From: Erythrobacter sp. SD-21
Lineage (GTDB): Bacteria; Pseudomonadota; Alphaproteobacteria; Sphingomonadales; Sphingomonadaceae
NCBI RefSeq assembly: GCF_000181515.1
Contig: NZ_ABCG01000002.1
Coordinates: 124,001-188,000, forward strand
DNA length: 64,000 nt
Direction: 5' to 3'
Position numbers and translations under genes: made by a program. A model generated the notes under the pieces. The model saw only the letters and a list, made by a program, of their open reading frames with translations. It searched no databases and was not told the DNA's origin. How positions within the stretch are numbered: the stretch's first letter is position 1; every line of letters starts with the position of its first letter. Below, in pieces: positions 1 through 64,000 of this stretch.

Positions 1-19
1 AGGCTCGGGCGCGGCGGCC

Positions 20-3007
20 CTACTCCTTGCCGAACTCGATGGTGGCGACAGGCCGCGTGTTGCCGCTCTGGTTGCGATCCGGCCCGCGCTGGAACGTAAC
101 GTCGACATCGACCAGCGCCGCTTCGGCCGAACTCCTGGCGAAGCCGCGCCACATTCGCACCAGCACATGGCCCGCGCCGTTGGGATTGATGCGGTCCGCC
201 CGGAAACCGTTCGCGCGCACTTCGTAAGTGCCTTCCTGCGCCACCCGGTCGAGATATTCCTCCGGCCCGAAGCCTTGCGTCATGTCGTTCGAGATCGTCC
301 CGCCGCCACTGCTCAGCCGGTTGCTGTACATCACCCGTTCGCCATTGGGCTCGTCCACCCACAAGTCGATATCGGCGTCGGGCGCAGTCCATTCGATCAC
401 CACGCGCATGTCGGTGTCGAGCAGCGCCACCAACTCTTCTTCGAGGACCCAGCTGCGACCGCGCGCCTCGATCAGTGGGATGAGCGCGTTAGCCTCCATC
501 AGGGCAATGACCTCGATCCCGTCATAAGCCCCCTCGAAAGGCTTGAGCGCTACCTCGGTGAGCAGGGCGAAGGCGCGTTCGAGATCTGCCAGCCCGGCCT
601 GCCCCTCGGTCGCCTGCCCACGCGCCGCCAAGGCCAGAGCCAGCTGCCGCTTTGGCTGCGGGCGATGCGGCGCCCGTGCCGCGTAGCGTTCGAGCAGCGC
701 GATGGCGCGGTCGTACTGCCCGTCGCGTTCGAGCCGGAACGCGACGATCTGGAGCGTCTCGTCATTGGCATCGGGCGTGTCGAGCGCCGACAGGCTCAGC
801 GCCGTCGCGGTTTGCGTGTCGCCTTTCAGGCGAAACCACTCGGCCGTGTCGAGATAGAAGGCGGGCAGCGCGCCGTATTCCGCCTCCAGCCGGTCCAGTT
901 CGGCAAGCGGGTCCTGCGCCTTGTCGAGCAAGGTGAAATAGGGCTGGTCGGACAGCTGGCCTGCCATGGTGAGCGTGCTCTGCCGCTCGGCAGGCATCTC
1001 TTCGGCCGCTTGCACCGGCACCGCGGCCGGTGTGTCGAGGAAGCTGTTGCGGCTAATGCGCGCGCCCGTGACCACGATGGCCGATCCGGAATCCTCCATC
1101 GCCTCTGCGGCGACGGCTGCGGGCGGCGGCGGAGGGGGCGGCGGCGGGGCCGAAGTCGGCGGTGGTAGCGGGGCACCCTGCGCAGCTTCCTCGTTTGCGC
1201 TGCCCTGGTCGCCGCCGGAAGCCGGGGCGGACGCGCGCGCGGTAAAGGTCGTGTTCCACCATTCGACGCGGTCTTTCCATCGGATACGCACGGCGCTTCG
1301 ATGACCCGCCGCGCGTTGCTTCTGGTCCGCGACATGCGCGTCGAGCTGCTGGCGATACTCGGCCTGCCACTCGGCCCCGAAGGCCTCGGGCGCAGCGATT
1401 TCGGCCTCGATATACTGGTCGGGGCTTTCCAGTACGAGAAAGGCGAGCCCCGATCCTGCGACCTTGTAACGGCGTGCCATGGCGAGCTTCTGCTCGTGCA
1501 GTTCGGGCCGCATGGCGAGGGCGGCGACCTGCTGCTGCGCCCAGAGCGCGGCCGGGCCGTCCGAGGCAACCGCCTCACCGCGCGGGCGGACGATGCGGCG
1601 CGTGGCACTTGTTCCGTCGCCGCTCCGATAGGTCACGTCCCAGAAACCGGACGCGCCGGCGGGGGCGATCAGCGTTAGCTCCCCTGCCGCGGCGGCAAGC
1701 TGGCGAAAGGATACTTCTTCGCCCCTGTCGCAGCGCAGAGCCGTGATCGAAGCCATCCCTTGCGCAAGGCGAGAGGCCAGCTGGTCTGCATTCTCGCGCG
1801 TCAACCGCACCACTTCTCCACCGGAGACGGCGGCAAGCGCATCGAGTCGCGCGCTGTCTGCGCTGCGCGAGGAGGAGACCAGCGCGGTCGGGCAATCGGG
1901 CGTGAAGGGACTGGCGAAATCGACCGTGGCCTCGCCATCGGTGAATAACAGGCACTGGCTCGTCTGCTCCAGTTCGAGATCGGCCAGACCGGCAAAGGAG
2001 GTCGCGCCGCGATAGGTCTGCGCCTCCAGAGCCTCGCGCAGCGCGCCTGCGTCGGTGATTGAGGTGTCGACCGGCTGGTCGGAGGCGAAGCTTACGATAT
2101 CGATGGCAGCCGGGCGGGTCCGTTCGACCAGCGCTTCGATCATCGCGATTTCCTGTTCGAGCAAATCGTCGCGCCCCGAGAGCGAGCGGTCCCAGTAGAT
2201 CCGCAAGCGCCCTTCCGGCGGGATGGCCAATGTTTCGGGTAGCTCGTCCAGCGTCAGCGCGAGGAAGGTCTCGCCCGTTTCGTGCTCGGCAAGCACCGCG
2301 TCCGCATGGCGGCCGGCGGCGATGTAGAACCCCTCGTCGAGGCGGAAGCCCTGCCGCTCGATCCGCGCGGTGTAACTGTTGCCCTCACGCCGGAAACGAA
2401 AGCTGTCGCCGTCGAACCGGGCCTCAGGCGCGTGCGCATAGCCGGCCGCCTCGATCCGCACGGTCGCCTGCCCGACCTCCTGCGTGGCGAGCAGCGGCAA
2501 GTGAAGCCCGCGTTCGGGATCGAGCGCGGTCGCGAAGCTGAGGCGGAAGCGCCGCGGCTTGCCCCTTGTCAGCGGATAGATGCGGGTATCGAACCGGTTG
2601 CCGGTGACTTCGGCAAGACCGGGATCGCTCCGCCCGCGCACCTCGTCCTCATAGACCTCGCGCGCCCGGGTCTATTCGAGCAGCGAGCCGGGGATCATCC
2701 GGCCATCGACCGACAGCGCGTATCCCGTCACGACCGCGCCCTCGGGCAAAAGCAGCGACAAGCGCGCCTCGTCTTCCTGCCGATTGTCGGTCGCCAATTC
2801 CAGTTCGAGCGTAACCTCCGCCGTCGGCCCCGCGCGGCGCACCGCCATGTCCATCGAGGCGATGCGAATGCGGCGGGTGTCAGCTACCTCGCCCGAATCG
2901 ATACCGCCCTGATACGCCGTGAGCAGCGGATTGGCCTGCTGCTGCGACAGGGCCGGTTGCGCGGCCAAGAGCGCCGCTCCTGCCAGCCAGAATATACGCT
3001 TCCCCAT
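20..3007 (-). pseudogene. Secreted VIT / von Willebrand A / DUF2135 protein, interrupted by an in-frame TAG
   Basis: One reading frame of 995 codon positions runs from ATG 3007 (GAAGGGGG ribosome site just upstream) to a terminal TAG at 20-22, but codon 112 (2672-2674) is TAG. The first 111 residues hold a signal peptide (about 1-22) and the front half of a VIT domain. The frame resumes at once with TRAREVYEDEVRGRSDPGL, the conserved second half of VIT. A vWA domain follows (about 268-430), then a long linker with nine consecutive prolines, a TonB-plug-like segment IVVTGARI (about 646-653), and a C-terminal DUF2135 domain (about 872-990). VIT/vWA proteins are typically exported adhesion or scaffold proteins; no function is proved here. 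Restart at GTG 2641 is possible but would lack the signal peptide. A sequencing error remains possible. Confidence 0.85.
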
Positions 3008-3081
3008 GCACGACCCCCTTCGCAATCAAGTACTTAAGCCTAGTGGGCGAGCACGATGCGACAAGCCGCAACCGAACTCGC

Positions 3082-3126
3082 TTGACGGCAGCGCTCTGCG
3101 ATATAAATATGATATCATAGTTATAT
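3082..3126. promoter_or_regulatory. Divergent promoter region with a 26-bp palindromic operator
   Basis: Arms ATATAAATATGAT (3101-3113) and ATCATAGTTATAT (3114-3126) are reverse complements except for one pair, giving a 26-bp two-fold symmetric site in otherwise GC-rich DNA. A -35-like TTGACG lies at 3082-3087, and -10-like TATAAA (3102) and TATGAT (3108) fall inside the palindrome, though spacings of 14 and 20 are not ideal. It lies 18 bp before the SPFH start and 94 bp before the divergent VIT gene. A bound regulator would occlude the SPFH promoter. Confidence 0.55.
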
Positions 3127-3143
3127 TGCAGGGGGATCGATCG

Positions 3144-4055
3144 ATGTCTGTAGAATTGACCGGAATGAAGACCAGCCGCGAAAGCGCGGCGGCCAGCTAC
3201 AGCGGCTATGTCATGCTGCTTATCCTCGTGATCGTGGTGGCGGCACTCGCCTTCGTGCTCCCCGGCATGGCGCCCGTCGATGGCGCGACCAAGGCGATGA
3301 AACTCGGCTTCGTCGGAATGCTCGTGGTGTCCCTCATCGGCGTGCTTATCCTCGCCTCCGGCTTCTTCATGATCCAGCCGAACCAGGCGGCGGTGATCAC
3401 GCTGTTCGGCGAATATCGCGGGTCGGAGCGTACCGAGGGCCTGCGCTGGGTGTGGCCGTGGATGGGCAAGAACAAGATCTCCGCCCGTGCGCACAACATC
3501 CATTCCGACCGCGTGAAGATCAACGATTTGCGCGGGAACCCGATCGAGATCGCCTGCAACGTGGTCTGGCGCGTGCGCGACACGGCGCAGGCCAGCTTCG
3601 ACGTCGACGATTACAAGGAGTTCGTGAACATCCAGATCGAGGCGGGCCTTCGCACGGTGGGTTCGCGCCACCCCTACGACGATTTCGAGGGTGAGGAAGT
3701 AACGCTCCGCGAAAGCGCCGACGTCGTCAATCGCGAGCTGCTCGAGGAACTCAACGACAGGCTGAAGGCGGCAGGTGTCGTGGTCGACGAGGCCGGTCTC
3801 ACCCACCTTGCCTATGCCAGCGAAATCGCCAGCGCCATGCTCAAGCGCCAGCAGGCCGATGCCATCATCGCGGCGCGCGCCAAGATCGTTCTGGGCGCCG
3901 TCGGCATGGTCGAGGACGCGCTGACCAAGCTGTCGCAGGACGGTATCGTCGAGATGGACGACGAACGCCGCGCCGCCATGGTTTCGAACCTGATGGTCGT
4001 ATTGTGCGGCGAAAAGGACGCGCATCCGGTGGTGAACGCCGGATCGCTCTACTGA
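3144..4055 (+). CDS. SPFH/Band 7 (prohibitin-like) membrane protein
   Basis: 303 aa. Two N-terminal hydrophobic segments (about residues 21-41 and 53-74) are followed by an SPFH/band 7 domain starting near QPNQAAVITLFGEY, with the typical NPIEIACNVVWRV strand and a C-terminal helical region (RQQADAIIAARAKIVLGAV). The start was taken at ATG 3144, 8 nt after an AGGGGGA ribosome site; the frame stays open further upstream but across the promoter. SPFH proteins oligomerise at membranes and organise microdomains or protease complexes; the partner is not visible here. It heads a short plus-strand set with the RHH and zinc-finger genes. Confidence 0.85.
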   Translation: MSVELTGMKTSRESAAASYSGYVMLLILVIVVAALAFVLPGMAPVDGATKAMKLGFVGMLVVSLIGVLILASGFFMIQPNQAAVITLFGEYRGSERTEGLRWVWPWMGKNKISARAHNIHSDRVKINDLRGNPIEIACNVVWRVRDTAQASFDVDDYKEFVNIQIEAGLRTVGSRHPYDDFEGEEVTLRESADVVNRELLEELNDRLKAAGVVVDEAGLTHLAYASEIASAMLKRQQADAIIAARAKIVLGAVGMVEDALTKLSQDGIVEMDDERRAAMVSNLMVVLCGEKDAHPVVNAGSLY

Positions 4056-4080
4056 GCCGGAGCTCGCGCGGGATTATCCC

Positions 4081-4275
4081 ATGCCGCAGAAAAAAGCCTT
4101 CGCCTTGCGTCTCGACCCGGCCGTCCACGCCGCGGTCGAGCGCCTGGCAGCGGACGAGTTGCGCAGCGCCAACGCCCAGATCGAAATGCTCCTGCGCGAA
4201 GCGCTGAAGGCACGCGGGATCGCGGTGAAGCACACCCCCGCACCGCGCCGCGGCCGACCGCCGAGCTCCGACTAG
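4081..4275 (+). CDS. Arc-type ribbon-helix-helix DNA-binding protein
   Basis: 64 aa. The N-terminal KKAFALRLDPAVHAAVERLA forms the beta strand and first helix of an Arc/MetJ ribbon-helix-helix fold, followed by RSANAQIEMLLREALKARG, the second helix. The tail is basic (RRGRPPSSD). It starts 25 bp after the SPFH gene on the same strand, so the two are probably cotranscribed. RHH proteins bind palindromes as dimers of dimers, and this gene is a natural candidate to bind the 26-bp palindrome at 3101-3126. No toxin gene accompanies it, so it is unlikely to be a classical antitoxin. Confidence 0.8.
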   Translation: MPQKKAFALRLDPAVHAAVERLAADELRSANAQIEMLLREALKARGIAVKHTPAPRRGRPPSSD

Positions 4276-4334
4276 TCCGGTCTGCGCCGGAACGCTCCGC
4301 GCCCCCTGCCCGTTTAGCGGAAAAGGAGCATGAC

Positions 4335-4598
4335 ATGGCAGGCGGTTGGGCGCGCGATGGCGCCGTTCAGGACCAGATCGACGATACGGTCAGCGACGCG
4401 GTGAGCGCCGCGCGGGCGCGGATGCCCAAGGGCGAGAGCGCGAGATATTGCGACGAATGCGGCGAGGATATTCCCGAACGCCGACGCGAGGCGCTCCCCG
4501 GCGTGCGCACCTGCGTCCAGTGCCAGTCGGGCCGCGACGCCGCCACGCGCCAATCGGGTATCAACCGCCGCGGCAGCAAGGACAGCCAGTTGCGCTGA
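4335..4598 (+). CDS. DksA/TraR C4-type zinc-finger protein
   Basis: 87 aa with a good AAAAGGAG ribosome site. The C4 zinc finger is complete: CDEC and CVQC separated by the ALPG segment characteristic of the DksA/TraR/YbiI family. It lacks the long N-terminal coiled coil of full DksA, so it matches the short TraR/YbiI type. Such proteins can enter the RNA polymerase secondary channel; whether this one does is unknown. The N-terminal region (VQDQIDDTVSDAVSAARARM) is helical. Confidence 0.8.
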   Translation: MAGGWARDGAVQDQIDDTVSDAVSAARARMPKGESARYCDECGEDIPERRREALPGVRTCVQCQSGRDAATRQSGINRRGSKDSQLR

Positions 4599-4626
4599 GG
4601 CGCGGCTCGGTCCAAGGCGCTTTCCC

Positions 4627-5487
4627 ATGAGTTCACCCTTCATCTGGCTCCAGCACGCCCTGCCGCACCACGCCGTCTCGCGCGGGGCGGGCAAGATCGC
4701 CTCTTCCGAGGTGCCCTTCATCAAGAACACGCTCATCCGCCGTTTCATCGCGGCCTATAACGTGGACATGAGCGAGGCTGCGCGCGGGGTGGAAGAGTTC
4801 AGGAGCTTCAACGACTTCTTCACCCGCGAGCTGAGCCCCGGCATGCGCCCGCTGGCAGACAGCGCCACGCACATCCTCAGCCCCGCCGATGGCGCGGTGA
4901 GCCAGATCGGCAAGATCGAAGACGACCGCATCTTCCAGGCCAAGGGTCGGCATTTTACCGCGAGCCAGTTGCTCGGCGGTGATGCTGAGGCGGCCAAACG
5001 CTTCGAAGGCGGCAGTTTTGCCACCATCTACCTTTCTCCGCGCGACTATCACCGCGTCCACATGCCCGCCGCCGGATCGCTGCGCAGCACGACCTATGTG
5101 CCAGGCGAGCTATTCTCGGTGAACCAGGTGACGGCGGAGAATGTCGACGGTCTCTTCGCCCGCAACGAGAGGCTCTCCTGCCTCTTCGACGGGCCCGATG
5201 GCCTGTTCGCGAGCGTCATGGTCGGCGCGATGATCGTGGCAGGGATCGAGACCGTGTGGAACGGTCTCGTCGAAACACACAACCCCAGGCTGGTGCGCGA
5301 GGAGTTCTCCGCGGACAATCACGCCTTCAAGGCGGGCGACGAAATGGGCCGCTTCATCCTCGGCTCGACCGTGGTGCTGCTGTTCGAACCCGGCAGGGTC
5401 GAATGGGATGCAAGCCTCAAGGCCGGCGAAGCCGTCCGCATGGGACAGGCGATCGGCAAGCGGCTTCAGCCGAAGGCAGGGGCGTAA
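4627..5487 (+). CDS. psd: Phosphatidylserine decarboxylase proenzyme
   Basis: 286 aa. It decarboxylates phosphatidylserine to phosphatidylethanolamine at the inner membrane. The self-cleavage motif LGST is present; Ser247 would become the pyruvoyl group at the new N-terminus of the alpha chain. Other family marks are FNDFFTREL and the catalytic-histidine segment YLSPRDYHRVHMP. Length fits the type I (E. coli-like) enzyme. Its 3' end overlaps the convergent acetyltransferase gene by 22 bp. No phosphatidylserine synthase gene is adjacent. Confidence 0.95.
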   Translation: MSSPFIWLQHALPHHAVSRGAGKIASSEVPFIKNTLIRRFIAAYNVDMSEAARGVEEFRSFNDFFTRELSPGMRPLADSATHILSPADGAVSQIGKIEDDRIFQAKGRHFTASQLLGGDAEAAKRFEGGSFATIYLSPRDYHRVHMPAAGSLRSTTYVPGELFSVNQVTAENVDGLFARNERLSCLFDGPDGLFASVMVGAMIVAGIETVWNGLVETHNPRLVREEFSADNHAFKAGDEMGRFILGSTVVLLFEPGRVEWDASLKAGEAVRMGQAIGKRLQPKAGA

Positions 5488-5966
5488 GTCACGGTCCCGC
5501 TGGGCGCATCGCCGTCCAGCACCAGCCTCTGGAAATACTCCGCCGCCGGGCCGGGATAGGCGAGCTTCGGGTCGTGCTCGAAGCCGAAGCGCGCGTAATA
5601 GGCCGGTTCGCCCAGCAGCACGATGCCGCGCGCGCCCTGGTTGCGCATGTCGGCGATGGCGCGCTGCATCAGGCGCAGCCCCACGCCTTCGCACTGGGAG
5701 GACGGGAGCACGCTGATCGGGCTGAGGCCGAACCAGCCTGTCGTCCCGTCCGAAATCGTCACCGGAGAGACTGCGACATGGCCGACGATCCGCTCGCCAT
5801 CCTCGGCTACCAGCGAAAGCGCCAGATCGCCCTCGGCGCGCAGGCGGTCGACAATGGCGACCTCGCTCCCGTCGCTGTGCTCGACCTCGGCAAAGGCGGC
5901 TTCGGTGACGACCGCGATCTCGGCGTGGTCGGCGGGGTTTTCCGGGCGGATGGTCAGCGCGCTCAT
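5466..5966 (-). CDS. GNAT family N-acetyltransferase (YhbS-like)
   Basis: 166 aa single GNAT domain. VLPSSQCEGVGLRLM is motif A, the acetyl-CoA pyrophosphate loop, and the C-terminal part GEPAYYARFGFEH is typical of the YhbS group. The substrate cannot be inferred. Its ATG overlaps the stop of ribA by 4 bp (ATGA), so it is probably translated from the ribA message. Confidence 0.85.
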   Translation of the reverse strand: MSALTIRPENPADHAEIAVVTEAAFAEVEHSDGSEVAIVDRLRAEGDLALSLVAEDGERIVGHVAVSPVTISDGTTGWFGLSPISVLPSSQCEGVGLRLMQRAIADMRNQGARGIVLLGEPAYYARFGFEHDPKLAYPGPAAEYFQRLVLDGDAPSGTVTYAPAFG

Positions 5967-6985
5967 GGCAGAATGTGCCCCGCCCGGTCGCGCTTGGTGG
6001 CGAGATAGCGGGCGTTGTGCGGATTGTCGGGCAGCGAATGGGACACGCGTTCGGAGACGTGCACGCCCTCGGCAACGAGCGCCTCGACCTTGGCGGGGTT
6101 ATTGGTCATCAGGCGGATATCCTTCACTACCAAAAGGTCGAGCATGCGCGCGGCGGTAGGAAAATCGCGCGCCTCGTCGGGCAGGCCGAGCCGCGTGTTC
6201 GCATCGACCGTGTCAAAGCCCTGGTCCTGCAATCGATAGGCGCGCAGCTTGTTCACGAGGCCGATGCCGCGCCCTTCCTGCCGCATGTAGAGCAGGACGC
6301 CCCAGCCGCCCCTGCCTGCTTCTTCCGCCATCGCGCGCAGCGCCGCGTCAAGCTGCGGGCCGCAATCGCATTTGAGGCTGCCGAGGATGTCGCCGGTGAG
6401 GCATTCGGAATGCAGCCGCACCAGCGGGGCGAGTTCGGCGCGCTGCTCGCCGATCACCAGTGCAACATGTTCGCGCGTGTCGTCGGGGCTGCGGAAGGCG
6501 ACGATGCGCGCGTCCTCCGCGGCGGCGACAGGCAGCTTAGCGCGCGTGGCGATGCGCAGGCGCTGCGGGTCGGTGAAGGCGTCCACGTCGCTCGCGGCAA
6601 GGTGCGCGGCCTCGCCTGCCCCCTGCGGATCGACGAGAAAGGCGGGCAGGATGCCGGCAATCCGCGCCAGTTCGAGCGCGGCGCGCGCTTGTGCCTCCCA
6701 TTCGAGCGCCAGCGCCTTGAAGGGACCCTTGAGCGGGCTTTGCAGATCGAGCGCGGGATCGGCCACCGCCAGCGCGGCAGGCAGGTCGAAGGCGTCCGCC
6801 CCGCGCATCAGCACGGGTGTGCGCGGCACGGCGGCTTCGCGCTGGTTGGCGAGTTTCAGCGTGGCGGCGCGGGTGGCCGAGAGCAGCATCGCCTCGCCCG
6901 ATACATCGGAGAAAGCGGTCTCGACCGGCTGCAACAAAGGCGCGCCCTCGATCGCCAGCGGCCAGCCGTGACGCAGCGCGTCCAC
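5963..6985 (-). CDS. ribA: GTP cyclohydrolase II
   Basis: 340 aa. It opens GTP to 2,5-diamino-6-ribosylamino-4(3H)-pyrimidinone 5'-phosphate, the first step of riboflavin synthesis. The C-terminal 200 residues carry the zinc site (HSECLTGDILGSLKCDCG, three Cys) and the catalytic RQEGRGIGL segment. The N-terminal 150 residues are an extra domain seen in long alphaproteobacterial RibA proteins and do not look like an active DHBP synthase. The start used is GTG 6985; the frame is open upstream to near the xthA stop but offers only CTG there, so the N-terminus is uncertain. Confidence 0.9.
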   Translation of the reverse strand: MDALRHGWPLAIEGAPLLQPVETAFSDVSGEAMLLSATRAATLKLANQREAAVPRTPVLMRGADAFDLPAALAVADPALDLQSPLKGPFKALALEWEAQARAALELARIAGILPAFLVDPQGAGEAAHLAASDVDAFTDPQRLRIATRAKLPVAAAEDARIVAFRSPDDTREHVALVIGEQRAELAPLVRLHSECLTGDILGSLKCDCGPQLDAALRAMAEEAGRGGWGVLLYMRQEGRGIGLVNKLRAYRLQDQGFDTVDANTRLGLPDEARDFPTAARMLDLLVVKDIRLMTNNPAKVEALVAEGVHVSERVSHSLPDNPHNARYLATKRDRAGHILP

Positions 6986-7026
6986 CGCAAGCGCCGCCCG
7001 GCGGGATGGAGAGGGCGCGGGCTCGC

Positions 7027-7818
7027 TCAGATGTCGAACTCCGTCACCAGCGGCACGTGGTCAGAGGGCTTTTCCCAGTCGCGGGCGTATTCATGGACCG
7101 AGTGCCCGCTCGCCTGCTTCGCCAGTTCGGGGCTCGCCCACATGTGGTCGAGACGGCGTCCGCGATCGTTCGCTTTCCAGTCCTTCGCGCGGTAGCTCCA
7201 CCAGCTGTAATAGCGTTCGGGCGCCTTGATGTGCTCGCGCCCGATATCGGCCCAGCCATGCGCGTCCATGAAGCGCTGCAGGCTCTCGACCTCGATCGGC
7301 GTGTGGCTGACGACCTTCAGCAATTGCTTGTGGTTCCATACGTCGCTTTCAAGCGGCGCAATATTGAAATCGCCCACGATCAGCGTCGGGCGGTCGACCG
7401 CATCGGCCCAACGAGTCATACGTTCGAGGAAGTCGAGCTTCTGCCCGAATTTCACGTTGATCTCGCGGTCGGGCTCGTCGCCGCCGGCAGGAACATAGAC
7501 GTTCTCGACGATCATGCCGTCATGTTCCGGCAATTCTACCCCCACATGGCGTGCCTCGCCATTGTCCTGCCAGTCGTGGCGCGAAAACTCGCGGATCGGC
7601 ACGCGGCTGACCGTGGCGACGCCGTGATAGCCCTTCTGGCCATGCACCGCGATATGCTCGTATCCGAGCGCCTTGAACGCCTCGTAGGGGAACTGGTGCT
7701 CCTGGCACTTTATCTCCTGCAGGCAGAGCACGTCAGGCGCGGTCTCCTTCAGAAAGCGCTCGACGATGGGCATGCGGAGGCGGACGGAATTGATATTCCA
7801 GGTAGCGACAGAAACCAT
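7027..7818 (-). CDS. xthA: Exodeoxyribonuclease III / AP endonuclease
   Basis: 263 aa of the endonuclease/exonuclease/phosphatase superfamily. Visible motifs are TWNINSVR at the N-terminus, LCLQEIKCQ (metal-binding Glu), VGDFNIAP and the C-terminal WSY...RLDHMW...SDHVP with the catalytic Asp-His. It nicks DNA 5' to abasic sites in base-excision repair. The start was chosen at ATG 7818 because MVSVATWN is the conserved N-terminus; there is no clear Shine-Dalgarno. A perfect intrinsic terminator lies only 50 bp upstream, so expression needs read-through or a promoter inside the GC-rich leader. Confidence 0.95.
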   Translation of the reverse strand: MVSVATWNINSVRLRMPIVERFLKETAPDVLCLQEIKCQEHQFPYEAFKALGYEHIAVHGQKGYHGVATVSRVPIREFSRHDWQDNGEARHVGVELPEHDGMIVENVYVPAGGDEPDREINVKFGQKLDFLERMTRWADAVDRPTLIVGDFNIAPLESDVWNHKQLLKVVSHTPIEVESLQRFMDAHGWADIGREHIKAPERYYSWWSYRAKDWKANDRGRRLDHMWASPELAKQASGHSVHEYARDWEKPSDHVPLVTEFDI

Positions 7819-7867
7819 GGCGCGGGAGATAGGGCGCGCGGGCGCGGGGGTCCACCCGCAACCCACA

Positions 7868-7993
7868 ACAAAAAACCCTCGAGCCGGGGGCATTGGCTCG
7901 AGGGTTCCTTGTGAGCGTTCGTCACGCTTGGACGAAGGGGCTTGTCGGGCGGGACAATCAACAGGGGGGAAATTGCCGCCCACCGCTTCGATG
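7868..7993 (-). ncRNA. Candidate trans-acting small RNA between lolA and xthA
   Basis: A promoter-like pair (8000-8028) and an intrinsic terminator (7869-7906) bracket about 126 nt with no good ORF. Three hairpins can be drawn. Hairpin 1 (7947-7981) pairs GGGCGG-CAAT with ATTG-CCGCCC and shows a loop with six consecutive C on the RNA strand. Hairpin 2 (7914-7928) has a 5-bp stem. Hairpin 3 is the 12-bp terminator. C-rich loops that can bind ribosome-binding sites are common in alphaproteobacterial sRNAs. It could instead be the attenuated leader of xthA. The call is inference from structure. Confidence 0.5.
7869..7906 (-). terminator. Intrinsic terminator
   Basis: Perfect 12-bp stem AACCCTCGAGCC (7874-7885) / GGCTCGAGGGTT (7895-7906), 9-nt loop, followed in the minus direction by a run of T. 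It ends the lolA 3' UTR or the candidate small RNA. Confidence 0.9.
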
Positions 7994-7999
7994 CCTCTA

Positions 8000-8028
8000 T
8001 TTTTACGCCCATTTAAATTGCTGCTCAA
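8000..8028 (-). promoter_or_regulatory. Sigma70-type promoter of the candidate small RNA
   Basis: On the minus strand TTGAGC (8028-8023) and TAAAAA (8005-8000) are separated by exactly 17 bp in an AT-rich patch that contrasts with its surroundings. Transcription would begin near 7993. Confidence 0.5.
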
Positions 8029-8082
8029 TGAACATTCGGCCTCGGCGAATCGCAATCGCGAAACGCTTCGTCGCCGAGCCGT

Positions 8083-8745
8083 TTATCCCGGACGACGAGA
8101 TGAACGGCGCGGGTCACGGAAGGTGAACGCGCTGTCGGCCACCGACACGCCGTAACGGTTGTTCGAAAGGCGCACGGTGGTGCGGTGATTCTGCGAATCG
8201 AGCGCCACCCAATGGGTCAGCCTGAGACCGCCCGGCGCCGAGGCGTCGCGGGCGAAAATCAGCGTGATCACGCCGAATTCCGGACGCTTGGGATCGCGCA
8301 CCTCGATGCTGACCACATCGCTGTGGCTGGTCGGCACGAGGCGACCGTATTTCTTGACGTCGCGGCTGGGGTCGACAAGCGCGCCGAGCGGCGAGTTCTT
8401 GATCGGCCAGCGCTGGACCTGGTTCACCTCGTAGTCGATCATATACATCGACTTACCGTTCGAGACGACGAGGAGCGGCACGCCCTTTTCGTATTCGAAA
8501 CGGATCTTGCCGGGGCGCTTCAACGTCATGACGCCCGAGACGGCTTGGCCGTTGCGGTCGGTCTGGACAAAATTGGCGCGCATGGTCGAAATACCGCGCA
8601 GGGCCTCGACCGCCTGGTCGAGATCGCCGGTGGCCGCTTCGACGGGGGCGGGGGCTGCGTAGAAAGACGCAGGGACGCCCACGGCCAGCGCAAGAGCGAG
8701 GGCCGAGGCAACGGGTCGATTCTTGAAGAGAGACAAGGTGTTCAT
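8083..8745 (-). CDS. lolA: Outer-membrane lipoprotein carrier protein LolA-like
   Basis: 220 aa, start at ATG 8745 (MNTLSLFKN). A signal peptide spans about residues 1-38. The mature part has the LolA beta-barrel pattern: LRGISTMRANFVQTDRNG, GKIRFEYEKG, VVSNGKSMYMIDYEVNQ. It ferries lipoproteins through the periplasm from LolCDE to the outer-membrane receptor. It lies 100 bp after rpmG on the same strand. A GAAC-N7-GAAC motif, the alphaproteobacterial LexA-box form, sits 27 bp upstream of the start. Confidence 0.88.
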   Translation of the reverse strand: MNTLSLFKNRPVASALALALAVGVPASFYAAPAPVEAATGDLDQAVEALRGISTMRANFVQTDRNGQAVSGVMTLKRPGKIRFEYEKGVPLLVVSNGKSMYMIDYEVNQVQRWPIKNSPLGALVDPSRDVKKYGRLVPTSHSDVVSIEVRDPKRPEFGVITLIFARDASAPGGLRLTHWVALDSQNHRTTVRLSNNRYGVSVADSAFTFRDPRRSSRRPG

Positions 8746-8771
8746 GCTCCGTGGTGTACAGTCGGAGCATT

Positions 8772-8786
8772 GAACTGTCACTGAAC
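8772..8786. promoter_or_regulatory. Candidate alphaproteobacterial LexA (SOS) box
   Basis: GAAC TGTCACT GAAC matches the direct-repeat form GAAC-N7-GAAC (GTTC-N7-GTTC on the minus strand) used by LexA in alphaproteobacteria. It lies just upstream of lolA. One or two such matches are expected by chance in 64 kb, but few would fall in a short intergenic region. Confidence 0.35.
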
Positions 8787-8815
8787 TAAAGGCGTTCCCG
8801 CCGTTCAGCTTGGTT

Positions 8816-8837
8816 GGCGCCGGAACGAGCCGGCGCC
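8816..8837 (-). other. Stem-loop after rpmG
   Basis: GGCGCCGG (8816-8823) and CCGGCGCC (8830-8837) pair perfectly with a 6-nt loop 9 bp beyond the rpmG stop. There is no U-tract, so it may be a processing or stability element rather than an intrinsic terminator. Confidence 0.5.
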
Positions 8838-8845
8838 CGGCCAGA

Positions 8846-9013
8846 TCACTTGATCTTGGCTTCCTTGAATTCGACGTGCTTGCGCGCCACCGGGTCGTAC
8901 TTCTTGAAGACGAACTTTTCCGTGTGGTTACGCGGATTCTTCTTCGTCACGTAGTAAAAGCCCGTGTCGGCGGTCGAGACGAGCTTGATCTTGACGGTTG
9001 CGGGCTTCGCCAT
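8846..9013 (-). CDS. rpmG: 50S ribosomal protein L33
   Basis: 55 aa. The translation starts [19 protein letters not shown] and ends [18 protein letters not shown], the standard alphaproteobacterial L33. An AGGAAC ribosome site precedes ATG 9013. It lacks the zinc-binding Cys pairs of the C+ paralogue, as usual for this group. A TTGACT -35-like element lies at 9133-9138 upstream; its -10 is poor. Confidence 0.97.
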
Positions 9014-9158
9014 GGCGTGTTCCTAAAGATCTTTCTGATGGGCCGGACCCGGTAGCGGGCGTGACCGAAATAATAAGGGCGGCGCGAGCTGCACCGCCGT
9101 GTGGCGCGCCCATTGGGTGATTCACGGGGAAAAGTCAAGCGCGAGGAGCGCCGCAAAG

Positions 9159-9563
9159 CTACCAATCGACCTTGCCCCGGGTCGCCTTAACCTCGCCGCG
9201 CGCTTTCTTGGCCTTCAGGCGCTTCACCTTGCCCACGCGATTGACCCGGCTTTTCTTGCGTTTCTTCGGCGGTCTCAGCGCCTCGCCCAGCAGCGCAACC
9301 AGCCGTTCGCGCGCCGCTTCGCGATTCTGTTCCTGCGTGCGGTACTCGTTGGCGGTGAGCACGATCTCGCCCGCCTTGGTGAACTTGCTGCCCGCGATGT
9401 CCTTCAGCCGTTCAAAGGCATCGGGAGGCATTCCGAGCTGGAACACGTCGACGCGCAACTGCACGGCGGTGGCGACCTTGTTGACGTTCTGCCCGCCCGG
9501 GCCGGAGGAGGCGATGAATTTCTCCTCGGCAATCTCCAGCGCCCGGTCGGCTATCCTACCCAA
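9159..9563 (-). CDS. arfB: Alternative ribosome-rescue factor ArfB (peptidyl-tRNA hydrolase)
   Basis: 134 aa. The GGQ motif (Gly23-Gly24-Gln25, in SSGPGGQNVNK) is intact and the C-terminal 35 residues are highly basic (RPPKKRKKSRVNRVGK...), which in ArfB/YaeJ inserts into the mRNA channel of stalled ribosomes. It is too short to be a full release factor. It begins 6 bp after the pseudouridine synthase gene, so the two are likely one transcript with pabBC. Confidence 0.92.
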   Translation of the reverse strand: MGRIADRALEIAEEKFIASSGPGGQNVNKVATAVQLRVDVFQLGMPPDAFERLKDIAGSKFTKAGEIVLTANEYRTQEQNREAARERLVALLGEALRPPKKRKKSRVNRVGKVKRLKAKKARGEVKATRGKVDW

Positions 9564-9569
9564 TTCGGC

Positions 9570-10226
9570 CTACCCATCCGAAAAACCGAGCGCCGCAAAA
9601 TCGCGCGGCAGCGGCGCGGCGGCCTCGATGGCGGGCTTGCTCTCGCGCGGGACCATCAGCCCGGCGGCGTGAAGCATGGTGCGCGGCGCCCCCTTACCTG
9701 TCCCGTAAACCGGGTCGCCGAGCAGCGGGAGGCCGAGGCCGGCCTCGCAATGGATGCGAATCTGGTGGGTGCGGCCCGTTTCGGGCCGGAATTCGAGCAG
9801 CGCCTTGCCGTCATGCTCCATCAGCTTGCGCCAGTGCGTGACCGAGGGCTTGCCCTTCTTCGCCGCGATCATGCGCCAGCCCTTGCCCGCGCTGCTGATC
9901 TTGGAGAGCGACAGCGCGATCGTGCCTTCCTCGCCGTCCGGAATGCCCGCAAGCACGCCGAGATAGCGCTTTTCGACCAGCCGGTCCTCGAAGGCTTTGG
10001 CAAAGCGTTTCAGCGCCTTGGGATTGCGCGCCAGCAGCAGGCAGCCGCTGGTGTCGGTGTCGAGCCGGTGCACGGCGGCGGGCGGGCGCTGGAAGCCCAG
10101 CTTCAACTGTTCGAAATGGTCTTCGAGGCAGGGGCCGCCGCGCTTGGGGCGATCGACCGAAAGGCCGGCGGGCTTGTCGATGACGAGCGCTTCGCCGTCT
10201 TCGAAGATAATGGGAATGTCGGTCAT
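9570..10226 (-). CDS. RluA-family pseudouridine synthase
   Basis: 218 aa. The catalytic signature HRLDTDTSG is present with Asp56, together with KRYLGVLAG and RPETGRTHQIRIH. There is no N-terminal S4 domain, so it resembles the short RluA/TruC-like members that modify rRNA or tRNA; the target uridine is not predictable. The start codon overlaps the pabBC stop by 4 bp. Confidence 0.9.
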   Translation of the reverse strand: MTDIPIIFEDGEALVIDKPAGLSVDRPKRGGPCLEDHFEQLKLGFQRPPAAVHRLDTDTSGCLLLARNPKALKRFAKAFEDRLVEKRYLGVLAGIPDGEEGTIALSLSKISSAGKGWRMIAAKKGKPSVTHWRKLMEHDGKALLEFRPETGRTHQIRIHCEAGLGLPLLGDPVYGTGKGAPRTMLHAAGLMVPRESKPAIEAAAPLPRDFAALGFSDG

Positions 10227-12034
10227 GCAGTCTTCAATTTAGCGCGCACCAGCTGGCGCAGCGCGTTTCCGAGGAAGAAACCGTCCTCGAGATCGGCAAT
10301 GGTGAGTTCGGCCTCGCGCGCCTTGCCCTCGTCGAGAAGCGACTGGCGATACACGCCGGGCAAAAGGCCGAGCGTGGCGGGCGGAGTGAGCAATAGGCCA
10401 TCGCGCTCCACAAAGATACTGGTCACGCAGCCTTCGGTGAGGAGGCCATCCTCGCGCACGAAGAGCGCCTCTTGCGCCCCGGCGCGATGGGCGACGCGCT
10501 GGCCGTCTTCGTAAAAGCCGCGGTTGCTGGTCTTATGGCGCAGCCGCCAGTCGCCCGGATCGACCGGGAGCGGGAGGATGATACACTGCGCCGGCTCGCC
10601 CCAGGCCTCGGGCATCGGTCCGGCTTCCAGCGCCACCGCGCCGCAGCGGCTGGCGAGTAGGCGCACGCGGCTGGGCCCTTCGAGGACGAAGCAGCACGCG
10701 TGCATCTGGTTGCGCGCCTCGTGCCGGTCGAAGCTGAATCCCAATTCGGCGGCGCTCTGTTTCATCCGCGCCAGATGGCGTTCGAGCAGCGGGATGCCTT
10801 CCTCGGGGGTAAAGCGCATTGTCTCGATGAGGTCGAATTGCGCCGCGCGGTGTTCGGCCGAGCTGGTGTTGGCAAAGGAGCCTTTCAGCAGCGCCTCGCG
10901 CCATTCGGTGCGCGGCTCGCTGTCGGCGACAATCGCGCCGCCGACGCCGAGCACAGCCTTGCCGCGCGCGTTCTCAATCTCGGTCAGGCGCAGCGTGCGG
11001 ATCGCGACGTTGAAGGCCGCATCGCCATCCGCGCCAATCCGCCCGATCGCCCCGCAATAGGGCCCGCGCGGTTCTCCTTCGACCTCGTCGATCAGCTCCA
11101 TCGCGCGGATCTTCGGCGCGCCGGTGATCGACCCGCAGGGAAAGAGCGCGCGCACGAGCTCGGTCGCGCCCAGCCCCGCGCGCAGCTGCGCCCCCACCAC
11201 GCTCACCATCTGGTGGACGGTGGGGTAACTTTCGATCGCGAAGGGTTCATCCACCCGCACACTGCCCGCCTCGGCCACGCGGGCCAAATCGTTGCGCATG
11301 AGGTCGACGATCATGAGGTTTTCGGCCTTGTCCTTGACCGATCCGGCCAGTGCCTCGGCCAGCGCCTTGTCTTGGACCTCGTCGGCCGAACGCGGCCGCG
11401 TGCCCTTCATCGGCTTGGCCTTGGCCTCGCGTCCTTTCAGCGACACGAACAGTTCGGGCGAAAGGCTCAGGAGCCAGTGCGAGCCGTCGAAGATCGCCCC
11501 GCCATAGCCCGCCTGCGCCGCCGGTCGCAGCGCCGCGTAGAGACCGAGCGGGTCGCCGGTGAAATTGCCTGCCAAAGGGAAGGTCAAATTCGCTTGGTAG
11601 ATATCGCCCGCGCGGATCGCCTCCTGCAGGCGCTCGAACGCCATTTCGTAGCCGCCGGGCGAAAGCTGCGGTTCGAGCGGGCCGACGCTGCCAGGCCCCT
11701 GCGCTCTCGCCGATAGCCATGCGGGCACGTCCTTTGCAGCAATCCGCTCCGGCGCATCGAACAGGCCGAGCCAGACCAGCGGCCCAGCCCCGCCCGTCTT
11801 CGCGTCCGCCAGCGCGGCGAGCCGGTCCTCCAGCGCAAGGCCGGCCTCGTAAGCGATGTAGCCGGCTAGCTCCCCTCCTTGCGTGCGCGCTGCTTCGGCC
11901 GCTTCGAGCGCGCCGCGCACATCTTCGGGCCTATGCGCGACGAAGACCTGCTTCGGATTTTCATAGAACAGCGCATCGGCCGCGCCGCTGCTGCGCGCAT
12001 CGTCCAGCAAAACGAAGGGAGGTGTGCCCGCCAT
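10223..12034 (-). CDS. pabB: Fused aminodeoxychorismate synthase I / 4-amino-4-deoxychorismate lyase (PabB-PabC)
   Basis: 603 aa, start at ATG 12034. Residues about 1-380 are a chorismate-binding PabB domain (KPMKGTRPRS, DLMRNDLARV, PCGSITGAPKIRAME). From about 395 a class IV aminotransferase fold follows (LIETMRF, KTSNRGFYEDG, LTEGCVTSIFVE), that is PabC. Together they would turn chorismate plus ammonia into p-aminobenzoate for folate. The fusion is known in other bacteria. The PabA glutaminase partner is not in the window. The downstream pseudouridine synthase overlaps it by 4 bp. Confidence 0.93.
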   Translation of the reverse strand: MAGTPPFVLLDDARSSGAADALFYENPKQVFVAHRPEDVRGALEAAEAARTQGGELAGYIAYEAGLALEDRLAALADAKTGGAGPLVWLGLFDAPERIAAKDVPAWLSARAQGPGSVGPLEPQLSPGGYEMAFERLQEAIRAGDIYQANLTFPLAGNFTGDPLGLYAALRPAAQAGYGGAIFDGSHWLLSLSPELFVSLKGREAKAKPMKGTRPRSADEVQDKALAEALAGSVKDKAENLMIVDLMRNDLARVAEAGSVRVDEPFAIESYPTVHQMVSVVGAQLRAGLGATELVRALFPCGSITGAPKIRAMELIDEVEGEPRGPYCGAIGRIGADGDAAFNVAIRTLRLTEIENARGKAVLGVGGAIVADSEPRTEWREALLKGSFANTSSAEHRAAQFDLIETMRFTPEEGIPLLERHLARMKQSAAELGFSFDRHEARNQMHACCFVLEGPSRVRLLASRCGAVALEAGPMPEAWGEPAQCIILPLPVDPGDWRLRHKTSNRGFYEDGQRVAHRAGAQEALFVREDGLLTEGCVTSIFVERDGLLLTPPATLGLLPGVYRQSLLDEGKAREAELTIADLEDGFFLGNALRQLVRAKLKTA

Positions 12035-12153
12035 TGGCCCCAAGCATTTACAGCCCTTGTGGCTCAAGTCGAGCGATTGCTTGACCTTGGACCGCGTGAC
12101 AGTCCAGATCGCAGCTCGATTAGGGCACACTAAAGACACGGGACGGGCGACGC

Positions 12154-13680
12154 ATGAGCACAATATTCCTCGGGCTGGGAGCGGATGGCGAGAACCAGCA
12201 TTTGCGGCTGGACCAGGCCAATCGCCACGGGCTGATCGCGGGCGCGACCGGCACCGGCAAGACGGTCACCCTGCAGGGCCTTGCGGAGAGCTTTTCAGCC
12301 AACGGCGTGCCCGTCTTCGTCGCCGATGTGAAGGGTGATCTTGCCGGCATTTCCATGGCCGGATCGCCGCAATTCAAGCATGCCGACAAGCTGGAGGGGC
12401 GTGCAAAGGAACTGGGCATGGAAGACTATGCCTATGCCGACAACGCGGCCGTTTTCTGGGACCTGTATGGCGAGAAAGGCTTCCCGATCCGCACCACGAT
12501 TTCGGAAATGGGGCCCCTGCTGCTCGCCCGGCTGCTGGGCCTCAACGATACCCAGGAAGGCGTGCTCAACATCGTCTTCCGTTATGCCGACGAGAACAAT
12601 CTCCTGCTCCTCGACCTCGGCGATCTGCAGGCCATGCTGACCTTCGCCTATGAGAACGCCAAGGACCTCTCGGGCAAATACGGCAATGTCTCGAAGGCGA
12701 GCGTCGGCGCGATCCAGCGGCAGCTGCTGAGTTTCGAAAGCCAGGGCGCGGACATGTTCTTCGGCGAGCCCGCGCTGGAGATTGACGATTTCCTTAGCGT
12801 GGACGAACAAGGGCGCGGCATAATCAACGTGCTCGCCGCCGACAGGCTGATGCGCAGCCCCAAGCTTTATGCGACCTTCCTGCTCTGGCTGCTCGCCGAA
12901 CTGTTCGAGACGCTGCCCGAGGTGGGCGATCCGGACAAACCGAAGCTAGTGTTCTTCTTCGACGAGGCGCACCTCCTCTTCGACGAGGCGCCCGAGGCGC
13001 TGGAAGACAAGGTTGAACAAGTTGTACGCCTGATCCGCTCCAAGGGTGTGGGCGTTTTCTTCGTGACGCAGAACCCGATCGACATTCCCGAGAAGATCGC
13101 CGGCCAGCTTGGAAACCGGGTCCAGCACGCGCTGCGCGCCTTCACCCCGCGCGACCAGCGGGCCATTCGGGCGGCGGCGGAAACCTTCCGCATCAATCCC
13201 GATCTCGATGTCGAGGAGGCGATCACCCAGCTCAAGGTCGGCGAGGCTCTGGTCTCCACGCTCGACGAGGACGGCGCGCCCGGCGTGGTGCAGCGCACGC
13301 TGATCAAGCCGCCGCATTCGCGCCTTGGCCCGGTGACCGAGAAGGAGCTCAAGATCATCAATTCGGTGAGTGATCTGGATGGCAAGTATGACGAGGCCAT
13401 CGACCGCGAGAGCGCGGAAGAGGTGCTCGCCGCCAAGACCGCCGATGCCGCCGCCACCGCAGCCGAGGTGGAGGAAAAGGGCCGCGAGGAAGTGGCCAGG
13501 CGCGAACGCAAGACGCCGAGCATGTGGACCAAGGCGGGCAAGGCCGCGGCCAAGGCTGCTGCCGGGTCGATGACCTCGGTCGCGGTGGCCGCCGTGCTGG
13601 GCAAGAAATCGCGCGCCGATCCGGTCCGCACCGGGCTCAATGCCTTCGTGCGCAATATCGTGGGCGGGTTGATGCGCTAG
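12154..13680 (+). CDS. HerA/DUF853-type ATPase (YjgR-like)
   Basis: 508 aa. Walker A is GATGTGKT at residues 30-37, Walker B is [13 protein letters not shown], and the [26 protein letters not shown] segment is characteristic of DUF853/YjgR, a HerA-FtsK superfamily branch. The C-terminus is Ala-rich and basic. No nurA lies beside it, so a role in end resection is not supported; the family is largely uncharacterised. It is divergent from pabBC, and its TAG stop shares the tetranucleotide CTAG with the convergent histidine kinase. Confidence 0.88.
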
Positions 13681-15110
13681 AGCGGGAGACGCAGTTCCGC
13701 GACGAGCCCGCCTTCGGGGCGGTTGGCGAGGACGAGCGAGCCGCCATGCTGTTCGGCTACCGCACGAGCAAGCGTGAGGCCGAGCCCCGCTCCGCCGGTC
13801 GCGCGGTTGCGGCTGGCCTCGCCGCGGGTGAAGGGCTCCATCATGTCGGCAATGCGGTGTTCTGGGATGCCGGGGCCGGTGTCCTCGACGCGCAGGACCG
13901 CTTCCTGCCCTTCCGTCGCGACGACCACCCGCGCATCGCCGCCATAGCGCAGCGCGTTGGAGACGAGGTTGCGCAAGCCGCGCTTGAGCCAGGTCAGGTG
14001 AACCGGCGCCACTACGCGCGCGGCCTCCAGCGCGACGCTATCGCCGGTGTCCTCGAATTCCTCGACCACCCCGGCGGCCAGCGCGGCAAGGTCGGTGCGC
14101 TCGGGCGACGCATCGGACTTGCCCACGCGGGCGAGCGCGAGGATCTCGTCGAGCGTCAGCGTGATGTCCTCAATACTGTCGACCATCCGGGCGCGGGCCA
14201 CTTCGTCGGCCACACCCTCGACCCGCACACGCAACGCGGCCAGCGGTGTCTTGAGATCGTGCCCGATCGCGCCGAGCATGACGTCCTTCTCGTCGAGCAT
14301 GGCACCGATCCGCGCTTCCATCGCGTTATGCGCCGCGATCAGCCGCCGCACGTCCTCGGGTCCGGCCTCCTCCATGGGGCGACCCTTGCCGGGATTGCGC
14401 GTGAAGTCCTCGGTCTGGCGAGTAAGCTGGGCGAGCGGACCGGTGATGCGGCGCAGGACCAGCCACAGCACGAAGGACAGGAGCAGCGTCAGCAAGGCCG
14501 CGCGCAGCAGCGGGAAAACGGGTCCGAAATGCTCGTGCGGGCGATAGACTGGCGCGCGAACCACGTCCCAGCCGTCACCTTGGCGGACACCGGCAATCGC
14601 GATCGTGCGCGGCAGGTCGCGCTCGGTCAGGCCGCGCCTGCGTGCGAGGCGCTCGAGGAAACGCTGGGCCACGGGATCATTGGCGACCGACCGTTCGACG
14701 AGCCTGATGTTCTCGAATTCGTGCCCGTTGTCGCGAAGCGTTTCGGCGAGGCGCTGCTGAAGTTCGGGTAGTGGACGATCGCCCGCAAGCGTCGCGAAGC
14801 TTTCGGCGCGGGTGAAGTCGGTCCCAGCGAAGCGCCGTCCGCCGCGCCGTGGGCCCCGTCTCGATTCCCGCCGCGACTCGTCGAGGGCGGGGTGCGGACC
14901 GGGCTGCAATTCCACAGTGAGCGGCCCCGCCTGGCGGACCCGTTGGGAGGCGACGAGGCGCAGGCTGAGCGTGTTGACGAGCGCCGTTTCGACGCGCTGC
15001 TTTTCAATCCGCCAGCCGAGATAGCCGTTGACACCCTGCACCAAGAACAGCGTCAGCGCGATCGCAAGCGTGACCTGGCCAAGCAGGCTTTTGGGGAGGA
15101 AGCGCCTCAT
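13677..15110 (-). CDS. Sensor histidine kinase (HAMP, class I)
   Basis: 477 aa. TM1 lies at about 8-30 and TM2 at about 202-222, with a periplasmic loop containing a very Arg/Glu-rich stretch ([17 protein letters not shown]). A HAMP region follows, then HisKA with [12 protein letters not shown] (His284) and an HATPase_c domain with N box [12 protein letters not shown] and G boxes DTGPGIP and GGAGLGL. It overlaps the response regulator by 4 bp. With the EF-hand protein upstream it may sense divalent or cationic signals; that is inference. Confidence 0.92.
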
Positions 15111-15841
15111 GCTTCGTCTGTGGGCACGCGCGTGACATCGGCGCCGAAACGGTAGCCACCGCCGCGCACGGTCTGGATGAAGTGCGGGTCACGGCTGTCC
15201 GCCTCAATCTTGCGGCGCAGGCGGCTGACCTGGTTGTCGACCGCACGGTCGAAAAGTTGCGCCTCGCGGCCCTGCACCATGTCGAGCAACCGGTCGCGGT
15301 CGAGCACCTGCCGAGGATGGTCGCAAAAGGCGCGCAGCATGCGGAATTCGGCGGTCGAGATCGGCACCAAAGCGCCCTCGGGATCGGTCAGGCGGCGTTT
15401 GAGCGGGTCGAGCGTCCAGCCCTCGAAACGATAGGCCATGTCCTCCGCCGGGGCTTCGGGCGCACGGTCGGCCCGGCGCAGGACCGAGCGGATGCGCGCG
15501 ACCAATTCGCGCGGTTCGAAGGGCTTGGTGACATAGTCATCGGCGCCGATCTCCAGCCCGATGATGCGGTCCATCGCCTCGCCTTTTGCGGTGAGGAGGA
15601 TGACGGGCAGGTGCCGCGTCTCGACGAGGTGGCGGCAGAGAGAGAGGCCGTCCTCGCCCGGCATCATGATGTCGAGCAGGACGAGATCGGGCGCCTCGGA
15701 TCCGAGCAGGCTGCGCGCCGCCGCCGCGCTCTCGGCCTCGCGCACGACGAACCCCTGGCCGGTGAGATACTCGGCCAGGGGTTCGCGCAGGCTCGGCTCG
15801 TCGTCGACGAGGACGAGGGTGGTGGGCGCGGTGTCGTTCAT
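15107..15841 (-). CDS. OmpR/PhoB-family response regulator
   Basis: 244 aa, start at ATG 15841. The receiver domain carries the acidic pair at Asp13-Asp14, phospho-acceptor Asp57 (LVLLDIMMPG) and a conserved KPF lysine. The C-terminal winged helix (STAEFRMLRAFCDHP ... VDNQVSRLRRKIE ... VRGGGYRFGA) is typical. Its ATGA overlap with the kinase shows a matched pair. The EF-hand gene ends 43 bp upstream on the same strand, consistent with one operon. Confidence 0.95.
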   Translation of the reverse strand: MNDTAPTTLVLVDDEPSLREPLAEYLTGQGFVVREAESAAAARSLLGSEAPDLVLLDIMMPGEDGLSLCRHLVETRHLPVILLTAKGEAMDRIIGLEIGADDYVTKPFEPRELVARIRSVLRRADRAPEAPAEDMAYRFEGWTLDPLKRRLTDPEGALVPISTAEFRMLRAFCDHPRQVLDRDRLLDMVQGREAQLFDRAVDNQVSRLRRKIEADSRDPHFIQTVRGGGYRFGADVTRVPTDEA

Positions 15842-15884
15842 CGCGTCGCCGCGCCTACCGTTGCCGGGTCGCAAGGCAAGCGGC

Positions 15885-16580
15885 TTACTGGCCGCGCGCT
15901 TCGCGCTGCGCACGTATCTCGGCGCGCATTTGCTTGTGGCGGGCTTGCATTTCGGCCGTGGTCACCATGCCGTCGCCATCGGTGTCGGTCTTGGCGAACT
16001 GCTGGGCAACCGCTGCGTCGAACTCGGCGCGGGTTACGGCCTGGTCACCATCGGCATCTGCGTAGCGGAGCATGTGCATGCCGCCGCCGCGATGCCCGCG
16101 CTTGCCGCCGCGGCGACCTTCATGGCCGCGGCGGCCGCGATCGCCGCGCGCTTCGTGCATAGCCTGCATTTCGTCCTGGCTGAGGCCGCCGGAATTGTCG
16201 GTATCGGCGTTTGCGAGGCGCTCTGCCATGCGGGCTTCGCGCTGTTCGGCGCGCGCCTCGCGGCGTTCATCGCGGCGTTCCATGCTCGCTTCGCGCATGG
16301 CCTTCATCTCGGCCTGCGTGACTTCGCCATCGCCATCCGCATCGGCCTTGGCGAACATCGCCATGTGACGCGCGCCGCGGTCTTCGGCATTGACGACGCC
16401 ATCGCCGTTGACGTCCATCTTCGTGAACATCTCGGCGGCGTGGGCGGTCATTTCCGTTGCGGTAATCACGCCGTCGCCATCGGCGTCGGGCGAATGCTTG
16501 CCGCCGTGGTTGTGCGCGAGGGCAACGGTGCCCGTCAGCGCCAGCGCGGCGGCGGAAAGGGTAAGGGCGGTCTTTTTCAT
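15885..16580 (-). CDS. Secreted protein with six EF-hand-like motifs
   Basis: 231 aa, signal peptide about 1-22. Six loops can be counted at 32-43, 56-67, 80-91, 126-137, 175-186 and 199-210, for example DADGDGVITATE and DTDGDGMVTTAE. Loop 5 has Gln instead of Gly at position 6, so it may be weak. Between loops 3 and 4 lies a charged Arg/Glu helix, and between 4 and 5 a Gly/Arg linker. It should bind several calcium ions in the periplasm or outside the cell. The two-component pair follows directly. Confidence 0.9.
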   Translation of the reverse strand: MKKTALTLSAAALALTGTVALAHNHGGKHSPDADGDGVITATEMTAHAAEMFTKMDVNGDGVVNAEDRGARHMAMFAKADADGDGEVTQAEMKAMREASMERRDERREARAEQREARMAERLANADTDNSGGLSQDEMQAMHEARGDRGRRGHEGRRGGKRGHRGGGMHMLRYADADGDQAVTRAEFDAAVAQQFAKTDTDGDGMVTTAEMQARHKQMRAEIRAQREARGQ

Positions 16581-16685
16581 CTCGGTATCTCCATGTGATC
16601 TGGAGAGCTGCGACGGTCCGTCGGGAGGGAGGGGGAAAACAGGATCGTCCCGCCGCAACTCATGAAACCGGTTCTACCGATCCCG

Positions 16686-16734
16686 TGTCGCAGCTTTATG
16701 CCGAAAACGCGGGGAATTGTAACGGATTGTCGCA
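16686..16734. promoter_or_regulatory. Repeated TTGT/TGTCGCA motifs upstream of the EF-hand operon
   Basis: TTGTAAC-N3-TTGTCGC (16717-16733) forms a tandem with 10-bp periodicity, the layout bound by OmpR-family regulators. A second TGTCGCA copy at 16686-16692 lies 42 bp from the one at 16728-16734, four helical turns away. A separate 13-bp palindrome, CGACGG-T-CCGTCG, is at 16611-16623. Binding by the adjacent regulator is only a suggestion. Confidence 0.3.
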
Positions 16735-16765
16735 AAGCGGGCGAACCGTTCATCCGCGTGCAAAG

Positions 16766-17164
16766 CTAGCGCGGGCGGTGCTGCGTCCCCTCGCCCGCCG
16801 TGACGAAGATTGCCGTCGCGCGGCTCGGGACATCGGCGATATGCCAGACGCCGGGCGGGTTGATTGCGTATTCACCGGCTGTCAGCGTGACGCTTTCGCG
16901 CCGGCCATCGGGAAATACCTGGTGGAGGAGCATCTCGCCCTCGGTGCAGATCACCAGTTCGTCGCCCAGTGGGTGCATCTCCCATGCCGGCCAGTCTTCC
17001 TCGAAAGTGTGCTGGCTGACCAGACGCCCCTCGCGCCCATCGGCCGCGTGCCGCGCGCCATAGGCTTCGTACCATTCCATTCCATCGAAGGGAGGCTGGG
17101 GTACGGCGGTCGCGCCGAGCCCCAGATGGACGAAGCTATCGGAAAGACGGCGCGGGCCGGTCAC
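16766..17164 (-). CDS. Cupin-domain protein
   Basis: 132 aa single-domain cupin. The motif-1-like part is WPAWEMHPLGDELVICTEGEM, with His and Glu but not the full metal triad; motif 2 is PPGVWHIADV with its His. The metal site is therefore partial and the substrate unknown. It starts 16 bp after the VOC gene on the same strand, suggesting cotranscription. Confidence 0.8.
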   Translation of the reverse strand: MTGPRRLSDSFVHLGLGATAVPQPPFDGMEWYEAYGARHAADGREGRLVSQHTFEEDWPAWEMHPLGDELVICTEGEMLLHQVFPDGRRESVTLTAGEYAINPPGVWHIADVPSRATAIFVTAGEGTQHRPR

Positions 17165-17180
17165 GAGAGGCAGCCCGGCA

Positions 17181-17576
17181 TCAGTCCACCTTTTCCATCA
17201 GGAAGGCGTTGAGCTTGTTGCCATCGGGATCGCGGAAATAGGCCGCGTAGAACAGCACGCCGTTCGCATCCGGTTCGCCGCGGGGGCCAGGTGCGCCTTC
17301 GTCGCTCCCGCCATTGGCTAGCGCGATATCGTAGATCCGCTGGACCTGTTCGCGATCCTTCGCCTCGAGCGCGACCATCACTCCGTTGCCGACCGTCGCC
17401 GCATTGCCGTCGAACGGCTTGGTGAGGCCGATACCCGCCCCCCCGCTTGGCTCGCCCCAGGCGATAAATTCGTCGAATTCCATCATCCGGCCCACGCCCA
17501 GTTCGCCGCAGACGGCATCGTAGAATTTGGCCGACCGCTCGCGGTCGTTGGTGCCCAGTGTAACGTATCCGATCAT
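17181..17576 (-). CDS. VOC-family (glyoxalase/bleomycin-resistance fold) protein
   Basis: 131 aa with an AAGGAGT ribosome site. It has the paired beta-alpha-beta-beta-beta fold of the vicinal oxygen chelate family: MIGYVTLGTNDRERSAKFYDAV at the start and FRDPDGNKLNAF at the end. The specific chemistry cannot be assigned. Confidence 0.85.
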   Translation of the reverse strand: MIGYVTLGTNDRERSAKFYDAVCGELGVGRMMEFDEFIAWGEPSGGAGIGLTKPFDGNAATVGNGVMVALEAKDREQVQRIYDIALANGGSDEGAPGPRGEPDANGVLFYAAYFRDPDGNKLNAFLMEKVD

Positions 17577-17636
17577 GCGCCTTACTCCTTGAAAACGACT
17601 CGCGACCGAAAGAACATTACGTGAACAACGTAGCTC

Positions 17637-19442
17637 CTACAAGGGGCGGCACGCGTGCTCGAGCCAGGCGAGGTCTTCGCCTTCGAGCTGCGGCGCGAGG
17701 ATTTCGTGGGTCTTCGCGTGATAGGTGTTCCACCACTCAATCTCGCGAGCCGTCAGGAGGTCCTTGTCGACCAGCCTGCGGTCGAGCGGGACGTGGGTGA
17801 GCGTTTCAAAGGTGAGGTACTTGCCCTCGCTGCCCTCGATCTTGGCGTCGACCACCAGCACGAGGTTCTCGATCCGGATGCCGAATTCGCCCGGCTTGTA
17901 ATAGCCCGGCTCGTTCGAAAGGATCATGCCTTCGCGCAGCGGAGTCTCGGTTCCGGGGAATGCGCCGCCGGGCTTGGAAATGCGCTGCGGGCCTTCGTGG
18001 ACGGAGAGATAGCTGCCGACGCCGTGGCCGGTGCCGTGGCCATAGTCCACGCCTGCCTGCCACAGGTGCATCCGCGCCAGGGCGTCGAGCGCACCGCCGC
18101 TGGTCTTGTCGGGGAAGCGGGCGAGGTCGAGCTCGATATGGCCCTTCAGTACCCGCGTGTTGCGGTCGATCATTTCGGCCGTCGGCTCGCCCGGCCCGAC
18201 CCAGACGGTGCGGGTGATGTCGGTCGTGCCGTCTGGATACTGGCCACCCGAATCGCACAGATAGATGCTGGAGGGCGGGATCGGGATGTTGCTGTCCTCG
18301 TCCACCTTGTAATGCGGCAGCGCGGCATGGCCGGCGGCGGCGCTGATGGTGTCGAAGCTGGTGTCCTTCATGTCCGGGCTGAGACCGCGGAATTCGCGCA
18401 GCTTGGCCGCCGCGGTCAGTTCGTCGACCGTGCCGGAATGAGCGTTCTCCTCGATCCAGCGGAGGTATTTGACCACGGCCGCCCCGTCACGCGCCTGCGC
18501 ATCGCGGTGGCCCTGCTGTTCGGCCGGGTTCTTGATCGCCTTGGGCAGGACTGCCGGATCGGCATCGCGCACGACCGTTGCCCCGCCCTGTTCGAGCGCG
18601 TGGAAGATGCCTGCCACCGCGTGCTCGGGATCGACCGCGATGGTCTTGCCCTTGAGATCCGCCAGCGCAGGTTCGAACTCGGCACGGTCGCGCACGCGCA
18701 CGGCGTTGCCGAAATGCTTGGTGAGTTCGGGCGTGACCTTTTCCTGCGCGATGAAAAGCTCCGCCGTGCCGTCCGCATGGGCGAGCACGTAGGAGAGCGC
18801 GACAGGCGTGTTGTCGACGTCCTTGCCGCGCATGTTCAGCACCCATGCCACCGAATCGAGCGCGGTGATGACAGTGGCGTCATAGCCTTCCTGCTTCAGC
18901 CAGTCGGCGATCTCGGCGCGCTTGTCGGCGCTGGAGCGACCGGCGAATTTGTCGTCATGCGGCACGGCCTCGGCCAGCGAGGGTTGCGGACGGTCCGCCC
19001 AGACCGCGTCGATGGGATTGCCGTCGACCGGCACCAGTTCGATGCCCTTCTTGGCGAACAGCCTGGTCGCTTCCTCGGCCCAATCGACGCCGTGCAGCCA
19101 TGCGTCGTAACCGATCTTCGCGCCCTTGGGCGCATGCTCGGCCAGCCACTTGGCGGGCGAGGTCGCGGGCACATCCTCATAGTAGAAAAGCTTGCCGTCA
19201 ACCTGCTCGCGCACCTGCACGGTGTAGCGGCCATCGGTGAACATCGCCGCCTTGTCCTTCAACACCGCCGCGCTGCCCGCGCTGCCGCCGAAACCGGTCA
19301 GCCAGTTCAGGCGCTGGGCGTATGAGCCGACATATTCGCTCATGTGCTCGTCGGAAATGGGGATGACGAAGCCGTCGAGGCCGCGGTTGCCGAGTTCGGT
19401 GCGCAGGGCGTCGAGACGGGCTTCATGGGTCTGCATAAGCAT
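17637..19442 (-). CDS. Xaa-Pro aminopeptidase (peptidase family M24B)
   Basis: 601 aa, the long three-domain form with two creatinase-N-like domains before the catalytic pita-bread domain. The five metal ligands are visible: two Asp in CDSGGQYPDGTTDITRT, His in GTGHGVGSYLSVHEGP, Glu in LSNEPGYY and Glu in IRIENLVLV. It removes N-terminal residues preceding proline. No signal peptide, so cytoplasmic. Two in-frame ATGs (19442, 19436) are both possible starts. Confidence 0.93.
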   Translation of the reverse strand: MLMQTHEARLDALRTELGNRGLDGFVIPISDEHMSEYVGSYAQRLNWLTGFGGSAGSAAVLKDKAAMFTDGRYTVQVREQVDGKLFYYEDVPATSPAKWLAEHAPKGAKIGYDAWLHGVDWAEEATRLFAKKGIELVPVDGNPIDAVWADRPQPSLAEAVPHDDKFAGRSSADKRAEIADWLKQEGYDATVITALDSVAWVLNMRGKDVDNTPVALSYVLAHADGTAELFIAQEKVTPELTKHFGNAVRVRDRAEFEPALADLKGKTIAVDPEHAVAGIFHALEQGGATVVRDADPAVLPKAIKNPAEQQGHRDAQARDGAAVVKYLRWIEENAHSGTVDELTAAAKLREFRGLSPDMKDTSFDTISAAAGHAALPHYKVDEDSNIPIPPSSIYLCDSGGQYPDGTTDITRTVWVGPGEPTAEMIDRNTRVLKGHIELDLARFPDKTSGGALDALARMHLWQAGVDYGHGTGHGVGSYLSVHEGPQRISKPGGAFPGTETPLREGMILSNEPGYYKPGEFGIRIENLVLVVDAKIEGSEGKYLTFETLTHVPLDRRLVDKDLLTAREIEWWNTYHAKTHEILAPQLEGEDLAWLEHACRPL

Positions 19443-19587
19443 GGGCGGAAAATCCTTTCATCGGGGCCGCTCGGCATTTGGGCGATGCGGCGCTTGCCGG
19501 GACGCCGGGTCCCGCATAATCACCCTTCCCCAATAGGAGCTTGCGGCCGCTCTTTCCAGCTTTGTGCCGCCCAAGAAGGGATCGCCC

Positions 19588-21738
19588 GTGACTTTCATTC
19601 GACTGGCCGCATGCCTATCTGCCGCATCGCTGGCGCTTGGCGCGCCTCTCCACGCCCAGGAAAACGAAGGGACATCCGTGACTGCACCGACCTCGCCGCC
19701 GACCGCCGAGAAGCGCGACTATTCCTATTCGCACCACGGAATCTCGATCGCCGATCCCTATCACTGGATGAAGGACCAGAGCTATCCGACCATCGACGAT
19801 GAGGACGTGCTCGAGCACCTGAAGGCCGAGAACGCCTGGTTCGAAGCGCGCATGGAGCCGCAGCAGGCGCTGGTCGACGAGCTCTACGAAGAGATGAAGG
19901 CGCGGGTGAAGCAGGACGATTCCACTGTCCCGCAGAAGGATGGCGACTGGCTCTACTGGTCCGAATTCGAAGAGGGCAAGGAATACCGCAAATATTACCG
20001 CAAGCCTGTTGCAGGCGGAGAAGCGCAGCTGATCCTCGACGAGAACGAGCTCGCCGAGGGGCATGAGTATTTCCGCCTCGGCGCATTCTCCGTGTCGAAA
20101 AACGGGCGGTACCTCGCCTATTCCAGCGACACCAATGGGTCCGAGCGTTTCACAGCGCGGTTCAAGGATCTCGAGACGGGCGAAATGTTGCCCGACGAGA
20201 TTCCCGGCACGCTGACCGGCCTCACCTGGGTGATGGACGACAAGGCGGTGGTCTACGGCCTCGCCAACGAGCAATGGCGCGTCCACGATGCGACGTTGCA
20301 CGTCCTTGGCACACCTGTGGCCGAGGATGTCGAACTTTATCGCGAGACCGAAAACGACGGCTTCCGCGTCGGCGCAGGCCTCTCGGCGCAGGAAGACTGG
20401 CTCGTCATCGCGGTCGGCGACAGCGAAACGAGCGAAGTGCGCCTCGTGCGCGCCGACGATCCGACCGGCGAGCAGATCCTCGTCGCCACCCGCCAGACTG
20501 GACGCGAATACGATGTCGATCTGCGCGACGGCACGCTCTACATCCATACCAACGACAATCACCTGAACTTCCGTCTCGCCACGGCGAGCCTCGACAAACC
20601 GGGCGAATGGACCACGCTGATCGCCGGATCGGACGAATTCTACCTCTCCGATTTCGAGCTGTTCAAGGATTTCTACGTCACCGAAGGCCGCCTGCGCGGA
20701 TTGGACCAGATCCAGCTGCGCAGCTACGCCGATCCCAATCTCGTGAAGCCCGTTGCCTTCACCGAAGCTAGCTTTTCGACCGGTCTTGCGAGCAATCCCG
20801 AATACGACACGCAGAAACTGCGTCTGGCCTATGAGAGCATGGTCACGCCAAATTCCGTTTATGACTACCATGTGGGAAGCGGCGAACTGGAATTGCTCAA
20901 GCAGCAGGAAATCCCGAGCGGCTACGACGCGAACCGCTACACGGTCGAACGTATCGAGATTGCCGCGCGCGACGGGACCATGGTCCCCGTCTCGATCGTG
21001 AGCCGCAAGGACCGCAAACAGGGCGGCCCGCTGCATCTCTACGCCTACGGCGCCTACGGTTTTGCCTATCCGCCGAATTTCTCGACCACGCGCCTCAGCC
21101 TCGTCGATCGCGGCTTCGCTTTCGCCATCGCCCATATCCGCGGCGGCGACGATCTGGGCCGCAACTGGTATCTGCAGGGCAAGCTCAACGAGCGCACCAA
21201 CACCTTCAACGATTTCGTCGATGTCGCGAAGGGCCTGATTGCCAAGGGCTACACCGAGCAGGGCAAGATCAGCGCCAGCGGCGGGTCTGCCGGCGGCGAG
21301 TTGATGGGCGTCGTGCTCAACACCAATTCCGAACTCTGGGGCGCGGTGGTGGCGCACGTGCCCTTCGTCGACGTGCTTAACACGATGCTCGACAAGGACC
21401 TGCCGCTCACCCCGGGCGAGTGGCCGGAATGGGGCAACCCGATCGAGAGCAAGCAGGCTTTCGCCTATATCCTCTCCTACAGCCCCTACGACCAGGTGGT
21501 GGCGCAGGATTATCCGCCAATGCTGGTAACCGCCGGCCTCAACGATCCGCGCGTAACCTATTGGGAACCCGCAAAGTGGGTCGCCAAACTGCGCGAGCTG
21601 AAGACCGACGACCATGAGTTGCTGCTCAAGACAAACATGGGCGCAGGCCATGGCGGCAAGTCCGGCCGCTTCGCCTCGATCTACGAAGTCGCCGAGGAAT
21701 ATGCCTTCATTCTGTGGCAGATGGGCCTGACCGAGTGA
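19588..21738 (+). CDS. Secreted S9A prolyl oligopeptidase / oligopeptidase B-like
   Basis: 716 aa from GTG 19588, chosen because an AAGAAGGG ribosome site precedes it and a clean signal peptide follows (TFIRLAACLSAASLALGAPLHAQ). The N-terminal half is the beta-propeller; the C-terminal half is the alpha/beta hydrolase with the nucleophile in GGSAGGE (Ser567), Asp in GLNDPRVTYWEPAKW and His in GAGHGGKSGR. It would cleave short peptides after Pro or basic residues in the periplasm. It is divergent from the aminopeptidase P gene, an apt functional pairing. Confidence 0.92.
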   Translation: MTFIRLAACLSAASLALGAPLHAQENEGTSVTAPTSPPTAEKRDYSYSHHGISIADPYHWMKDQSYPTIDDEDVLEHLKAENAWFEARMEPQQALVDELYEEMKARVKQDDSTVPQKDGDWLYWSEFEEGKEYRKYYRKPVAGGEAQLILDENELAEGHEYFRLGAFSVSKNGRYLAYSSDTNGSERFTARFKDLETGEMLPDEIPGTLTGLTWVMDDKAVVYGLANEQWRVHDATLHVLGTPVAEDVELYRETENDGFRVGAGLSAQEDWLVIAVGDSETSEVRLVRADDPTGEQILVATRQTGREYDVDLRDGTLYIHTNDNHLNFRLATASLDKPGEWTTLIAGSDEFYLSDFELFKDFYVTEGRLRGLDQIQLRSYADPNLVKPVAFTEASFSTGLASNPEYDTQKLRLAYESMVTPNSVYDYHVGSGELELLKQQEIPSGYDANRYTVERIEIAARDGTMVPVSIVSRKDRKQGGPLHLYAYGAYGFAYPPNFSTTRLSLVDRGFAFAIAHIRGGDDLGRNWYLQGKLNERTNTFNDFVDVAKGLIAKGYTEQGKISASGGSAGGELMGVVLNTNSELWGAVVAHVPFVDVLNTMLDKDLPLTPGEWPEWGNPIESKQAFAYILSYSPYDQVVAQDYPPMLVTAGLNDPRVTYWEPAKWVAKLRELKTDDHELLLKTNMGAGHGGKSGRFASIYEVAEEYAFILWQMGLTE

Positions 21739-22130
21739 GCGCACGCTTTACGCAAGAATTCACTGCGCTGCCCGAGCACATCGACGAGCTCGGGCACGTC
21801 AACAACACGGTCTGGGTCCGCTGGATCCAGGACCTTGCCACCGCGCATTGGGCGGACACGGCGCGGCCCGAAGATGCGGAGCAATTCTTCTGGGTCGTGT
21901 CCCGCCACGAGATCGATTATCGCGGCAATGTCTCCGAGGGCGAGACGGTCAGCGGCGAGACATGGATCGAAGGGGAGCCGCGCGGCGCCACCTCGATCCG
22001 GCGGGTCGATTTTAGCAACCAGGCAGGCAAAGTGATCGTTTCGGCGGCCACGACCTGGGCCATGCTCAACCGGGAAAGCCAGCGGCTGGTCCGCGTGCGC
22101 GAGGACGTGCTCGCGCCGTTTCGGGACTGA
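21735..22130 (+). CDS. Acyl-CoA thioesterase (4HBT hot-dog fold)
   Basis: 131 aa from GTG 21735, overlapping the peptidase stop by 4 bp (GTGA). The N-terminal HIDELGHVNNTVWVRWIQD is the catalytic segment of FadM/YbgC-type hot-dog thioesterases, with the conserved Asp/His-Val-Asn-Asn pattern. The acyl-CoA substrate is unknown. It ends 9 bp from the convergent diguanylate cyclase. Confidence 0.85.
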   Translation: MSARFTQEFTALPEHIDELGHVNNTVWVRWIQDLATAHWADTARPEDAEQFFWVVSRHEIDYRGNVSEGETVSGETWIEGEPRGATSIRRVDFSNQAGKVIVSAATTWAMLNRESQRLVRVREDVLAPFRD

Positions 22131-22139
22131 CCGTCGCCC

Positions 22140-23915
22140 TCAGGCCGCGACGCGTTGGATCGACGAAGCCGGTTTGATCGGGTCGTCGAATTTGCCGAAA
22201 TGGGCCTGGTTCCGCCCGGCGCATTTGGCGGCGTAGAGGAGGTGATCGGCCCGCGCGTAGAGCGTCGGGAAGTCGATCAGCTGGCCATCTTCCGTCTCGC
22301 TGAAATCGACGAAGCCCATGCTTGCCGTCACCGGACGCTGCAATTCGTCGACCTCTGCCATGATGCGCGCGGTCATGGCCTTGCGGCGAACATCCGCATG
22401 ACCGGCCACATCGTCGCCGCGCAGCAAGAGAATGAACTCCTCGCCTCCGATGCGGAAGGCGGCAAGGTCGGCGTCGTCCCCGGGACTAAGCGCCCAAGCC
22501 GCACTGCGGATGACACGGTCGCCCACCGGATGGCCGTAAATATCGTTGATCGACTTGAAATGATCGAGGTCGACCACGGCCATGGCGTGGAAGCCCTGCC
22601 GCACCAGTTCGGGATAATGCGCCTCGAGGGCGCGGCGATTGCGCAATCCAGTCAGTTCGTCGAGCTCGCTAAGCATTTCGAGATCACGCGCCGCGCTGAC
22701 GGCGCGGTCGCGTTCGCGGCGGATCATCATGAAGCGGTCCGCCACGGCCAGCGCGGTCGCTACCACTTCGAAGAGAAGCGCGAAGTTCTGCGGCCATGTT
22801 TCGTCGAAGGCCAGCAGCGATTCGAACAAGTAGACATTGATAGTCTGCGCCAGCACGATGAGGAAGAGCGGCGCGATTCCGTAGAAGAGATAGGGCGCCA
22901 CACGGCTTCCTTGCCTGCGCGCGGTATGGAGCAGGAAGAAGTAGGCTGCGAAGATGCAAACCAGCACGCCGAAATAATAATGGTCGATCCACAGGTCGAA
23001 CCATTCCATCTTGAACGTCGTAACGAGCCCGTTCGCCAGCGTGGCGGCGGACAACACCAGTAACCAGCGGCGGTAGCGACGCGGCAACCGTCCGTCTTCG
23101 ATGAAGTGGTAGGCAAATAGGAACGTCGCCGCGATCATCACGTCAAGGCTGAGATAGGTGATGTTGAGTTCGGTCATGTATGAGACTGGCAGCAACATCG
23201 GCAGCAGCCCGGATACGGCCGCGGTCTGTACGACCGCCATCAGGCAGAAGAGTGCGTGGAACAGCGGGAAGGGTTCGCGCAACGCCTTGTAGTAGACGAG
23301 GTCGAAAATTACCGGGGCCAGCAGCAACCCGCACAGGATCGCGGCGAAGATGTGGAGATAGCCCGCTACAGGCGGCACCTTCGCCTTATGGGACAGCTTC
23401 GCGGCGACAAAGCTTTCCGGAAACCACCCGCCCTCGTGAATGAAGACCACTGCCTTCGTTTGGGCGGCAAGATCGGGCAATTCGACCATAGCCTTGAGGC
23501 TTGATGCGCCGAGCTTTAGCTCATCGAAGGCAAACTCGCGCGAGATCGTGCTGCCATCGACCCCCTCCAACAGCACGACAAGCCGCTTGAACTCGTAGCG
23601 GTCGAAATTGGCAAAACGCGGGTCGGCCGCCGTTCCGGTTGCCCCTGTGAGATCGTGCCGAATGATGTGGCGTTCGGCGTCCCAGTCGAATTCGGCCCCT
23701 TCGCAGGTCCACTTGGAGGGGTCCTGCGCCGCGTCCTTGTAAGACACGCTCGAAGTCACCGAAATGTGGCAAACCGATCCGGGCGCGAAACTTGCGTTTG
23801 GTTGCACCTGAGCTTGGACCCGATTGGGGACAAGCGAAAGCATCGCGCAAAGCACGATCAGGGTCGCAGCGCGCCAGATGGCGAACCGCGACACGAGATT
23901 GCTGACCCGTCCCAT
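22140..23915 (-). CDS. Membrane-bound diguanylate cyclase (7TMR-DISM plus GGDEF)
   Basis: About 591 aa. A signal sequence is followed by a periplasmic domain (to about 180), then seven or so hydrophobic helices (about 185-385), the 7TMR-DISM arrangement, then a GGDEF domain with an intact RIGGEEF active site (Gly490-Phe494) and DLDHFKSINDIYGH. It should make cyclic di-GMP. An inhibitory RxxD I-site is not evident. ATG 23915 is used; TTG 23927 in the same frame is an alternative. Confidence 0.9.
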   Translation of the reverse strand: MGRVSNLVSRFAIWRAATLIVLCAMLSLVPNRVQAQVQPNASFAPGSVCHISVTSSVSYKDAAQDPSKWTCEGAEFDWDAERHIIRHDLTGATGTAADPRFANFDRYEFKRLVVLLEGVDGSTISREFAFDELKLGASSLKAMVELPDLAAQTKAVVFIHEGGWFPESFVAAKLSHKAKVPPVAGYLHIFAAILCGLLLAPVIFDLVYYKALREPFPLFHALFCLMAVVQTAAVSGLLPMLLPVSYMTELNITYLSLDVMIAATFLFAYHFIEDGRLPRRYRRWLLVLSAATLANGLVTTFKMEWFDLWIDHYYFGVLVCIFAAYFFLLHTARRQGSRVAPYLFYGIAPLFLIVLAQTINVYLFESLLAFDETWPQNFALLFEVVATALAVADRFMMIRRERDRAVSAARDLEMLSELDELTGLRNRRALEAHYPELVRQGFHAMAVVDLDHFKSINDIYGHPVGDRVIRSAAWALSPGDDADLAAFRIGGEEFILLLRGDDVAGHADVRRKAMTARIMAEVDELQRPVTASMGFVDFSETEDGQLIDFPTLYARADHLLYAAKCAGRNQAHFGKFDDPIKPASSIQRVAA

Positions 23916-23952
23916 CGGACGCGACAATAGCGCCTAAAACGTAAAAGGCCCG

Positions 23953-23984
23953 TTAAAATTCATCCCGCCCGAAAACGGCGGGAT
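23953..23984 (-). terminator. Intrinsic terminator after ald
   Basis: Stem ATCCCGCC (23962-23969) / GGCGGGAT (23977-23984), loop CGAAAAC, followed in the minus direction by GAATTTTAAC. The stem begins at the base next to the ald stop codon. Confidence 0.75.
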
Positions 23985-25103
23985 TCAGCCGTTCAGCACG
24001 TCGGAAACCGGGCGATAGTCATAACCCAGTTCGCGCGCGACCGCTTCGTAGGTCACTTCGCCCCGATGGACATTGAGTCCTTCGGCCAAATGCGGGTCCG
24101 CGTCCAGCGCGTCCTTCCATCCCATGCGCGCGATGCGCAGCGCGTGAGGCAGGGTCACGTTGTTGAGCGCATAGGTACTGGTGCGCGCCACGGCGCCCGG
24201 CATGTTGGCGACGCAGTAATGCACGATGTCGTCGACCACATAGGTCGGCTCGGCGTGGGTGGTCGGACGCGAGGTCTCGAAGCAGCCGCCCTGGTCGATC
24301 GCGACGTCGACGAGCACGGCGCCGGTCTGCATGTCCCTGAGCATCTCACGCGTGACGAGCTTGGGCGCCGACGCACCCGGGATCAGCACCGCGCCGATCA
24401 CGAGATCCGCGCCGCACACGGCATCATAGAGGTTCGCCTGGTTCGAGAAGCGCGTCGAGGCGCGGCTCTCGAAATGCGTGCCGACCTTTTCCAGCACTTC
24501 GGGATCACGGTCGAGGATGGTCACATCCGCGCCCAGCCCGGCGGCCATCTGGGCCGCGTTGAAACCGACGACACCGCCGCCGATCACCACGACCTTGCCC
24601 GGCATCACGCCCGGTACGCCGCCAAGCAGCACACCGCGGCCGCCATGCGCCTTTTCGAGCGCGGTCGCACCCGCCTGCACGCTCATGCGTCCTGCTACCT
24701 GGCTCATGGGCTTGAGCAGCGGCAGCTGGCCGCGCGGGCCGGTGACGGTCTCGTAAGCGATTGCCGTCACGCCGCTCTCGACGAGGTCCTTGGTCTGCGG
24801 GGCATCGGGTGCAAGGTGGAGGTAGGTGTAGAGGATCTGGCCTTCGCGCAACTTCTTGCGCTCGACTTCCTGCGGTTCCTTGACCTTCACCACCATCGCG
24901 CATTCGGCGAAAATCTCGTCCGGCGTATCGACGATTTTCGCGCCGGCCGCGACATACTGGTCGTCGGTCGCGTCGATGCCGCTTCCGGCCTGCGTTTCGA
25001 TCCAGACCTCGTTGCCCTGGCTGATCAGTTCCTTCGCGCTCTCCGGCGTGAGGCCGACGCGATATTCGTGGTTCTTGATTTCCTTAGGGCAACCGATGCG
25101 CAT
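23985..25103 (-). CDS. ald: Alanine dehydrogenase
   Basis: 372 aa, the standard length. It interconverts L-alanine and pyruvate with NAD. The N-terminal [20 protein letters not shown], the catalytic-His neighbourhood YLHLAPD, the dinucleotide fold [12 protein letters not shown] and the C-terminal [19 protein letters not shown] are all family marks. A strong AGAAGGAG ribosome site precedes ATG 25103. Monocistronic, with its own terminator. Confidence 0.97.
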
Positions 25104-25182
25104 GATGCGTAACTCCTTCTCTGGGGAAGGCCGTTACAAGTGAAACTTTTAGCTCGCAAGCACTGCAGGCCCATGCGCAAGC

Positions 25183-26733
25183 TTATTGCGGCAGACTGGC
25201 CCAGCCGATCACGATCCGATCTCCGCCGGCGCTCTCGACTTGCGAAATCGCTACTCCCGCTGCCTGAAGACGCGCTGCGAGAGCGGCTGTCGGCTCTTCC
25301 GGGCCGCGCAAGACCATTGGCAGGCCGATTCGCCGGGCCGCCCATGTCACAGTTGCTTCGGCCGCCTGGCCGGCTGCGTCCGGACCTTCCTCGTCCAGCG
25401 TGATCGCGGGAAGCGGTTGTGCTGGCGGGCGAAGGGCCACGGTCCAGCCGGGCGTCTTGCCGGCGACACGGCGTTCCAGTTCGCGATAGCCTTCGAGCGA
25501 GAGGCCCGGCAACGGCGTCGCATCGGCCGAGAGGCGGCGGGTGTCGCGGTCGAGCATGACATCGCCGCGTTCCACGCCTGCGGCCATGGCCATGCGCTGC
25601 ACCATGTTGGCAATCTGCCGCTCGGTAGCCGCGGCTTGTTCGGCGGCACGGGCGCGCGCGAGCTCGGCCTGCTCCGCCGCTCCCGGATCGGCGCCGACGC
25701 GGAATTGCTCGACGCTAACCGTTACGTCGCGTCCCAGCCGCTCGCGGAGGGCGCGGGTGAGGTCGGCATTGGCCTCGGTGTCGAAATCGGGCGTGAACAC
25801 GGTCGCTGTGATCGCCAGCGGTTCGCTGTCCCAGTCGATCGCCTGTTCGCTGATCCGCGCGCGCTCGCCGAATTCGGACTGGATGACGTTTTTCACGATA
25901 CGCTGCGAATTCGATTCCCAAGCGATCTGGCGCAGCGAGAGACCGAGCGGGATCGCCAGAGCGATGAAGATGAAGAAGATGCCGACGTTCTGGAACCAGC
26001 CCTGTCTGCTGGAAAGCGTGGTGCGGAAGCCGTACAGGCGCGCCATGACCGTTGCGGTCAGCGCGATGGTCAGGAAGTTGGTGAAGAAAAGGCCTAAGGC
26101 GCCAAAGAAGACGGTCCAATTAAACGTGGCAAGGCCGAAGCCAACGACGGCCAGCGGCGGCATAAGGGCGGTTGCGATGGCGACGCCCACAATACTCCCC
26201 TCACGTCCGCGGATCATGGCGTAGGAACCGGCGATGGAGGAAAAGAGCGCGACCATCAGGTCGAACAGGTTCGGCCGCGTGCGCGCCGCGATTTCCTCGG
26301 TCACCGTCTGGAGCGGGGATACGAGTACGATAAGCGCGGCAAACAGCACGGCGGCCACGCTGCCCAGCGCGAGCGACTTGACGCTGATCTTGAGCCACTT
26401 CTGCTTGCCGGTCGCGAGTGCAAAGCCGACGCCGAGGATCGGGCTCATCAGCGGCGACAGGAGCATGGCCCCGATCACGACTGCCGGAGAGGACAGCAGC
26501 AGGCCGAGGATCGCAATCCCCGCCGACATCATGATCATCAAGATGTAGCGGGGTGTCGTGGGACACTCGGTTGCGATCTTGGCGACGACCTCCCTGTGAT
26601 CGACCCCAGCTCGCACGTTATCGCGCCAGTAGCGGCGGAAAGGTGCAATTGCTCTGCCAATAGGCGAGAAGACCCAGCGCGCGGCGCGTTCGGCCTCTTC
26701 ATCGGGGGGAAGGGTGGCGGTGCTTGCGTTCAT
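25183..26733 (-). CDS. DUF389 (TIGR00341-like) membrane protein
   Basis: 516 aa. At least five hydrophobic helices lie between about residues 65 and 275 (for example YILMIMMSAGIAILGLLL and PAVVIGAMLLSPLMSPILG, the diagnostic DUF389 motif). The C-terminal 230 residues are soluble, Ala-rich and partly coiled coil (ELARARAAEQAAATERQIANMVQRM) with a BON/OmpA-like alternating pattern. Function unknown in the family. It starts 9 bp after the ftsK stop on the same strand. Confidence 0.85.
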   Translation of the reverse strand: MNASTATLPPDEEAERAARWVFSPIGRAIAPFRRYWRDNVRAGVDHREVVAKIATECPTTPRYILMIMMSAGIAILGLLLSSPAVVIGAMLLSPLMSPILGVGFALATGKQKWLKISVKSLALGSVAAVLFAALIVLVSPLQTVTEEIAARTRPNLFDLMVALFSSIAGSYAMIRGREGSIVGVAIATALMPPLAVVGFGLATFNWTVFFGALGLFFTNFLTIALTATVMARLYGFRTTLSSRQGWFQNVGIFFIFIALAIPLGLSLRQIAWESNSQRIVKNVIQSEFGERARISEQAIDWDSEPLAITATVFTPDFDTEANADLTRALRERLGRDVTVSVEQFRVGADPGAAEQAELARARAAEQAAATERQIANMVQRMAMAAGVERGDVMLDRDTRRLSADATPLPGLSLEGYRELERRVAGKTPGWTVALRPPAQPLPAITLDEEGPDAAGQAAEATVTWAARRIGLPMVLRGPEEPTAALAARLQAAGVAISQVESAGGDRIVIGWASLPQ

Positions 26734-26742
26734 GGCGCTCCC

Positions 26743-29079
26743 CTAGATGGGATTGCCGTCCTGGTCGCGGTATATTTCGCGGCGGCCCACATGGTTCGCA
26801 GGACCGACGAGGCCCTCGCTTTCCATGCGCTCGATCCACTTGGCGGCGGTGTTGTAGCCCACGCCCATCTGGCGCTGGAGCCAGCTTCCGCTCGCCTTCT
26901 GGTTCTCGATCACGATCTGGCAGGCCTGGCGGTACTTGCGCTCTTCGGGATTATCGGAGGCGGTGAACTCGTCCTCGAAATTGAAGCCGCCGTCTTCGGG
27001 TTCCTCCGTCACAGCGTCGACGTAATCGGGCTTGCCCTGTTCGCGCCAGTGATCGGCCACGCGCTCGACTTCCTCGTCGGCCACGAAGGGGCCGTGGACG
27101 CGGACCATGGCGCCGGTGTTCGGCTTGTAGAGCATGTCGCCCTTGCCCAGCAGCTGCTCGGCGCCCTGCTCGCCGAGAATCGTGCGGCTGTCGATGCGGC
27201 TCGTCACCTTAAAGCTGATGCGGGTGGGCAGGTTGGCCTTAATGACGCCGGTGATGACGTCGACCGAGGGGCGCTGCGTCGCCATGATCAGGTGAATGCC
27301 CGCGGCACGGCTCTTTTGCGACAGGCGCTGAATCAGAACCTCGATTTCCTTGCCGACGGTGACCATGAGGTCGGCCAGTTCATCGACGATCAGGACGATG
27401 AGCGGCAGCGGTTCGTAATCGAGCTGCTCTTCCTCGTACAATTCCTCGCCGGTCTCAGGGTCGAAGCCGGTCTGAACGCGGCGGCCGAGTGGTTTGCCCT
27501 TCTCGATCGCCTTTTTCACCTTCTCGTTGAAGCCCGCGATATTACGCGAGTTCACGCTCGACATCATGCGATAGCGCTTCTCCATCTCCTCGACCGCCCA
27601 TTTCAGGGCGCGGACCGACTTGGCCGGTTCGGTCACCACGGGGCTGAGGAGATGCGGGATGTCGTCGTAGGTTTTCAGCTCGAGAACCTTGGGATCGATC
27701 AGGATCAGGCGGCACTCGTCCGGCGTGAAACGGTAGAGCAGCGACAACAGGATCGCGTTGAGGCCGACCGACTTGCCCGAACCGGTCGTACCGGCGACGA
27801 GCAAATGCGGCATGGCGGCCAGGTCGGCGATGATTGGCTCGCCCGCGATGTCCTTGCCGAGGATCATTGGCAGGCTGCCGCCATGGTCGACGAAGGCGCT
27901 GGAGGTCGCCAATTCCTTGTAACTGACCATCTGGCGATCGGCGTTGGGCAATTCGATGCCGATCACGGTCTTGCCGGGGATGGGCGAGACGCGCGCGCTG
28001 ATCGCGCTCATGTTGCGGGCGATGTCTTCGGCAAGGCCAACCACACGGCTAGCCTTGATCCCGGGTGCGGGTTCCAGCTCGTACATGGTAACGACGGGGC
28101 CCGCGCGCACGGCGGTGATCTCGCCCTTCACGTTGAAATCGTCGAGCACGTTTTCGAGCAGGCGCGCGTTGCGTTCGAGCGCGATCTTGTCGAGCTTGGC
28201 CGCCTTCTGCTCGGGTTGGTCGTCAAGCAGGTCGGTGCTGGGCAGCTGGAAATTGGCGAACATGTCGCGTTGCTTGGCCTTGGCCGGGCTGGAGCGCACG
28301 GGCGCTGCCACCGGGTCGGCAATCTCGGGCGACCGACGCGCGGTGCGTGCAGGCGCGTCCTCGTCCTCGTCGTCTTCGGGCAGGGCGCGCTTGGCGCGCT
28401 TCTGCTTCTTGGGCGCTAGCGGTAGGTCGATGTCGGACAGCTGCGGTCGGCGTTTGAGTATCTCGGGAAACGTGAAGAACTGCGCCCAGTCGAGCGCGAA
28501 GACCTTGGTCACCAGCGCCAGCCCACCGCCGAGCGCGACAAGGCCGAGCGCGGCGATGATCCAGCCGGAGAAGTCGCCGCCAAAACGCGTCGCCACCGCC
28601 TCGACCCCGCCTGCGCCGAGCAGCCCGGCGGTTCCTCCGCCTCCAGCAGGAAAAGGCCCAGGGCTGCCAGCGAACAACAGGGATATTACTGTCCCGAGGA
28701 GGAGCATTGCCAACAACAGAAACGCGAACGGGCGCCACCATTTGCCGGGAGTTTCCTCTTCGTCCGGATCCTCGACGCCGGTCCAGAGTCGCCGCGCAGA
28801 AATCCAGAGCAATGGGAGCAGAAGCAGCGCGGGCAAGCCGAACCAGAGATAGGCCTGGTCCGAAATCCACGCACCGCTCGCCCCCATCCAATTGGAAATG
28901 TCGGTCCCGGCTGCGGCGGTCGAAGCGCTGGGGTCGGTCTGCGTATAGCTGGCCAGAGCGAGCGCGAGGAACAGCATGAGTGCAAAGAGCGCCCCAGCCC
29001 CCGCCATATGCGTCGCGCGCCGCAGCGAGCGGCGGAAAGCCGCCCGCCAATCGGGTTTGGCGCCTGCGCGCGTGGCCAT
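26743..29079 (-). CDS. ftsK: DNA translocase FtsK
   Basis: 778 aa, start at ATG 29079 with GAAGGGAAT upstream. Four hydrophobic segments lie in the first 180 residues and anchor it at the septum. A short acidic/basic linker (DEDEDAPARTARRSPE) follows, then the motor: Walker A GTTGSGKS near residue 430, Walker B LIVLIVDELADLM, and HLIMATQRPSVDVITG. The C-terminal gamma winged helix (SWLQRQMGVGYNTAAKWIERME) reads polarity sequences. It pumps the terminus region during division and activates XerCD. Confidence 0.96.
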   Translation of the reverse strand: MATRAGAKPDWRAAFRRSLRRATHMAGAGALFALMLFLALALASYTQTDPSASTAAAGTDISNWMGASGAWISDQAYLWFGLPALLLLPLLWISARRLWTGVEDPDEEETPGKWWRPFAFLLLAMLLLGTVISLLFAGSPGPFPAGGGGTAGLLGAGGVEAVATRFGGDFSGWIIAALGLVALGGGLALVTKVFALDWAQFFTFPEILKRRPQLSDIDLPLAPKKQKRAKRALPEDDEDEDAPARTARRSPEIADPVAAPVRSSPAKAKQRDMFANFQLPSTDLLDDQPEQKAAKLDKIALERNARLLENVLDDFNVKGEITAVRAGPVVTMYELEPAPGIKASRVVGLAEDIARNMSAISARVSPIPGKTVIGIELPNADRQMVSYKELATSSAFVDHGGSLPMILGKDIAGEPIIADLAAMPHLLVAGTTGSGKSVGLNAILLSLLYRFTPDECRLILIDPKVLELKTYDDIPHLLSPVVTEPAKSVRALKWAVEEMEKRYRMMSSVNSRNIAGFNEKVKKAIEKGKPLGRRVQTGFDPETGEELYEEEQLDYEPLPLIVLIVDELADLMVTVGKEIEVLIQRLSQKSRAAGIHLIMATQRPSVDVITGVIKANLPTRISFKVTSRIDSRTILGEQGAEQLLGKGDMLYKPNTGAMVRVHGPFVADEEVERVADHWREQGKPDYVDAVTEEPEDGGFNFEDEFTASDNPEERKYRQACQIVIENQKASGSWLQRQMGVGYNTAAKWIERMESEGLVGPANHVGRREIYRDQDGNPI

Positions 29080-29135
29080 TCGATAATTCCCTTCTACCGT
29101 CTTGAGGCCAGTATGAATCCTCGGGGAGTCTGCCG

Positions 29136-29663
29136 TCAAGCGACCTTCGTCGAAGCGAGTCCGTCGATCGCGCCCCAGCGGGGCCAGTCGAGTTCGTCTG
29201 CGCGGGCGCGGTTCATGCCGCCCAACGCGATCACAGGAACCGGCGATTGCTGCGCGAGGACACGGAAGCCCATGACACCGAGCATAGGCGCACCCGGATG
29301 CGAACGGGTGGGGAAGACCGGTGAGAGGAAGATACCGTCGGCTCCGGCGGCGAGCGCGGTGTCGATCTCGTCGCCGTTGTGGCCGGTTGCGAGTTTCAGC
29401 CCTGCACCCCAGCATTCCGGTGGTCCGTAGTGGCCATCCGCGCCCCAGTCGCCCGCTCCGGAAAGGATCACCACTTGATTGCAGGCGCGTGCAATGGCGG
29501 CCAGCGCCTCGAACCGTTCGCGCCGTGCGGCTTCGGACAGATGGTAGTGCCGGAAGACGAAGCCCGAACCCTGCGGCAGGTTGCGCAAGGCACTCTCCAG
29601 TCCCGCATCGTTGCGGTCGTCGGAGAGCAGCCACAGCAGGGGAAGGGTCTGGCGATTGGTCAC
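29136..29663 (-). CDS. Thiamine-phosphate synthase-like (ThiE/TenI fold) protein
   Basis: 175 aa from GTG 29663. LLWLLSDDRNDAG at the start and GADGIFLSPVFPTRSHPGAP plus PVIALGGMNRARA at the end are the phosphate- and pyrophosphate-binding segments of the ThiE/TenI barrel. It is shorter than typical ThiE and no other thi gene is nearby, so true thiamine synthesis is uncertain. A minus-strand ATG at 29687 in the same frame would add eight residues and overlap the divergent yggS ATG. Confidence 0.75.
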   Translation of the reverse strand: MTNRQTLPLLWLLSDDRNDAGLESALRNLPQGSGFVFRHYHLSEAARRERFEALAAIARACNQVVILSGAGDWGADGHYGPPECWGAGLKLATGHNGDEIDTALAAGADGIFLSPVFPTRSHPGAPMLGVMGFRVLAQQSPVPVIALGGMNRARADELDWPRWGAIDGLASTKVA

Positions 29664-29685
29664 GCTTGCGCTATAGCGCGCCGCC

Positions 29686-30351
29686 ATGGAAAAGGCAGGC
29701 TCTCCGCTCGAACAGGTCCGCAGCTCTATCGCGCAGGCGTGCAATCGCGCCCGCCGCGATCCCGGTGACATTACGCTGGTGGCCATAAGTAAACGCCACA
29801 CGGCCGCGACGATCGAACCCCTCCTGATCGAGGGCCACCGCCATTTCGGCGAGAACCGCGTGCAGGAAGCGGCGGAAAAATGGCCGGCGCTGCGCGAAGC
29901 CCATCCTGCAGTGCAGCTTCATCTCGTTGGCCAGCTGCAATCGAACAAGGCCGAGGAAGCCGCCGCGCTGTTCGATGTCATCCATTCGCTCGACCGGCCG
30001 AGCCTCGTGAAGGCCTTGGCCAAGGCCTTCGACAAGACCGGCCGCCTCGTGCCGTGTTTCGTGCAGGTCGATGTCGGCGACGAACCGCAGAAAGGCGGTT
30101 GCCCGGTGGGCGACCTGCCCGCCTTGCTCACGCAGGCACGCGATGCCGATATTCCACTGGCCGGACTGATGTGCCTGCCGCCTGCCGATATCGAACCGGC
30201 ACCCTTCTTCGCTTTCCTCGACAAGCTTGCCCGCGATCACGGCCTCGAAGGTCGGAGTATGGGCATGAGCGGCGATTACGAGACCGCGATCATGCTGGGT
30301 GCGACGCATATCCGTGTCGGCACCGCGCTGTTCGGCGAACGTCCCGCCTGA
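29686..30351 (+). CDS. YggS-family PLP-binding protein (PLP homeostasis protein)
   Basis: 221 aa. A single TIM-barrel like the N-terminal domain of alanine racemase; Lys in VAISKRH would bind pyridoxal phosphate. GENRVQEAAEKWP, HLVGQLQSNKA and MSGDYETAIMLGATHIRVGTALFG are diagnostic. The family buffers PLP and affects amino-acid balance and has no known catalysis. Divergent from the ThiE-like gene. Confidence 0.93.
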   Translation: MEKAGSPLEQVRSSIAQACNRARRDPGDITLVAISKRHTAATIEPLLIEGHRHFGENRVQEAAEKWPALREAHPAVQLHLVGQLQSNKAEEAAALFDVIHSLDRPSLVKALAKAFDKTGRLVPCFVQVDVGDEPQKGGCPVGDLPALLTQARDADIPLAGLMCLPPADIEPAPFFAFLDKLARDHGLEGRSMGMSGDYETAIMLGATHIRVGTALFGERPA

Positions 30352-30385
30352 ACGCCACAGCCTTCAATCTGCTGACAGATCGCAC

Positions 30386-30416
30386 AAAAAAGGGGCGCCC
30401 GAAGGCGCCCCTTATC
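30386..30416. terminator. Bidirectional intrinsic terminator
   Basis: AGGGGCGCC (30391-30399) / GGCGCCCCT (30404-30412) with a CGAA tetraloop, an A-run on the left and TTATCTTT on the right. It separates the convergent yggS and TonB-receptor genes. Confidence 0.88.
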
Positions 30417-30437
30417 TTTGTGCGCTGATGCGCGCGA

Positions 30438-33164
30438 TCAGAACTCGGCGCGCACGGTGACGCCGTAAGTCCGCGGCTCGGCGAGGAAGGCCGAATAGGT
30501 CTGCTGCGGCGCGATGAAGGGCGTGTTGAAGGCCACCTGCGTGTAGTCGGTATCGAAGGCGTTCTGCACCCAGCCTTCAATGGCGAAACGATCGGCGATG
30601 TTGGTAAGGCCGATGCGGCCGTTCACGACCACGAAGCTGTCCTGTTCCTTGCCGTAGAGAAGGTCCGAACCGGTGTTGTAATCCCCGGTCATGCGGGCGT
30701 TGACGAACAGCAGGCCCTTCATGCCCGACCCGCCGATGTTCGGCGTCCAGGTAAAGGACGTTGTGCCGACCCAGGCCGGCGCGTTCGACAGATTGTCGCC
30801 TGGCAGCAGGCGCAGCGCCGGATCGAGCGGATCGCCCTGATCGCTGCCGACGAGATCGTCGGCATAACGCGTGTTGGCATGGGTGACACCCAGCGTCATG
30901 TTGACGTTTCGGGTCGGGCTCAGCGAAGCTTCGAACTCGAAGCCTTCAGAGACCACGCCTGGCGTTACATCGCCTGCATCGCAGGCGCCGGTGGTGGCGC
31001 TCGCATCGCGGTCGAGGTCATTCAGATCCGTACCGCAGCCGTTGATGTTTTGCACCAGGAAGACCGAACCGTTGAAGGTGTTCAACTGGAAATTGCTGAA
31101 CTCCTGCCGGAACGCGGTCAGGCCGAGGCTCCACTGGCGGTTCGAATACTTCATGCCGATTTCGTAGGCGTCGACGGTTTCCTCATCGAACTGCAGCGAT
31201 GCAGGGTCGATGTTGGCGACGTTGAAGGTCACCGGATTGCCCAGCGCCGAACGGTCGAGGTTGAAACCGCCCGCCTTGTAGCCGCGCGAGTAGGAGGTGT
31301 AGACCATCAGGTCATCGACCGGCTTCCAGCTAAGGATGGCCGTGCCGGTGAACTCGTCCTCGTCACGGCTGTCGGCAATCGTAACTCCGTCGAGTTCTGC
31401 GGTCGAGTTGCCCTGGCATGACAGCGCGATGATGCCGCCCGCCAGACCCGCCAGCGGCGTGGCCAGCAGGTCGCCAACGAGCGCCCGGTTGGTCGGACAG
31501 ATCGTGTTGTCGTTCGAGAAGCTCGCATCGAAATCCTTGGTTTCGCTGGTGTAGCGAAGGCCCAGGGTGAGATCGAGGCGATCGGTGAGATGGACAATAT
31601 TGTGCGTGAAAACCGCGAAGTTTTCGCTCGTCTGATTGTATTGGTCGCCCGTGCCTCCAACGTCGCTCACCATGGCGAGATTGTCGAGGCCTGCGAGGAT
31701 CAGCGGCGTGGCTGGGCCGAACGCCGGATCGCCGACGGTCCCGTCGAGAAACGCGCGGGCCGGGCCAAGGCAATCGTCCGCACCAGGCGCGAGGAGCGCC
31801 GGGTTCACGGCAATGACGAGACGGCAATTCACGAAGCGTCCGTAATCCTCGCCGAAGCGCAGATTGTCACGGGTTTCGAGCTTCTCATTGGCGTAGTAGG
31901 CGCCGACGAGCCAGTCGAGGCGATCACCGAACGCTTCGCCGTTGAGGCGCAGTTCCTGCGTGAAGGTCTTGAACTCACGCGCGCCCGCATCATCGCCCGG
32001 CGCGCGGTAGAGGATGTCCACCTGCGTGTAGTCGGTGTCCGAAGCCTGCGTGTTGAAATACTCGCGATATCCCGTGATCGAGGTCAGGTTTGCACCGCCC
32101 AGATCCCAGTTCAGTTCGCCCGAGACACCGTAATCCTCGGTTTCACCGGCATAGCTGCGGCCTTGGGTGACATAGATGTCGCGATCATAGGTCGACTGGG
32201 TGAAAGCGCGCGGATCCTGGCCAAGGCCAAGCAGCACGTTGACGATGGGATTGCCGGTGCTGGCCAGCGCTGGCGAGCCCGTCTCGGGCCGTGCGAAGGG
32301 ATCGAAGCCGGGCGACACACGCGCAAGCGGAGCCACCTCGGGCTGGACGAAGGTCGCGGCGCAGCACGCCTCATCCTTCTTCGAATAATCGCCGACAAGA
32401 CGGAAGCTGATATCATCGTTCGGCTCGAACAGGGCCTGTGCGCGCACGAGATAGCGGTCGCGGTTGTTGACGTCGGTGTCGTTGACGACATCGTTGTAGA
32501 AACCGTCACGCTGGAACCAGACGCCATCGATACGCGCAGCGACAGTATCGCCCAACGGCGCGTTTACACCGCCTTCGATGCGCAAGGCGTCGAAATTGCC
32601 ATAGGTAAAGTCGGCATATCCGCCGAAATCAAATTCCGGTTCCGCGGTATAGATCGAGATCATCCCGGCAGAGGAGTTACGGCCCCCCAGCGTACCCTGC
32701 GGGCCGCGCAGGATTTCGATGCGTTCAAGCGGGCCAAGCTCGCTCAGCGCGTTACCCGAACGCGAGCGGTAGACGCCGTCGACGAAGACCGCGACCGAGC
32801 TTTCGAGGCCGGGGTTGTCGCCAACCGTACCAATGCCGCGAATACGGGCCGAGCCGTTGGCTTCGTTGCCGGTCGAGGAGACGAGCAGCGATGGCGCGAC
32901 CTGGTTCAGTTCGCGAATGTCGCTGGTGCCGGAGTTCTCGAGGGTTTCGGAGGAAACGGCCGAGATTGCGACCGGCACGTCGGCCAGGTTCTGCGCGCGG
33001 CCCTGCGCGGTCACGACGATGACCGGCGTAGTATCGTCGACATCGGCGTTGTCGACCATGTCGCCTTCATCAGCGACTTCTTGGGCCATGGCGGCCTGCG
33101 GAAGCATGGTGAAACCGGCGCCGAGAATGGCAAGCGTGCGCAACGAAAGCGTAGTTTTCCTCAT
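30438..33164 (-). CDS. TonB-dependent outer-membrane receptor
   Basis: 908 aa, start at ATG 33164 with AGGAGAGGG upstream. Signal peptide about 1-27. The plug domain begins with the TonB-box-like VIVVTAQGRAQNLADVPVAI and includes RIRGIGTVGDNPGLESSVAV, VFVDGVYR and IEILRGPQGTLGGRNSSAG. The rest is a 22-strand barrel ending RTYGVTVRAEF with terminal Phe. It belongs to the large sphingomonad receptor group whose ligands (siderophores, glycans, aromatics) are mostly unknown. No transport partner lies beside it. Confidence 0.92.
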   Translation of the reverse strand: MRKTTLSLRTLAILGAGFTMLPQAAMAQEVADEGDMVDNADVDDTTPVIVVTAQGRAQNLADVPVAISAVSSETLENSGTSDIRELNQVAPSLLVSSTGNEANGSARIRGIGTVGDNPGLESSVAVFVDGVYRSRSGNALSELGPLERIEILRGPQGTLGGRNSSAGMISIYTAEPEFDFGGYADFTYGNFDALRIEGGVNAPLGDTVAARIDGVWFQRDGFYNDVVNDTDVNNRDRYLVRAQALFEPNDDISFRLVGDYSKKDEACCAATFVQPEVAPLARVSPGFDPFARPETGSPALASTGNPIVNVLLGLGQDPRAFTQSTYDRDIYVTQGRSYAGETEDYGVSGELNWDLGGANLTSITGYREYFNTQASDTDYTQVDILYRAPGDDAGAREFKTFTQELRLNGEAFGDRLDWLVGAYYANEKLETRDNLRFGEDYGRFVNCRLVIAVNPALLAPGADDCLGPARAFLDGTVGDPAFGPATPLILAGLDNLAMVSDVGGTGDQYNQTSENFAVFTHNIVHLTDRLDLTLGLRYTSETKDFDASFSNDNTICPTNRALVGDLLATPLAGLAGGIIALSCQGNSTAELDGVTIADSRDEDEFTGTAILSWKPVDDLMVYTSYSRGYKAGGFNLDRSALGNPVTFNVANIDPASLQFDEETVDAYEIGMKYSNRQWSLGLTAFRQEFSNFQLNTFNGSVFLVQNINGCGTDLNDLDRDASATTGACDAGDVTPGVVSEGFEFEASLSPTRNVNMTLGVTHANTRYADDLVGSDQGDPLDPALRLLPGDNLSNAPAWVGTTSFTWTPNIGGSGMKGLLFVNARMTGDYNTGSDLLYGKEQDSFVVVNGRIGLTNIADRFAIEGWVQNAFDTDYTQVAFNTPFIAPQQTYSAFLAEPRTYGVTVRAEF

Positions 33165-33251
33165 GGGAAACCCTCTCCTCTGATTAACTCTCTCGAACGA
33201 TTCGATTCCGGAATTGCGGTCAGGACGCAACAATCTTCCTACAAATGTATG

Positions 33252-36007
33252 CTAAGCGTCTTCCAACCGTGCCTGCATTGCATCACCTGCCGCATCGATC
33301 AGGCGCGCTTCGAGGCGGTCCTGTCGCTCGCCTCCGGCCAGCTTCCCGCCCGTAAGATCGGTCACGTAGAAGGTGTCGACCGCGCGTTCGCCGTAGTGGG
33401 TGATATGGGCGGAATGGACGACCAGCCGGCTTTCGAACAGAACCCGCGCAAGGCGGTTTAGTAGCGCCGGACGGTCGCGTGCGTTCACTTCGATCACTGT
33501 GAAGCGGTTGGAGGCTTTGTTGTCGAACAGCACGCGCGGGCTGACATCGAACGCCTTGGAACGGCTGTGCGGCAAGGGCCGCTGGGCCAGCTTCGGGGTT
33601 AGGTCGATGCGGTTGGCCAGCGCATCGGCAATGCTTTTCTTGAGCCGCTCCAATTGCTGCTCTTCGCGGAAGGGAGCGCCATGCGGGTCCTGCACGAGGA
33701 AGTTGTCGAGCGCCCAGCCGGTGCGTGAAGTGTGGATGCGCGCGTCTATGATATTGCCGCCGGCCAGATGGATGCCGCCCGCGATGCGGTAGAAAAGGCC
33801 GGGGTGATCCGAGGCGATGACCGTGACCAGCGTTGCCCCGCGCGCTTCGTAATATTCGCAGTGGACCGAGAGCTCGTGGCCCTTCTCTCGCGCGGAGGCG
33901 TAGTGCGCAAGGTTCAGCGCGATGATGTCGACCGGCTCGGCAATCCAGTAGGCGTCGCCGAAGCTTGCGCCGTGTTCCTCCACCAGCGGAGCCTTCTCGC
34001 CGAGGAGGTCCGCCACCTGCGCACGCTTGGCCGCGACCTTTTCCTTGCGACCATGCCGCACATGGCCAAGCCGCAGCCGCTCGGACGACACATCGTAAAG
34101 CTCGCCCAGCAGTTGCCCCTTCCAGCTGTTCCACGTGCCCGGCCCGACCGCGCGAATGTCCACGGCGGTGAGGATGGCAAGATGGCGCAGGCGCTCGAGC
34201 CCCTGCACCTGTCCGACGTAATCCTCGATTGTCTTTGGATCGGTGAGGTCGCGCTTCTGCGCGGTGTGGCTCATCAGCAGGTGATTGAGCACCAGCCAGG
34301 CGACGAGATCGGTCTCGCTTTCGGTAAGGCCGAAGCGGGGGCACAGTTCGTATGCGATCTCCGCCCCGAGCACCGAGTGATCGCCGCCGCGCCCTTTGGC
34401 GATATCGTGGAGCAGCGCCGCGACATAGGCGACCCTGCGCGAATTCACCTTGTGGATCAGCCGGGTCGCACGCGGATGGTCGTCCTTCAGCTCGCCCTTC
34501 TCGATCTTGTTGAGCAGGCCGATGGCGCGGATGGTGTGCTCGTCCACCGTATAATGGTGGTACATGTCGAACTGCATCTGCGCGTTGACCTTGCCGAAAT
34601 CGGGCACGAAGCGGCCAAAGACGCCCGTCTCGTTCATCCAGCGCAGGACCATTTCGGGATCGTTGCGGCCGCACAGCAGGTCGAGGAAGAGCGCGTTCGC
34701 CCGCGCATCCTCGCGCACCTTGCTGTCGATCAGCTTCGCATCGCGCGCGGCCTGTCGCATGGTCTCGGGATGGATTTCCAGTTCCTTGCTCTCGGCGATT
34801 TGGAAAATCTCGACGAGGCGTACCGGATCCTTGGCGAACCAGTCGTCCGAAGGCGCAGCGATCCGTCCCCCGAAGACGCGGTAGCCCTTCACCATGCGCG
34901 GCTTTGGGCGGAAGCCAGCGAAAAACCCGCTGCGGGCCGAGCGCTGGGCGAGATCGTCCTCGATATGGGCAAGGAAGACCCCGGTCAGGCTGCCGACCCG
35001 CTTCGCCTGCAGGAAATAGAACTGCATGAAGCGTTCGACCGCGCTCTTGCCCGGCCGTTCGGCAAAATTCATCCGCTCGGCAACCTGGCGCTGCAGGTCG
35101 AAGGTGAGCCGGTCCTCAGCGCGTCCCGTCATGATGTGCATGTGGCAACGCACGGCGAGAAGAAAGCGTTCGGCGCGGCGGAAGTTGCGGTATTCGGCCT
35201 CGGTCATCAGCCCCGCGCCGACCAGTTCCGACGCGCTGGAAACGCGGTGGATGAACTTGCCGATCCAGTAGAGCGTCTGCAGGTCGCGCAGCCCGCCCTT
35301 GCCGTCTTTCACATTGGGTTCCACGACATAGCGGCTGTCGCCCATCCGCTTGTGGCGGATGTTCCGCTCTTCCAGCTTCTGCGTGAGGAAAGCGCGCTCG
35401 TTCCCCTTCACGACCTCGAGCGTGTAGCGGCGCTCGCCCTCCTCGTAGAGATCGCGGTCGCCCCAGACATAACGCCCTTCGAGCAGCGCGGTGCGAATGG
35501 TGAGATCGTCCTTCGCCAGCCGGATCGCCTCGTCCAGCGTGCGGGTGGAATGGCCGACCTTGAGGCCGAGGTCCCACATCAAATAGAGCATCGCCTCGAC
35601 CACCTGCTCGCACCAGGCGTTGCGGCGTTCGCCGACGAGGAAGGCGATGTCGACATCCGAATGCGGCGCCATCTCGGCGCGCCCGTATCCGCCCACCGCC
35701 ATCACGGCCAGCCGCTCGCCTGCGCTGCGGTTGGCGTTGGGGTAAGTGTGATGCGTCACATATTCATGGATGACGCGCACCAACTGGTCGACGAGGAAGG
35801 AATAGCCGCCCGCCACCGCGTGGCCGGCCGAGGGTCGCGCCTCCAGCCGCCGCTCCATTTCGGCGCGGCCGCTTTCGAGCGCGGCCTTGAGCAGGTCGAC
35901 GACGCCTTGGCGCGAATTGCCGCCCTGATCCTCGACCAGCGCCTCGATCTGCGAGGCCATCTCGCGTCGGTCGAAGATCGCGCGCTGGTCGGGGATTACG
36001 GGCTCGG

Positions 36008-36011
<4 letters not shown>
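33252..36011 (-). CDS. glnD: Bifunctional [protein-PII] uridylyltransferase/uridylyl-removing enzyme
   Basis: 919 aa from TTG 36011, which overlaps the stop of the upstream ligase by 4 bp (TTGA) and has AAGG 8 nt before it. Order: nucleotidyltransferase (VGGYGRAEMAPHSDVDIAF), GlnE-like helical region, HD domain (LLHDIAKGRGGDHS), two C-terminal ACT domains (VIASDHPGLFYRIAGG and VNARDRPALLNRLARV). It senses glutamine and modifies PII to control nitrogen assimilation. No glnB, amtB or glnA is in the window. ATG at residue 18 is an alternative start. Confidence 0.95.
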
Positions 36012-37708
<1,697 letters not shown>

Positions 37709-37816
37709 GGTGGTGTCAGGTCCTCTCCATTGTGCGTGCGCGGGCAAATCCGCAGCTCCCGGCAAATACCGGTGAGGGATGCGAGACAGGCTTTCCCCAA
37801 AAGGCCTGCTATGCCA

Positions 37817-37853
37817 AAAGCCGCCCCGAAACGGGTCGCGCCGATGCGGCTTT
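37817..37853. other. Stem-loop in the lgt leader
   Basis: AAAGCCGC (37817-37824) pairs with GCGGCTTT (37846-37853); an inner CCCG-AAA-CGGG hairpin can form in the loop. It lies 27 bp upstream of the lgt start codon in the divergent region between the ligase and lgt. It may be a terminator-like or leader element. Confidence 0.4.
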
Positions 37854-37879
37854 CGACATGTCTCTAAGGGGATAAGACC

Positions 37880-38758
37880 TTGCTGTCACTACTGGCCGCC
37901 ACTGCGGCTGCTTCGGAACCGATCCAGTGGGCGGAGCTGGGCCTGCGACCCTATCTGTTCGAGATCGGCAGCTTCCAGCTGCGCTACTATTCGCTCGCAT
38001 ACCTCCTCGGCATCCTCTTCGCCTATTGGCACCTGTCGAGAATGATCAAGTCGCCCGGCGCCCCGCTGGCGCAGCGCCATGCGGACGATCTGTTCTTCTA
38101 TTGCACACTCGGCGTGATCTTGGGCGGCCGGCTCGGCTATGCTGCTTTCTACCAGCCCGAACTTTTCGGAGGCATGGAGCTGTTCCAGCTGTGGAACGGC
38201 GGCATGAGCTTCCACGGCGGCGTGATCGGTGTTCTGGTTGCGATCAGCTGGGTTGCCTGGCGCGGCGGCCTCAACTGGCTGCGCGTGTGCGATTACATCG
38301 CGGTCAACGTGCCGATCGGCTACATGCTCGGCCGGATCGCCAATTTCATCAACGGCGAACTCTACGGCCGCCCGGTCGAAGGCGACGTGCCTTGGGCGAT
38401 GGTCTTCCCCGGCGGCGGCGAACTCGCACGCCATCCGAGCCAGCTCTACCAGGCGGGTCTTGAAGGCCTGCTCCTTGGCGTGCTGCTGATCGCGCTCTTC
38501 TGGAAGACCCGTGCACGCTACCGCGCCGGCCTCCTCGTCGGCATATTCACCGTCGGCATGGGGCTGGGCCGTTTCGTCAACGAGTTCTTCCGCGAACCCG
38601 ACGCGCATCTAGCCTATGTCGTCGCGGAAACCGGCCTCAGCCGCGGCCAGTGGCTCAGCCTGCCGATGATCGCGGTGGGCGTTGCGGTGATGATCTACGC
38701 GCTGATGAAGCCGCCTGTCGGGGGCAAGAAGGCGCCGTCGAAGCCGCTGGCGGCATGA
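37880..38758 (+). CDS. lgt: Prolipoprotein diacylglyceryl transferase
   Basis: 292 aa from TTG 37880 with an AAGGGGA site upstream. About seven transmembrane helices. The Lgt signature GRIANFINGELYGRPVEGDVPWAMVF is present with the essential Arg and the H-G region MSFHGGVIGVLVAI. It transfers diacylglycerol from phosphatidylglycerol to the lipobox Cys of prolipoproteins, including several predicted in this window. Overlaps the next gene by 4 bp. Confidence 0.96.
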   Translation: MLSLLAATAAASEPIQWAELGLRPYLFEIGSFQLRYYSLAYLLGILFAYWHLSRMIKSPGAPLAQRHADDLFFYCTLGVILGGRLGYAAFYQPELFGGMELFQLWNGGMSFHGGVIGVLVAISWVAWRGGLNWLRVCDYIAVNVPIGYMLGRIANFINGELYGRPVEGDVPWAMVFPGGGELARHPSQLYQAGLEGLLLGVLLIALFWKTRARYRAGLLVGIFTVGMGLGRFVNEFFREPDAHLAYVVAETGLSRGQWLSLPMIAVGVAVMIYALMKPPVGGKKAPSKPLAA

Positions 38759-39810
38759 GCGGGGGCGGGGCGAACACCGACCTCGCCGCCAGCTTCCGGC
38801 GCCTGATCGAGCGGCACGGGCCCATGCCAGTGTCGCGCTACATGGGCGAAAGCAACGCGCGCTATTACACCAGCCGCGATCCACTGGGTGCGGGCGGGGA
38901 CTTCACCACCGCGCCCGAGATCAGCCAGATGTTCGGCGAGATGGTGGGCCTGTGGCTGGCGGACCTGTGGAGCCGCTCGGGCCATCCGCAAGCCATCTAC
39001 GCCGAGCTTGGCCCCGGTCGCGGCACGCTGGCACGCGACGCGCTGCGGGCTATGGCGAGCCAGGGACTGCGCCCGCCTGTCCACCTCGTCGAAGGGTCTG
39101 CCGCGCTGCGCGAGGTCCAGGCCGATGCTCTGGCGGGGGCGCAGTTTCACGAGAGCATCGACACGCTCCCCGACGACCGTCCGCTGTACATAGTCGCCAA
39201 CGAATTCCTCGACGCGCTGCCGATCCGCCAGCTGGTGATGACGACACGCGGCTGGCGCGAACGCTTGGTCGCTCTCGACGGCGATAGGTTCGTCTTCGCG
39301 GCCGGGCCAAACCCGATGGACGACGCTGTGCTCGAAGAGCGCCGCGCCCAAGATGTCGGCACGGTTATCGAAACCTGCCCCGGCGCCGCTGCGGTAATCG
39401 AGGACCTTGCCCGCAGGATCGACCGTCAGGGCGGCGCGGCGCTGTTCATCGACTATGGCTATCTCGAATCCCGGACGGGAGAAACACTGCAAGCCGTAAA
39501 GGCGCATGGAAAGGTCGGCGTGTTCGATGCGCCGGGGGAAATGGACCTGACCGCTCTGGTCGATTTTGCCGAGCTTGCGCAGATCGCCCGGCAGGAGGGT
39601 CTGGCGGTGGAGACCGCGACACAAGGCGCCTGGCTCGACGCCATGGGTCTTGGCCTGCGCGCCAAAGCGCTGAGCGAGCGGAGCCCCGCCCATGCAGAAG
39701 AAATCGCGCGCGCCTGCAACCGGCTTGCCGGAACCGGCGAAATGGGCGAATTGTTCAAGGTCATGGCGATCACGCCCGGGCAGGCTCCGCGCGGCGCGGG
39801 CTTCGGCTGA
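38755..39810 (+). CDS. NDUFAF7/MidA-type SAM-dependent methyltransferase
   Basis: 351 aa. Family marks: GPMPVSRYMGESNARYYTSRDPLGAGGDFTTAPEISQMFGEM (conserved block at about residues 23-64), AELGPGRGTLARDALR (SAM site) and IVANEFLDALP. The mitochondrial relative dimethylates an arginine of complex I subunit NDUFS2; alphaproteobacteria have the matching NuoD, so a role in complex I assembly is plausible but not shown here. Translationally coupled to lgt. Confidence 0.9.
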   Translation: MSGGGANTDLAASFRRLIERHGPMPVSRYMGESNARYYTSRDPLGAGGDFTTAPEISQMFGEMVGLWLADLWSRSGHPQAIYAELGPGRGTLARDALRAMASQGLRPPVHLVEGSAALREVQADALAGAQFHESIDTLPDDRPLYIVANEFLDALPIRQLVMTTRGWRERLVALDGDRFVFAAGPNPMDDAVLEERRAQDVGTVIETCPGAAAVIEDLARRIDRQGGAALFIDYGYLESRTGETLQAVKAHGKVGVFDAPGEMDLTALVDFAELAQIARQEGLAVETATQGAWLDAMGLGLRAKALSERSPAHAEEIARACNRLAGTGEMGELFKVMAITPGQAPRGAGFG

Positions 39811-39871
39811 GGTTCATCGGGCGCGCGCCACACACGTATCCCGGCGCCTCCCGCCTACGGAGACTATTGAG

Positions 39872-40285
39872 ATGAAGAAGTCCGTCCTCGCCTTTGCCGC
39901 CCTCTTGCTCGCATCGCCCTTGCTCGCGGCGCAGCCGGTCGAAGGGCGCTGGGTGACCGAAGAGCGCGATGCGGTCATCACCATTGGCGATTGCGGTAAA
40001 TCTCTGTGCGGACGGATTACGAAATTCCTCGTCGCCCCGCCGCAGGGCGTGAACCAGCGCGACGTCAACAATCGCAACGCCAGCCTGCGGAACCGCAAGC
40101 TGCTCGGCATGCCGGTGCTGACCGGGTTGACCGAGGATGGCGATGAATGGCGCGGCCAGATCTACGATCCGAAGAGCGGCAAGACCTACCGCTCGATCAT
40201 CCGCCGCCTGAACGCCTCGACGCTCCAAGTGAAGGGCTGCCTCGGCCCCTTCTGCCAGACCCAGACCTGGAAGCGCGCGCGCTGA
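39872..40285 (+). CDS. DUF2147 secreted protein
   Basis: 137 aa, start at ATG 39872. Signal peptide about 1-20 (MKKSVLAFAALLLASPLLAA). The mature part PVEGRWVTEERDAVITIGDCGKSLCGRITKF and GQIYDPKSGKTYRSIIR, with the C-terminal GCLGPFCQTQTWKR, is the DUF2147 fold, a small beta-barrel with four Cys able to make two disulfides. Function unknown; some relatives sit in stress regulons. It ends 1 bp from the convergent ABC operon. Confidence 0.85.
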   Translation: MKKSVLAFAALLLASPLLAAQPVEGRWVTEERDAVITIGDCGKSLCGRITKFLVAPPQGVNQRDVNNRNASLRNRKLLGMPVLTGLTEDGDEWRGQIYDPKSGKTYRSIIRRLNASTLQVKGCLGPFCQTQTWKRAR

Positions 40286-40286
40286 C

Positions 40287-41825
40287 CTAGAGCCCCGCGC
40301 GCTCCGCCAGCCGCCGCGCCGCTTCGTCGAAGGAAAGCTTGTCCTCCTCGCGATCAACCGAATAATTCGCCTCGCGCATCGCCTCGACATCGATGGCATC
40401 GACCAAAGGGGTGAGCGCGTCCACCAGCGCCGCGTCACGACCAGCCTCGGGGCTCAGCAACAGCACGGCGTCGTAATTGGGAAAAGCCCCGCGCGGATCC
40501 TTAAGGATGACCAGCCGGTCGGCCTCGATCCTTCCGTCGGATGTATAGGCCCCGATGACATCGGCCTCGCCCGATTGCAGCGCGTTGTACATGAAGGTCG
40601 GCGAGAAATTGCGCTTCTCGGCAAAGCGCAGGCCATAGGCATCGCGCACCGCAATCCATTCGGGACGCTCGAAGAATTCGGGATCGCCTCCGATTGTCAT
40701 CGCCTGACCTCGCGCCGCGAGATCGGCGATGCTTTCGAATTGTCCTGAAGTCGCGACCTCCTGCCTCATGGCGAGGCCATAGGCGTTCTCGAAGCCGAGC
40801 CGCCCGAGCATTTTGATCCCCGTGTTCTCGGTTTCCCATTGCTCGATCGCGGCGTACATCTCGTCGCGCGCAAGAGTATCCTCGCGCTTCATCTGGTTGG
40901 TCCAGATCGTGCCCGTATAGTCGACATAGACGTCGATCTCGCCGCTCGCCGCTGCGCTGTGCGCAACCGCCGACCCCAGCCCGTCGCGATATTCGACCGC
41001 AAAGCCTTCCGCTTCGAGCCGCTGCCCGATCAGGCGTGCGAGGATATATTGCTCGGAAAAGCCCTTGGCCCCGATGACCACCCGGTCCTCGTCCTCGCCT
41101 CCGCCGAACTGCGCGAACAACGCCCCGCCGACGCCCAGCGCGACTGTCATTAGCCCGCCGATGACAAGGACGCGCCGCCGCTCGCGAAATCCGCGCTCGA
41201 TCGTGCCGAGCAGCGTATCGGCCAGCAGCGCAAGACTCGCGCTGGCGATGCAACCTGCCAGCACCAGCACCCAGTTCTGCGTCTGTAGCCCGGCAAAGAT
41301 CGGATCACCGAGGCTTTTCTGTCCGATAGTGGTGGCGAGTGTGGCCGCACCGATGGTCCAGACGGCGGCGGTGCGGATGCCTGCCATGATGTAAGGCGCG
41401 GCAAGGGGCGCCTCGACCAACAGCAAGCGCTGGCGGAAGCTCATCCCCACGCCCTCGGCCGCCTCGTTCACGCCGGGATCGAGATTGGCTTGCGCAGTGA
41501 CCGCGTTTCTGAGGATCGGCAACAGCGCATAGAGTGCCAGCGCGAGTAGGGCGGGAAGGAATCCGAGCGTGGGCAGCCATTCGCCGAAAACCGCGCGCAG
41601 GCTCAGCAGGATCGGGAAGAACAGCGCGAGTAGGGCCAGCGCTGGGATGGTTTGTACGAGGCTGGCAAAGGTGAGCGCGGCCCGCGCGACCTTCTCCGAG
41701 CGGCTCGCCCAGACCGCGAGCGGCAGCGCCACCGCGATGCCAAGCGCGATGGCCGCCGCCGAGAGCAGCACATGAGCGGCCAGCTGGTCCCCGAGCCCCA
41801 TGAGCGCGTCCCACAGTCCGTTCAT
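40287..41825 (-). CDS. Fused permease / substrate-binding protein of a quaternary-amine (OpuBC/EgtU-type) importer
   Basis: 512 aa. Residues about 1-215 are a ProW/OpuBB permease with six helices and the EAA-loop region GMSFRQRLLLVEAPLAAPYIMAG. A TM (about 220-240) links to an OpuAC-like binding domain (VIGAKGFSEQYILARLIG ... YVDYTGTIWTNQM ... ADVIGAYTSDGRIEADRLVIL). Such fusions import glycine betaine, choline, carnitine or, in the EgtU group, ergothioneine; the ligand here is not decided. Last gene of a three-gene operon with 4-bp overlaps. Confidence 0.9.
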   Translation of the reverse strand: MNGLWDALMGLGDQLAAHVLLSAAAIALGIAVALPLAVWASRSEKVARAALTFASLVQTIPALALLALFFPILLSLRAVFGEWLPTLGFLPALLALALYALLPILRNAVTAQANLDPGVNEAAEGVGMSFRQRLLLVEAPLAAPYIMAGIRTAAVWTIGAATLATTIGQKSLGDPIFAGLQTQNWVLVLAGCIASASLALLADTLLGTIERGFRERRRVLVIGGLMTVALGVGGALFAQFGGGEDEDRVVIGAKGFSEQYILARLIGQRLEAEGFAVEYRDGLGSAVAHSAAASGEIDVYVDYTGTIWTNQMKREDTLARDEMYAAIEQWETENTGIKMLGRLGFENAYGLAMRQEVATSGQFESIADLAARGQAMTIGGDPEFFERPEWIAVRDAYGLRFAEKRNFSPTFMYNALQSGEADVIGAYTSDGRIEADRLVILKDPRGAFPNYDAVLLLSPEAGRDAALVDALTPLVDAIDVEAMREANYSVDREEDKLSFDEAARRLAERAGL

Positions 41826-42589
41826 CGGGAAAGCTCCGCCAGCCGCTGAGCCTGGTGACGCGGCACAGTGACCAGCGCCTGCGCCACCTCGCCACCCTTA
41901 CCGGCCACCAGCGCTGCGGGCGTTTCGTCAGCCACGATCTGGCCCGCATCCATCACAAGAACGCGGTCGGCGAGCAGCAACGCCTCGGCCATGTCGTGGG
42001 TGACCATCACCGTGGTGAGGCCCAGTTCCTCGTGGAGCGCCCGCACGCGCTCGCCCAAGGCGTCTCGCGTTACCGGGTCGAGCGCACCGAAGGGCTCGTC
42101 CATCAGGAGAAGGTGCGGGTCAGCTGCAAGCGCGCGCGCCACGCCGACGCGCTGGCGCTGGCCGCCCGAAAGAGCGTCGGGCATGCGCATAGCAAGATCC
42201 GGATCGAGTTCTACCAGCCGCAGCAATTCCTCGATGCGCGAAGACGCGAGGCGTTCGCCCGCCAGCCGGGGGCCGATCGCGATATTCTCCGCCACGCTCA
42301 TATGCGGAAAGAGGCCGATCGACTGGAAGACGTAACCGATCCGCCGACGCAGGGCGGGTAATGGCAGCGCGGCGACATCCTCGCCTTCGAACAGCACTTC
42401 GCCCGCGGAAGGATCGATCAGGCGGTTGACGGTCTTCAGCAGCGTCGACTTGCCCGAGCCCGAAGCGCCGACCAGCGCCACGAATTGCCCACGCGGAATT
42501 TCGAGCGCGACATGCTCCAGTGCACGAGTGTCGCCATAATGCTTGGCGACATCGCGAAAGGAAAGGGCGGGCGCGTCCTGCGCAGTCAC
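41822..42589 (-). CDS. ABC transporter ATP-binding protein (OpuA/ProV family)
   Basis: 255 aa. Walker A GASGSGKS at 41-48, signature ALSGGQRQRVGVARAL near 140, Walker B LLLMDEPFGALD and switch His in VMVTHDMAEAL. It lacks the C-terminal CBS pair that some OpuA proteins use to sense ionic strength, so osmotic gating of that type is absent. It energises the permease encoded just downstream with a 4-bp overlap. Confidence 0.95.
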   Translation of the reverse strand: MTAQDAPALSFRDVAKHYGDTRALEHVALEIPRGQFVALVGASGSGKSTLLKTVNRLIDPSAGEVLFEGEDVAALPLPALRRRIGYVFQSIGLFPHMSVAENIAIGPRLAGERLASSRIEELLRLVELDPDLAMRMPDALSGGQRQRVGVARALAADPHLLLMDEPFGALDPVTRDALGERVRALHEELGLTTVMVTHDMAEALLLADRVLVMDAGQIVADETPAALVAGKGGEVAQALVTVPRHQAQRLAELSR

Positions 42590-43047
42590 TCCTGTGCGTC
42601 GCCCTCTTCGTCCGGAATCGCCTCGTAGGTCACCCGCTCCAGTTCGATCCTGCGTCCACCGGGGTCAGTGGCGATCATCAGGCCGTCCTTGATCCGGCCA
42701 GGCTGCCAGCACCGTTCGACACCGTCATCTTCGCCCGGATTGAAGCACAGCTGCTTGCCCTCGGGTCCGTCGGCGTAGCTCCACTGGCCGGTCTGCCACG
42801 GATCGCCGTTGCGCAGGTCCCGATAGATCCCGTCGCCATCGAACTGGGTGACGTAGCGCGCGCCATCCTCCGCCCGCGCCATCCAGGCGGTCTCGGCGAA
42901 ACTGTCGGGCGCGGGGCGGCCGTCCGGGGTTGGCGAAGACTGTTCGTCGGGGCCTGCCGTCTCGCCCCCATCCTGCGCCTCTTCCTCCTGCGGCGCGCAG
43001 GCGGCGGCAAGGGTCAGGGCCAGCGCAAGACAGGGCAGGCGATACAT
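42586..43047 (-). CDS. Unknown small lipoprotein, first gene of the ABC importer operon
   Basis: 153 aa from ATG 43047. The N-terminus MYRLPCLALALTLAAACAP is a lipoprotein signal with Cys about 17. An acidic Ser/Pro linker (QEEEAQDGGETAGPDEQSS) precedes a compact domain (SFAETAWMARAEDGARYVTQFDGDGIYRD ... GQWSYADGPEGKQLCFNPG) that looks like a small beta-sandwich with two Cys. I do not recognise a named family. It overlaps the ATPase gene by 4 bp, so a transport-linked role is possible but unproved. Confidence 0.8.
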   Translation of the reverse strand: MYRLPCLALALTLAAACAPQEEEAQDGGETAGPDEQSSPTPDGRPAPDSFAETAWMARAEDGARYVTQFDGDGIYRDLRNGDPWQTGQWSYADGPEGKQLCFNPGEDDGVERCWQPGRIKDGLMIATDPGGRRIELERVTYEAIPDEEGDAQE

Positions 43048-43129
43048 CACTAGGCGTCTCCGGTTGATCCGATCGGGCGAACCCTAGCGAGGCTGTATCG
43101 CGATGGCGACCCCTGCCCCGCGGATGCGC

Positions 43130-44653
43130 TCAGCCGACGATGTTCTTGCGCGGGAAGACGATCCGGACGTCGAGACCGTCATCGGAGAAACTCCGCTCGA
43201 ACGAACCGCCGAGCTGGCTTTCCACGGCTAGGCGCAGCAGGCGCGAACCGAAGCCCTCGCGCTCGCTGTTGCTGTCGACGCCGCAGGCGACGGCGCGCTC
43301 TTCCCAAGTGATGCAAACCGTTCCCTCGCCCTCGCATTCGTCCTCGACCGAGACGACGACCTTGCCCTCGGCGCAGGACAGCGCGCCGTATTTCGCCGCG
43401 TTGGTTGCCAGTTCGTGGAAGATGAGGGCCAGCGGGGTGGCGGCGCGTTCGCCGATTGGCACGCCCGGGCCGGAAATCTCAAACCGCCCGCCGCCCTGCT
43501 TGTCGTAAGGGGCGAGCAGGTCGTCAAGCAGGCCAGAAAGCGTTTCCCCGCGCTTGCCTTCATGGGGGCGGACATAGTCGTGTGCGGCGCCCAGCGCGCG
43601 GATCGTTTCGCTCAGCTCCATGGCGAAATCCGCGACCTCTTCGCGCCCGCGGGCACGGATCGCGATCAGGCCGGATACGACCGCGAAGATGTTCTTGATC
43701 CGGTGCGACAGTTCGCGGGCCAGGAGGTCACGCGATTCCGACAGGCGGTGGGTCTTGTCGATATCCACGACCGTGCCGAACCAGTGAGTCGCCTGATCGC
43801 CCACCTTGGTCGGCACGGCACGCGACTGGACCCAGCGATAGCTGCCGTCCGCGCGGCGGATGCGCCACTCGTCCTCGAAATATGTGCCCTCGTCCAGCGC
43901 CCTGCCGAACTTGGCCACCGCGCCCTCCCAGTCTTCGGGATGGATCGCGGCCTCCCAATCTGCGGTCTTCTGCGGGGCTTGAAGGCCTGTCACTTCGGCC
44001 CAGCGGGCGTTGATATAGGTGAAGTTGCCCTGCTCGTCGCCCCGCCAGGCGATGCCGGGCACGCTGTCGATCATGCGGCGCAGGTCGCGCTCGCGCTCCT
44101 CGACGGCGCGGGTGGCGCTTTCGCCGAGGCGGGCCTGCGACAGGCGGCGCATCACCGATTTGGCGAGCACGGCAAGTCCGTCGCGCTCGAGTTCGGTCAG
44201 CCCCTCGCGCGGCTCGGTATCGATCACACACAGCGCGCCCAGCGGAGCGCCCTCGGTCGAAACGAGGGGATAGCCTGCGTAGAATCGGACATGGGGAGAG
44301 CCGGTGACCAGCGCGTTCTCGGCAAAGCGCGGATCCTGCGTCGCATCGGGGATCACCATCGGCTCCGCTCCGAGCATGGCGTGGGCGCAGAAGCTTACAT
44401 TGCGGGGCGTGCCATCGGCCTCGATGCCGGTGCGCGCGAGAAACGCCTGCCGGTCCTTCTCCACGATCGAGACCATCGCCATCGGTGCGCCGAACAGCTT
44501 TGCGGTGAATTCCGCGACCTGAGTCAGTTCGGGGTCTTCCGAAAGCGAGGCGGCGCCATAGGCGGCGAGCACCGAGAGACGATTGTCCTCGCTGCACAGC
44601 GCGGCGTCCGGCGCTTTGCCCTCCGGCCAAGGGATGGAATTTTTCTGATACAT
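43130..44653 (-). CDS. GAF-PAS histidine kinase of the HWE family
   Basis: 507 aa from ATG 44653, no membrane segment. GAF domain about 30-185, PAS/PAC about 205-330 (IAWRGDEQGNFTYINARWAE, YRWVQSRAVPTKVG), then the HWE dimerisation helix with LARELSHRIKNIFAVVSGL and an ATPase domain whose N box is ALIFHELATNAAKYGAL. HWE kinases are abundant in alphaproteobacteria and often feed the PhyR/EcfG stress pathway or light signalling. The PAS lacks the NCRFLQ motif of LOV domains. No response regulator is adjacent. Confidence 0.9.
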   Translation of the reverse strand: MYQKNSIPWPEGKAPDAALCSEDNRLSVLAAYGAASLSEDPELTQVAEFTAKLFGAPMAMVSIVEKDRQAFLARTGIEADGTPRNVSFCAHAMLGAEPMVIPDATQDPRFAENALVTGSPHVRFYAGYPLVSTEGAPLGALCVIDTEPREGLTELERDGLAVLAKSVMRRLSQARLGESATRAVEERERDLRRMIDSVPGIAWRGDEQGNFTYINARWAEVTGLQAPQKTADWEAAIHPEDWEGAVAKFGRALDEGTYFEDEWRIRRADGSYRWVQSRAVPTKVGDQATHWFGTVVDIDKTHRLSESRDLLARELSHRIKNIFAVVSGLIAIRARGREEVADFAMELSETIRALGAAHDYVRPHEGKRGETLSGLLDDLLAPYDKQGGGRFEISGPGVPIGERAATPLALIFHELATNAAKYGALSCAEGKVVVSVEDECEGEGTVCITWEERAVACGVDSNSEREGFGSRLLRLAVESQLGGSFERSFSDDGLDVRIVFPRKNIVG

Positions 44654-44695
44654 GCCCGGCGAAACCCCTAATCGATTTTGTCCATCGCGACAAAG

Positions 44696-44720
44696 GCTTT
44701 GCGCTTTCCCCGCGCAAAGC
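44696..44720. other. Stem-loop in the divergent HWE kinase / ivd region
   Basis: GCTTTGCGC (44696-44704) and GCGCAAAGC (44712-44720) pair perfectly with a 7-nt loop. It sits between the two start codons, 43 bp from the kinase ATG and 86 bp from ivd. Operator or RNA hairpin; no U-tract. Confidence 0.4.
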
Positions 44721-44806
44721 GGCACCATCGCGTTTGCCCCGCGCGCAAGCCTCGGCTACGGGCGGCTCCGCATACGAATTTTCGCGAAGCCCCTTAAGGA
44801 GAGAGC

Positions 44807-45973
44807 ATGCGCGCGACACCCGATTTCGATTTCCAGCTTGGCGAAAGTGCCGAGATGATCCGTGAGAGCGTCGGCCGCTTCGCCGACGAACAGATCCAGC
44901 CGCTGGCCGAGAAGGTCGATCGCGAGGACTGGTTCCCGCGCGATCTGTGGCCCGCCATGGGCGAGCTGGGCCTGCACGGCATCACCGTTGCGGAAGAGGA
45001 TAGCGGCCTCGGCCTAGGTTATCTCGAACACGTTATTGCCGTCGAGGAAGTCAGTCGCGCTAGCGCTTCGGTAGGCCTCAGCTACGGCGCGCATTCCAAC
45101 CTCTGCGTCAACCAGATCGCGCGGTGGGGCAACGAGGCGCAGAAGGCGAAATACCTGCCCAAGCTCATCAGCGGCGAACACGTCGGCAGCCTTGCCATGA
45201 GCGAGGCGGGCGCCGGCTCGGACGTCGTCTCGATGAAGGCCAAGGCCGAGAAAGTCGATGGCGGATACATCCTCAACGGCACCAAGTTCTGGATCACCAA
45301 CGCGCCCTATGCCGATACGCTGGTGGTCTATGCGAAAACCGCACCCGAAGCGGCCAGCCGCGGCATCACCACCTTCCTGATCGAGAAGGATTTCGACGGC
45401 TTTTCCATCGGCCAGAAGATCGAGAAGGTCGGCATGCGCGGCTCGCCCACGGCCGAGCTGGTATTCGACGATTGCTTCGTGCCGGAAGAGAACGTGATGG
45501 GCCCCGAGAACGGCGGCGTCGGCGTGCTGATGAGCGGCCTCGATTACGAGCGCGTGGTGCTCGCCGGCCTCCAGCTCGGCGTCATGCAGGCGTGTCTCGA
45601 CACGGTCATCCCCTACCTTCGCGAGCGCAAGCAGTTCGGCAAGTTCATCGGATCCTTTCAGCTAATGCAGGCCAAGGTCGCCGACATGTATGTCGCGCTG
45701 CAATCGGCCCGCGCCTACACCTATGCGGTGGCGAAGAGCTGCGATGCGAACAAGACCACCCGTTTCGACGCAGCCGGCGCGATCCTTTTGGCGAGCGAAA
45801 ACGCCTTCCGCGTGGCCGCTGAAAGCGTCCAGGCGCTGGGCGGCGCAGGCTACACGCTCGACTGGCCGGTGGAGCGCTACATGCGCGACGCCAAGCTGCT
45901 CGACATCGGTGCAGGCACGAACGAGATCAGGCGTATGCTGATCGGGCGCGAACTGATCGGCGCTGCCGGATGA
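44807..45973 (+). CDS. ivd: Isovaleryl-CoA dehydrogenase
   Basis: 388 aa with AAGGAGAGAGC upstream. The acyl-CoA dehydrogenase motifs are SLAMSEAGAGSDVVSMK and the C-terminal DAKLLDIGAGTNEIRRMLIGREL. The catalytic base is at Glu248 in LDYERVVLAG, the non-canonical position used by isovaleryl-CoA dehydrogenase, which supports this assignment over straight-chain homologues. It oxidises isovaleryl-CoA to 3-methylcrotonyl-CoA in leucine breakdown, feeding the carboxylase encoded downstream. Confidence 0.93.
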   Translation: MRATPDFDFQLGESAEMIRESVGRFADEQIQPLAEKVDREDWFPRDLWPAMGELGLHGITVAEEDSGLGLGYLEHVIAVEEVSRASASVGLSYGAHSNLCVNQIARWGNEAQKAKYLPKLISGEHVGSLAMSEAGAGSDVVSMKAKAEKVDGGYILNGTKFWITNAPYADTLVVYAKTAPEAASRGITTFLIEKDFDGFSIGQKIEKVGMRGSPTAELVFDDCFVPEENVMGPENGGVGVLMSGLDYERVVLAGLQLGVMQACLDTVIPYLRERKQFGKFIGSFQLMQAKVADMYVALQSARAYTYAVAKSCDANKTTRFDAAGAILLASENAFRVAAESVQALGGAGYTLDWPVERYMRDAKLLDIGAGTNEIRRMLIGRELIGAAG

Positions 45974-46275
45974 GCAATGACGAAGACTACGTCTACGACG
46001 AGGAAAGCGGTGAATGGTTGCCTGCACCCGAGCTGGCAGAAAAGCAGGCGGCGGCAGAGCGCGTCGAGGTGCGCGATGCCGTCGGCAACCTGCTGGAGGA
46101 TGGCGACCAGGTCACGCTGATCAAGGACCTTGAGGTCAAGGGCGCAGGCCAGACGCTCAAGCAGGGCACCCTGATCAAATCGATCCGGCTGACCGGCGAC
46201 GCCCAAGAAATCGAATGCAAATATCCCGGCATCAAGGGCCTCGTCCTACGTGCCGAATTCGTGAAAAAGCGCTGA
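45970..46275 (+). CDS. PhnA-domain (YjdM-like) protein
   Basis: 101 aa. The C-terminal 70 residues [25 protein letters not shown]...[14 protein letters not shown]...[17 protein letters not shown] are the PhnA/YjdM SH3-like domain. The N-terminal zinc ribbon of full PhnA is missing; the acidic start [15 protein letters not shown] replaces it. The family name refers to phosphonates, but the role is unclear. It overlaps ivd by 4 bp and ends 10 bp before mccB, so it is inserted in the leucine operon. Confidence 0.85.
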
Positions 46276-46285
46276 GGCCCGACCC

Positions 46286-47896
46286 ATGACCGCACCCGTT
46301 CTCACATCCACGCTCGACCGTGAGGCGCCTGACGCCAAGGCGCGTTTTGAGCATAATAAGTCGCTTGCTGCAGACCTCCGTTCGACGGTGGCCGCAGCTG
46401 CACTCGGCGGCTCGGAAGGCAGCCGGGATCGGCATGTCGGGCGGGGCAAGCTCTTGCCCCGTGAACGGGTGGAGCGGTTGCTGGATCCGGGCAGCCCGTT
46501 CCTCGAGATCGGCCAGCTTGCCGCCAATGGTATGTATGGCAAGGACGAGATCAACGGTGCAGGGATGATAGCCGGGATCGGTCGCGTGTCGGGTCGTCAG
46601 GTCATGATCGTGTGCAATGACGCCACCGTTAAGGGCGGCACCTACTATCCGATGACGGTGAAGAAGCACCTTCGCGCGCAGGAAATCGCCGCTGAGAACC
46701 GCCTGCCGTGCATCTATCTGGTCGACAGCGGCGGGGCGAACCTCCCGCATCAGGCCGAGGTCTTCCCCGACCGCGACCATTTCGGGCGCATCTTCTTCAA
46801 CCAGGCCAACATGAGCGCAGCTGGCATCCCGCAGATTGCTTGCGTGATGGGCAGTTGTACCGCGGGCGGGGCCTATGTGCCCGCCATGTCGGACGAGACG
46901 GTCATCGTGCGCAACCAGGGCACCATCTTCCTTGCTGGACCGCCGCTGGTGAAAGCCGCAACGGGCGAAGAAATCAGCGCCGAGGACCTTGGCGGCGGCG
47001 ACCTCCACGCCAAGAAATCGGGCGTGGTCGATCACCTTGCCGAGAACGACGAGCACGCGCTCACCATCGTGCGCGATATCGTCAGCCACCTTGGCGACAA
47101 TTACGCCGCCGCAACGGGCGTACAATTGGCTGAACCGCGAAGCCCCAAGTTCGACGCCGACGATTTGTACGCGATCGTGCCCGAAGATGTCCGCGCGCCT
47201 TACGATGTGAAGGAAATTATCGCGCGTTTGGTCGACGGGTCCGAGTTCCACGAATTCAAGGCCCAATACGGCAGCACGCTGGTCTGCGGTTTCGCGCACA
47301 TCTGGGGCATGCCGGTGGCAATCCTCGCCAACAATGGCGTGCTGTTTTCCGAAAGCGCGCAAAAGGGCGCGCATTTCATCGAACTCGCCTGCCAGCGCCG
47401 GATCCCGCTGCTGTTCCTCCAGAACATCTCCGGCTTCATGGTCGGCGGGAAATACGAGGCGGAAGGCATCGCCAAGCATGGCGCGAAACTGGTGACGGCG
47501 GTCGCCACTGCCACCGTGCCCAAGGTCACTGTGGTCATCGGCGGCAGCTTCGGGGCGGGCAATTACGGCATGTGTGGCCGAGCCTATTCCCCGCGCTTCC
47601 TCTTCACCTGGCCCAATGCGCGCATTTCGGTGATGGGCGGCGAGCAGGCCGCCAGCGTTCTCGCCACGGTCCATCGCGATGCCGACTCATGGTCCGAGGA
47701 ACAAGCTGAGGAATTCAAGGCCCCGATCCGCCAGAAATACGAGGACGAGGGCAATCCCTATTACGCCACCGCCCGCCTGTGGGACGACGGCGTCATCGAC
47801 CCCGCCCAGACCCGCGATGTGCTGGGTCTCGCTTTCGCTGCAACGCTCGAAGCGCCAATCCCTGAAAAGCCGCAATTCGGCGTGTTCCGGATGTAG
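46286..47896 (+). CDS. mccB: 3-methylcrotonyl-CoA carboxylase, carboxyltransferase (beta) subunit
   Basis: 536 aa. Motifs: [42 protein letters not shown] (MCC-type rather than PCC-type), [39 protein letters not shown]. It moves the carboxyl group from biotin to 3-methylcrotonyl-CoA. The biotin-bearing alpha subunit normally follows, together with an enoyl hydratase and HMG-CoA lyase; none is found in the next 16 kb, so it must lie elsewhere. Confidence 0.95.
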
Positions 47897-47971
47897 TTCG
47901 GGGAACTTCCAACCTTCTCCAACCATTGCCAAAATATACCGTGGGGTTGGACCGGGCTGAGGAGAATTCCC

Positions 47972-48640
47972 GTGGAAGGCCAAGAAGTCACCTTCGCCAT
48001 CGTGCTCATCGTCGTCGTTGTCGGCGCGCTGCTTGCTTGGCTGTTCGTCCAGCGCAAACACACGCAGGAATTGCGCGACAAGTTCGGCGACGAATACGAC
48101 CGCACAGTCGATGCGCGCGGCGGCCGCCGCGATGCCGAAGCCGACCTTGTCGAGCGTGAGGAGCGGGTGAAGAAGCTCGACATCCGTCCGCTGACCCGCG
48201 ACGAGCAAGACCGCTACGCCGCCGACTGGAAAGACACCAAGGCCCTTTTCGTCGACAGCCCTGTCGAAGCCGTCGCCAAGGCCGACCGCCTGCTTACCGA
48301 CATCATGAACACTCGCGGCTATCCCGTGGCCGATTTCGAGAAGCGCCACGCCGACCTGACCGTTGACCATGGCGACGTCGCCAGACACTACCTCACCGGC
48401 CACGAGATCGCCGACCGATCGAGCGAGGCGACCACCGAGGAACTGCGCCGCGCAATCAATCACTACGAAGCGCTGTTCGGCGAAATGACCAGCGACATCG
48501 CCGACCGTGACGGCGATAGCTTGCCTGATAGCGCCGACACCCACGTCGATGCCGACCATGACGGTGTCGATGATCGCGCGGAAGGCGCGCCGGTGCGCCC
48601 CGCGGCGGACCCCACGCTGAACGAACGCGACCGGGTCTAA
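47972..48640 (+). CDS. Unknown membrane-anchored protein with calcium-type DxDxDG repeats
   Basis: 222 aa from GTG 47972 (ribosome site GAGGAG 8 nt before). One N-terminal TM (TFAIVLIVVVVGALLAWLFV, about 7-26), then a charged helical domain (about 30-165) resembling secreted NTF2/DUF-like stalks but with no family I can name. The C-terminus has two thrombospondin-type-3-like loops, DRDGDSLPDSADTHVDADHD (about 178-197), followed by GVDD, a pattern that binds calcium outside the cell. Between mccB and an acyltransferase; relation to either is unclear. Confidence 0.75.
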   Translation: MEGQEVTFAIVLIVVVVGALLAWLFVQRKHTQELRDKFGDEYDRTVDARGGRRDAEADLVEREERVKKLDIRPLTRDEQDRYAADWKDTKALFVDSPVEAVAKADRLLTDIMNTRGYPVADFEKRHADLTVDHGDVARHYLTGHEIADRSSEATTEELRRAINHYEALFGEMTSDIADRDGDSLPDSADTHVDADHDGVDDRAEGAPVRPAADPTLNERDRV

Positions 48641-48660
48641 ACTCGCCTATCCCCTCGCTT

Positions 48661-48697
48661 TCCCGTCCGGACCTGCTACCCGGACGGGAGGAGAGAG
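48661..48697 (+). other. Hairpin abutting the Shine-Dalgarno of the acyltransferase
   Basis: TCCCGTCCGG (48661-48670) and CCGGACGGGA (48680-48689) form a perfect 10-bp stem with a 9-nt loop. The 3' arm runs into the GGAGGAGAG ribosome site that serves ATG 48699, so folding could limit translation. There is no T-run, so it is not a classical terminator. Confidence 0.55.
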
Positions 48698-48698
48698 A

Positions 48699-49325
48699 AT
48701 GCCAAGACCGGACAACCGCAAGCCATCGCTGCTGAGCCGTATTGTGCGGCGTATCATCTGGTGGATCTACAAGCTGCAGGGCTGGCGCATCGAATCGCCT
48801 ATGCCGCGGCTCGATAAATTCGTGATTGCGGGCGCGCCGCACACTTCCAACTGGGATTTCGTGTTCTTCACTGGCGCCACCGCCGAAGAAGGCGTGGAGC
48901 CCGGCTTCATAGGCAAGCACACGCTGTTCAAAGGCTGGATGAAGAACTTCTTGTTCGACATGGGCGGCGTGCCGGTCGACCGGACAAGGCGCGCCAATTA
49001 TGTCGATCAGGTCGCCGAAGCCTTCGCCAAGGCCGATCGTCTGGCTCTGGTGATTGCGGCAGAGGGCTCGCGCAGCTCGAATGGCGAGTGGAAGAGCGGT
49101 TTCTACCATATCGCCCAGGCGGCCGAGGTGCCGGTAGTAGTCGCGTGGGTGAGCTGGAAGCGCCGTGTACTCGGTTTCAGCGAGCCCATCTGGCCAAGCG
49201 GCGATTATGGCCGCGACCTCAAGAAGATCTCGGATTACCTCCTGTCGAAGCGCCCGAATTACGATCGCTACCGCGTGCTGGGGGCTCAGGCCGATAGGCT
49301 CGTAACAGGAGGGAAGCAGGCATGA
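48699..49325 (+). CDS. 1-acyl-sn-glycerol-3-phosphate acyltransferase-like protein
   Basis: 208 aa. The catalytic HX4D motif is APHTSNWDFVF (His-Thr-Ser-Asn-Trp-Asp) and the acyl-acceptor motif is AAEGSRSSNGEWKSGFYHIA. It would acylate lysophosphatidic acid or a similar glycerol phosphate at the inner membrane. Somewhat shorter than PlsC. Its stop overlaps the start of the broken DUF1295 frame by 4 bp. Confidence 0.87.
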   Translation: MPRPDNRKPSLLSRIVRRIIWWIYKLQGWRIESPMPRLDKFVIAGAPHTSNWDFVFFTGATAEEGVEPGFIGKHTLFKGWMKNFLFDMGGVPVDRTRRANYVDQVAEAFAKADRLALVIAAEGSRSSNGEWKSGFYHIAQAAEVPVVVAWVSWKRRVLGFSEPIWPSGDYGRDLKKISDYLLSKRPNYDRYRVLGAQADRLVTGGKQA

Positions 49326-49471
49326 TCGAATAGCTGCTGGTCAACGCAGGAATGCTGCTTGCGGTGGTCCTTCTGCTCTGGGCCATCTCGGTCCGGATCG
49401 ATGATGTCTCCTTCATCGACAGTTTCTCGAGCGCGGGCATGGCGCTGATGGCTTTCACCAGTTGGCTCTGA
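49322..49471 (+). pseudogene. Relic of a DUF1295 (steroid 5-alpha-reductase-like) membrane protein gene
   Basis: A frame starts with ATG 49322 overlapping the acyltransferase stop (ATGA), meets TAG at 49331-49333 after three codons, and continues in frame as LLVNAGMLLAVVLLLWAISV then RIDDVSFIDSFSSAGMALMA to a TGA at 49469-49471. The pattern hydrophobic helix - ISVRxxDVSxID resembles the N-terminus of DUF1295 proteins, which run to about 260 aa; here only about 49 codons remain and what follows is non-coding up to the TetR gene. Restart at ATG 49352 would give only 39 aa. Confidence 0.6.
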
Positions 49472-49550
49472 ATTTCGAACCTGCGGGGGTTTCACCATCC
49501 CCCTGATAAGCTAAAATGGAAGAAAGCCAGCGGCCGGCGGAGCGGGACGG

Positions 49551-50177
49551 GTGAGCGAAAAGGACATCGATCAAATGCGCAGCCGCTTCGCCCGCGAGGC
49601 GATGGCGCTTATGGAACGGACCGGCGAGGAAGTGACCCGGACCCGGCTCGCGGCCGAATTCAAGATCGCTCGCGCACGGATCGAGGCGGTGTTCCCCGAA
49701 GAAAGCGACCTGCTCGAGGCGATTACCGCCGAATGGTTCGCGCCCAAGATCGCGGTGATGGACGAGGTGATGGCCAGCGGCCTGCCGCCCCGCCGCAAGA
49801 TGTATGAATTCTTTGCCCGCCGCTTCGTGCTGCTGCGCCAGAACTTCGAGGAGGATCCGGCGACTTTCCGCCTTTATGTCGAGATGGGCGAACGTTATTT
49901 CGAATACGCGCAGAGCTATATCGATCTTGGCGATCACTATCTGTGCGAGCTGATCGCCGAGGCGCAGGCGGACGGCCACCTTACCGGGATGGACGTGGAC
50001 TTCGCCCGTTCGGTTATCAACCAGATGGTGCTGTGCTACATTCAGCCTTACCTCATCGCGATGATCGGGGAGCGCCTGTCCGAAGACAAGCTCGCGCATA
50101 TCGTCGATGCGATCTTCGACGGGCTCGATGCAAAAGATGGCGGCGCGGGGGGGAGCAGCCAGCTTCAGGGCGTTTGA
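49551..50177 (+). CDS. TetR/AcrR-family transcriptional regulator
   Basis: 208 aa from GTG 49551. The N-terminal 50 residues are the helix-turn-helix (EVTRTRLAAEFKIARARIEAVFPEESDLLEAI), an imperfect match to the usual GVSxGxLYxHFxxKxxL, so DNA binding may be altered. The remainder is helical ligand-binding domain. It is downstream of the DUF1295 relic; its targets are unknown and could include the acyltransferase or dcd. Confidence 0.8.
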   Translation: MSEKDIDQMRSRFAREAMALMERTGEEVTRTRLAAEFKIARARIEAVFPEESDLLEAITAEWFAPKIAVMDEVMASGLPPRRKMYEFFARRFVLLRQNFEEDPATFRLYVEMGERYFEYAQSYIDLGDHYLCELIAEAQADGHLTGMDVDFARSVINQMVLCYIQPYLIAMIGERLSEDKLAHIVDAIFDGLDAKDGGAGGSSQLQGV

Positions 50178-50243
50178 CGAGAAAAGGGGATTAAATGCCC
50201 CTCCCGCTTGCCGCGCGCGCCCGCTTGTTCGATCCTGCGGGGC

Positions 50244-50798
50244 ATGGCGATTCTCTCCGACAAATGGATCCGCTCCGCAGCTACCGAGCGCGGCATGATC
50301 GAACCCTTCGTCGAAAGCCAACGGCGCGACGGGACCATCAGCTATGGCCTGTCGTCCTATGGCTATGACGCGCGCGTGGCGGACGAATTCAAGATCTTCA
50401 CCAATGTCGACAACGCGGTAGTCGACCCCAAGGATTTCGCCGCTACCAGTTTCGTCGACCGCCAGACCGATGTCTGCGTGATCCCGCCGAACAGCTTCGC
50501 GCTGGCCCGCACGGTCGAATACTTCCGTGTGCCGGAAGATGTGCTGGTGATCTGCCTCGGCAAGAGCACCTACGCGCGCTGCGGCATCATCGTGAACGTC
50601 ACACCGCTGGAGCCGGGCTGGGAAGGCCATGTCACGCTCGAATTTTCGAACACCACGCCGCTGCCGGCCAAGATCTACGCCAACGAAGGCGCGTGCCAGT
50701 TCCTCTTCCTGCAGGGCAACGAACGCTGCGAGACGAGCTACGCCGACCGCGCGGGCAAATACATGGGCCAGCGCGGGGTCACACTGCCGCGCCTCTGA
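50244..50798 (+). CDS. dcd: dCTP deaminase
   Basis: 184 aa, start at ATG 50244 ([10 protein letters not shown]). Motifs [20 protein letters not shown] and [20 protein letters not shown] cover the trimer active site, with Glu in the last segment as base. It deaminates dCTP to dUTP, supplying dUMP for dTMP synthesis. The C-terminus [14 protein letters not shown] closes the site. It is not the bifunctional dCTP deaminase/dUTPase form. Confidence 0.95.
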
Positions 50799-50880
50799 TT
50801 ACGAGGCTGCGGTGACGCAGCGTCTTTGACTCTCCGCGTCCTTGCGCGCACATCTCCCACTCACCTTTGGGAGAGCGTGC

Positions 50881-52056
50881 ATGGCCGACAAAGAATTCGA
50901 CATCATCATCTACGGCGCGACTGGATACACCGGCCGCCTCGTCGCCGAGCATTTCGTGCGCGAATACGGCAAAAGCGATGACGGGCCGAAATGGGCCATG
51001 GCCGGGCGCAGCGAGGACAAGCTCGCCGCTGTGCGCGAGGAAATCGGCGCGCCTTCGACCACCCCGATGATCGTGGCCGATGCCGAGGATCCGGCCAGCC
51101 TCGAAGCCATGTGCAAGCGCACAAAGGTCGTGCTGACCACCGTTGGGCCCTACCAGCTTTACGGCGACGCGCTGGTCGAAGCCTGCGTTAAGACCGGCAC
51201 CGATTATGCCGATCTGTGCGGCGAACCGGCGTGGATGGCCGAGAAGATCGAACAGCATCACGAGGCCGCGAAAAAGAGCGGCGCGCGTATCTGCTTCTCC
51301 TCGGGTTTCGATTCGATCCCCTTCGATCTCGGTGTGCTGATGCTGGAGAAGGAGGCCAAAGCGCTCCATGGTTCGCCTGCCCCGCGCGTGAAGGGCCGCG
51401 TGCGCAAGATGCAGGGGACTTTCTCGGGCGGGACCGCCGCCAGCCTTGGCGCGACGATGAAGGCGGCGATGAAGAACCCGAAGATCATCGCCCAGCTGCG
51501 CGATCCTTTCGCGCTCACGCCCGGCTTCGAAGGGCCGGACCAGCCTTCGGGGATGGTCCCGCGCTACGAGGACGAGACCGGCAAATGGGCCGCCCCGTTC
51601 GTCATGGCGCCGATCAACACCAAGAACGTCCACCGCACCAATTTCCTGGGCGGCCATCCCTATGGCGAGGACTTCCGCTATGACGAGATGGTGCTGACCA
51701 GTCCCGGCGATGCGGGCAAGGCCGCGGCCAACGCGGCGGTCGAGCTGATGAAGAACCCCTTCGGAGCGAAGCCGCCCAAGCCGGGCGAAGGCCCGACCAG
51801 GGAAGAGCGCGAGAACGGCTTTTACGACGTGCTTTTCCTCGGCGAATGGCCCGACGGCAAGCAGATCAAATACGCGGTGAAGGGCAAGTTCGACCCCGGC
51901 TACGGATCGACAAGCCGCATGATCGGCGAAACCGGCATGGCCTTGCTCGAAAGCGATGCGGAAGGCGGTGTGGGCACGCCCGGCTCCTTCCTCGGCGAAG
52001 CGCTGGTCGAGCGGCTGCGCGACCATGCGCACCTGACCTTCGAAGTCGAGGAATAG
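50881..52056 (+). CDS. Saccharopine dehydrogenase-like / trans-acting enoyl reductase homologue
   Basis: 391 aa from ATG 50881. N-terminal Rossmann fold DIIIYGATGYTGRLVAEHFV binds NAD(P). The family resembles mycobacterial trans-acting enoyl reductase rather than lysine-pathway saccharopine dehydrogenase: CFSSGFDSIPFDLGVLML and GTFSGGTAASLGATM are typical of this group. Substrate unknown, probably a lipid or polyketide intermediate. No polyketide synthase lies in the window. Confidence 0.87.
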   Translation: MADKEFDIIIYGATGYTGRLVAEHFVREYGKSDDGPKWAMAGRSEDKLAAVREEIGAPSTTPMIVADAEDPASLEAMCKRTKVVLTTVGPYQLYGDALVEACVKTGTDYADLCGEPAWMAEKIEQHHEAAKKSGARICFSSGFDSIPFDLGVLMLEKEAKALHGSPAPRVKGRVRKMQGTFSGGTAASLGATMKAAMKNPKIIAQLRDPFALTPGFEGPDQPSGMVPRYEDETGKWAAPFVMAPINTKNVHRTNFLGGHPYGEDFRYDEMVLTSPGDAGKAAANAAVELMKNPFGAKPPKPGEGPTREERENGFYDVLFLGEWPDGKQIKYAVKGKFDPGYGSTSRMIGETGMALLESDAEGGVGTPGSFLGEALVERLRDHAHLTFEVEE

Positions 52057-52093
52057 GAAAAGGGGGTGCTCTCTGGCTCCGCCTCCCCTTAGC

Positions 52094-54271
52094 TTACATG
52101 CTCATCCGGACAGCGACGCTGAAGTTGCGTCCCGGAAGCGGCACGAAGTCTTTTGTGAAGCTGGAATGGCGGCGGCCTTCCTGGTCGAAAAGATTCTCCG
52201 CCTTGAGGATGACCGCCAGCGTCGGATCGCTCTCGAGCGGACGCCAGATCGCCGAGGCGTTGACGAAGGTGAAGCCTTCGGTCGCGGTCTCGAACGGGGC
52301 GACATCGTTCTGGTCATCGAACCATTCGACCTCGCCACGAACCGTGAAATTGCCCACATCCGCTTCCAGCGCGCCCAGCAGGCTGAGCGGCGGGATGCGC
52401 GGCACGTTGAAGCCATTGTCCAGATCGGCGTCGACATAGGAGCCGCGCAGATCAGCGGTCAGGTCGAAGCCGGGGGTGTCGACAAAGGTCCAGGCCAGCT
52501 GGCCCTCGATCCCGGTATAGGTCGCGTCCTGCTGCAGGTAGACGAAGACGGGAAGCTCGTCCTCTTCCTCGCCCGTCTCGCTGAGATAGACGTAATCGTC
52601 GAACCACTGGCAATAGGCGGCGACCGACAGGTCCACCGGCCCGAGGCTGCCGCGAGCGAAGACCTCGACGCCCCAAGCTCTCTCCAGCGCGAGGTCGGGA
52701 TCGCCGATCTCGAATTGCTGGGTCGCGATATGCGGACCTTCGGAGAACAGCTCCTCCGCGCTGGGCGCGCGCGCCACGCGTGACAGGTTCACGCCGGTGC
52801 GGAAGGTGTCCGTAACGCCATAGGAGAGGCCCACGGCACCCGACACGGCGTCGAAATCGCGCTCGATCCCGAGCGGGGCCGAGCCCACATCGGTCATTTC
52901 GTAACGCAGCGCGCCTTCGACCTGCAGCGGGCCATTGCCGTATTCCTGCAGCGTGAAGAAGGAGAGCTGTTCGGTGGTGTTTGGCGGGACATAGGCTTCG
53001 GCACCCTCCGCCGCGAAATCGCGCAGGTAGAGCTGCACACCGGTCGCGCCGCGCAGCACCGAGTCCGGGTCCTGCAGGAATTCGGCGCGCGCCTCGATGC
53101 CCTCGACATCGAACACGGTGCCCACTTCCTCGCCTTCGAATTCGGTGTGGGTATAGTCGGAATAGCCGGCGCGCAGCTTGAGGCGCCGGATGAAGCCATC
53201 GCCCAGAGCAATGTCGCCGCGCATGTCGGCGCGGTACTGGCGCAGGCCGATGCTGACGGTCTCGGGGCCATCCTCTTCGAGTTCCTCACCGCCTTCTTCG
53301 CCTTCCTCATGGTGATGCGCGCCGGGGAGGATGGGAACGCCGTAGAAGGTGTCGTAAACGCCGACCGAGACGCCGAGGCCGGAATCGCCGCGGAAGAAGG
53401 CGAAACCGCCATTGGCCGCCCAGGTTTCGGTGGAGGTGTTGAAGACCGAGCCTTGCGCGATGGCCGCCTCGCGCAGCTCCTCGGCTTCCTCGAACTCGCC
53501 CTCGGCCTCTTCCTCGGCGGCATCGGCAAGAAGGTCGGCGCGCAGATCCTGTGAGAGAACGTAGGCGGGCACTTCGAGATCGTCGGTGGTGCGGTACATC
53601 CCGTCGGCATGGAGGACGAAGCCGCCACCGACCGGGATGTCGAACGAGGCCCCGCCTTCGCGCAAATCGGCAACGGTATCGGCGCGCACCAGCGCATCGA
53701 CATGGAAATCCTCGTTCGGGATGCGGCGCGGGATGCGCTTGTCGATGACATTGACCGCACCGCCGATCGCCTGGCTGCCGTAGAGGAGTACGGCAGGACC
53801 GCGCAGGACCTCGATGCTTTCCGCCGTCAGCGGATCGATCGACACGGCGTGGTCGGCCGAGGTGTTGGATGCGTCGATTGCCCCGATGCCATCGACCAGC
53901 ACCTTGACGCGCTCGCCGGAGAAGCCGCGCAGGATCGGACGCGAGGCGCCCGGGGTAAAGCCGGTCGCGGTGACGCCCGGCAGGTTCGCGAGCACTTCGC
54001 CGAGCTGGCCGTCCATATTCTGGTCGAGCTGCTCGCCCTCGACGACGCTGGTGCCCGCGAGAAGGTCGAACTGGCGCAGCCCTTCGGCGCTGACGATGAT
54101 CGTGCCGTCGGCGGCGATGCGGCGGTTATGGAAATCGTCTTCGGGCAGATCGCCTTCCACTTCGATTTCCTGCGCGCCATCCTGCGCCACGGCAGGAGCC
54201 GCATAGGAGAGCGCGACAAGCGAAAGGGAGGCGGCAAAACTGCGGCGACGCGATGCGGTCTGATACAACAT
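52094..54271 (-). CDS. ZnuD-like TonB-dependent receptor (probable zinc uptake)
   Basis: 725 aa. Signal peptide about 1-29; plug with GVTATGFTPGASRPILRGFSGERVKVL, IEVLRGPAVLLYGSQAIGG. Extracellular loops are very rich in Glu/Asp and His: EEEAEGEFEEAEELREA and a cluster GAHHHEEGEEGGEELEEDG with His319-321, as in the zinc receptor ZnuD. C-terminal Phe is replaced by RNFSVAVRMSM. Zinc is inferred from the loop composition; no Zur site could be established. It is convergent with the enoyl reductase homologue. Confidence 0.82.
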   Translation of the reverse strand: MLYQTASRRRSFAASLSLVALSYAAPAVAQDGAQEIEVEGDLPEDDFHNRRIAADGTIIVSAEGLRQFDLLAGTSVVEGEQLDQNMDGQLGEVLANLPGVTATGFTPGASRPILRGFSGERVKVLVDGIGAIDASNTSADHAVSIDPLTAESIEVLRGPAVLLYGSQAIGGAVNVIDKRIPRRIPNEDFHVDALVRADTVADLREGGASFDIPVGGGFVLHADGMYRTTDDLEVPAYVLSQDLRADLLADAAEEEAEGEFEEAEELREAAIAQGSVFNTSTETWAANGGFAFFRGDSGLGVSVGVYDTFYGVPILPGAHHHEEGEEGGEELEEDGPETVSIGLRQYRADMRGDIALGDGFIRRLKLRAGYSDYTHTEFEGEEVGTVFDVEGIEARAEFLQDPDSVLRGATGVQLYLRDFAAEGAEAYVPPNTTEQLSFFTLQEYGNGPLQVEGALRYEMTDVGSAPLGIERDFDAVSGAVGLSYGVTDTFRTGVNLSRVARAPSAEELFSEGPHIATQQFEIGDPDLALERAWGVEVFARGSLGPVDLSVAAYCQWFDDYVYLSETGEEEDELPVFVYLQQDATYTGIEGQLAWTFVDTPGFDLTADLRGSYVDADLDNGFNVPRIPPLSLLGALEADVGNFTVRGEVEWFDDQNDVAPFETATEGFTFVNASAIWRPLESDPTLAVILKAENLFDQEGRRHSSFTKDFVPLPGRNFSVAVRMSM

Positions 54272-54389
54272 AACGCCCTAATAGGAACGCGCTGCGCAGC
54301 CGCAAGCCTTTTCGCGACAAATAGCAGATACACACGACGAATGGCATGGCCGCCGGGACCATGCATCTGTCGTTCTCATATGGGAGAAA

Positions 54390-54464
54390 TGGAGCGGGCG
54401 AGGCGATTCGAACGCCCGACCCCAACCTTGGCAAGGTTGTGCTCTACCCCTGAGCTACGCCCGC
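54390..54464 (-). tRNA. tRNA-Gly (anticodon GCC)
   Basis: On the minus strand: acceptor GCGGGCG / CGCCCGC, D arm GCTC-AGGGGTA-GAGC, anticodon arm CAACC-TTGCCAA-GGTTG with anticodon GCC (54432-54430), T loop TTCGAAT, discriminator T and an encoded CCA (54392-54390). All four stems close. It reads GGC and GGU codons. Confidence 0.97.
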
Positions 54465-54650
54465 TCACTGACGCTCGCCGAACCGTGTGGCCCGGTGGGG
54501 AGGCGCGCAACTAGCAACGGCTTTTGAGTCTCGCAAGCGAAAAAATGCACTTTTTTGACCCGCCGCGTTTCCGCGCCTAGGCCCCTTCACATTCGCCGGG
54601 CGAAACCCACATGGGCGCCCGAGAGTTACATCCAAGGAAAGGCGGTTTAC

Positions 54651-55589
54651 GTGGCGAGCATGAGTTTGAGCATCGACGAGCAGAAGGCGGTCGACAAGTT
54701 CAAGAAGGACGTCGTCGAACCGTCGATGACGAAGCTCGTCATCCTCGATTTCTTCGCCGAGTGGTGCGGGCCGTGCAAGGCGCTGGCCCCGATGCTGGAG
54801 AAGGTCGCGGGCGAATACGCCGATAAGGGCGTGGCGCTGGTCAAGGTCGATGTCGACAAGGAACAGTTCATCGCCGCGCAGTTCCAGGTCCAGTCGATCC
54901 CGACCGTCTACGCCATGTTCCAAGGCCAGCCCGTGGCCGACCTCACCAGCGCGCGCAGCGAATCGCAGCTGAAGGAAGTGCTCGACCAGATCCTCGTCCA
55001 GCTGCCGATCGAAGGTGGTGACACTGGCGGTGCGCAGGCGCAGGCGCAGGCCGCCGAGCAGGTCGACCAGTTCGTGGCCACGGGCGAGCAGGTCCTGGCC
55101 GAAGGCGACGCTGCCCGTGCTGCGGGTATCTTCGCGCAGGTCACCGAGATGGCACCCGACAACGCCGCCGCGCACGCGGGCCTCATCCGCGCGCTGACGC
55201 AGGCCGACCAGGTGGAGGAGGCCAAGGCAGTCCTCGCCGCCGTGGAAGCCAACCCCGCACTTGCGGGCGACACGCTGATCGAGAACGCCAAGGCCGCGCT
55301 CGAACTGGCAGGCAACAGAGTCGACGACGGCGAACTTAGCGCCCTGCGCGAAAAGGCCGCCGCCGATCCCGCCGACATGGACACGCGCCTCGCCTATGCC
55401 GAAGCCGCCTTTGCCGCAGGTGACCGCGACGCCGCTGCCGACGAACTGCTCGCCATGGTCGAAGCCGACCGCGAGTGGAACGAGGGCGCCGCGCGCGCCA
55501 AGCTGATCGATATCTTCAACGCGGTGGGCCTCGAAGACCCATGGGTGGTGACAACCCGCCGCCGATTGTCCAAACTTCTTTTCGGATGA
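54651..55589 (+). CDS. Thioredoxin-domain/TPR co-chaperone (CnoX/YbbN-like)
   Basis: 312 aa from GTG 54651 (AAGGAAAGG upstream; ATG 54660 is an alternative). Thioredoxin fold about 10-115 with an intact WCGPCK site (Trp38, Cys39, Cys42), then TPR-like helical repeats to the C-terminus. E. coli CnoX has lost the CxxC; alphaproteobacterial members keep it and can act as redox-active holdases with GroEL. A weak promoter-like pair TTGACC (54555) and TAGGCC (54578) is 17 bp spaced. Coupled by ATGA to the next gene. Confidence 0.9.
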   Translation: MASMSLSIDEQKAVDKFKKDVVEPSMTKLVILDFFAEWCGPCKALAPMLEKVAGEYADKGVALVKVDVDKEQFIAAQFQVQSIPTVYAMFQGQPVADLTSARSESQLKEVLDQILVQLPIEGGDTGGAQAQAQAAEQVDQFVATGEQVLAEGDAARAAGIFAQVTEMAPDNAAAHAGLIRALTQADQVEEAKAVLAAVEANPALAGDTLIENAKAALELAGNRVDDGELSALREKAAADPADMDTRLAYAEAAFAAGDRDAAADELLAMVEADREWNEGAARAKLIDIFNAVGLEDPWVVTTRRRLSKLLFG

Positions 55590-56203
55590 GCAAAACCGTC
55601 CGCCTCTCGATCTTCCCCCTGCCCGGCGCGATCCTGTTCCCCGGCCTGCAACTGCCGCTGCACATTTTCGAGCCGCGCTATCGCGACCTCGTCGGCAGTG
55701 CGCTCGCCAAGGACCGCCTGATCGGCATGGTCCAGCCGCAGCGCAGCTCCGATGGCTCGCCGCTCTATGCGATCGGCTGCCTCGGGCGGATCGGCGATGT
55801 CGAGGCGCTGGAGGACGGGCGCTACAATATCGTGCTGGAAGGCGAGGCGCGCTTTCGCATTTCCCGCGAACTCGACGTCACCACCTCCTTCCGGCAGGTC
55901 GAAGCCGAACTGATCGAAGATCCGGAAGGTGAAGTCCTCGCCAGCGTCGAGCGCGCCGGTTTCGAATTCGAAGCCAAGCGCTTCGCCGCGATGCAGGGCT
56001 ATTCGGTCGACTGGGATTCGGTCGAGCGGCTGGACGATGAAACGCTGATCAACGGCGTTGCCCAGATCGCCCCCTTCGACAGTGCGGCCAAGCAGGCGCT
56101 GCTCGAAGCGGACACGCTATCGCAGCGCTGCGAACTCATGATCCAGCTGATGCAGTTCTTCGCTCTGCGCGACGACGGCGACGAGATCGTCACCTTGCAG
56201 TAA
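55586..56203 (+). CDS. Lon N-terminal-domain (LAN) protein
   Basis: 205 aa, start at ATG 55586 overlapping the previous stop. The whole protein is a Lon substrate-binding domain: LSIFPLPGAILFPGLQLPLHIFEPRYRDLV at the start, RYNIVLEGEARFRI in the middle, then a helical bundle. There is no AAA+ or protease part. These stand-alone proteins may present substrates or act as adaptors; with CnoX upstream, a role in protein quality control is a reasonable inference. Confidence 0.9.
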   Translation: MSKTVRLSIFPLPGAILFPGLQLPLHIFEPRYRDLVGSALAKDRLIGMVQPQRSSDGSPLYAIGCLGRIGDVEALEDGRYNIVLEGEARFRISRELDVTTSFRQVEAELIEDPEGEVLASVERAGFEFEAKRFAAMQGYSVDWDSVERLDDETLINGVAQIAPFDSAAKQALLEADTLSQRCELMIQLMQFFALRDDGDEIVTLQ

Positions 56204-56269
56204 AGCCTTTCTCTTCGCTAACGGTAAGAACAAGCGGGTTCTAGGCTCGGAGGCCGGGACGACGCTGGT

Positions 56270-56893
56270 TCAGAGGTTGAACGAACCTCTCAGCCCGTCG
56301 ATCACATATTGCGCCGCAAGTGCGGCGAGCAGCACGCCGAGCACGCGGGTGATGGCCGCTTCCACCTTGTCGCCGAACAGCCGCATGATCGGGCCGGCCG
56401 CCATCAACGCCAGCATGGTGATGATCAGCACCGAGGCCAGCGCGCCGAGAACCGTGACGGTTTGCGTAAGGTCCTGCGCCTCGTTCATCAACAGCATGAT
56501 CGCCGCGATGGCACCGGGCCCGGCGAGCATGGGGATCGCCATGGGGAAGATCGACACGTCTTCCACTTCGGGCGTGGCGGCCACCTTTTCCGCGCGTTCC
56601 TCGCGGCGCTGGGTGCGCTTTTCGAAGACCATTTCGAAGGCGATCCAGAACAGCATCAGCCCGCCCGCGATACGGAAACTGTCGAGGTCGATATGGAGGG
56701 CGCCCAGCAATTGCTCGCCGAACAGCGCGAAGATCAGCAGGATCACGCCCGCGATCAAGGTTGCGCGGATCGCCATGTTGCGGCGCAGCGCCGTGGTCGC
56801 GCCCTTGGTCAGGCCTGCGTAGATCGGTGCGCAGCCGGGCGGGTCGATCACCACGAAGAGCGTGATGAAGGCGGACAGGAAAAGCTGGGTCAT
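56270..56893 (-). CDS. MarC-family (UPF0056) integral membrane protein
   Basis: 207 aa with six hydrophobic helices: FLSAFITLFVVIDPPGCAPIYAGLT at the N-terminus (IDPPG is the family motif), then FPMAIPMLAGPGAIAAIMLL. Despite the name, MarC itself does not give multidrug resistance; relatives are annotated as NAAT-type transporters. It overlaps the upstream lipoprotein gene by 4 bp. Confidence 0.9.
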   Translation of the reverse strand: MTQLFLSAFITLFVVIDPPGCAPIYAGLTKGATTALRRNMAIRATLIAGVILLIFALFGEQLLGALHIDLDSFRIAGGLMLFWIAFEMVFEKRTQRREERAEKVAATPEVEDVSIFPMAIPMLAGPGAIAAIMLLMNEAQDLTQTVTVLGALASVLIITMLALMAAGPIMRLFGDKVEAAITRVLGVLLAALAAQYVIDGLRGSFNL

Positions 56894-57570
56894 TCGCTGC
56901 GGTTCGCCGGCAGGTTCACGTCCACCACCTGTTCCCAGCCCTCGTCACCGGCCAGCCAGACATCGTAGCGCCGCTCGCCCTCGCCCACGAAGTGGAAGCT
57001 CCAGGCCAGCGTGCCATCGCGCGAGGTGGCGACGCTGGCACCCGGCTCCACGGAAGGCGCGGCAAGGCGCTCGTCGCAATCCGCCACGCGGGTCGCGATC
57101 ATTTCCGGTTTTGCGGGCGCTTCAGCCTGCGGATAGCCGAAGTCGAAGACCCAGCGGTATTCGCCATCGGCCTGGCGTTGCCACACGGTGTTGAACGTGC
57201 CCACCGTGCCTTCGGGATCGACGAAGGCGCCCTGCGTCACCGCGAGCGAGCCGTCGCAGCTCGACCAGACACGGTGCGGTTCCCACTGGACCGCGGCGGG
57301 CGGGTTCTCCTGCGCTTTGAGCCAGGGCTTGGCCTCGATCGCGCCGTTACGCCCGAACAGGAGCCCGCCGTCGGCCGCAAATTCCGCAAACGCCGTCCAC
57401 TGCCCGTCTTCCTGTGCCGCGCGGGCGAAGGCGAGTTCGGTCGCCACCACCTTGCCCGGGTTGGCGCGCGCTTCCATGAAGCGACCATAGGGCGTGCGCG
57501 GCCCCGTGCTGGTGCAGGCTGCGGTGGCCAGGCTGGCAATCGCCAGCATGATTGCAGCAGTAGTTCGCAT
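56890..57570 (-). CDS. Unknown lipoprotein with NTF2/SnoaL-like domain
   Basis: 226 aa from ATG 57570. Lipobox LATAAC near residue 18. The first half of the mature chain (RTPYGRFMEARANPGKVVATELAFARAAQEDG) resembles the start of DUF4440/SnoaL-like domains. Six Trp and two Cys in the mature part. Overlap with the MarC-family gene suggests cotranscription. Function unknown. Confidence 0.78.
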   Translation of the reverse strand: MRTTAAIMLAIASLATAACTSTGPRTPYGRFMEARANPGKVVATELAFARAAQEDGQWTAFAEFAADGGLLFGRNGAIEAKPWLKAQENPPAAVQWEPHRVWSSCDGSLAVTQGAFVDPEGTVGTFNTVWQRQADGEYRWVFDFGYPQAEAPAKPEMIATRVADCDERLAAPSVEPGASVATSRDGTLAWSFHFVGEGERRYDVWLAGDEGWEQVVDVNLPANRSE

Positions 57571-57651
57571 CGTTCGCTCCCCCTTCGGGCTGGGCGTGTC
57601 GAAGCCCTGTACTTTGTTTCGAGCGCCGCACGTCAAGAAAAGTACGGCTCC

Positions 57652-58545
57652 CTAAAGCGTTTCCGGCACGTCGAGCCCCGCGTTGCGATAGGCCGCGACA
57701 AGCGTGTTCCTCAGCAGCACGGCGATGGTCATCGGGCCGACACCGCCGGGCACGGGCGTGATCGCGGCAGCGACACCCTCGGCGCCCGCGTAATCGACAT
57801 CGCCGACCAGCCGGCCCTTCTGCTCGCCCTCGGCGGGCGGCAGGCGGTTGATGCCGACATCGATCACGGTCGCGCCGTCCTTGAGCCATTCGGCCTTGAC
57901 CATTTCGGCGCGCCCGACGGCGGCGACGACAATGTCGGCGCGTTTCACAACGCTGGGCAAATCCTTGGTCCGACTATGCGCGATGGTCACGGTGGCGTTG
58001 GCGCCGAGCAGCAGCTGCGCCATCGGCTTGCCGACGATATTCGAGCGCCCGATCACCACCGCCTCAAGACCCGAAAGGTCGCCCAGCCGGTCGGTCAGCA
58101 GCATCATGCAGCCCAGCGGCGTGCATGGGACGAAACCGCTCTGCCCGACCGCAAGACGACCCGCATTGGTCACGTGGAAGCCGTCGACATCCTTGTCGGG
58201 GCTGATCGATGCAATTACCGCCTGGTCGTCAAGATGCTCGGGCAGGGGCAACTGGACGAGGATGCCGTCCACCGCGTCATCGCTGTTCAGCTGTTCGACC
58301 AGTGCAAGGAGGTCCGGCTCGCTCGTATCGGCGGGCAGGCGGTGCTCGAAGCTTTCCATGCCGGCGGCCACGGTCGCCTTGTGCTTGCTGCGCACATAGA
58401 CCTGGCTGGCCGGGTCCTCGCCCACCAGCACCACGGCTAGACCCGCCTTGCGACCGGCCTTGGTCTCGAACTGCGCCGCCAGCGCGCCGACCCGCTCACG
58501 CAACAGCGCGGCAAAGGCTTTTCCGTCGATCCGTTCCGCGGTCAT
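57652..58545 (-). CDS. folD: Methylenetetrahydrofolate dehydrogenase / methenyltetrahydrofolate cyclohydrolase
   Basis: 297 aa. Marks: [23 protein letters not shown] (with the catalytic Lys), [35 protein letters not shown] and [15 protein letters not shown]. It interconverts 5,10-methylene- and 10-formyl-tetrahydrofolate. It overlaps yggT by 4 bp. Confidence 0.96.
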
Positions 58546-58826
58546 ACGGACATGATGATGTTGCGCAGGACGAGAAGGATGATCTGCAGCACGATGATCA
58601 CCACCAGCGGCGAGAAATCGATCGCGCCCGTATCGGGCATCCGTCGGCGGATCGGGCGCAGGACCGGTTCCAGCAGGCGGTTGATGCCGTCGTAGAAGCT
58701 CATCAGGAATTCGTTGCGGCCCACCACGTTGAAGGCGAACAGCAGGCCGATGATGAACTGGATGATGATCAGCATCACGAAGATGGAGGTGATCATCTCG
58801 ATGATCTGGTAGAGGGTAAGCAGCAC
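58542..58826 (-). CDS. YggT-family membrane protein
   Basis: 94 aa from GTG 58826. Two hydrophobic helices flank the conserved loop [31 protein letters not shown], diagnostic of YggT/YlmG. Relatives are tied to cell-division or nucleoid-linked membrane functions. Often found beside yggS; here yggS is 28 kb away and folD follows it instead. Confidence 0.92.
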
Positions 58827-58905
58827 GTGCGAACGATCCCGTTGCTAAAAATTGGCAGTCCCGATGGCCTCAGCCTTTACAAGAGGGCGCTCGGCCCCGC
58901 CACCC

Positions 58906-59814
58906 CTAAGCTGCGCTTATCAGCGTCCCTGCGCCGCGAGCGGTGAAGAATTCGAGCAGCATGGCGTGCGGCACGCGCCCGTCGAGCACGACTGCCGCCT
59001 CGCAGCCCGCCTCGACCGCCGACACGCAGGTTTCGAGCTTGGGTATCATGCCGCCGCTGATTGTGCCGTCGGCGCGCAGATGCGCGATGTCCGAAGGGCT
59101 CAGGTCGGTGAGCAGCTTGCCTTCCTTGTCGAGCACACCGCTGACATCGGTCAGCAACAGCAGGCGCGCCGCGCCCAGAGCTGCCGCCAGCGCGCCCGCC
59201 ATGGTGTCGGCGTTGATGTTGTAGGTATGGCCTTCCTCGTCCGAGCCGATGGGGGCGACGACGGGGATCATCCCGGCTGCCGTAGCCGTCTCGATGATGG
59301 TGGTGTCGACCGCACTGGGCTCGCCCACGAAGCCCAGGTCCAGCGCGCGCTCGATATTGCTTTCGGGATCCTTGGTCGTGCGCTCCACCTTGCGCGCGGT
59401 GACGAGACCGCCGTCCTTGCCCGAGATGCCGACCGCCTTGCCCCCGGCGCGCGCGATCGAGCCGACGATCGCCTTGTTGATCGCGCCAGAGAGCACCATT
59501 TCGGCGACTTCGGCGGTAGCCTTGTCGGTTACGCGAAGCCCGTCGATGAACTGCGTCTCGACGCCGAGCTTTTCCAGCATCGCGCCGATTTGCGGGCCGC
59601 CGCCATGCACTACTACCGGATTGATGCCGACCGCTTTCAGCAACACCACGTCCTCGGCAAATTCGCGCGCCGCGTCCTCGTCGCCCATCGCGTTGCCGCC
59701 GTATTTGACCACGAAGCTGCGTCCGGCATAGCGTTGGAAATAGGGCAGCGCCTCGATCAGCGTCTGCGCCTTGGCGCTGGCATCGCCGGCCGAGGGGTTC
59801 TGGGGCTGGGTCAT
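58906..59814 (-). CDS. argB: Acetylglutamate kinase
   Basis: 302 aa from ATG 59814. Marks: [60 protein letters not shown] and [18 protein letters not shown]. It phosphorylates N-acetylglutamate in arginine synthesis. An N-terminal helix ([16 protein letters not shown]) as in arginine-inhibited hexameric forms suggests feedback inhibition. A perfect 14-bp hairpin lies 9 bp upstream of the ATG; ATG 59874 would extend the protein through it. Confidence 0.95.
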
Positions 59815-59823
59815 CGAAGTGGA

Positions 59824-59862
59824 AACGCCTGCGTATCGACCGGGAAGGGATACGCAGGCGTT
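59824..59862 (-). other. Perfect 14-bp hairpin in the argB leader
   Basis: AACGCCTGCGTATC (59824-59837) and GATACGCAGGCGTT (59849-59862) pair over 14 bp without mismatch, loop 11 nt. It ends 9 bp before the argB ATG on the RNA strand, followed by TTTCC. It could hide the ribosome site, attenuate argB or end the upstream transcript. No leader peptide rich in Arg codons is seen. Confidence 0.7.
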
Positions 59863-59898
59863 AGCGCGGCCCATTGCCGGGCGGCAAGCTCTTGTTGA

Positions 59899-60198
59899 TT
59901 ACTGCGCCTCAGCGGTTTCTGTGTCGGTCACAACTTCCACTTCGCCGCCTTCAGCCTCGATCATGGTATCAACTTCGGCGCCTCTGATCGCTGGCAAGTC
60001 CTCGTCGGTCGCCAGCGGCAGGTCTTGGTTGAGGCGCTCTTCCTGCGTTGTCACGGCGTAATCGGGAATGGTCTCGGGTGCATCGGCGCGCGAGCCGAAC
60101 AGCAGGAAGCCGATGAAGACGACCGCGAGCAACACGATCACGGCGACCCACATCCAGCGGGTTCCGGGAGCCTTGGTGTCGGGTACGGGGGCGGTCAT
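59899..60198 (-). CDS. Unknown single-pass membrane protein
   Basis: 99 aa. One TM (MWVAVIVLLAVVFIGFLLFG, about 16-35), then an acidic Glu/Thr-rich tail (EVDTMIEAEGGEVEVVTDTET) with no recognised domain. It precedes argB by 84 bp on the same strand. Confidence 0.7.
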   Translation of the reverse strand: MTAPVPDTKAPGTRWMWVAVIVLLAVVFIGFLLFGSRADAPETIPDYAVTTQEERLNQDLPLATDEDLPAIRGAEVDTMIEAEGGEVEVVTDTETAEAQ

Positions 60199-60315
60199 GG
60201 GTTCTGTCTCCTTGGAACGGGTTTCGCTATATCAATGACCCGCCCTGCCAGCCGTTCCGCCCCGCCCTGTGAGCCGCCCCTTCCCTCGCCGCTCCGAACC
60301 GCTACAAGATCGCGC

Positions 60316-60933
60316 ATGAGATACGCCCTCACGCCCCTCGCCGCCCTGCTGCTCGCTTCCTGCGCCACCACGCCTCAGCCCACCCCGCAGGACCGGTTCT
60401 GGACCGCGCTGCAGAGCCATTGCGGCAAGGCCTATGACGGCGCGCTTGTCAGCACCGACGCGCGCGACGCCGATTTTCGCGGGCGGCCCATGATCGCGCA
60501 CTGGTCCGAGTGCAGCGACGCCCGCACGGCCATAGCCTTCCATGTCCAAGATGCCGACAAGTCCGGCTGGGACCGTTCGCGCACCTGGGTCGTGACGCGC
60601 ACTGCCGACGGCCTCCGGCTCAAGCACGACCACCGCCATGCGGACGGCGTGGAGGACGCGGTCACGCAATATGGCGGTGACACGCTCTCCGCCGGGACTG
60701 AACGAGTGCAGGATTTTCCCGTCGACGCCTTTTCGATCGCACTGTTCGAACGCGAAGGCCTCAACGCCTCGCTGACCAATGTCTGGCGGGTCGAGGTCGA
60801 TCCCACGGGCACGCCGGGCGCGCGCTTCGCCTACCTGCTGACGCGCCGCAACGATCCCACCCGCCTGTTCCGCGTCGAGTTCGATCTGACCGAGCCTGTC
60901 GCCCCGCCGCCCCCGGCCTGGGGCTGGGAATAG
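60316..60933 (+). CDS. Unknown lipoprotein
   Basis: 205 aa from ATG 60316. Lipobox LLASC near residue 16. The mature part has a Cys pair (CGKAYDG ... HWSECSD) and ends in a proline-rich tail VAPPPPAWGWE. It is conserved-looking (globular composition, third-position GC bias) but I cannot name a family. It ends 3 bp from the convergent NTF2-like gene. Confidence 0.75.
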   Translation: MRYALTPLAALLLASCATTPQPTPQDRFWTALQSHCGKAYDGALVSTDARDADFRGRPMIAHWSECSDARTAIAFHVQDADKSGWDRSRTWVVTRTADGLRLKHDHRHADGVEDAVTQYGGDTLSAGTERVQDFPVDAFSIALFEREGLNASLTNVWRVEVDPTGTPGARFAYLLTRRNDPTRLFRVEFDLTEPVAPPPPAWGWE

Positions 60934-60936
60934 GCC

Positions 60937-61482
60937 TCAGCCGGCGCCTGCTGGCGGGTACTGCGGCGCGGCCCCGTGGTCGAGGCTCAGGCTTTCGAGC
61001 AGGCGGAAGCGCCCTTCGCCCGGCATCCACTGCCAAATGTGGAGATAGCGTCCGCCTCCGGTCTGGACCCAGCCATCCTCCTCGCCGCGCCATTCGTGGA
61101 AGGTGTGATGCGCCTCTTCCAGCGCGCCCCATGTGCCCAGCTGCTTGATCGTCCGGCTGCCCGGTACGAGCAGGCGGCGGTTCCTGTACCCCTCTGCATC
61201 GCCGCCGGGAGCGCGGCGGGCGCATTGCTCGCGCGACTGTTCGATGATGTCTGCAGCGCTGTCGTGCGGAAGGCCGACCAGATCGTGCACCATGCGGTAG
61301 TCGGGATGGAGAAGATCGGCGACCATGTCGGGATCGCATCCCTCGAAGAAGCCCCAGAAGAGCTTGGCATCTTTGGTCTCGATCCGACTTGTCATGTCCT
61401 CGCCCACAGGCATGGGGGCCGGCGGGTCGGACGGCGCGGAGGCGGCGGCCTGCGCAAGCAGTATGGCGGCAAGCAGAGTCAT
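60937..61482 (-). CDS. Secreted DUF4440/NTF2-like protein
   Basis: 181 aa from ATG 61482 (AAAGGAA upstream). Short signal peptide (MTLLAAILLAQAAAS). The body FFEGCDPDMVADLLHPDYRMVHD and HTFHEWRGEEDGWVQTGGGRYLHIWQW matches the cone-shaped DUF4440/SnoaL fold. Catalysis not predictable. A TGTATT-N8-AATACA inverted repeat lies directly upstream. Confidence 0.8.
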   Translation of the reverse strand: MTLLAAILLAQAAASAPSDPPAPMPVGEDMTSRIETKDAKLFWGFFEGCDPDMVADLLHPDYRMVHDLVGLPHDSAADIIEQSREQCARRAPGGDAEGYRNRRLLVPGSRTIKQLGTWGALEEAHHTFHEWRGEEDGWVQTGGGRYLHIWQWMPGEGRFRLLESLSLDHGAAPQYPPAGAG

Positions 61483-61500
61483 CGATTTCCTTTCCCTTGG

Positions 61501-61520
61501 TGTATTGCACACATAATACA
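61501..61520. promoter_or_regulatory. Inverted repeat TGTATT-N8-AATACA upstream of the NTF2-like gene
   Basis: TGTATT (61501-61506) and AATACA (61515-61520) are exact reverse complements in a GC-rich region, 19 bp before the start codon and only 24 bp after the sulfotransferase stop. The size fits a dimeric repressor operator or a site overlapping a -10 element. Confidence 0.4.
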
Positions 61521-61543
61521 CATGGGACGCGCGTCAAGCCTTG

Positions 61544-62461
61544 TCATGCCATGCGCCCTTCCAGCTCGGCCGCCAGCGCGGCGAAATCGGCGTGGCCCGT
61601 TACCGGTTCGATGCGCTCGGCCCAGAGGCGGTCAATCGCAGCAGCGGTTTCGGGCGGTAGCGTCTTCACATCGCTGCCCGCCGCCTGCACCTTGGTCGAA
61701 TCGCTCGCGGCGGGAATGCCGAGATAGGTCTCCATCGCGGCGCATACCAGGGCGTCGTCGAAGCGGTCCTTATGCGCATGCATGAAGCTGCGCGAGGTGC
61801 ATTCGACGACCTTGGCGACCTCGTCCTCGCTTACTTCGATCCCGAGCAGGGCCGCCATCCGCCGCACCATCTCCGGCTGGTTCTTCGCCGCCCAGCGATA
61901 GGTCACCAGCAGCGTATCTGGCTCGTCCCGCCGCGCCCACCAGCTCAGCAGGTGGGTCGCATAGTCGCACCCATTCGGTCCCCCGCCGAGCCACAGGGGC
62001 ATGAAGTCCTCCAGCGCCAGCGCGCCGCGCTCGAGGTGCCAGCCATCGAAGAAACGGTGCATTGACACATAGGTCTCGTGCGGGTCGCGCAGCGTGACGA
62101 TGTAGAGCGCGCCTTGCGGCAGCCGTTCGTATTCGCGGTGGCTCTTGAACCCGCGCGGGGCGGCGCGCTGGGGCGCGTTGACGTCGAGATCCACCATGGT
62201 CGCCGTGTCTTCCCACGGCGTCATCCGGCTGATGTCGTCGAAGTCCATGTCGGGCTGCCCCGTGGCGGCGACCATGCGCAGCTGGTGGAACATCTGCTGG
62301 GTCATGGTGGTGCCGCTCTTGGCCCAGCTGGTGATGAAGGTATCGCCCGGCTGCGGGTCGATCGTGTGGTGCGGCTTGGGCTCGCTCAGCGCGGCGAGCG
62401 CGCCCATGTTGATCCCGAATTCCTCGATCGTCCGCGCGCGGCGGCCAAGCCCTACAGTCAT
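61544..62461 (-). CDS. PAPS-dependent sulfotransferase (cytosolic SULT-like)
   Basis: 305 aa from ATG 62461. The 5'-phosphosulfate loop is FITSWAKSGTTMTQQMF and the 3'-phosphate loop IVTLRDPHETYVSMHRFFDGW; GFKSHREYERLP follows the expected His-containing strand. These enzymes move sulfate from PAPS to hydroxyls of small molecules. No cys genes or biosynthetic cluster is adjacent, so the acceptor is open. Confidence 0.87.
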   Translation of the reverse strand: MTVGLGRRARTIEEFGINMGALAALSEPKPHHTIDPQPGDTFITSWAKSGTTMTQQMFHQLRMVAATGQPDMDFDDISRMTPWEDTATMVDLDVNAPQRAAPRGFKSHREYERLPQGALYIVTLRDPHETYVSMHRFFDGWHLERGALALEDFMPLWLGGGPNGCDYATHLLSWWARRDEPDTLLVTYRWAAKNQPEMVRRMAALLGIEVSEDEVAKVVECTSRSFMHAHKDRFDDALVCAAMETYLGIPAASDSTKVQAAGSDVKTLPPETAAAIDRLWAERIEPVTGHADFAALAAELEGRMA

Positions 62462-62598
62462 GCATCGCTCCCGGCAAAGGCGCGACCCGGCGCCGCGCAT
62501 CCTAGCAAGTGGGGGCGAGGCGGCAAGATGGGCGGCGCATTTGGGCTTTTGCGCAAAGCGCGGTATCGTGGACGTCCTATCCACGGGAGGAGGGATGC

Positions 62599-63051
62599 AT
62601 GATGGATGACAGGAACACCAACCTCGACGGCGATCGCGCGCAGATGGGCGAGGCCCCGCCCCGCAGCGACACGCCCAACCGGCCCACACGCAGCAGCCCG
62701 CGCCGCGAGGTGCAATCGAGCGAGTTCGACGCCAATCGCCCCACGGTGATCGCGCTGCTCTACCTCGCCAGCTTCGTCACCGGGATCACCGGCCTTGTCG
62801 GCGTGGTACTCGCCCACGTCTGGCAGGGCGAGCGGGCCGAGGGCTGGATGGCTTCGCATTACACCTATCTCATCCGCACCTTCTGGTTCGCCTTCCTCGC
62901 CGGGATCGTGGCCTTCCTGCTGAGCATGGTGCTGATCGGCTTCCTGCTGTTCCCGGTGATCGCGATCTGGTTCGGCGTGCGCAGCGTGATGAGCCTGATG
63001 AAGGCCCAGAGGCGCGAACCCATGCCCGATCCGCAGACGCTCCTGTTCTGA
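62599..63051 (+). CDS. DUF4870-like small membrane protein
   Basis: 150 aa from ATG 62599 (GGGAGGAGGG upstream). The first 45 residues are polar and Arg/Pro-rich; three hydrophobic segments follow (VIALLYLASFVTGITGLVGVVLA, FWFAFLAGIVAFLLSMVLIG, LLFPVIAIWFGVRSVMSL) ending in RREPMPDP, typical of the DUF4870/Tic20-like group. Function unknown. Confidence 0.8.
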   Translation: MMDDRNTNLDGDRAQMGEAPPRSDTPNRPTRSSPRREVQSSEFDANRPTVIALLYLASFVTGITGLVGVVLAHVWQGERAEGWMASHYTYLIRTFWFAFLAGIVAFLLSMVLIGFLLFPVIAIWFGVRSVMSLMKAQRREPMPDPQTLLF

Positions 63052-63056
63052 CCTCG

Positions 63057-63088
63057 CTGTTGGAGCGGCCTGCGCGCCGCTCCGACAG
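63057..63088 (+). other. Long hairpin just after the DUF4870-like stop
   Basis: CTGTTGGAGCGGC (63057-63069) pairs with GCCGCTCCGACAG (63076-63088) over 13 positions with one G-U pair and a 6-nt loop. It begins 5 bp after the stop codon and has no T-run. Confidence 0.6.
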
Positions 63089-63140
63089 GATGGAACAGAT
63101 GGAACACGGTCCTGGCGGAAAAATCCGCGCCGGACGCAAG

Positions 63141-63175
63141 ACGGCCCGCGTCCGGGGAGGATGCGGGCCGTTTTC
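63141..63175 (+). terminator. Intrinsic terminator, with an overlapping alternative hairpin
   Basis: ACGGCCCGC (63141-63149) / GCGGGCCGT (63163-63171) followed by TTTTCGT. An alternative perfect stem CCGGACGC (63130-63137) / GCGTCCGG (63148-63155) would exclude it, the layout of an attenuator. Confidence 0.75.
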
Positions 63176-63256
63176 GTGTGCGTCATGGCTGCGAGGATGG
63201 CGGAGCGGCGAAGGGTAGGAAAGTGGCTCCTGTGCCTCGCTACCGCTACGCCCCGT

Positions 63257-63577
63257 TCACACGCCCCGGTAAATTGTGAAAACCCAGAAACAAAGCAACG
63301 CGCCCTGACTGGCGAGGATCATCTTCAGATAGCTTGAGAACGGTTGCTTGCGGGTCTTGTGGCGAAACAGCGCGCGACCGGCGAAGGCCCCGGGTGTCCC
63401 GCCGACAGCCGCCCAGAACACCAGGGTATCTTCGCTGATCCGGCGCGAGCCCGTTTCGGCCAGGGCCTTGTCGATGCCGAAAATGGCGAAGGAGACGAGG
63501 TTCACGAGGATGAGGGCGTATGCGATTGTCTCGGGGGTAAGGGAGAACAGCCCCATGATCTCATAGGCGAGAAGCAT
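63257..63577 (-). CDS. DUF1294 membrane protein
   Basis: 106 aa. Hydrophobic helices at about 15-37, 48-66 and 84-104; the conserved FGIDKALAETGSRRISEDTLVFWAAVGGTPGAFAG and RHKTRKQPF are the DUF1294 signature. The usual N-terminal cold-shock domain of some relatives is absent. Function unknown. Confidence 0.88.
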   Translation of the reverse strand: MLLAYEIMGLFSLTPETIAYALILVNLVSFAIFGIDKALAETGSRRISEDTLVFWAAVGGTPGAFAGRALFRHKTRKQPFSSYLKMILASQGALLCFWVFTIYRGV

Positions 63578-63867
63578 TCAGAAATATGTCCGGACAAGTG
63601 CGACGCTCACGCCGACAAGGGGCGAGAGGACAAGGATGATCCAGGGCCAGCGCCCTCCCGAAAGCGAGCCGGCATCACAAGCGGCAATTTCGTGCGGCTT
63701 CCGGTGAAGACGGTTTCCGAGTTTCCGCGCGGCCGTGGGCTCATCCGCACGGCCTAGGCGCGAATTGTGCCGTAACGGTTAATTGTCCCGATGGCGCAGG
63801 CTGTTAGCGGCGGAAAATACCCCGACCCGAATTGCCTCCTTTGGGCATACCCCTATCGTCCCGCCCC
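63578..63867. other. 290-bp stretch without a supported gene
   Basis: No gene with a credible start is seen. A minus-strand frame ending at 63580 encodes a helix-like GRWPWIILVLSPLVGVSVAL but has no ATG, GTG or TTG after the preceding stop. No clear hairpin with a U-tract and no tRNA. Confidence 0.5.
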
Positions 63868-64000
63868 ATGGTGAAACCCGCCCGTTTCCGAAAAGGCCGA
63901 TATCCTAGGACGAAGGTCTCGAGCGGGGCGAAATGGGTCGTCCTGCTTGCGCTGGTGCTGGCCGCATGGTTCGCGCTGCGCGAGCCCGTGGCCCCGCCCG
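63868..64000 (+). CDS. 5' part of a membrane or secreted protein gene (runs off the window)
   Basis: From ATG 63868 the frame stays open to the window end (44 codons). It begins with a basic stretch (KPARFRKGRYPRTK) followed by a hydrophobic helix VVLLALVLAAWFAL, an N-terminal membrane anchor or signal. Too short to identify. Confidence 0.6.
   Translation, partial: MVKPARFRKGRYPRTKVSSGAKWVVLLALVLAAWFALREPVAPP

Follow-up and report, generated by a model that had tools for sequence, protein, structure and literature searches.

Introduction

6C RNAs are defined by two hairpin loops that carry runs of C. In mycobacterial B11, an RNA of this actinobacterial design, the C-rich terminator loop acts as the seed, according to PMC12395582, and within the literature surveyed B11 is the nearest tested design to the C-loop mechanism proposed below. 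Alphaproteobacterial sRNAs include ChvR of Caulobacter, placed under an envelope-related two-component system in PMC6237742, and suhB (RF00519), known in Sphingopyxis granuli (PMC6563040). Two envelope regulators are relevant here: the Caulobacter ChvI motif reads TTGC-N3-GCAA (PMC9731502), and the Rhodobacter CenR site reads TGA-N8-TGA, most of the CenR regulon being envelope genes (PMC9275681). Few sphingomonad sRNAs turn up in open-access PMC text.

Here we analyze a window of 64,000 nucleotides from Erythrobacter sp. SD-21, in which a sequence-only reading had placed a stand-alone sRNA between lolA and xthA. We regard it as fairly probable, judging from sequence comparison, that positions 7993-7870 of the minus strand encode an sRNA of ~124 nt, which has its own promoter, pairs through its C-rich loops with G-rich ribosome-binding sites, and shares a regulator with lolA. 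Like 6C RNAs and B11, the latter as described in PMC12395582, the element carries C runs in hairpin loops, one of them the terminator loop; unlike them, it has no Rfam match, belongs to another phylum, differs in neighbors and loop letters, and holds an invariant hairpin 2 between the C loops. With ChvR it has in common the alphaproteobacterial host and envelope two-component control, which is shown for ChvR and presumed here; the likeness is drawn by description rather than by sequence, and the ChvI motif is complete in only 3/152 aligned upstream regions of the element. suhB, likewise a conserved alphaproteobacterial sRNA, lies at another genomic place, and its model does not match here.

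Results and Discussion

Layout of the lolA-xthA region

The features of the region are as follows (positions within the window):

7870..7993, minus strand: predicted small RNA of ~124 nt with three hairpins (fold, conservation, and covariation; transcript ends predicted)
8000..8005, minus strand: −10 hexamer TAAAAA (sequence; TA in 148/152 aligned regions)
8023..8028, minus strand: −35-like hexamer TTGAGC (sequence; kept only among near relatives, 8/152)
8017..8033, minus strand: tandem motif GTTCAT (8033-8028) and GCAAT (8021-8017) straddling the −35, likely regulator site (logo of TTCA-anchored regions)
8050..8054, minus strand: half-site-like TGCGA, 21 nt before GTTCAT (TGCGAC near −21 moderately conserved in the logo)
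7933..7990, minus strand: hairpin 1, outer stem CGAAG/CUUCG, inner stem CAAU/AUUG (fold and covariation)
7959..7972, minus strand: loop 1, UUUCCCCCCUGUUG, predicted seed (near-fixed letters TTTCCCCCCTGTT)
7914..7928, minus strand: hairpin 2, AGCGUGACGAACGCU (near-fixed letters GCGTGACGAACGC)
7870..7906, minus strand: intrinsic terminator with 12-bp stem, loop AAUGCCCCC (7894-7886), and T-run (sequence and covariation)
8083..8745, minus strand: lolA, stop codon 8085-8083, directly upstream of the predicted RNA (ORF and neighborhood in relatives; name from the sequence-only reading)
8757..8786, minus strand: lolA promoter region, GTTCAGTGACAGTTCA (8786-8771) and TA (8758-8757) (sequence)
7027..7818, minus strand: xthA, downstream neighbor, predicted start 7818 (ORF; start position kept in relatives; name from the sequence-only reading)

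The elements described before, TTGAGC-17 bp-TAAAAA followed by three hairpins, the first with six consecutive C in its loop and the last a perfect 12-bp terminator with a T-run, are borne out by sequence and fold. On the minus strand, TTGAGC and TAAAAA are separated by 17 nt. CGAAG (7990-7986) pairs with CUUCG (7937-7933) in the outer stem of hairpin 1, while 7906-7895 pair with 7885-7874 in the terminator, which is followed by a T-run of six T (7875-7870) and lies ~50 nt before xthA. The C runs show the 6C-style arrangement, with six C in loop 1 (7969-7964) and a second run of five in the terminator loop. The promoter as originally proposed stands in part: the TA of the −10 recurs in 148/152 aligned regions, whereas TTGAGC is found at its place in just 8/152. 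A strict sigma-70 scan of 6500-9500 found zero promoters. The automated terminator scan did not call the sRNA terminator, because it permits loops of 3-8 and the loop here comprises 9.

Conserved fold of the predicted RNA

RNAfold assigns the predicted RNA −58.6 kcal/mol, compared to a mean of −36.96 (sd 3.51) for 200 shuffles, of which none is equally stable (z = −6.17). In a covariation alignment of 67 rows, 39 of which were fetched by blastn and the remainder by pattern, paired cells amount to 86.1% versus 76.5% in shuffles. Both sides have changed in 25 of the 33 stem pairs, and on five covariation measures not one of 500 shuffles comes up to the real alignment. Shifting the stem partner by one to three columns makes this signal collapse. 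Compensatory changes in related genomes, the test preset by the sequence-only reading, are therefore present, and as judged from the alignment the RNA structure is under selection.

In the terminator, nine of the 12 pairs have changed on both sides and 99.9% of the cells are paired, while in hairpin 1 pairing extends to 78.8% of the cells in the outer and 67.4% in the inner stem. RNAalifold, left unaided, gives hairpin 2 and the terminator only (16 pairs), and hairpin 1 was placed by hand from the sequences. Further, we asked without an alignment whether the two arms of one sequence pair better than arms dealt among the sequences. This test yielded z-values, inflated by relatedness, of −17.6 for the inner stem, −31.7 for the outer stem (172 sequences), and −33.0 for the terminator (171 sequences). 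With one sequence kept per distinct left arm, the inner stem reached z = −5.2 (22 sequences) and the outer stem z = −21.4 (121 sequences). The inner stem reads CAAU/AUUG in the window's clade and GGGU/ACCC or GGG/CCC in relatives. The U-G wobble cells of the terminator would turn into mismatches if read on the opposite strand and so support the minus strand as the RNA strand. The core of hairpin 2 is invariant in the alignment and thus outside the reach of the covariation test.

Near-fixed loop letters

Unpaired letters that stay conserved while the stems around them covary usually point to a seed for pairing or to a protein-binding site. Among distinct blastn-fetched loci, 66 of 72 carry the loop 1 letters TTTCCCCCCTGTT in exact form, as do 32 of 34 model-fetched loci; if one C fewer is permitted (CCCCCTGTT), the counts rise to 71/72 and 34/34. 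The hairpin 2 letters GCGTGACGAACGC are exact in 70/72 and 33/34 of these loci, and hairpin 2 barely varies in stem and loop alike. All of these counts use only loci not fetched by pattern, the model-fetched ones being the best-scoring, and locus L030 was entered as a miss on account of its off-centre position. Of 174 unique transcripts, 153 have loop 1 exposed with a mean unpaired probability above 0.8.

By analogy to actinobacterial 6C/B11, the sRNA is predicted to pair through its C-rich loops. Alternatively, the C loops or hairpin 2 might recruit or titrate an RNA-binding protein with no mRNA pairing involved. This would fit the near-invariance of hairpin 2 in stem and loop as well as the lack of enrichment of complementary sites at start codons (see below). 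Yet we know of no RNA-binding protein of such a role here. Moreover, with its two separate runs of unpaired C the element agrees with the seed design reported for B11/6C (PMC12395582), and we consider the protein-binding alternative unlikely.

Searches for mRNA targets

Complementarity to loop 1 was scanned in 727 start regions, derived from home-made gene calls in 800 kb of the element's own genome and in the window. Whichever of the six thresholds is applied, fewer complementary sites are found for the native loop than for its shuffled versions; at −12 kcal/mol, 142 sites compare to a mean of 238 (sd 51). The scan lends no backing to targets, and a few specific targets are still compatible with it. 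The target pattern ACAGGGGG-N3-9-ATG occurs in 59/59 genomes and in most rows outnumbers its reversed control, a comparison in which Shine-Dalgarno bias is uncontrolled, and a bias of ribosome-binding sites explains the excess equally well. In the own genome, the pattern occurs once versus twice for the control. Among 30 target-pattern loci inspected, no gene was recognized twice by eye. ACAGGGGGG is found four times in the own genome, once as the complement of the sRNA itself.

Within the window, the most promising target candidate was the gene of an SPFH/Band 7 protein (PF01145; 3144-4052, plus strand), which carries before its ATG the leader sequence GCAGGGGGAUC, complementary to loop 1. 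It was rejected as a target, as the match is not kept in five homologues with readable starts.

Distribution and relation to known RNAs

By blastn, the element is found in 60/60 genomes of the genus, 80/149 of the family, and 40/147 of the order. A covariance model built from 67 sequences matched 150/197 order genomes: 149 belong to the window's family, and the remaining match, a weak one, is in another family. Among 20 misses listed out of 47, all lie outside the window's family. In 385 genomes of the class, the model gave five clear matches, all in the window's family, and 12 further matches below 32 bits were rejected as relatives, being mostly plain terminators. A pattern scan of named genomes matched at least 119 stretches. 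Among the 80 matches listed, 78 bear names that we take to belong to Sphingomonadales (Erythrobacter, Novosphingobium, Sphingomonas, Qipengyuania, and others), and two are labeled only Alphaproteobacteria bacterium.

The loop word TTCCCCCCTGTT is present in 66/385 class genomes. Its sites outside the family were rejected as relatives, as none of 30 loci inspected has a comparable enclosing hairpin and terminator. At one place in another alphaproteobacterial family (L320, G416:C3:11100-12000), a lone hairpin with the loop CUUCCCCCCUGUUC is followed by a terminator. This arrangement (L216, L320) is without counterpart in six other places from three genomes of that family and was rejected as a relative; the L320 hairpin is probably due to chance or convergence.

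At gathering score, Rfam gives no match at the element, and the sole match in the window is a tRNA. Up to an E-value of 10, five matches fall on the element, all far below their cut-offs and none of them 6C. The suhB model (RF00519) does not match the element and scores above its cut-off elsewhere in the own genome (L251, G000:C17:80914-80992), where a second, weaker suhB match below the cut-off is also found (L252, G000:C19:247363-247441). In open-access PMC text, the element was not found described, and the main text of two Zymomonas sRNA papers mentions neither lolA nor xth nor C runs. Taken over the genomes sampled, the element appears to represent a new family within a known kind of RNA, present throughout the Sphingomonadaceae examined and usually single-copy. 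With loops near-fixed family-wide and no entry in Rfam 15, such an RNA would amount to a core regulator missed by annotation pipelines.

Neighboring genes and alternative origins

In 194/197 loci, lolA is found on the same strand no more than 400 nt upstream. The terminator scan found no minus-strand terminator-like sites between lolA and the predicted RNA, so the lolA mRNA probably ends at the sRNA terminator, and part of the RNA may therefore derive from the lolA 3′ end. Taken further, the element might be mainly the lolA 3′ untranslated region with its terminator, and any short RNA would arise by processing of the lolA mRNA. The tight linkage and the shared end would agree with such an origin, but a terminator needs neither fixed loop letters nor a fixed second hairpin, and it would leave unexplained why a promoter-like motif is conserved in the space from lolA to the hairpins. 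We therefore consider it improbable.

xthA was found downstream in 161/197 loci; in many of the remaining 36, the stretch extends only a little way on that side. The sequence-only reading had offered as its alternative an attenuated xthA leader, in which the terminator governs read-through into xthA. Its position ~50 nt before xthA in the window and the downstream location of xthA in most loci speak for this possibility. Against it, xthA is not found in 36/197 stretches (many short on that side), the distance between lolA and xthA varies from 243 to 616 nt among relatives, the terminator stem pairs in 99.9% of the cells, and the structure from RNAfold, a general fold rather than a dedicated search, shows no competing anti-terminator. 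Given the variable spacing and the steady presence of lolA upstream, an xthA leader is unlikely.

In the window, the xthA frame runs uninterrupted through the entire element (342-aa ORF), as it would if the region encoded an N-terminal xthA extension or a small protein. However, the frame is open in only 4/46 loci with adjacent xthA, and the lengths spread evenly over the three frames (14, 15, 17), which largely refutes the extension and makes a coding function extremely unlikely. The stand-alone sRNA proposed by the sequence-only reading is thus supported, as far as sequence tells, by covariation, the lolA link, and the promoter.

A promoter layout in common with lolA

Two features were added to those recognized before, the near-invariant hairpin 2 and, unexpectedly, a promoter layout that the element shares with lolA. 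The upstream regions of the sRNA were aligned on GTTCA, whose own recurrence is therefore not independent there. Counted from this anchor, GMMA is found at +12 and TA at +28 in 148/152 regions each, and TGCGAC near −21 is conserved less strongly. The half-sites of the sRNA promoter lie ~10 to 11 bp apart and straddle the −35. Upstream of lolA, TTCA-N7-TTCA occurs in 153/167 unique loci and a control word in none. TA again stands at +28 there, with T in 73% and A in 96% of 144 loci. In the window, this near-invariant tandem falls within the lolA promoter at 8757-8786 (minus strand), a likely regulator site of interest in its own right.

Across 39 family genomes, GTTCAY-N6-GMMAGS-N10-12-TA has 57 sites and its reversed counterpart 12. 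The sRNA's own promoter accounts for at least 15 of the 57: 11 were recognized as such and four more by their position beside blastn or model matches. Of 30 motif loci returned, 29 were parsed, leaving 18 sites other than the sRNA, and ten of these 18 sit 13-58 nt before a signal-peptide ORF as called by a simple rule (baselines: 333/4894 random positions and 96/727 called genes). The raw total of 11/29 includes a spurious ORF at one sRNA locus. In the own genome, a looser promoter pattern shows no excess (five sites versus four for the control), and four of the five sites precede proteins that look secreted by eye. By these comparisons, the sRNA and lolA have a common promoter layout, which often marks envelope genes in related genomes.

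Candidate regulators

The sRNA and lolA are likely under one regulator, as their promoters suggest. It would be a response regulator of the OmpR/PhoB type, binding half-sites that straddle the −35 at a distance of ~11 bp from each other. CenR is a lead rather than a finding: the lolA promoter reads TCA-N8-TCA, the reverse complement of the CenR site TGA-N8-TGA, yet CenR-activated sites are oriented and placed differently. The Rhodobacter sphaeroides CenR regulon (PMC9275681) resembles the present case in having a tandem direct repeat before envelope genes. There, CenR-activated sites have the opposite orientation to the lolA repeat and lie upstream of the −35; here, the repeat overlaps the −35, and its second half-site is altered in the sRNA promoter, which reads TCA-N8-MMA. 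lolA is absent from the main text of that paper. ChvI was rejected as the regulator, with GCAA alone found in 74/152 regions and the full TTGC-N3-GCAA at this place in just 3/152.

Proposed function

In the reading that we favor, 7993-7870 would be transcribed from its own promoter as an sRNA of ~124 nt that acts in trans. The C-rich loops 1 and 3 would serve as seeds pairing with G-rich ribosome-binding sites of mRNAs, and hairpin 2 may provide a second recognition or protein-binding module. Together with lolA and under a shared envelope regulator, the sRNA would help to control cell-envelope genes, and the common promoter layout would tie post-transcriptional control to lipoprotein transport. 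A bolder version is rather doubtful: a Sphingomonadaceae-wide envelope-stress RNA which has its regulator in common with lolA and combines two C-loop seeds with the invariant hairpin, shutting off the production of outer-membrane proteins or lipoproteins whenever lipoprotein traffic comes under strain. If true, it would be the Sphingomonadaceae counterpart of the enterobacterial sigma-E sRNAs.

The promoter motif also offers a direct handle on an envelope regulon. As a separate observation, it precedes small, secreted-looking proteins at L257 in the own genome (G000:C19:645067; NYSLEEDRENILFLDL) and at L293 (G065:C1:598156; DYNLQEDRENILLLDL), and these two proteins, from two genera, look related.
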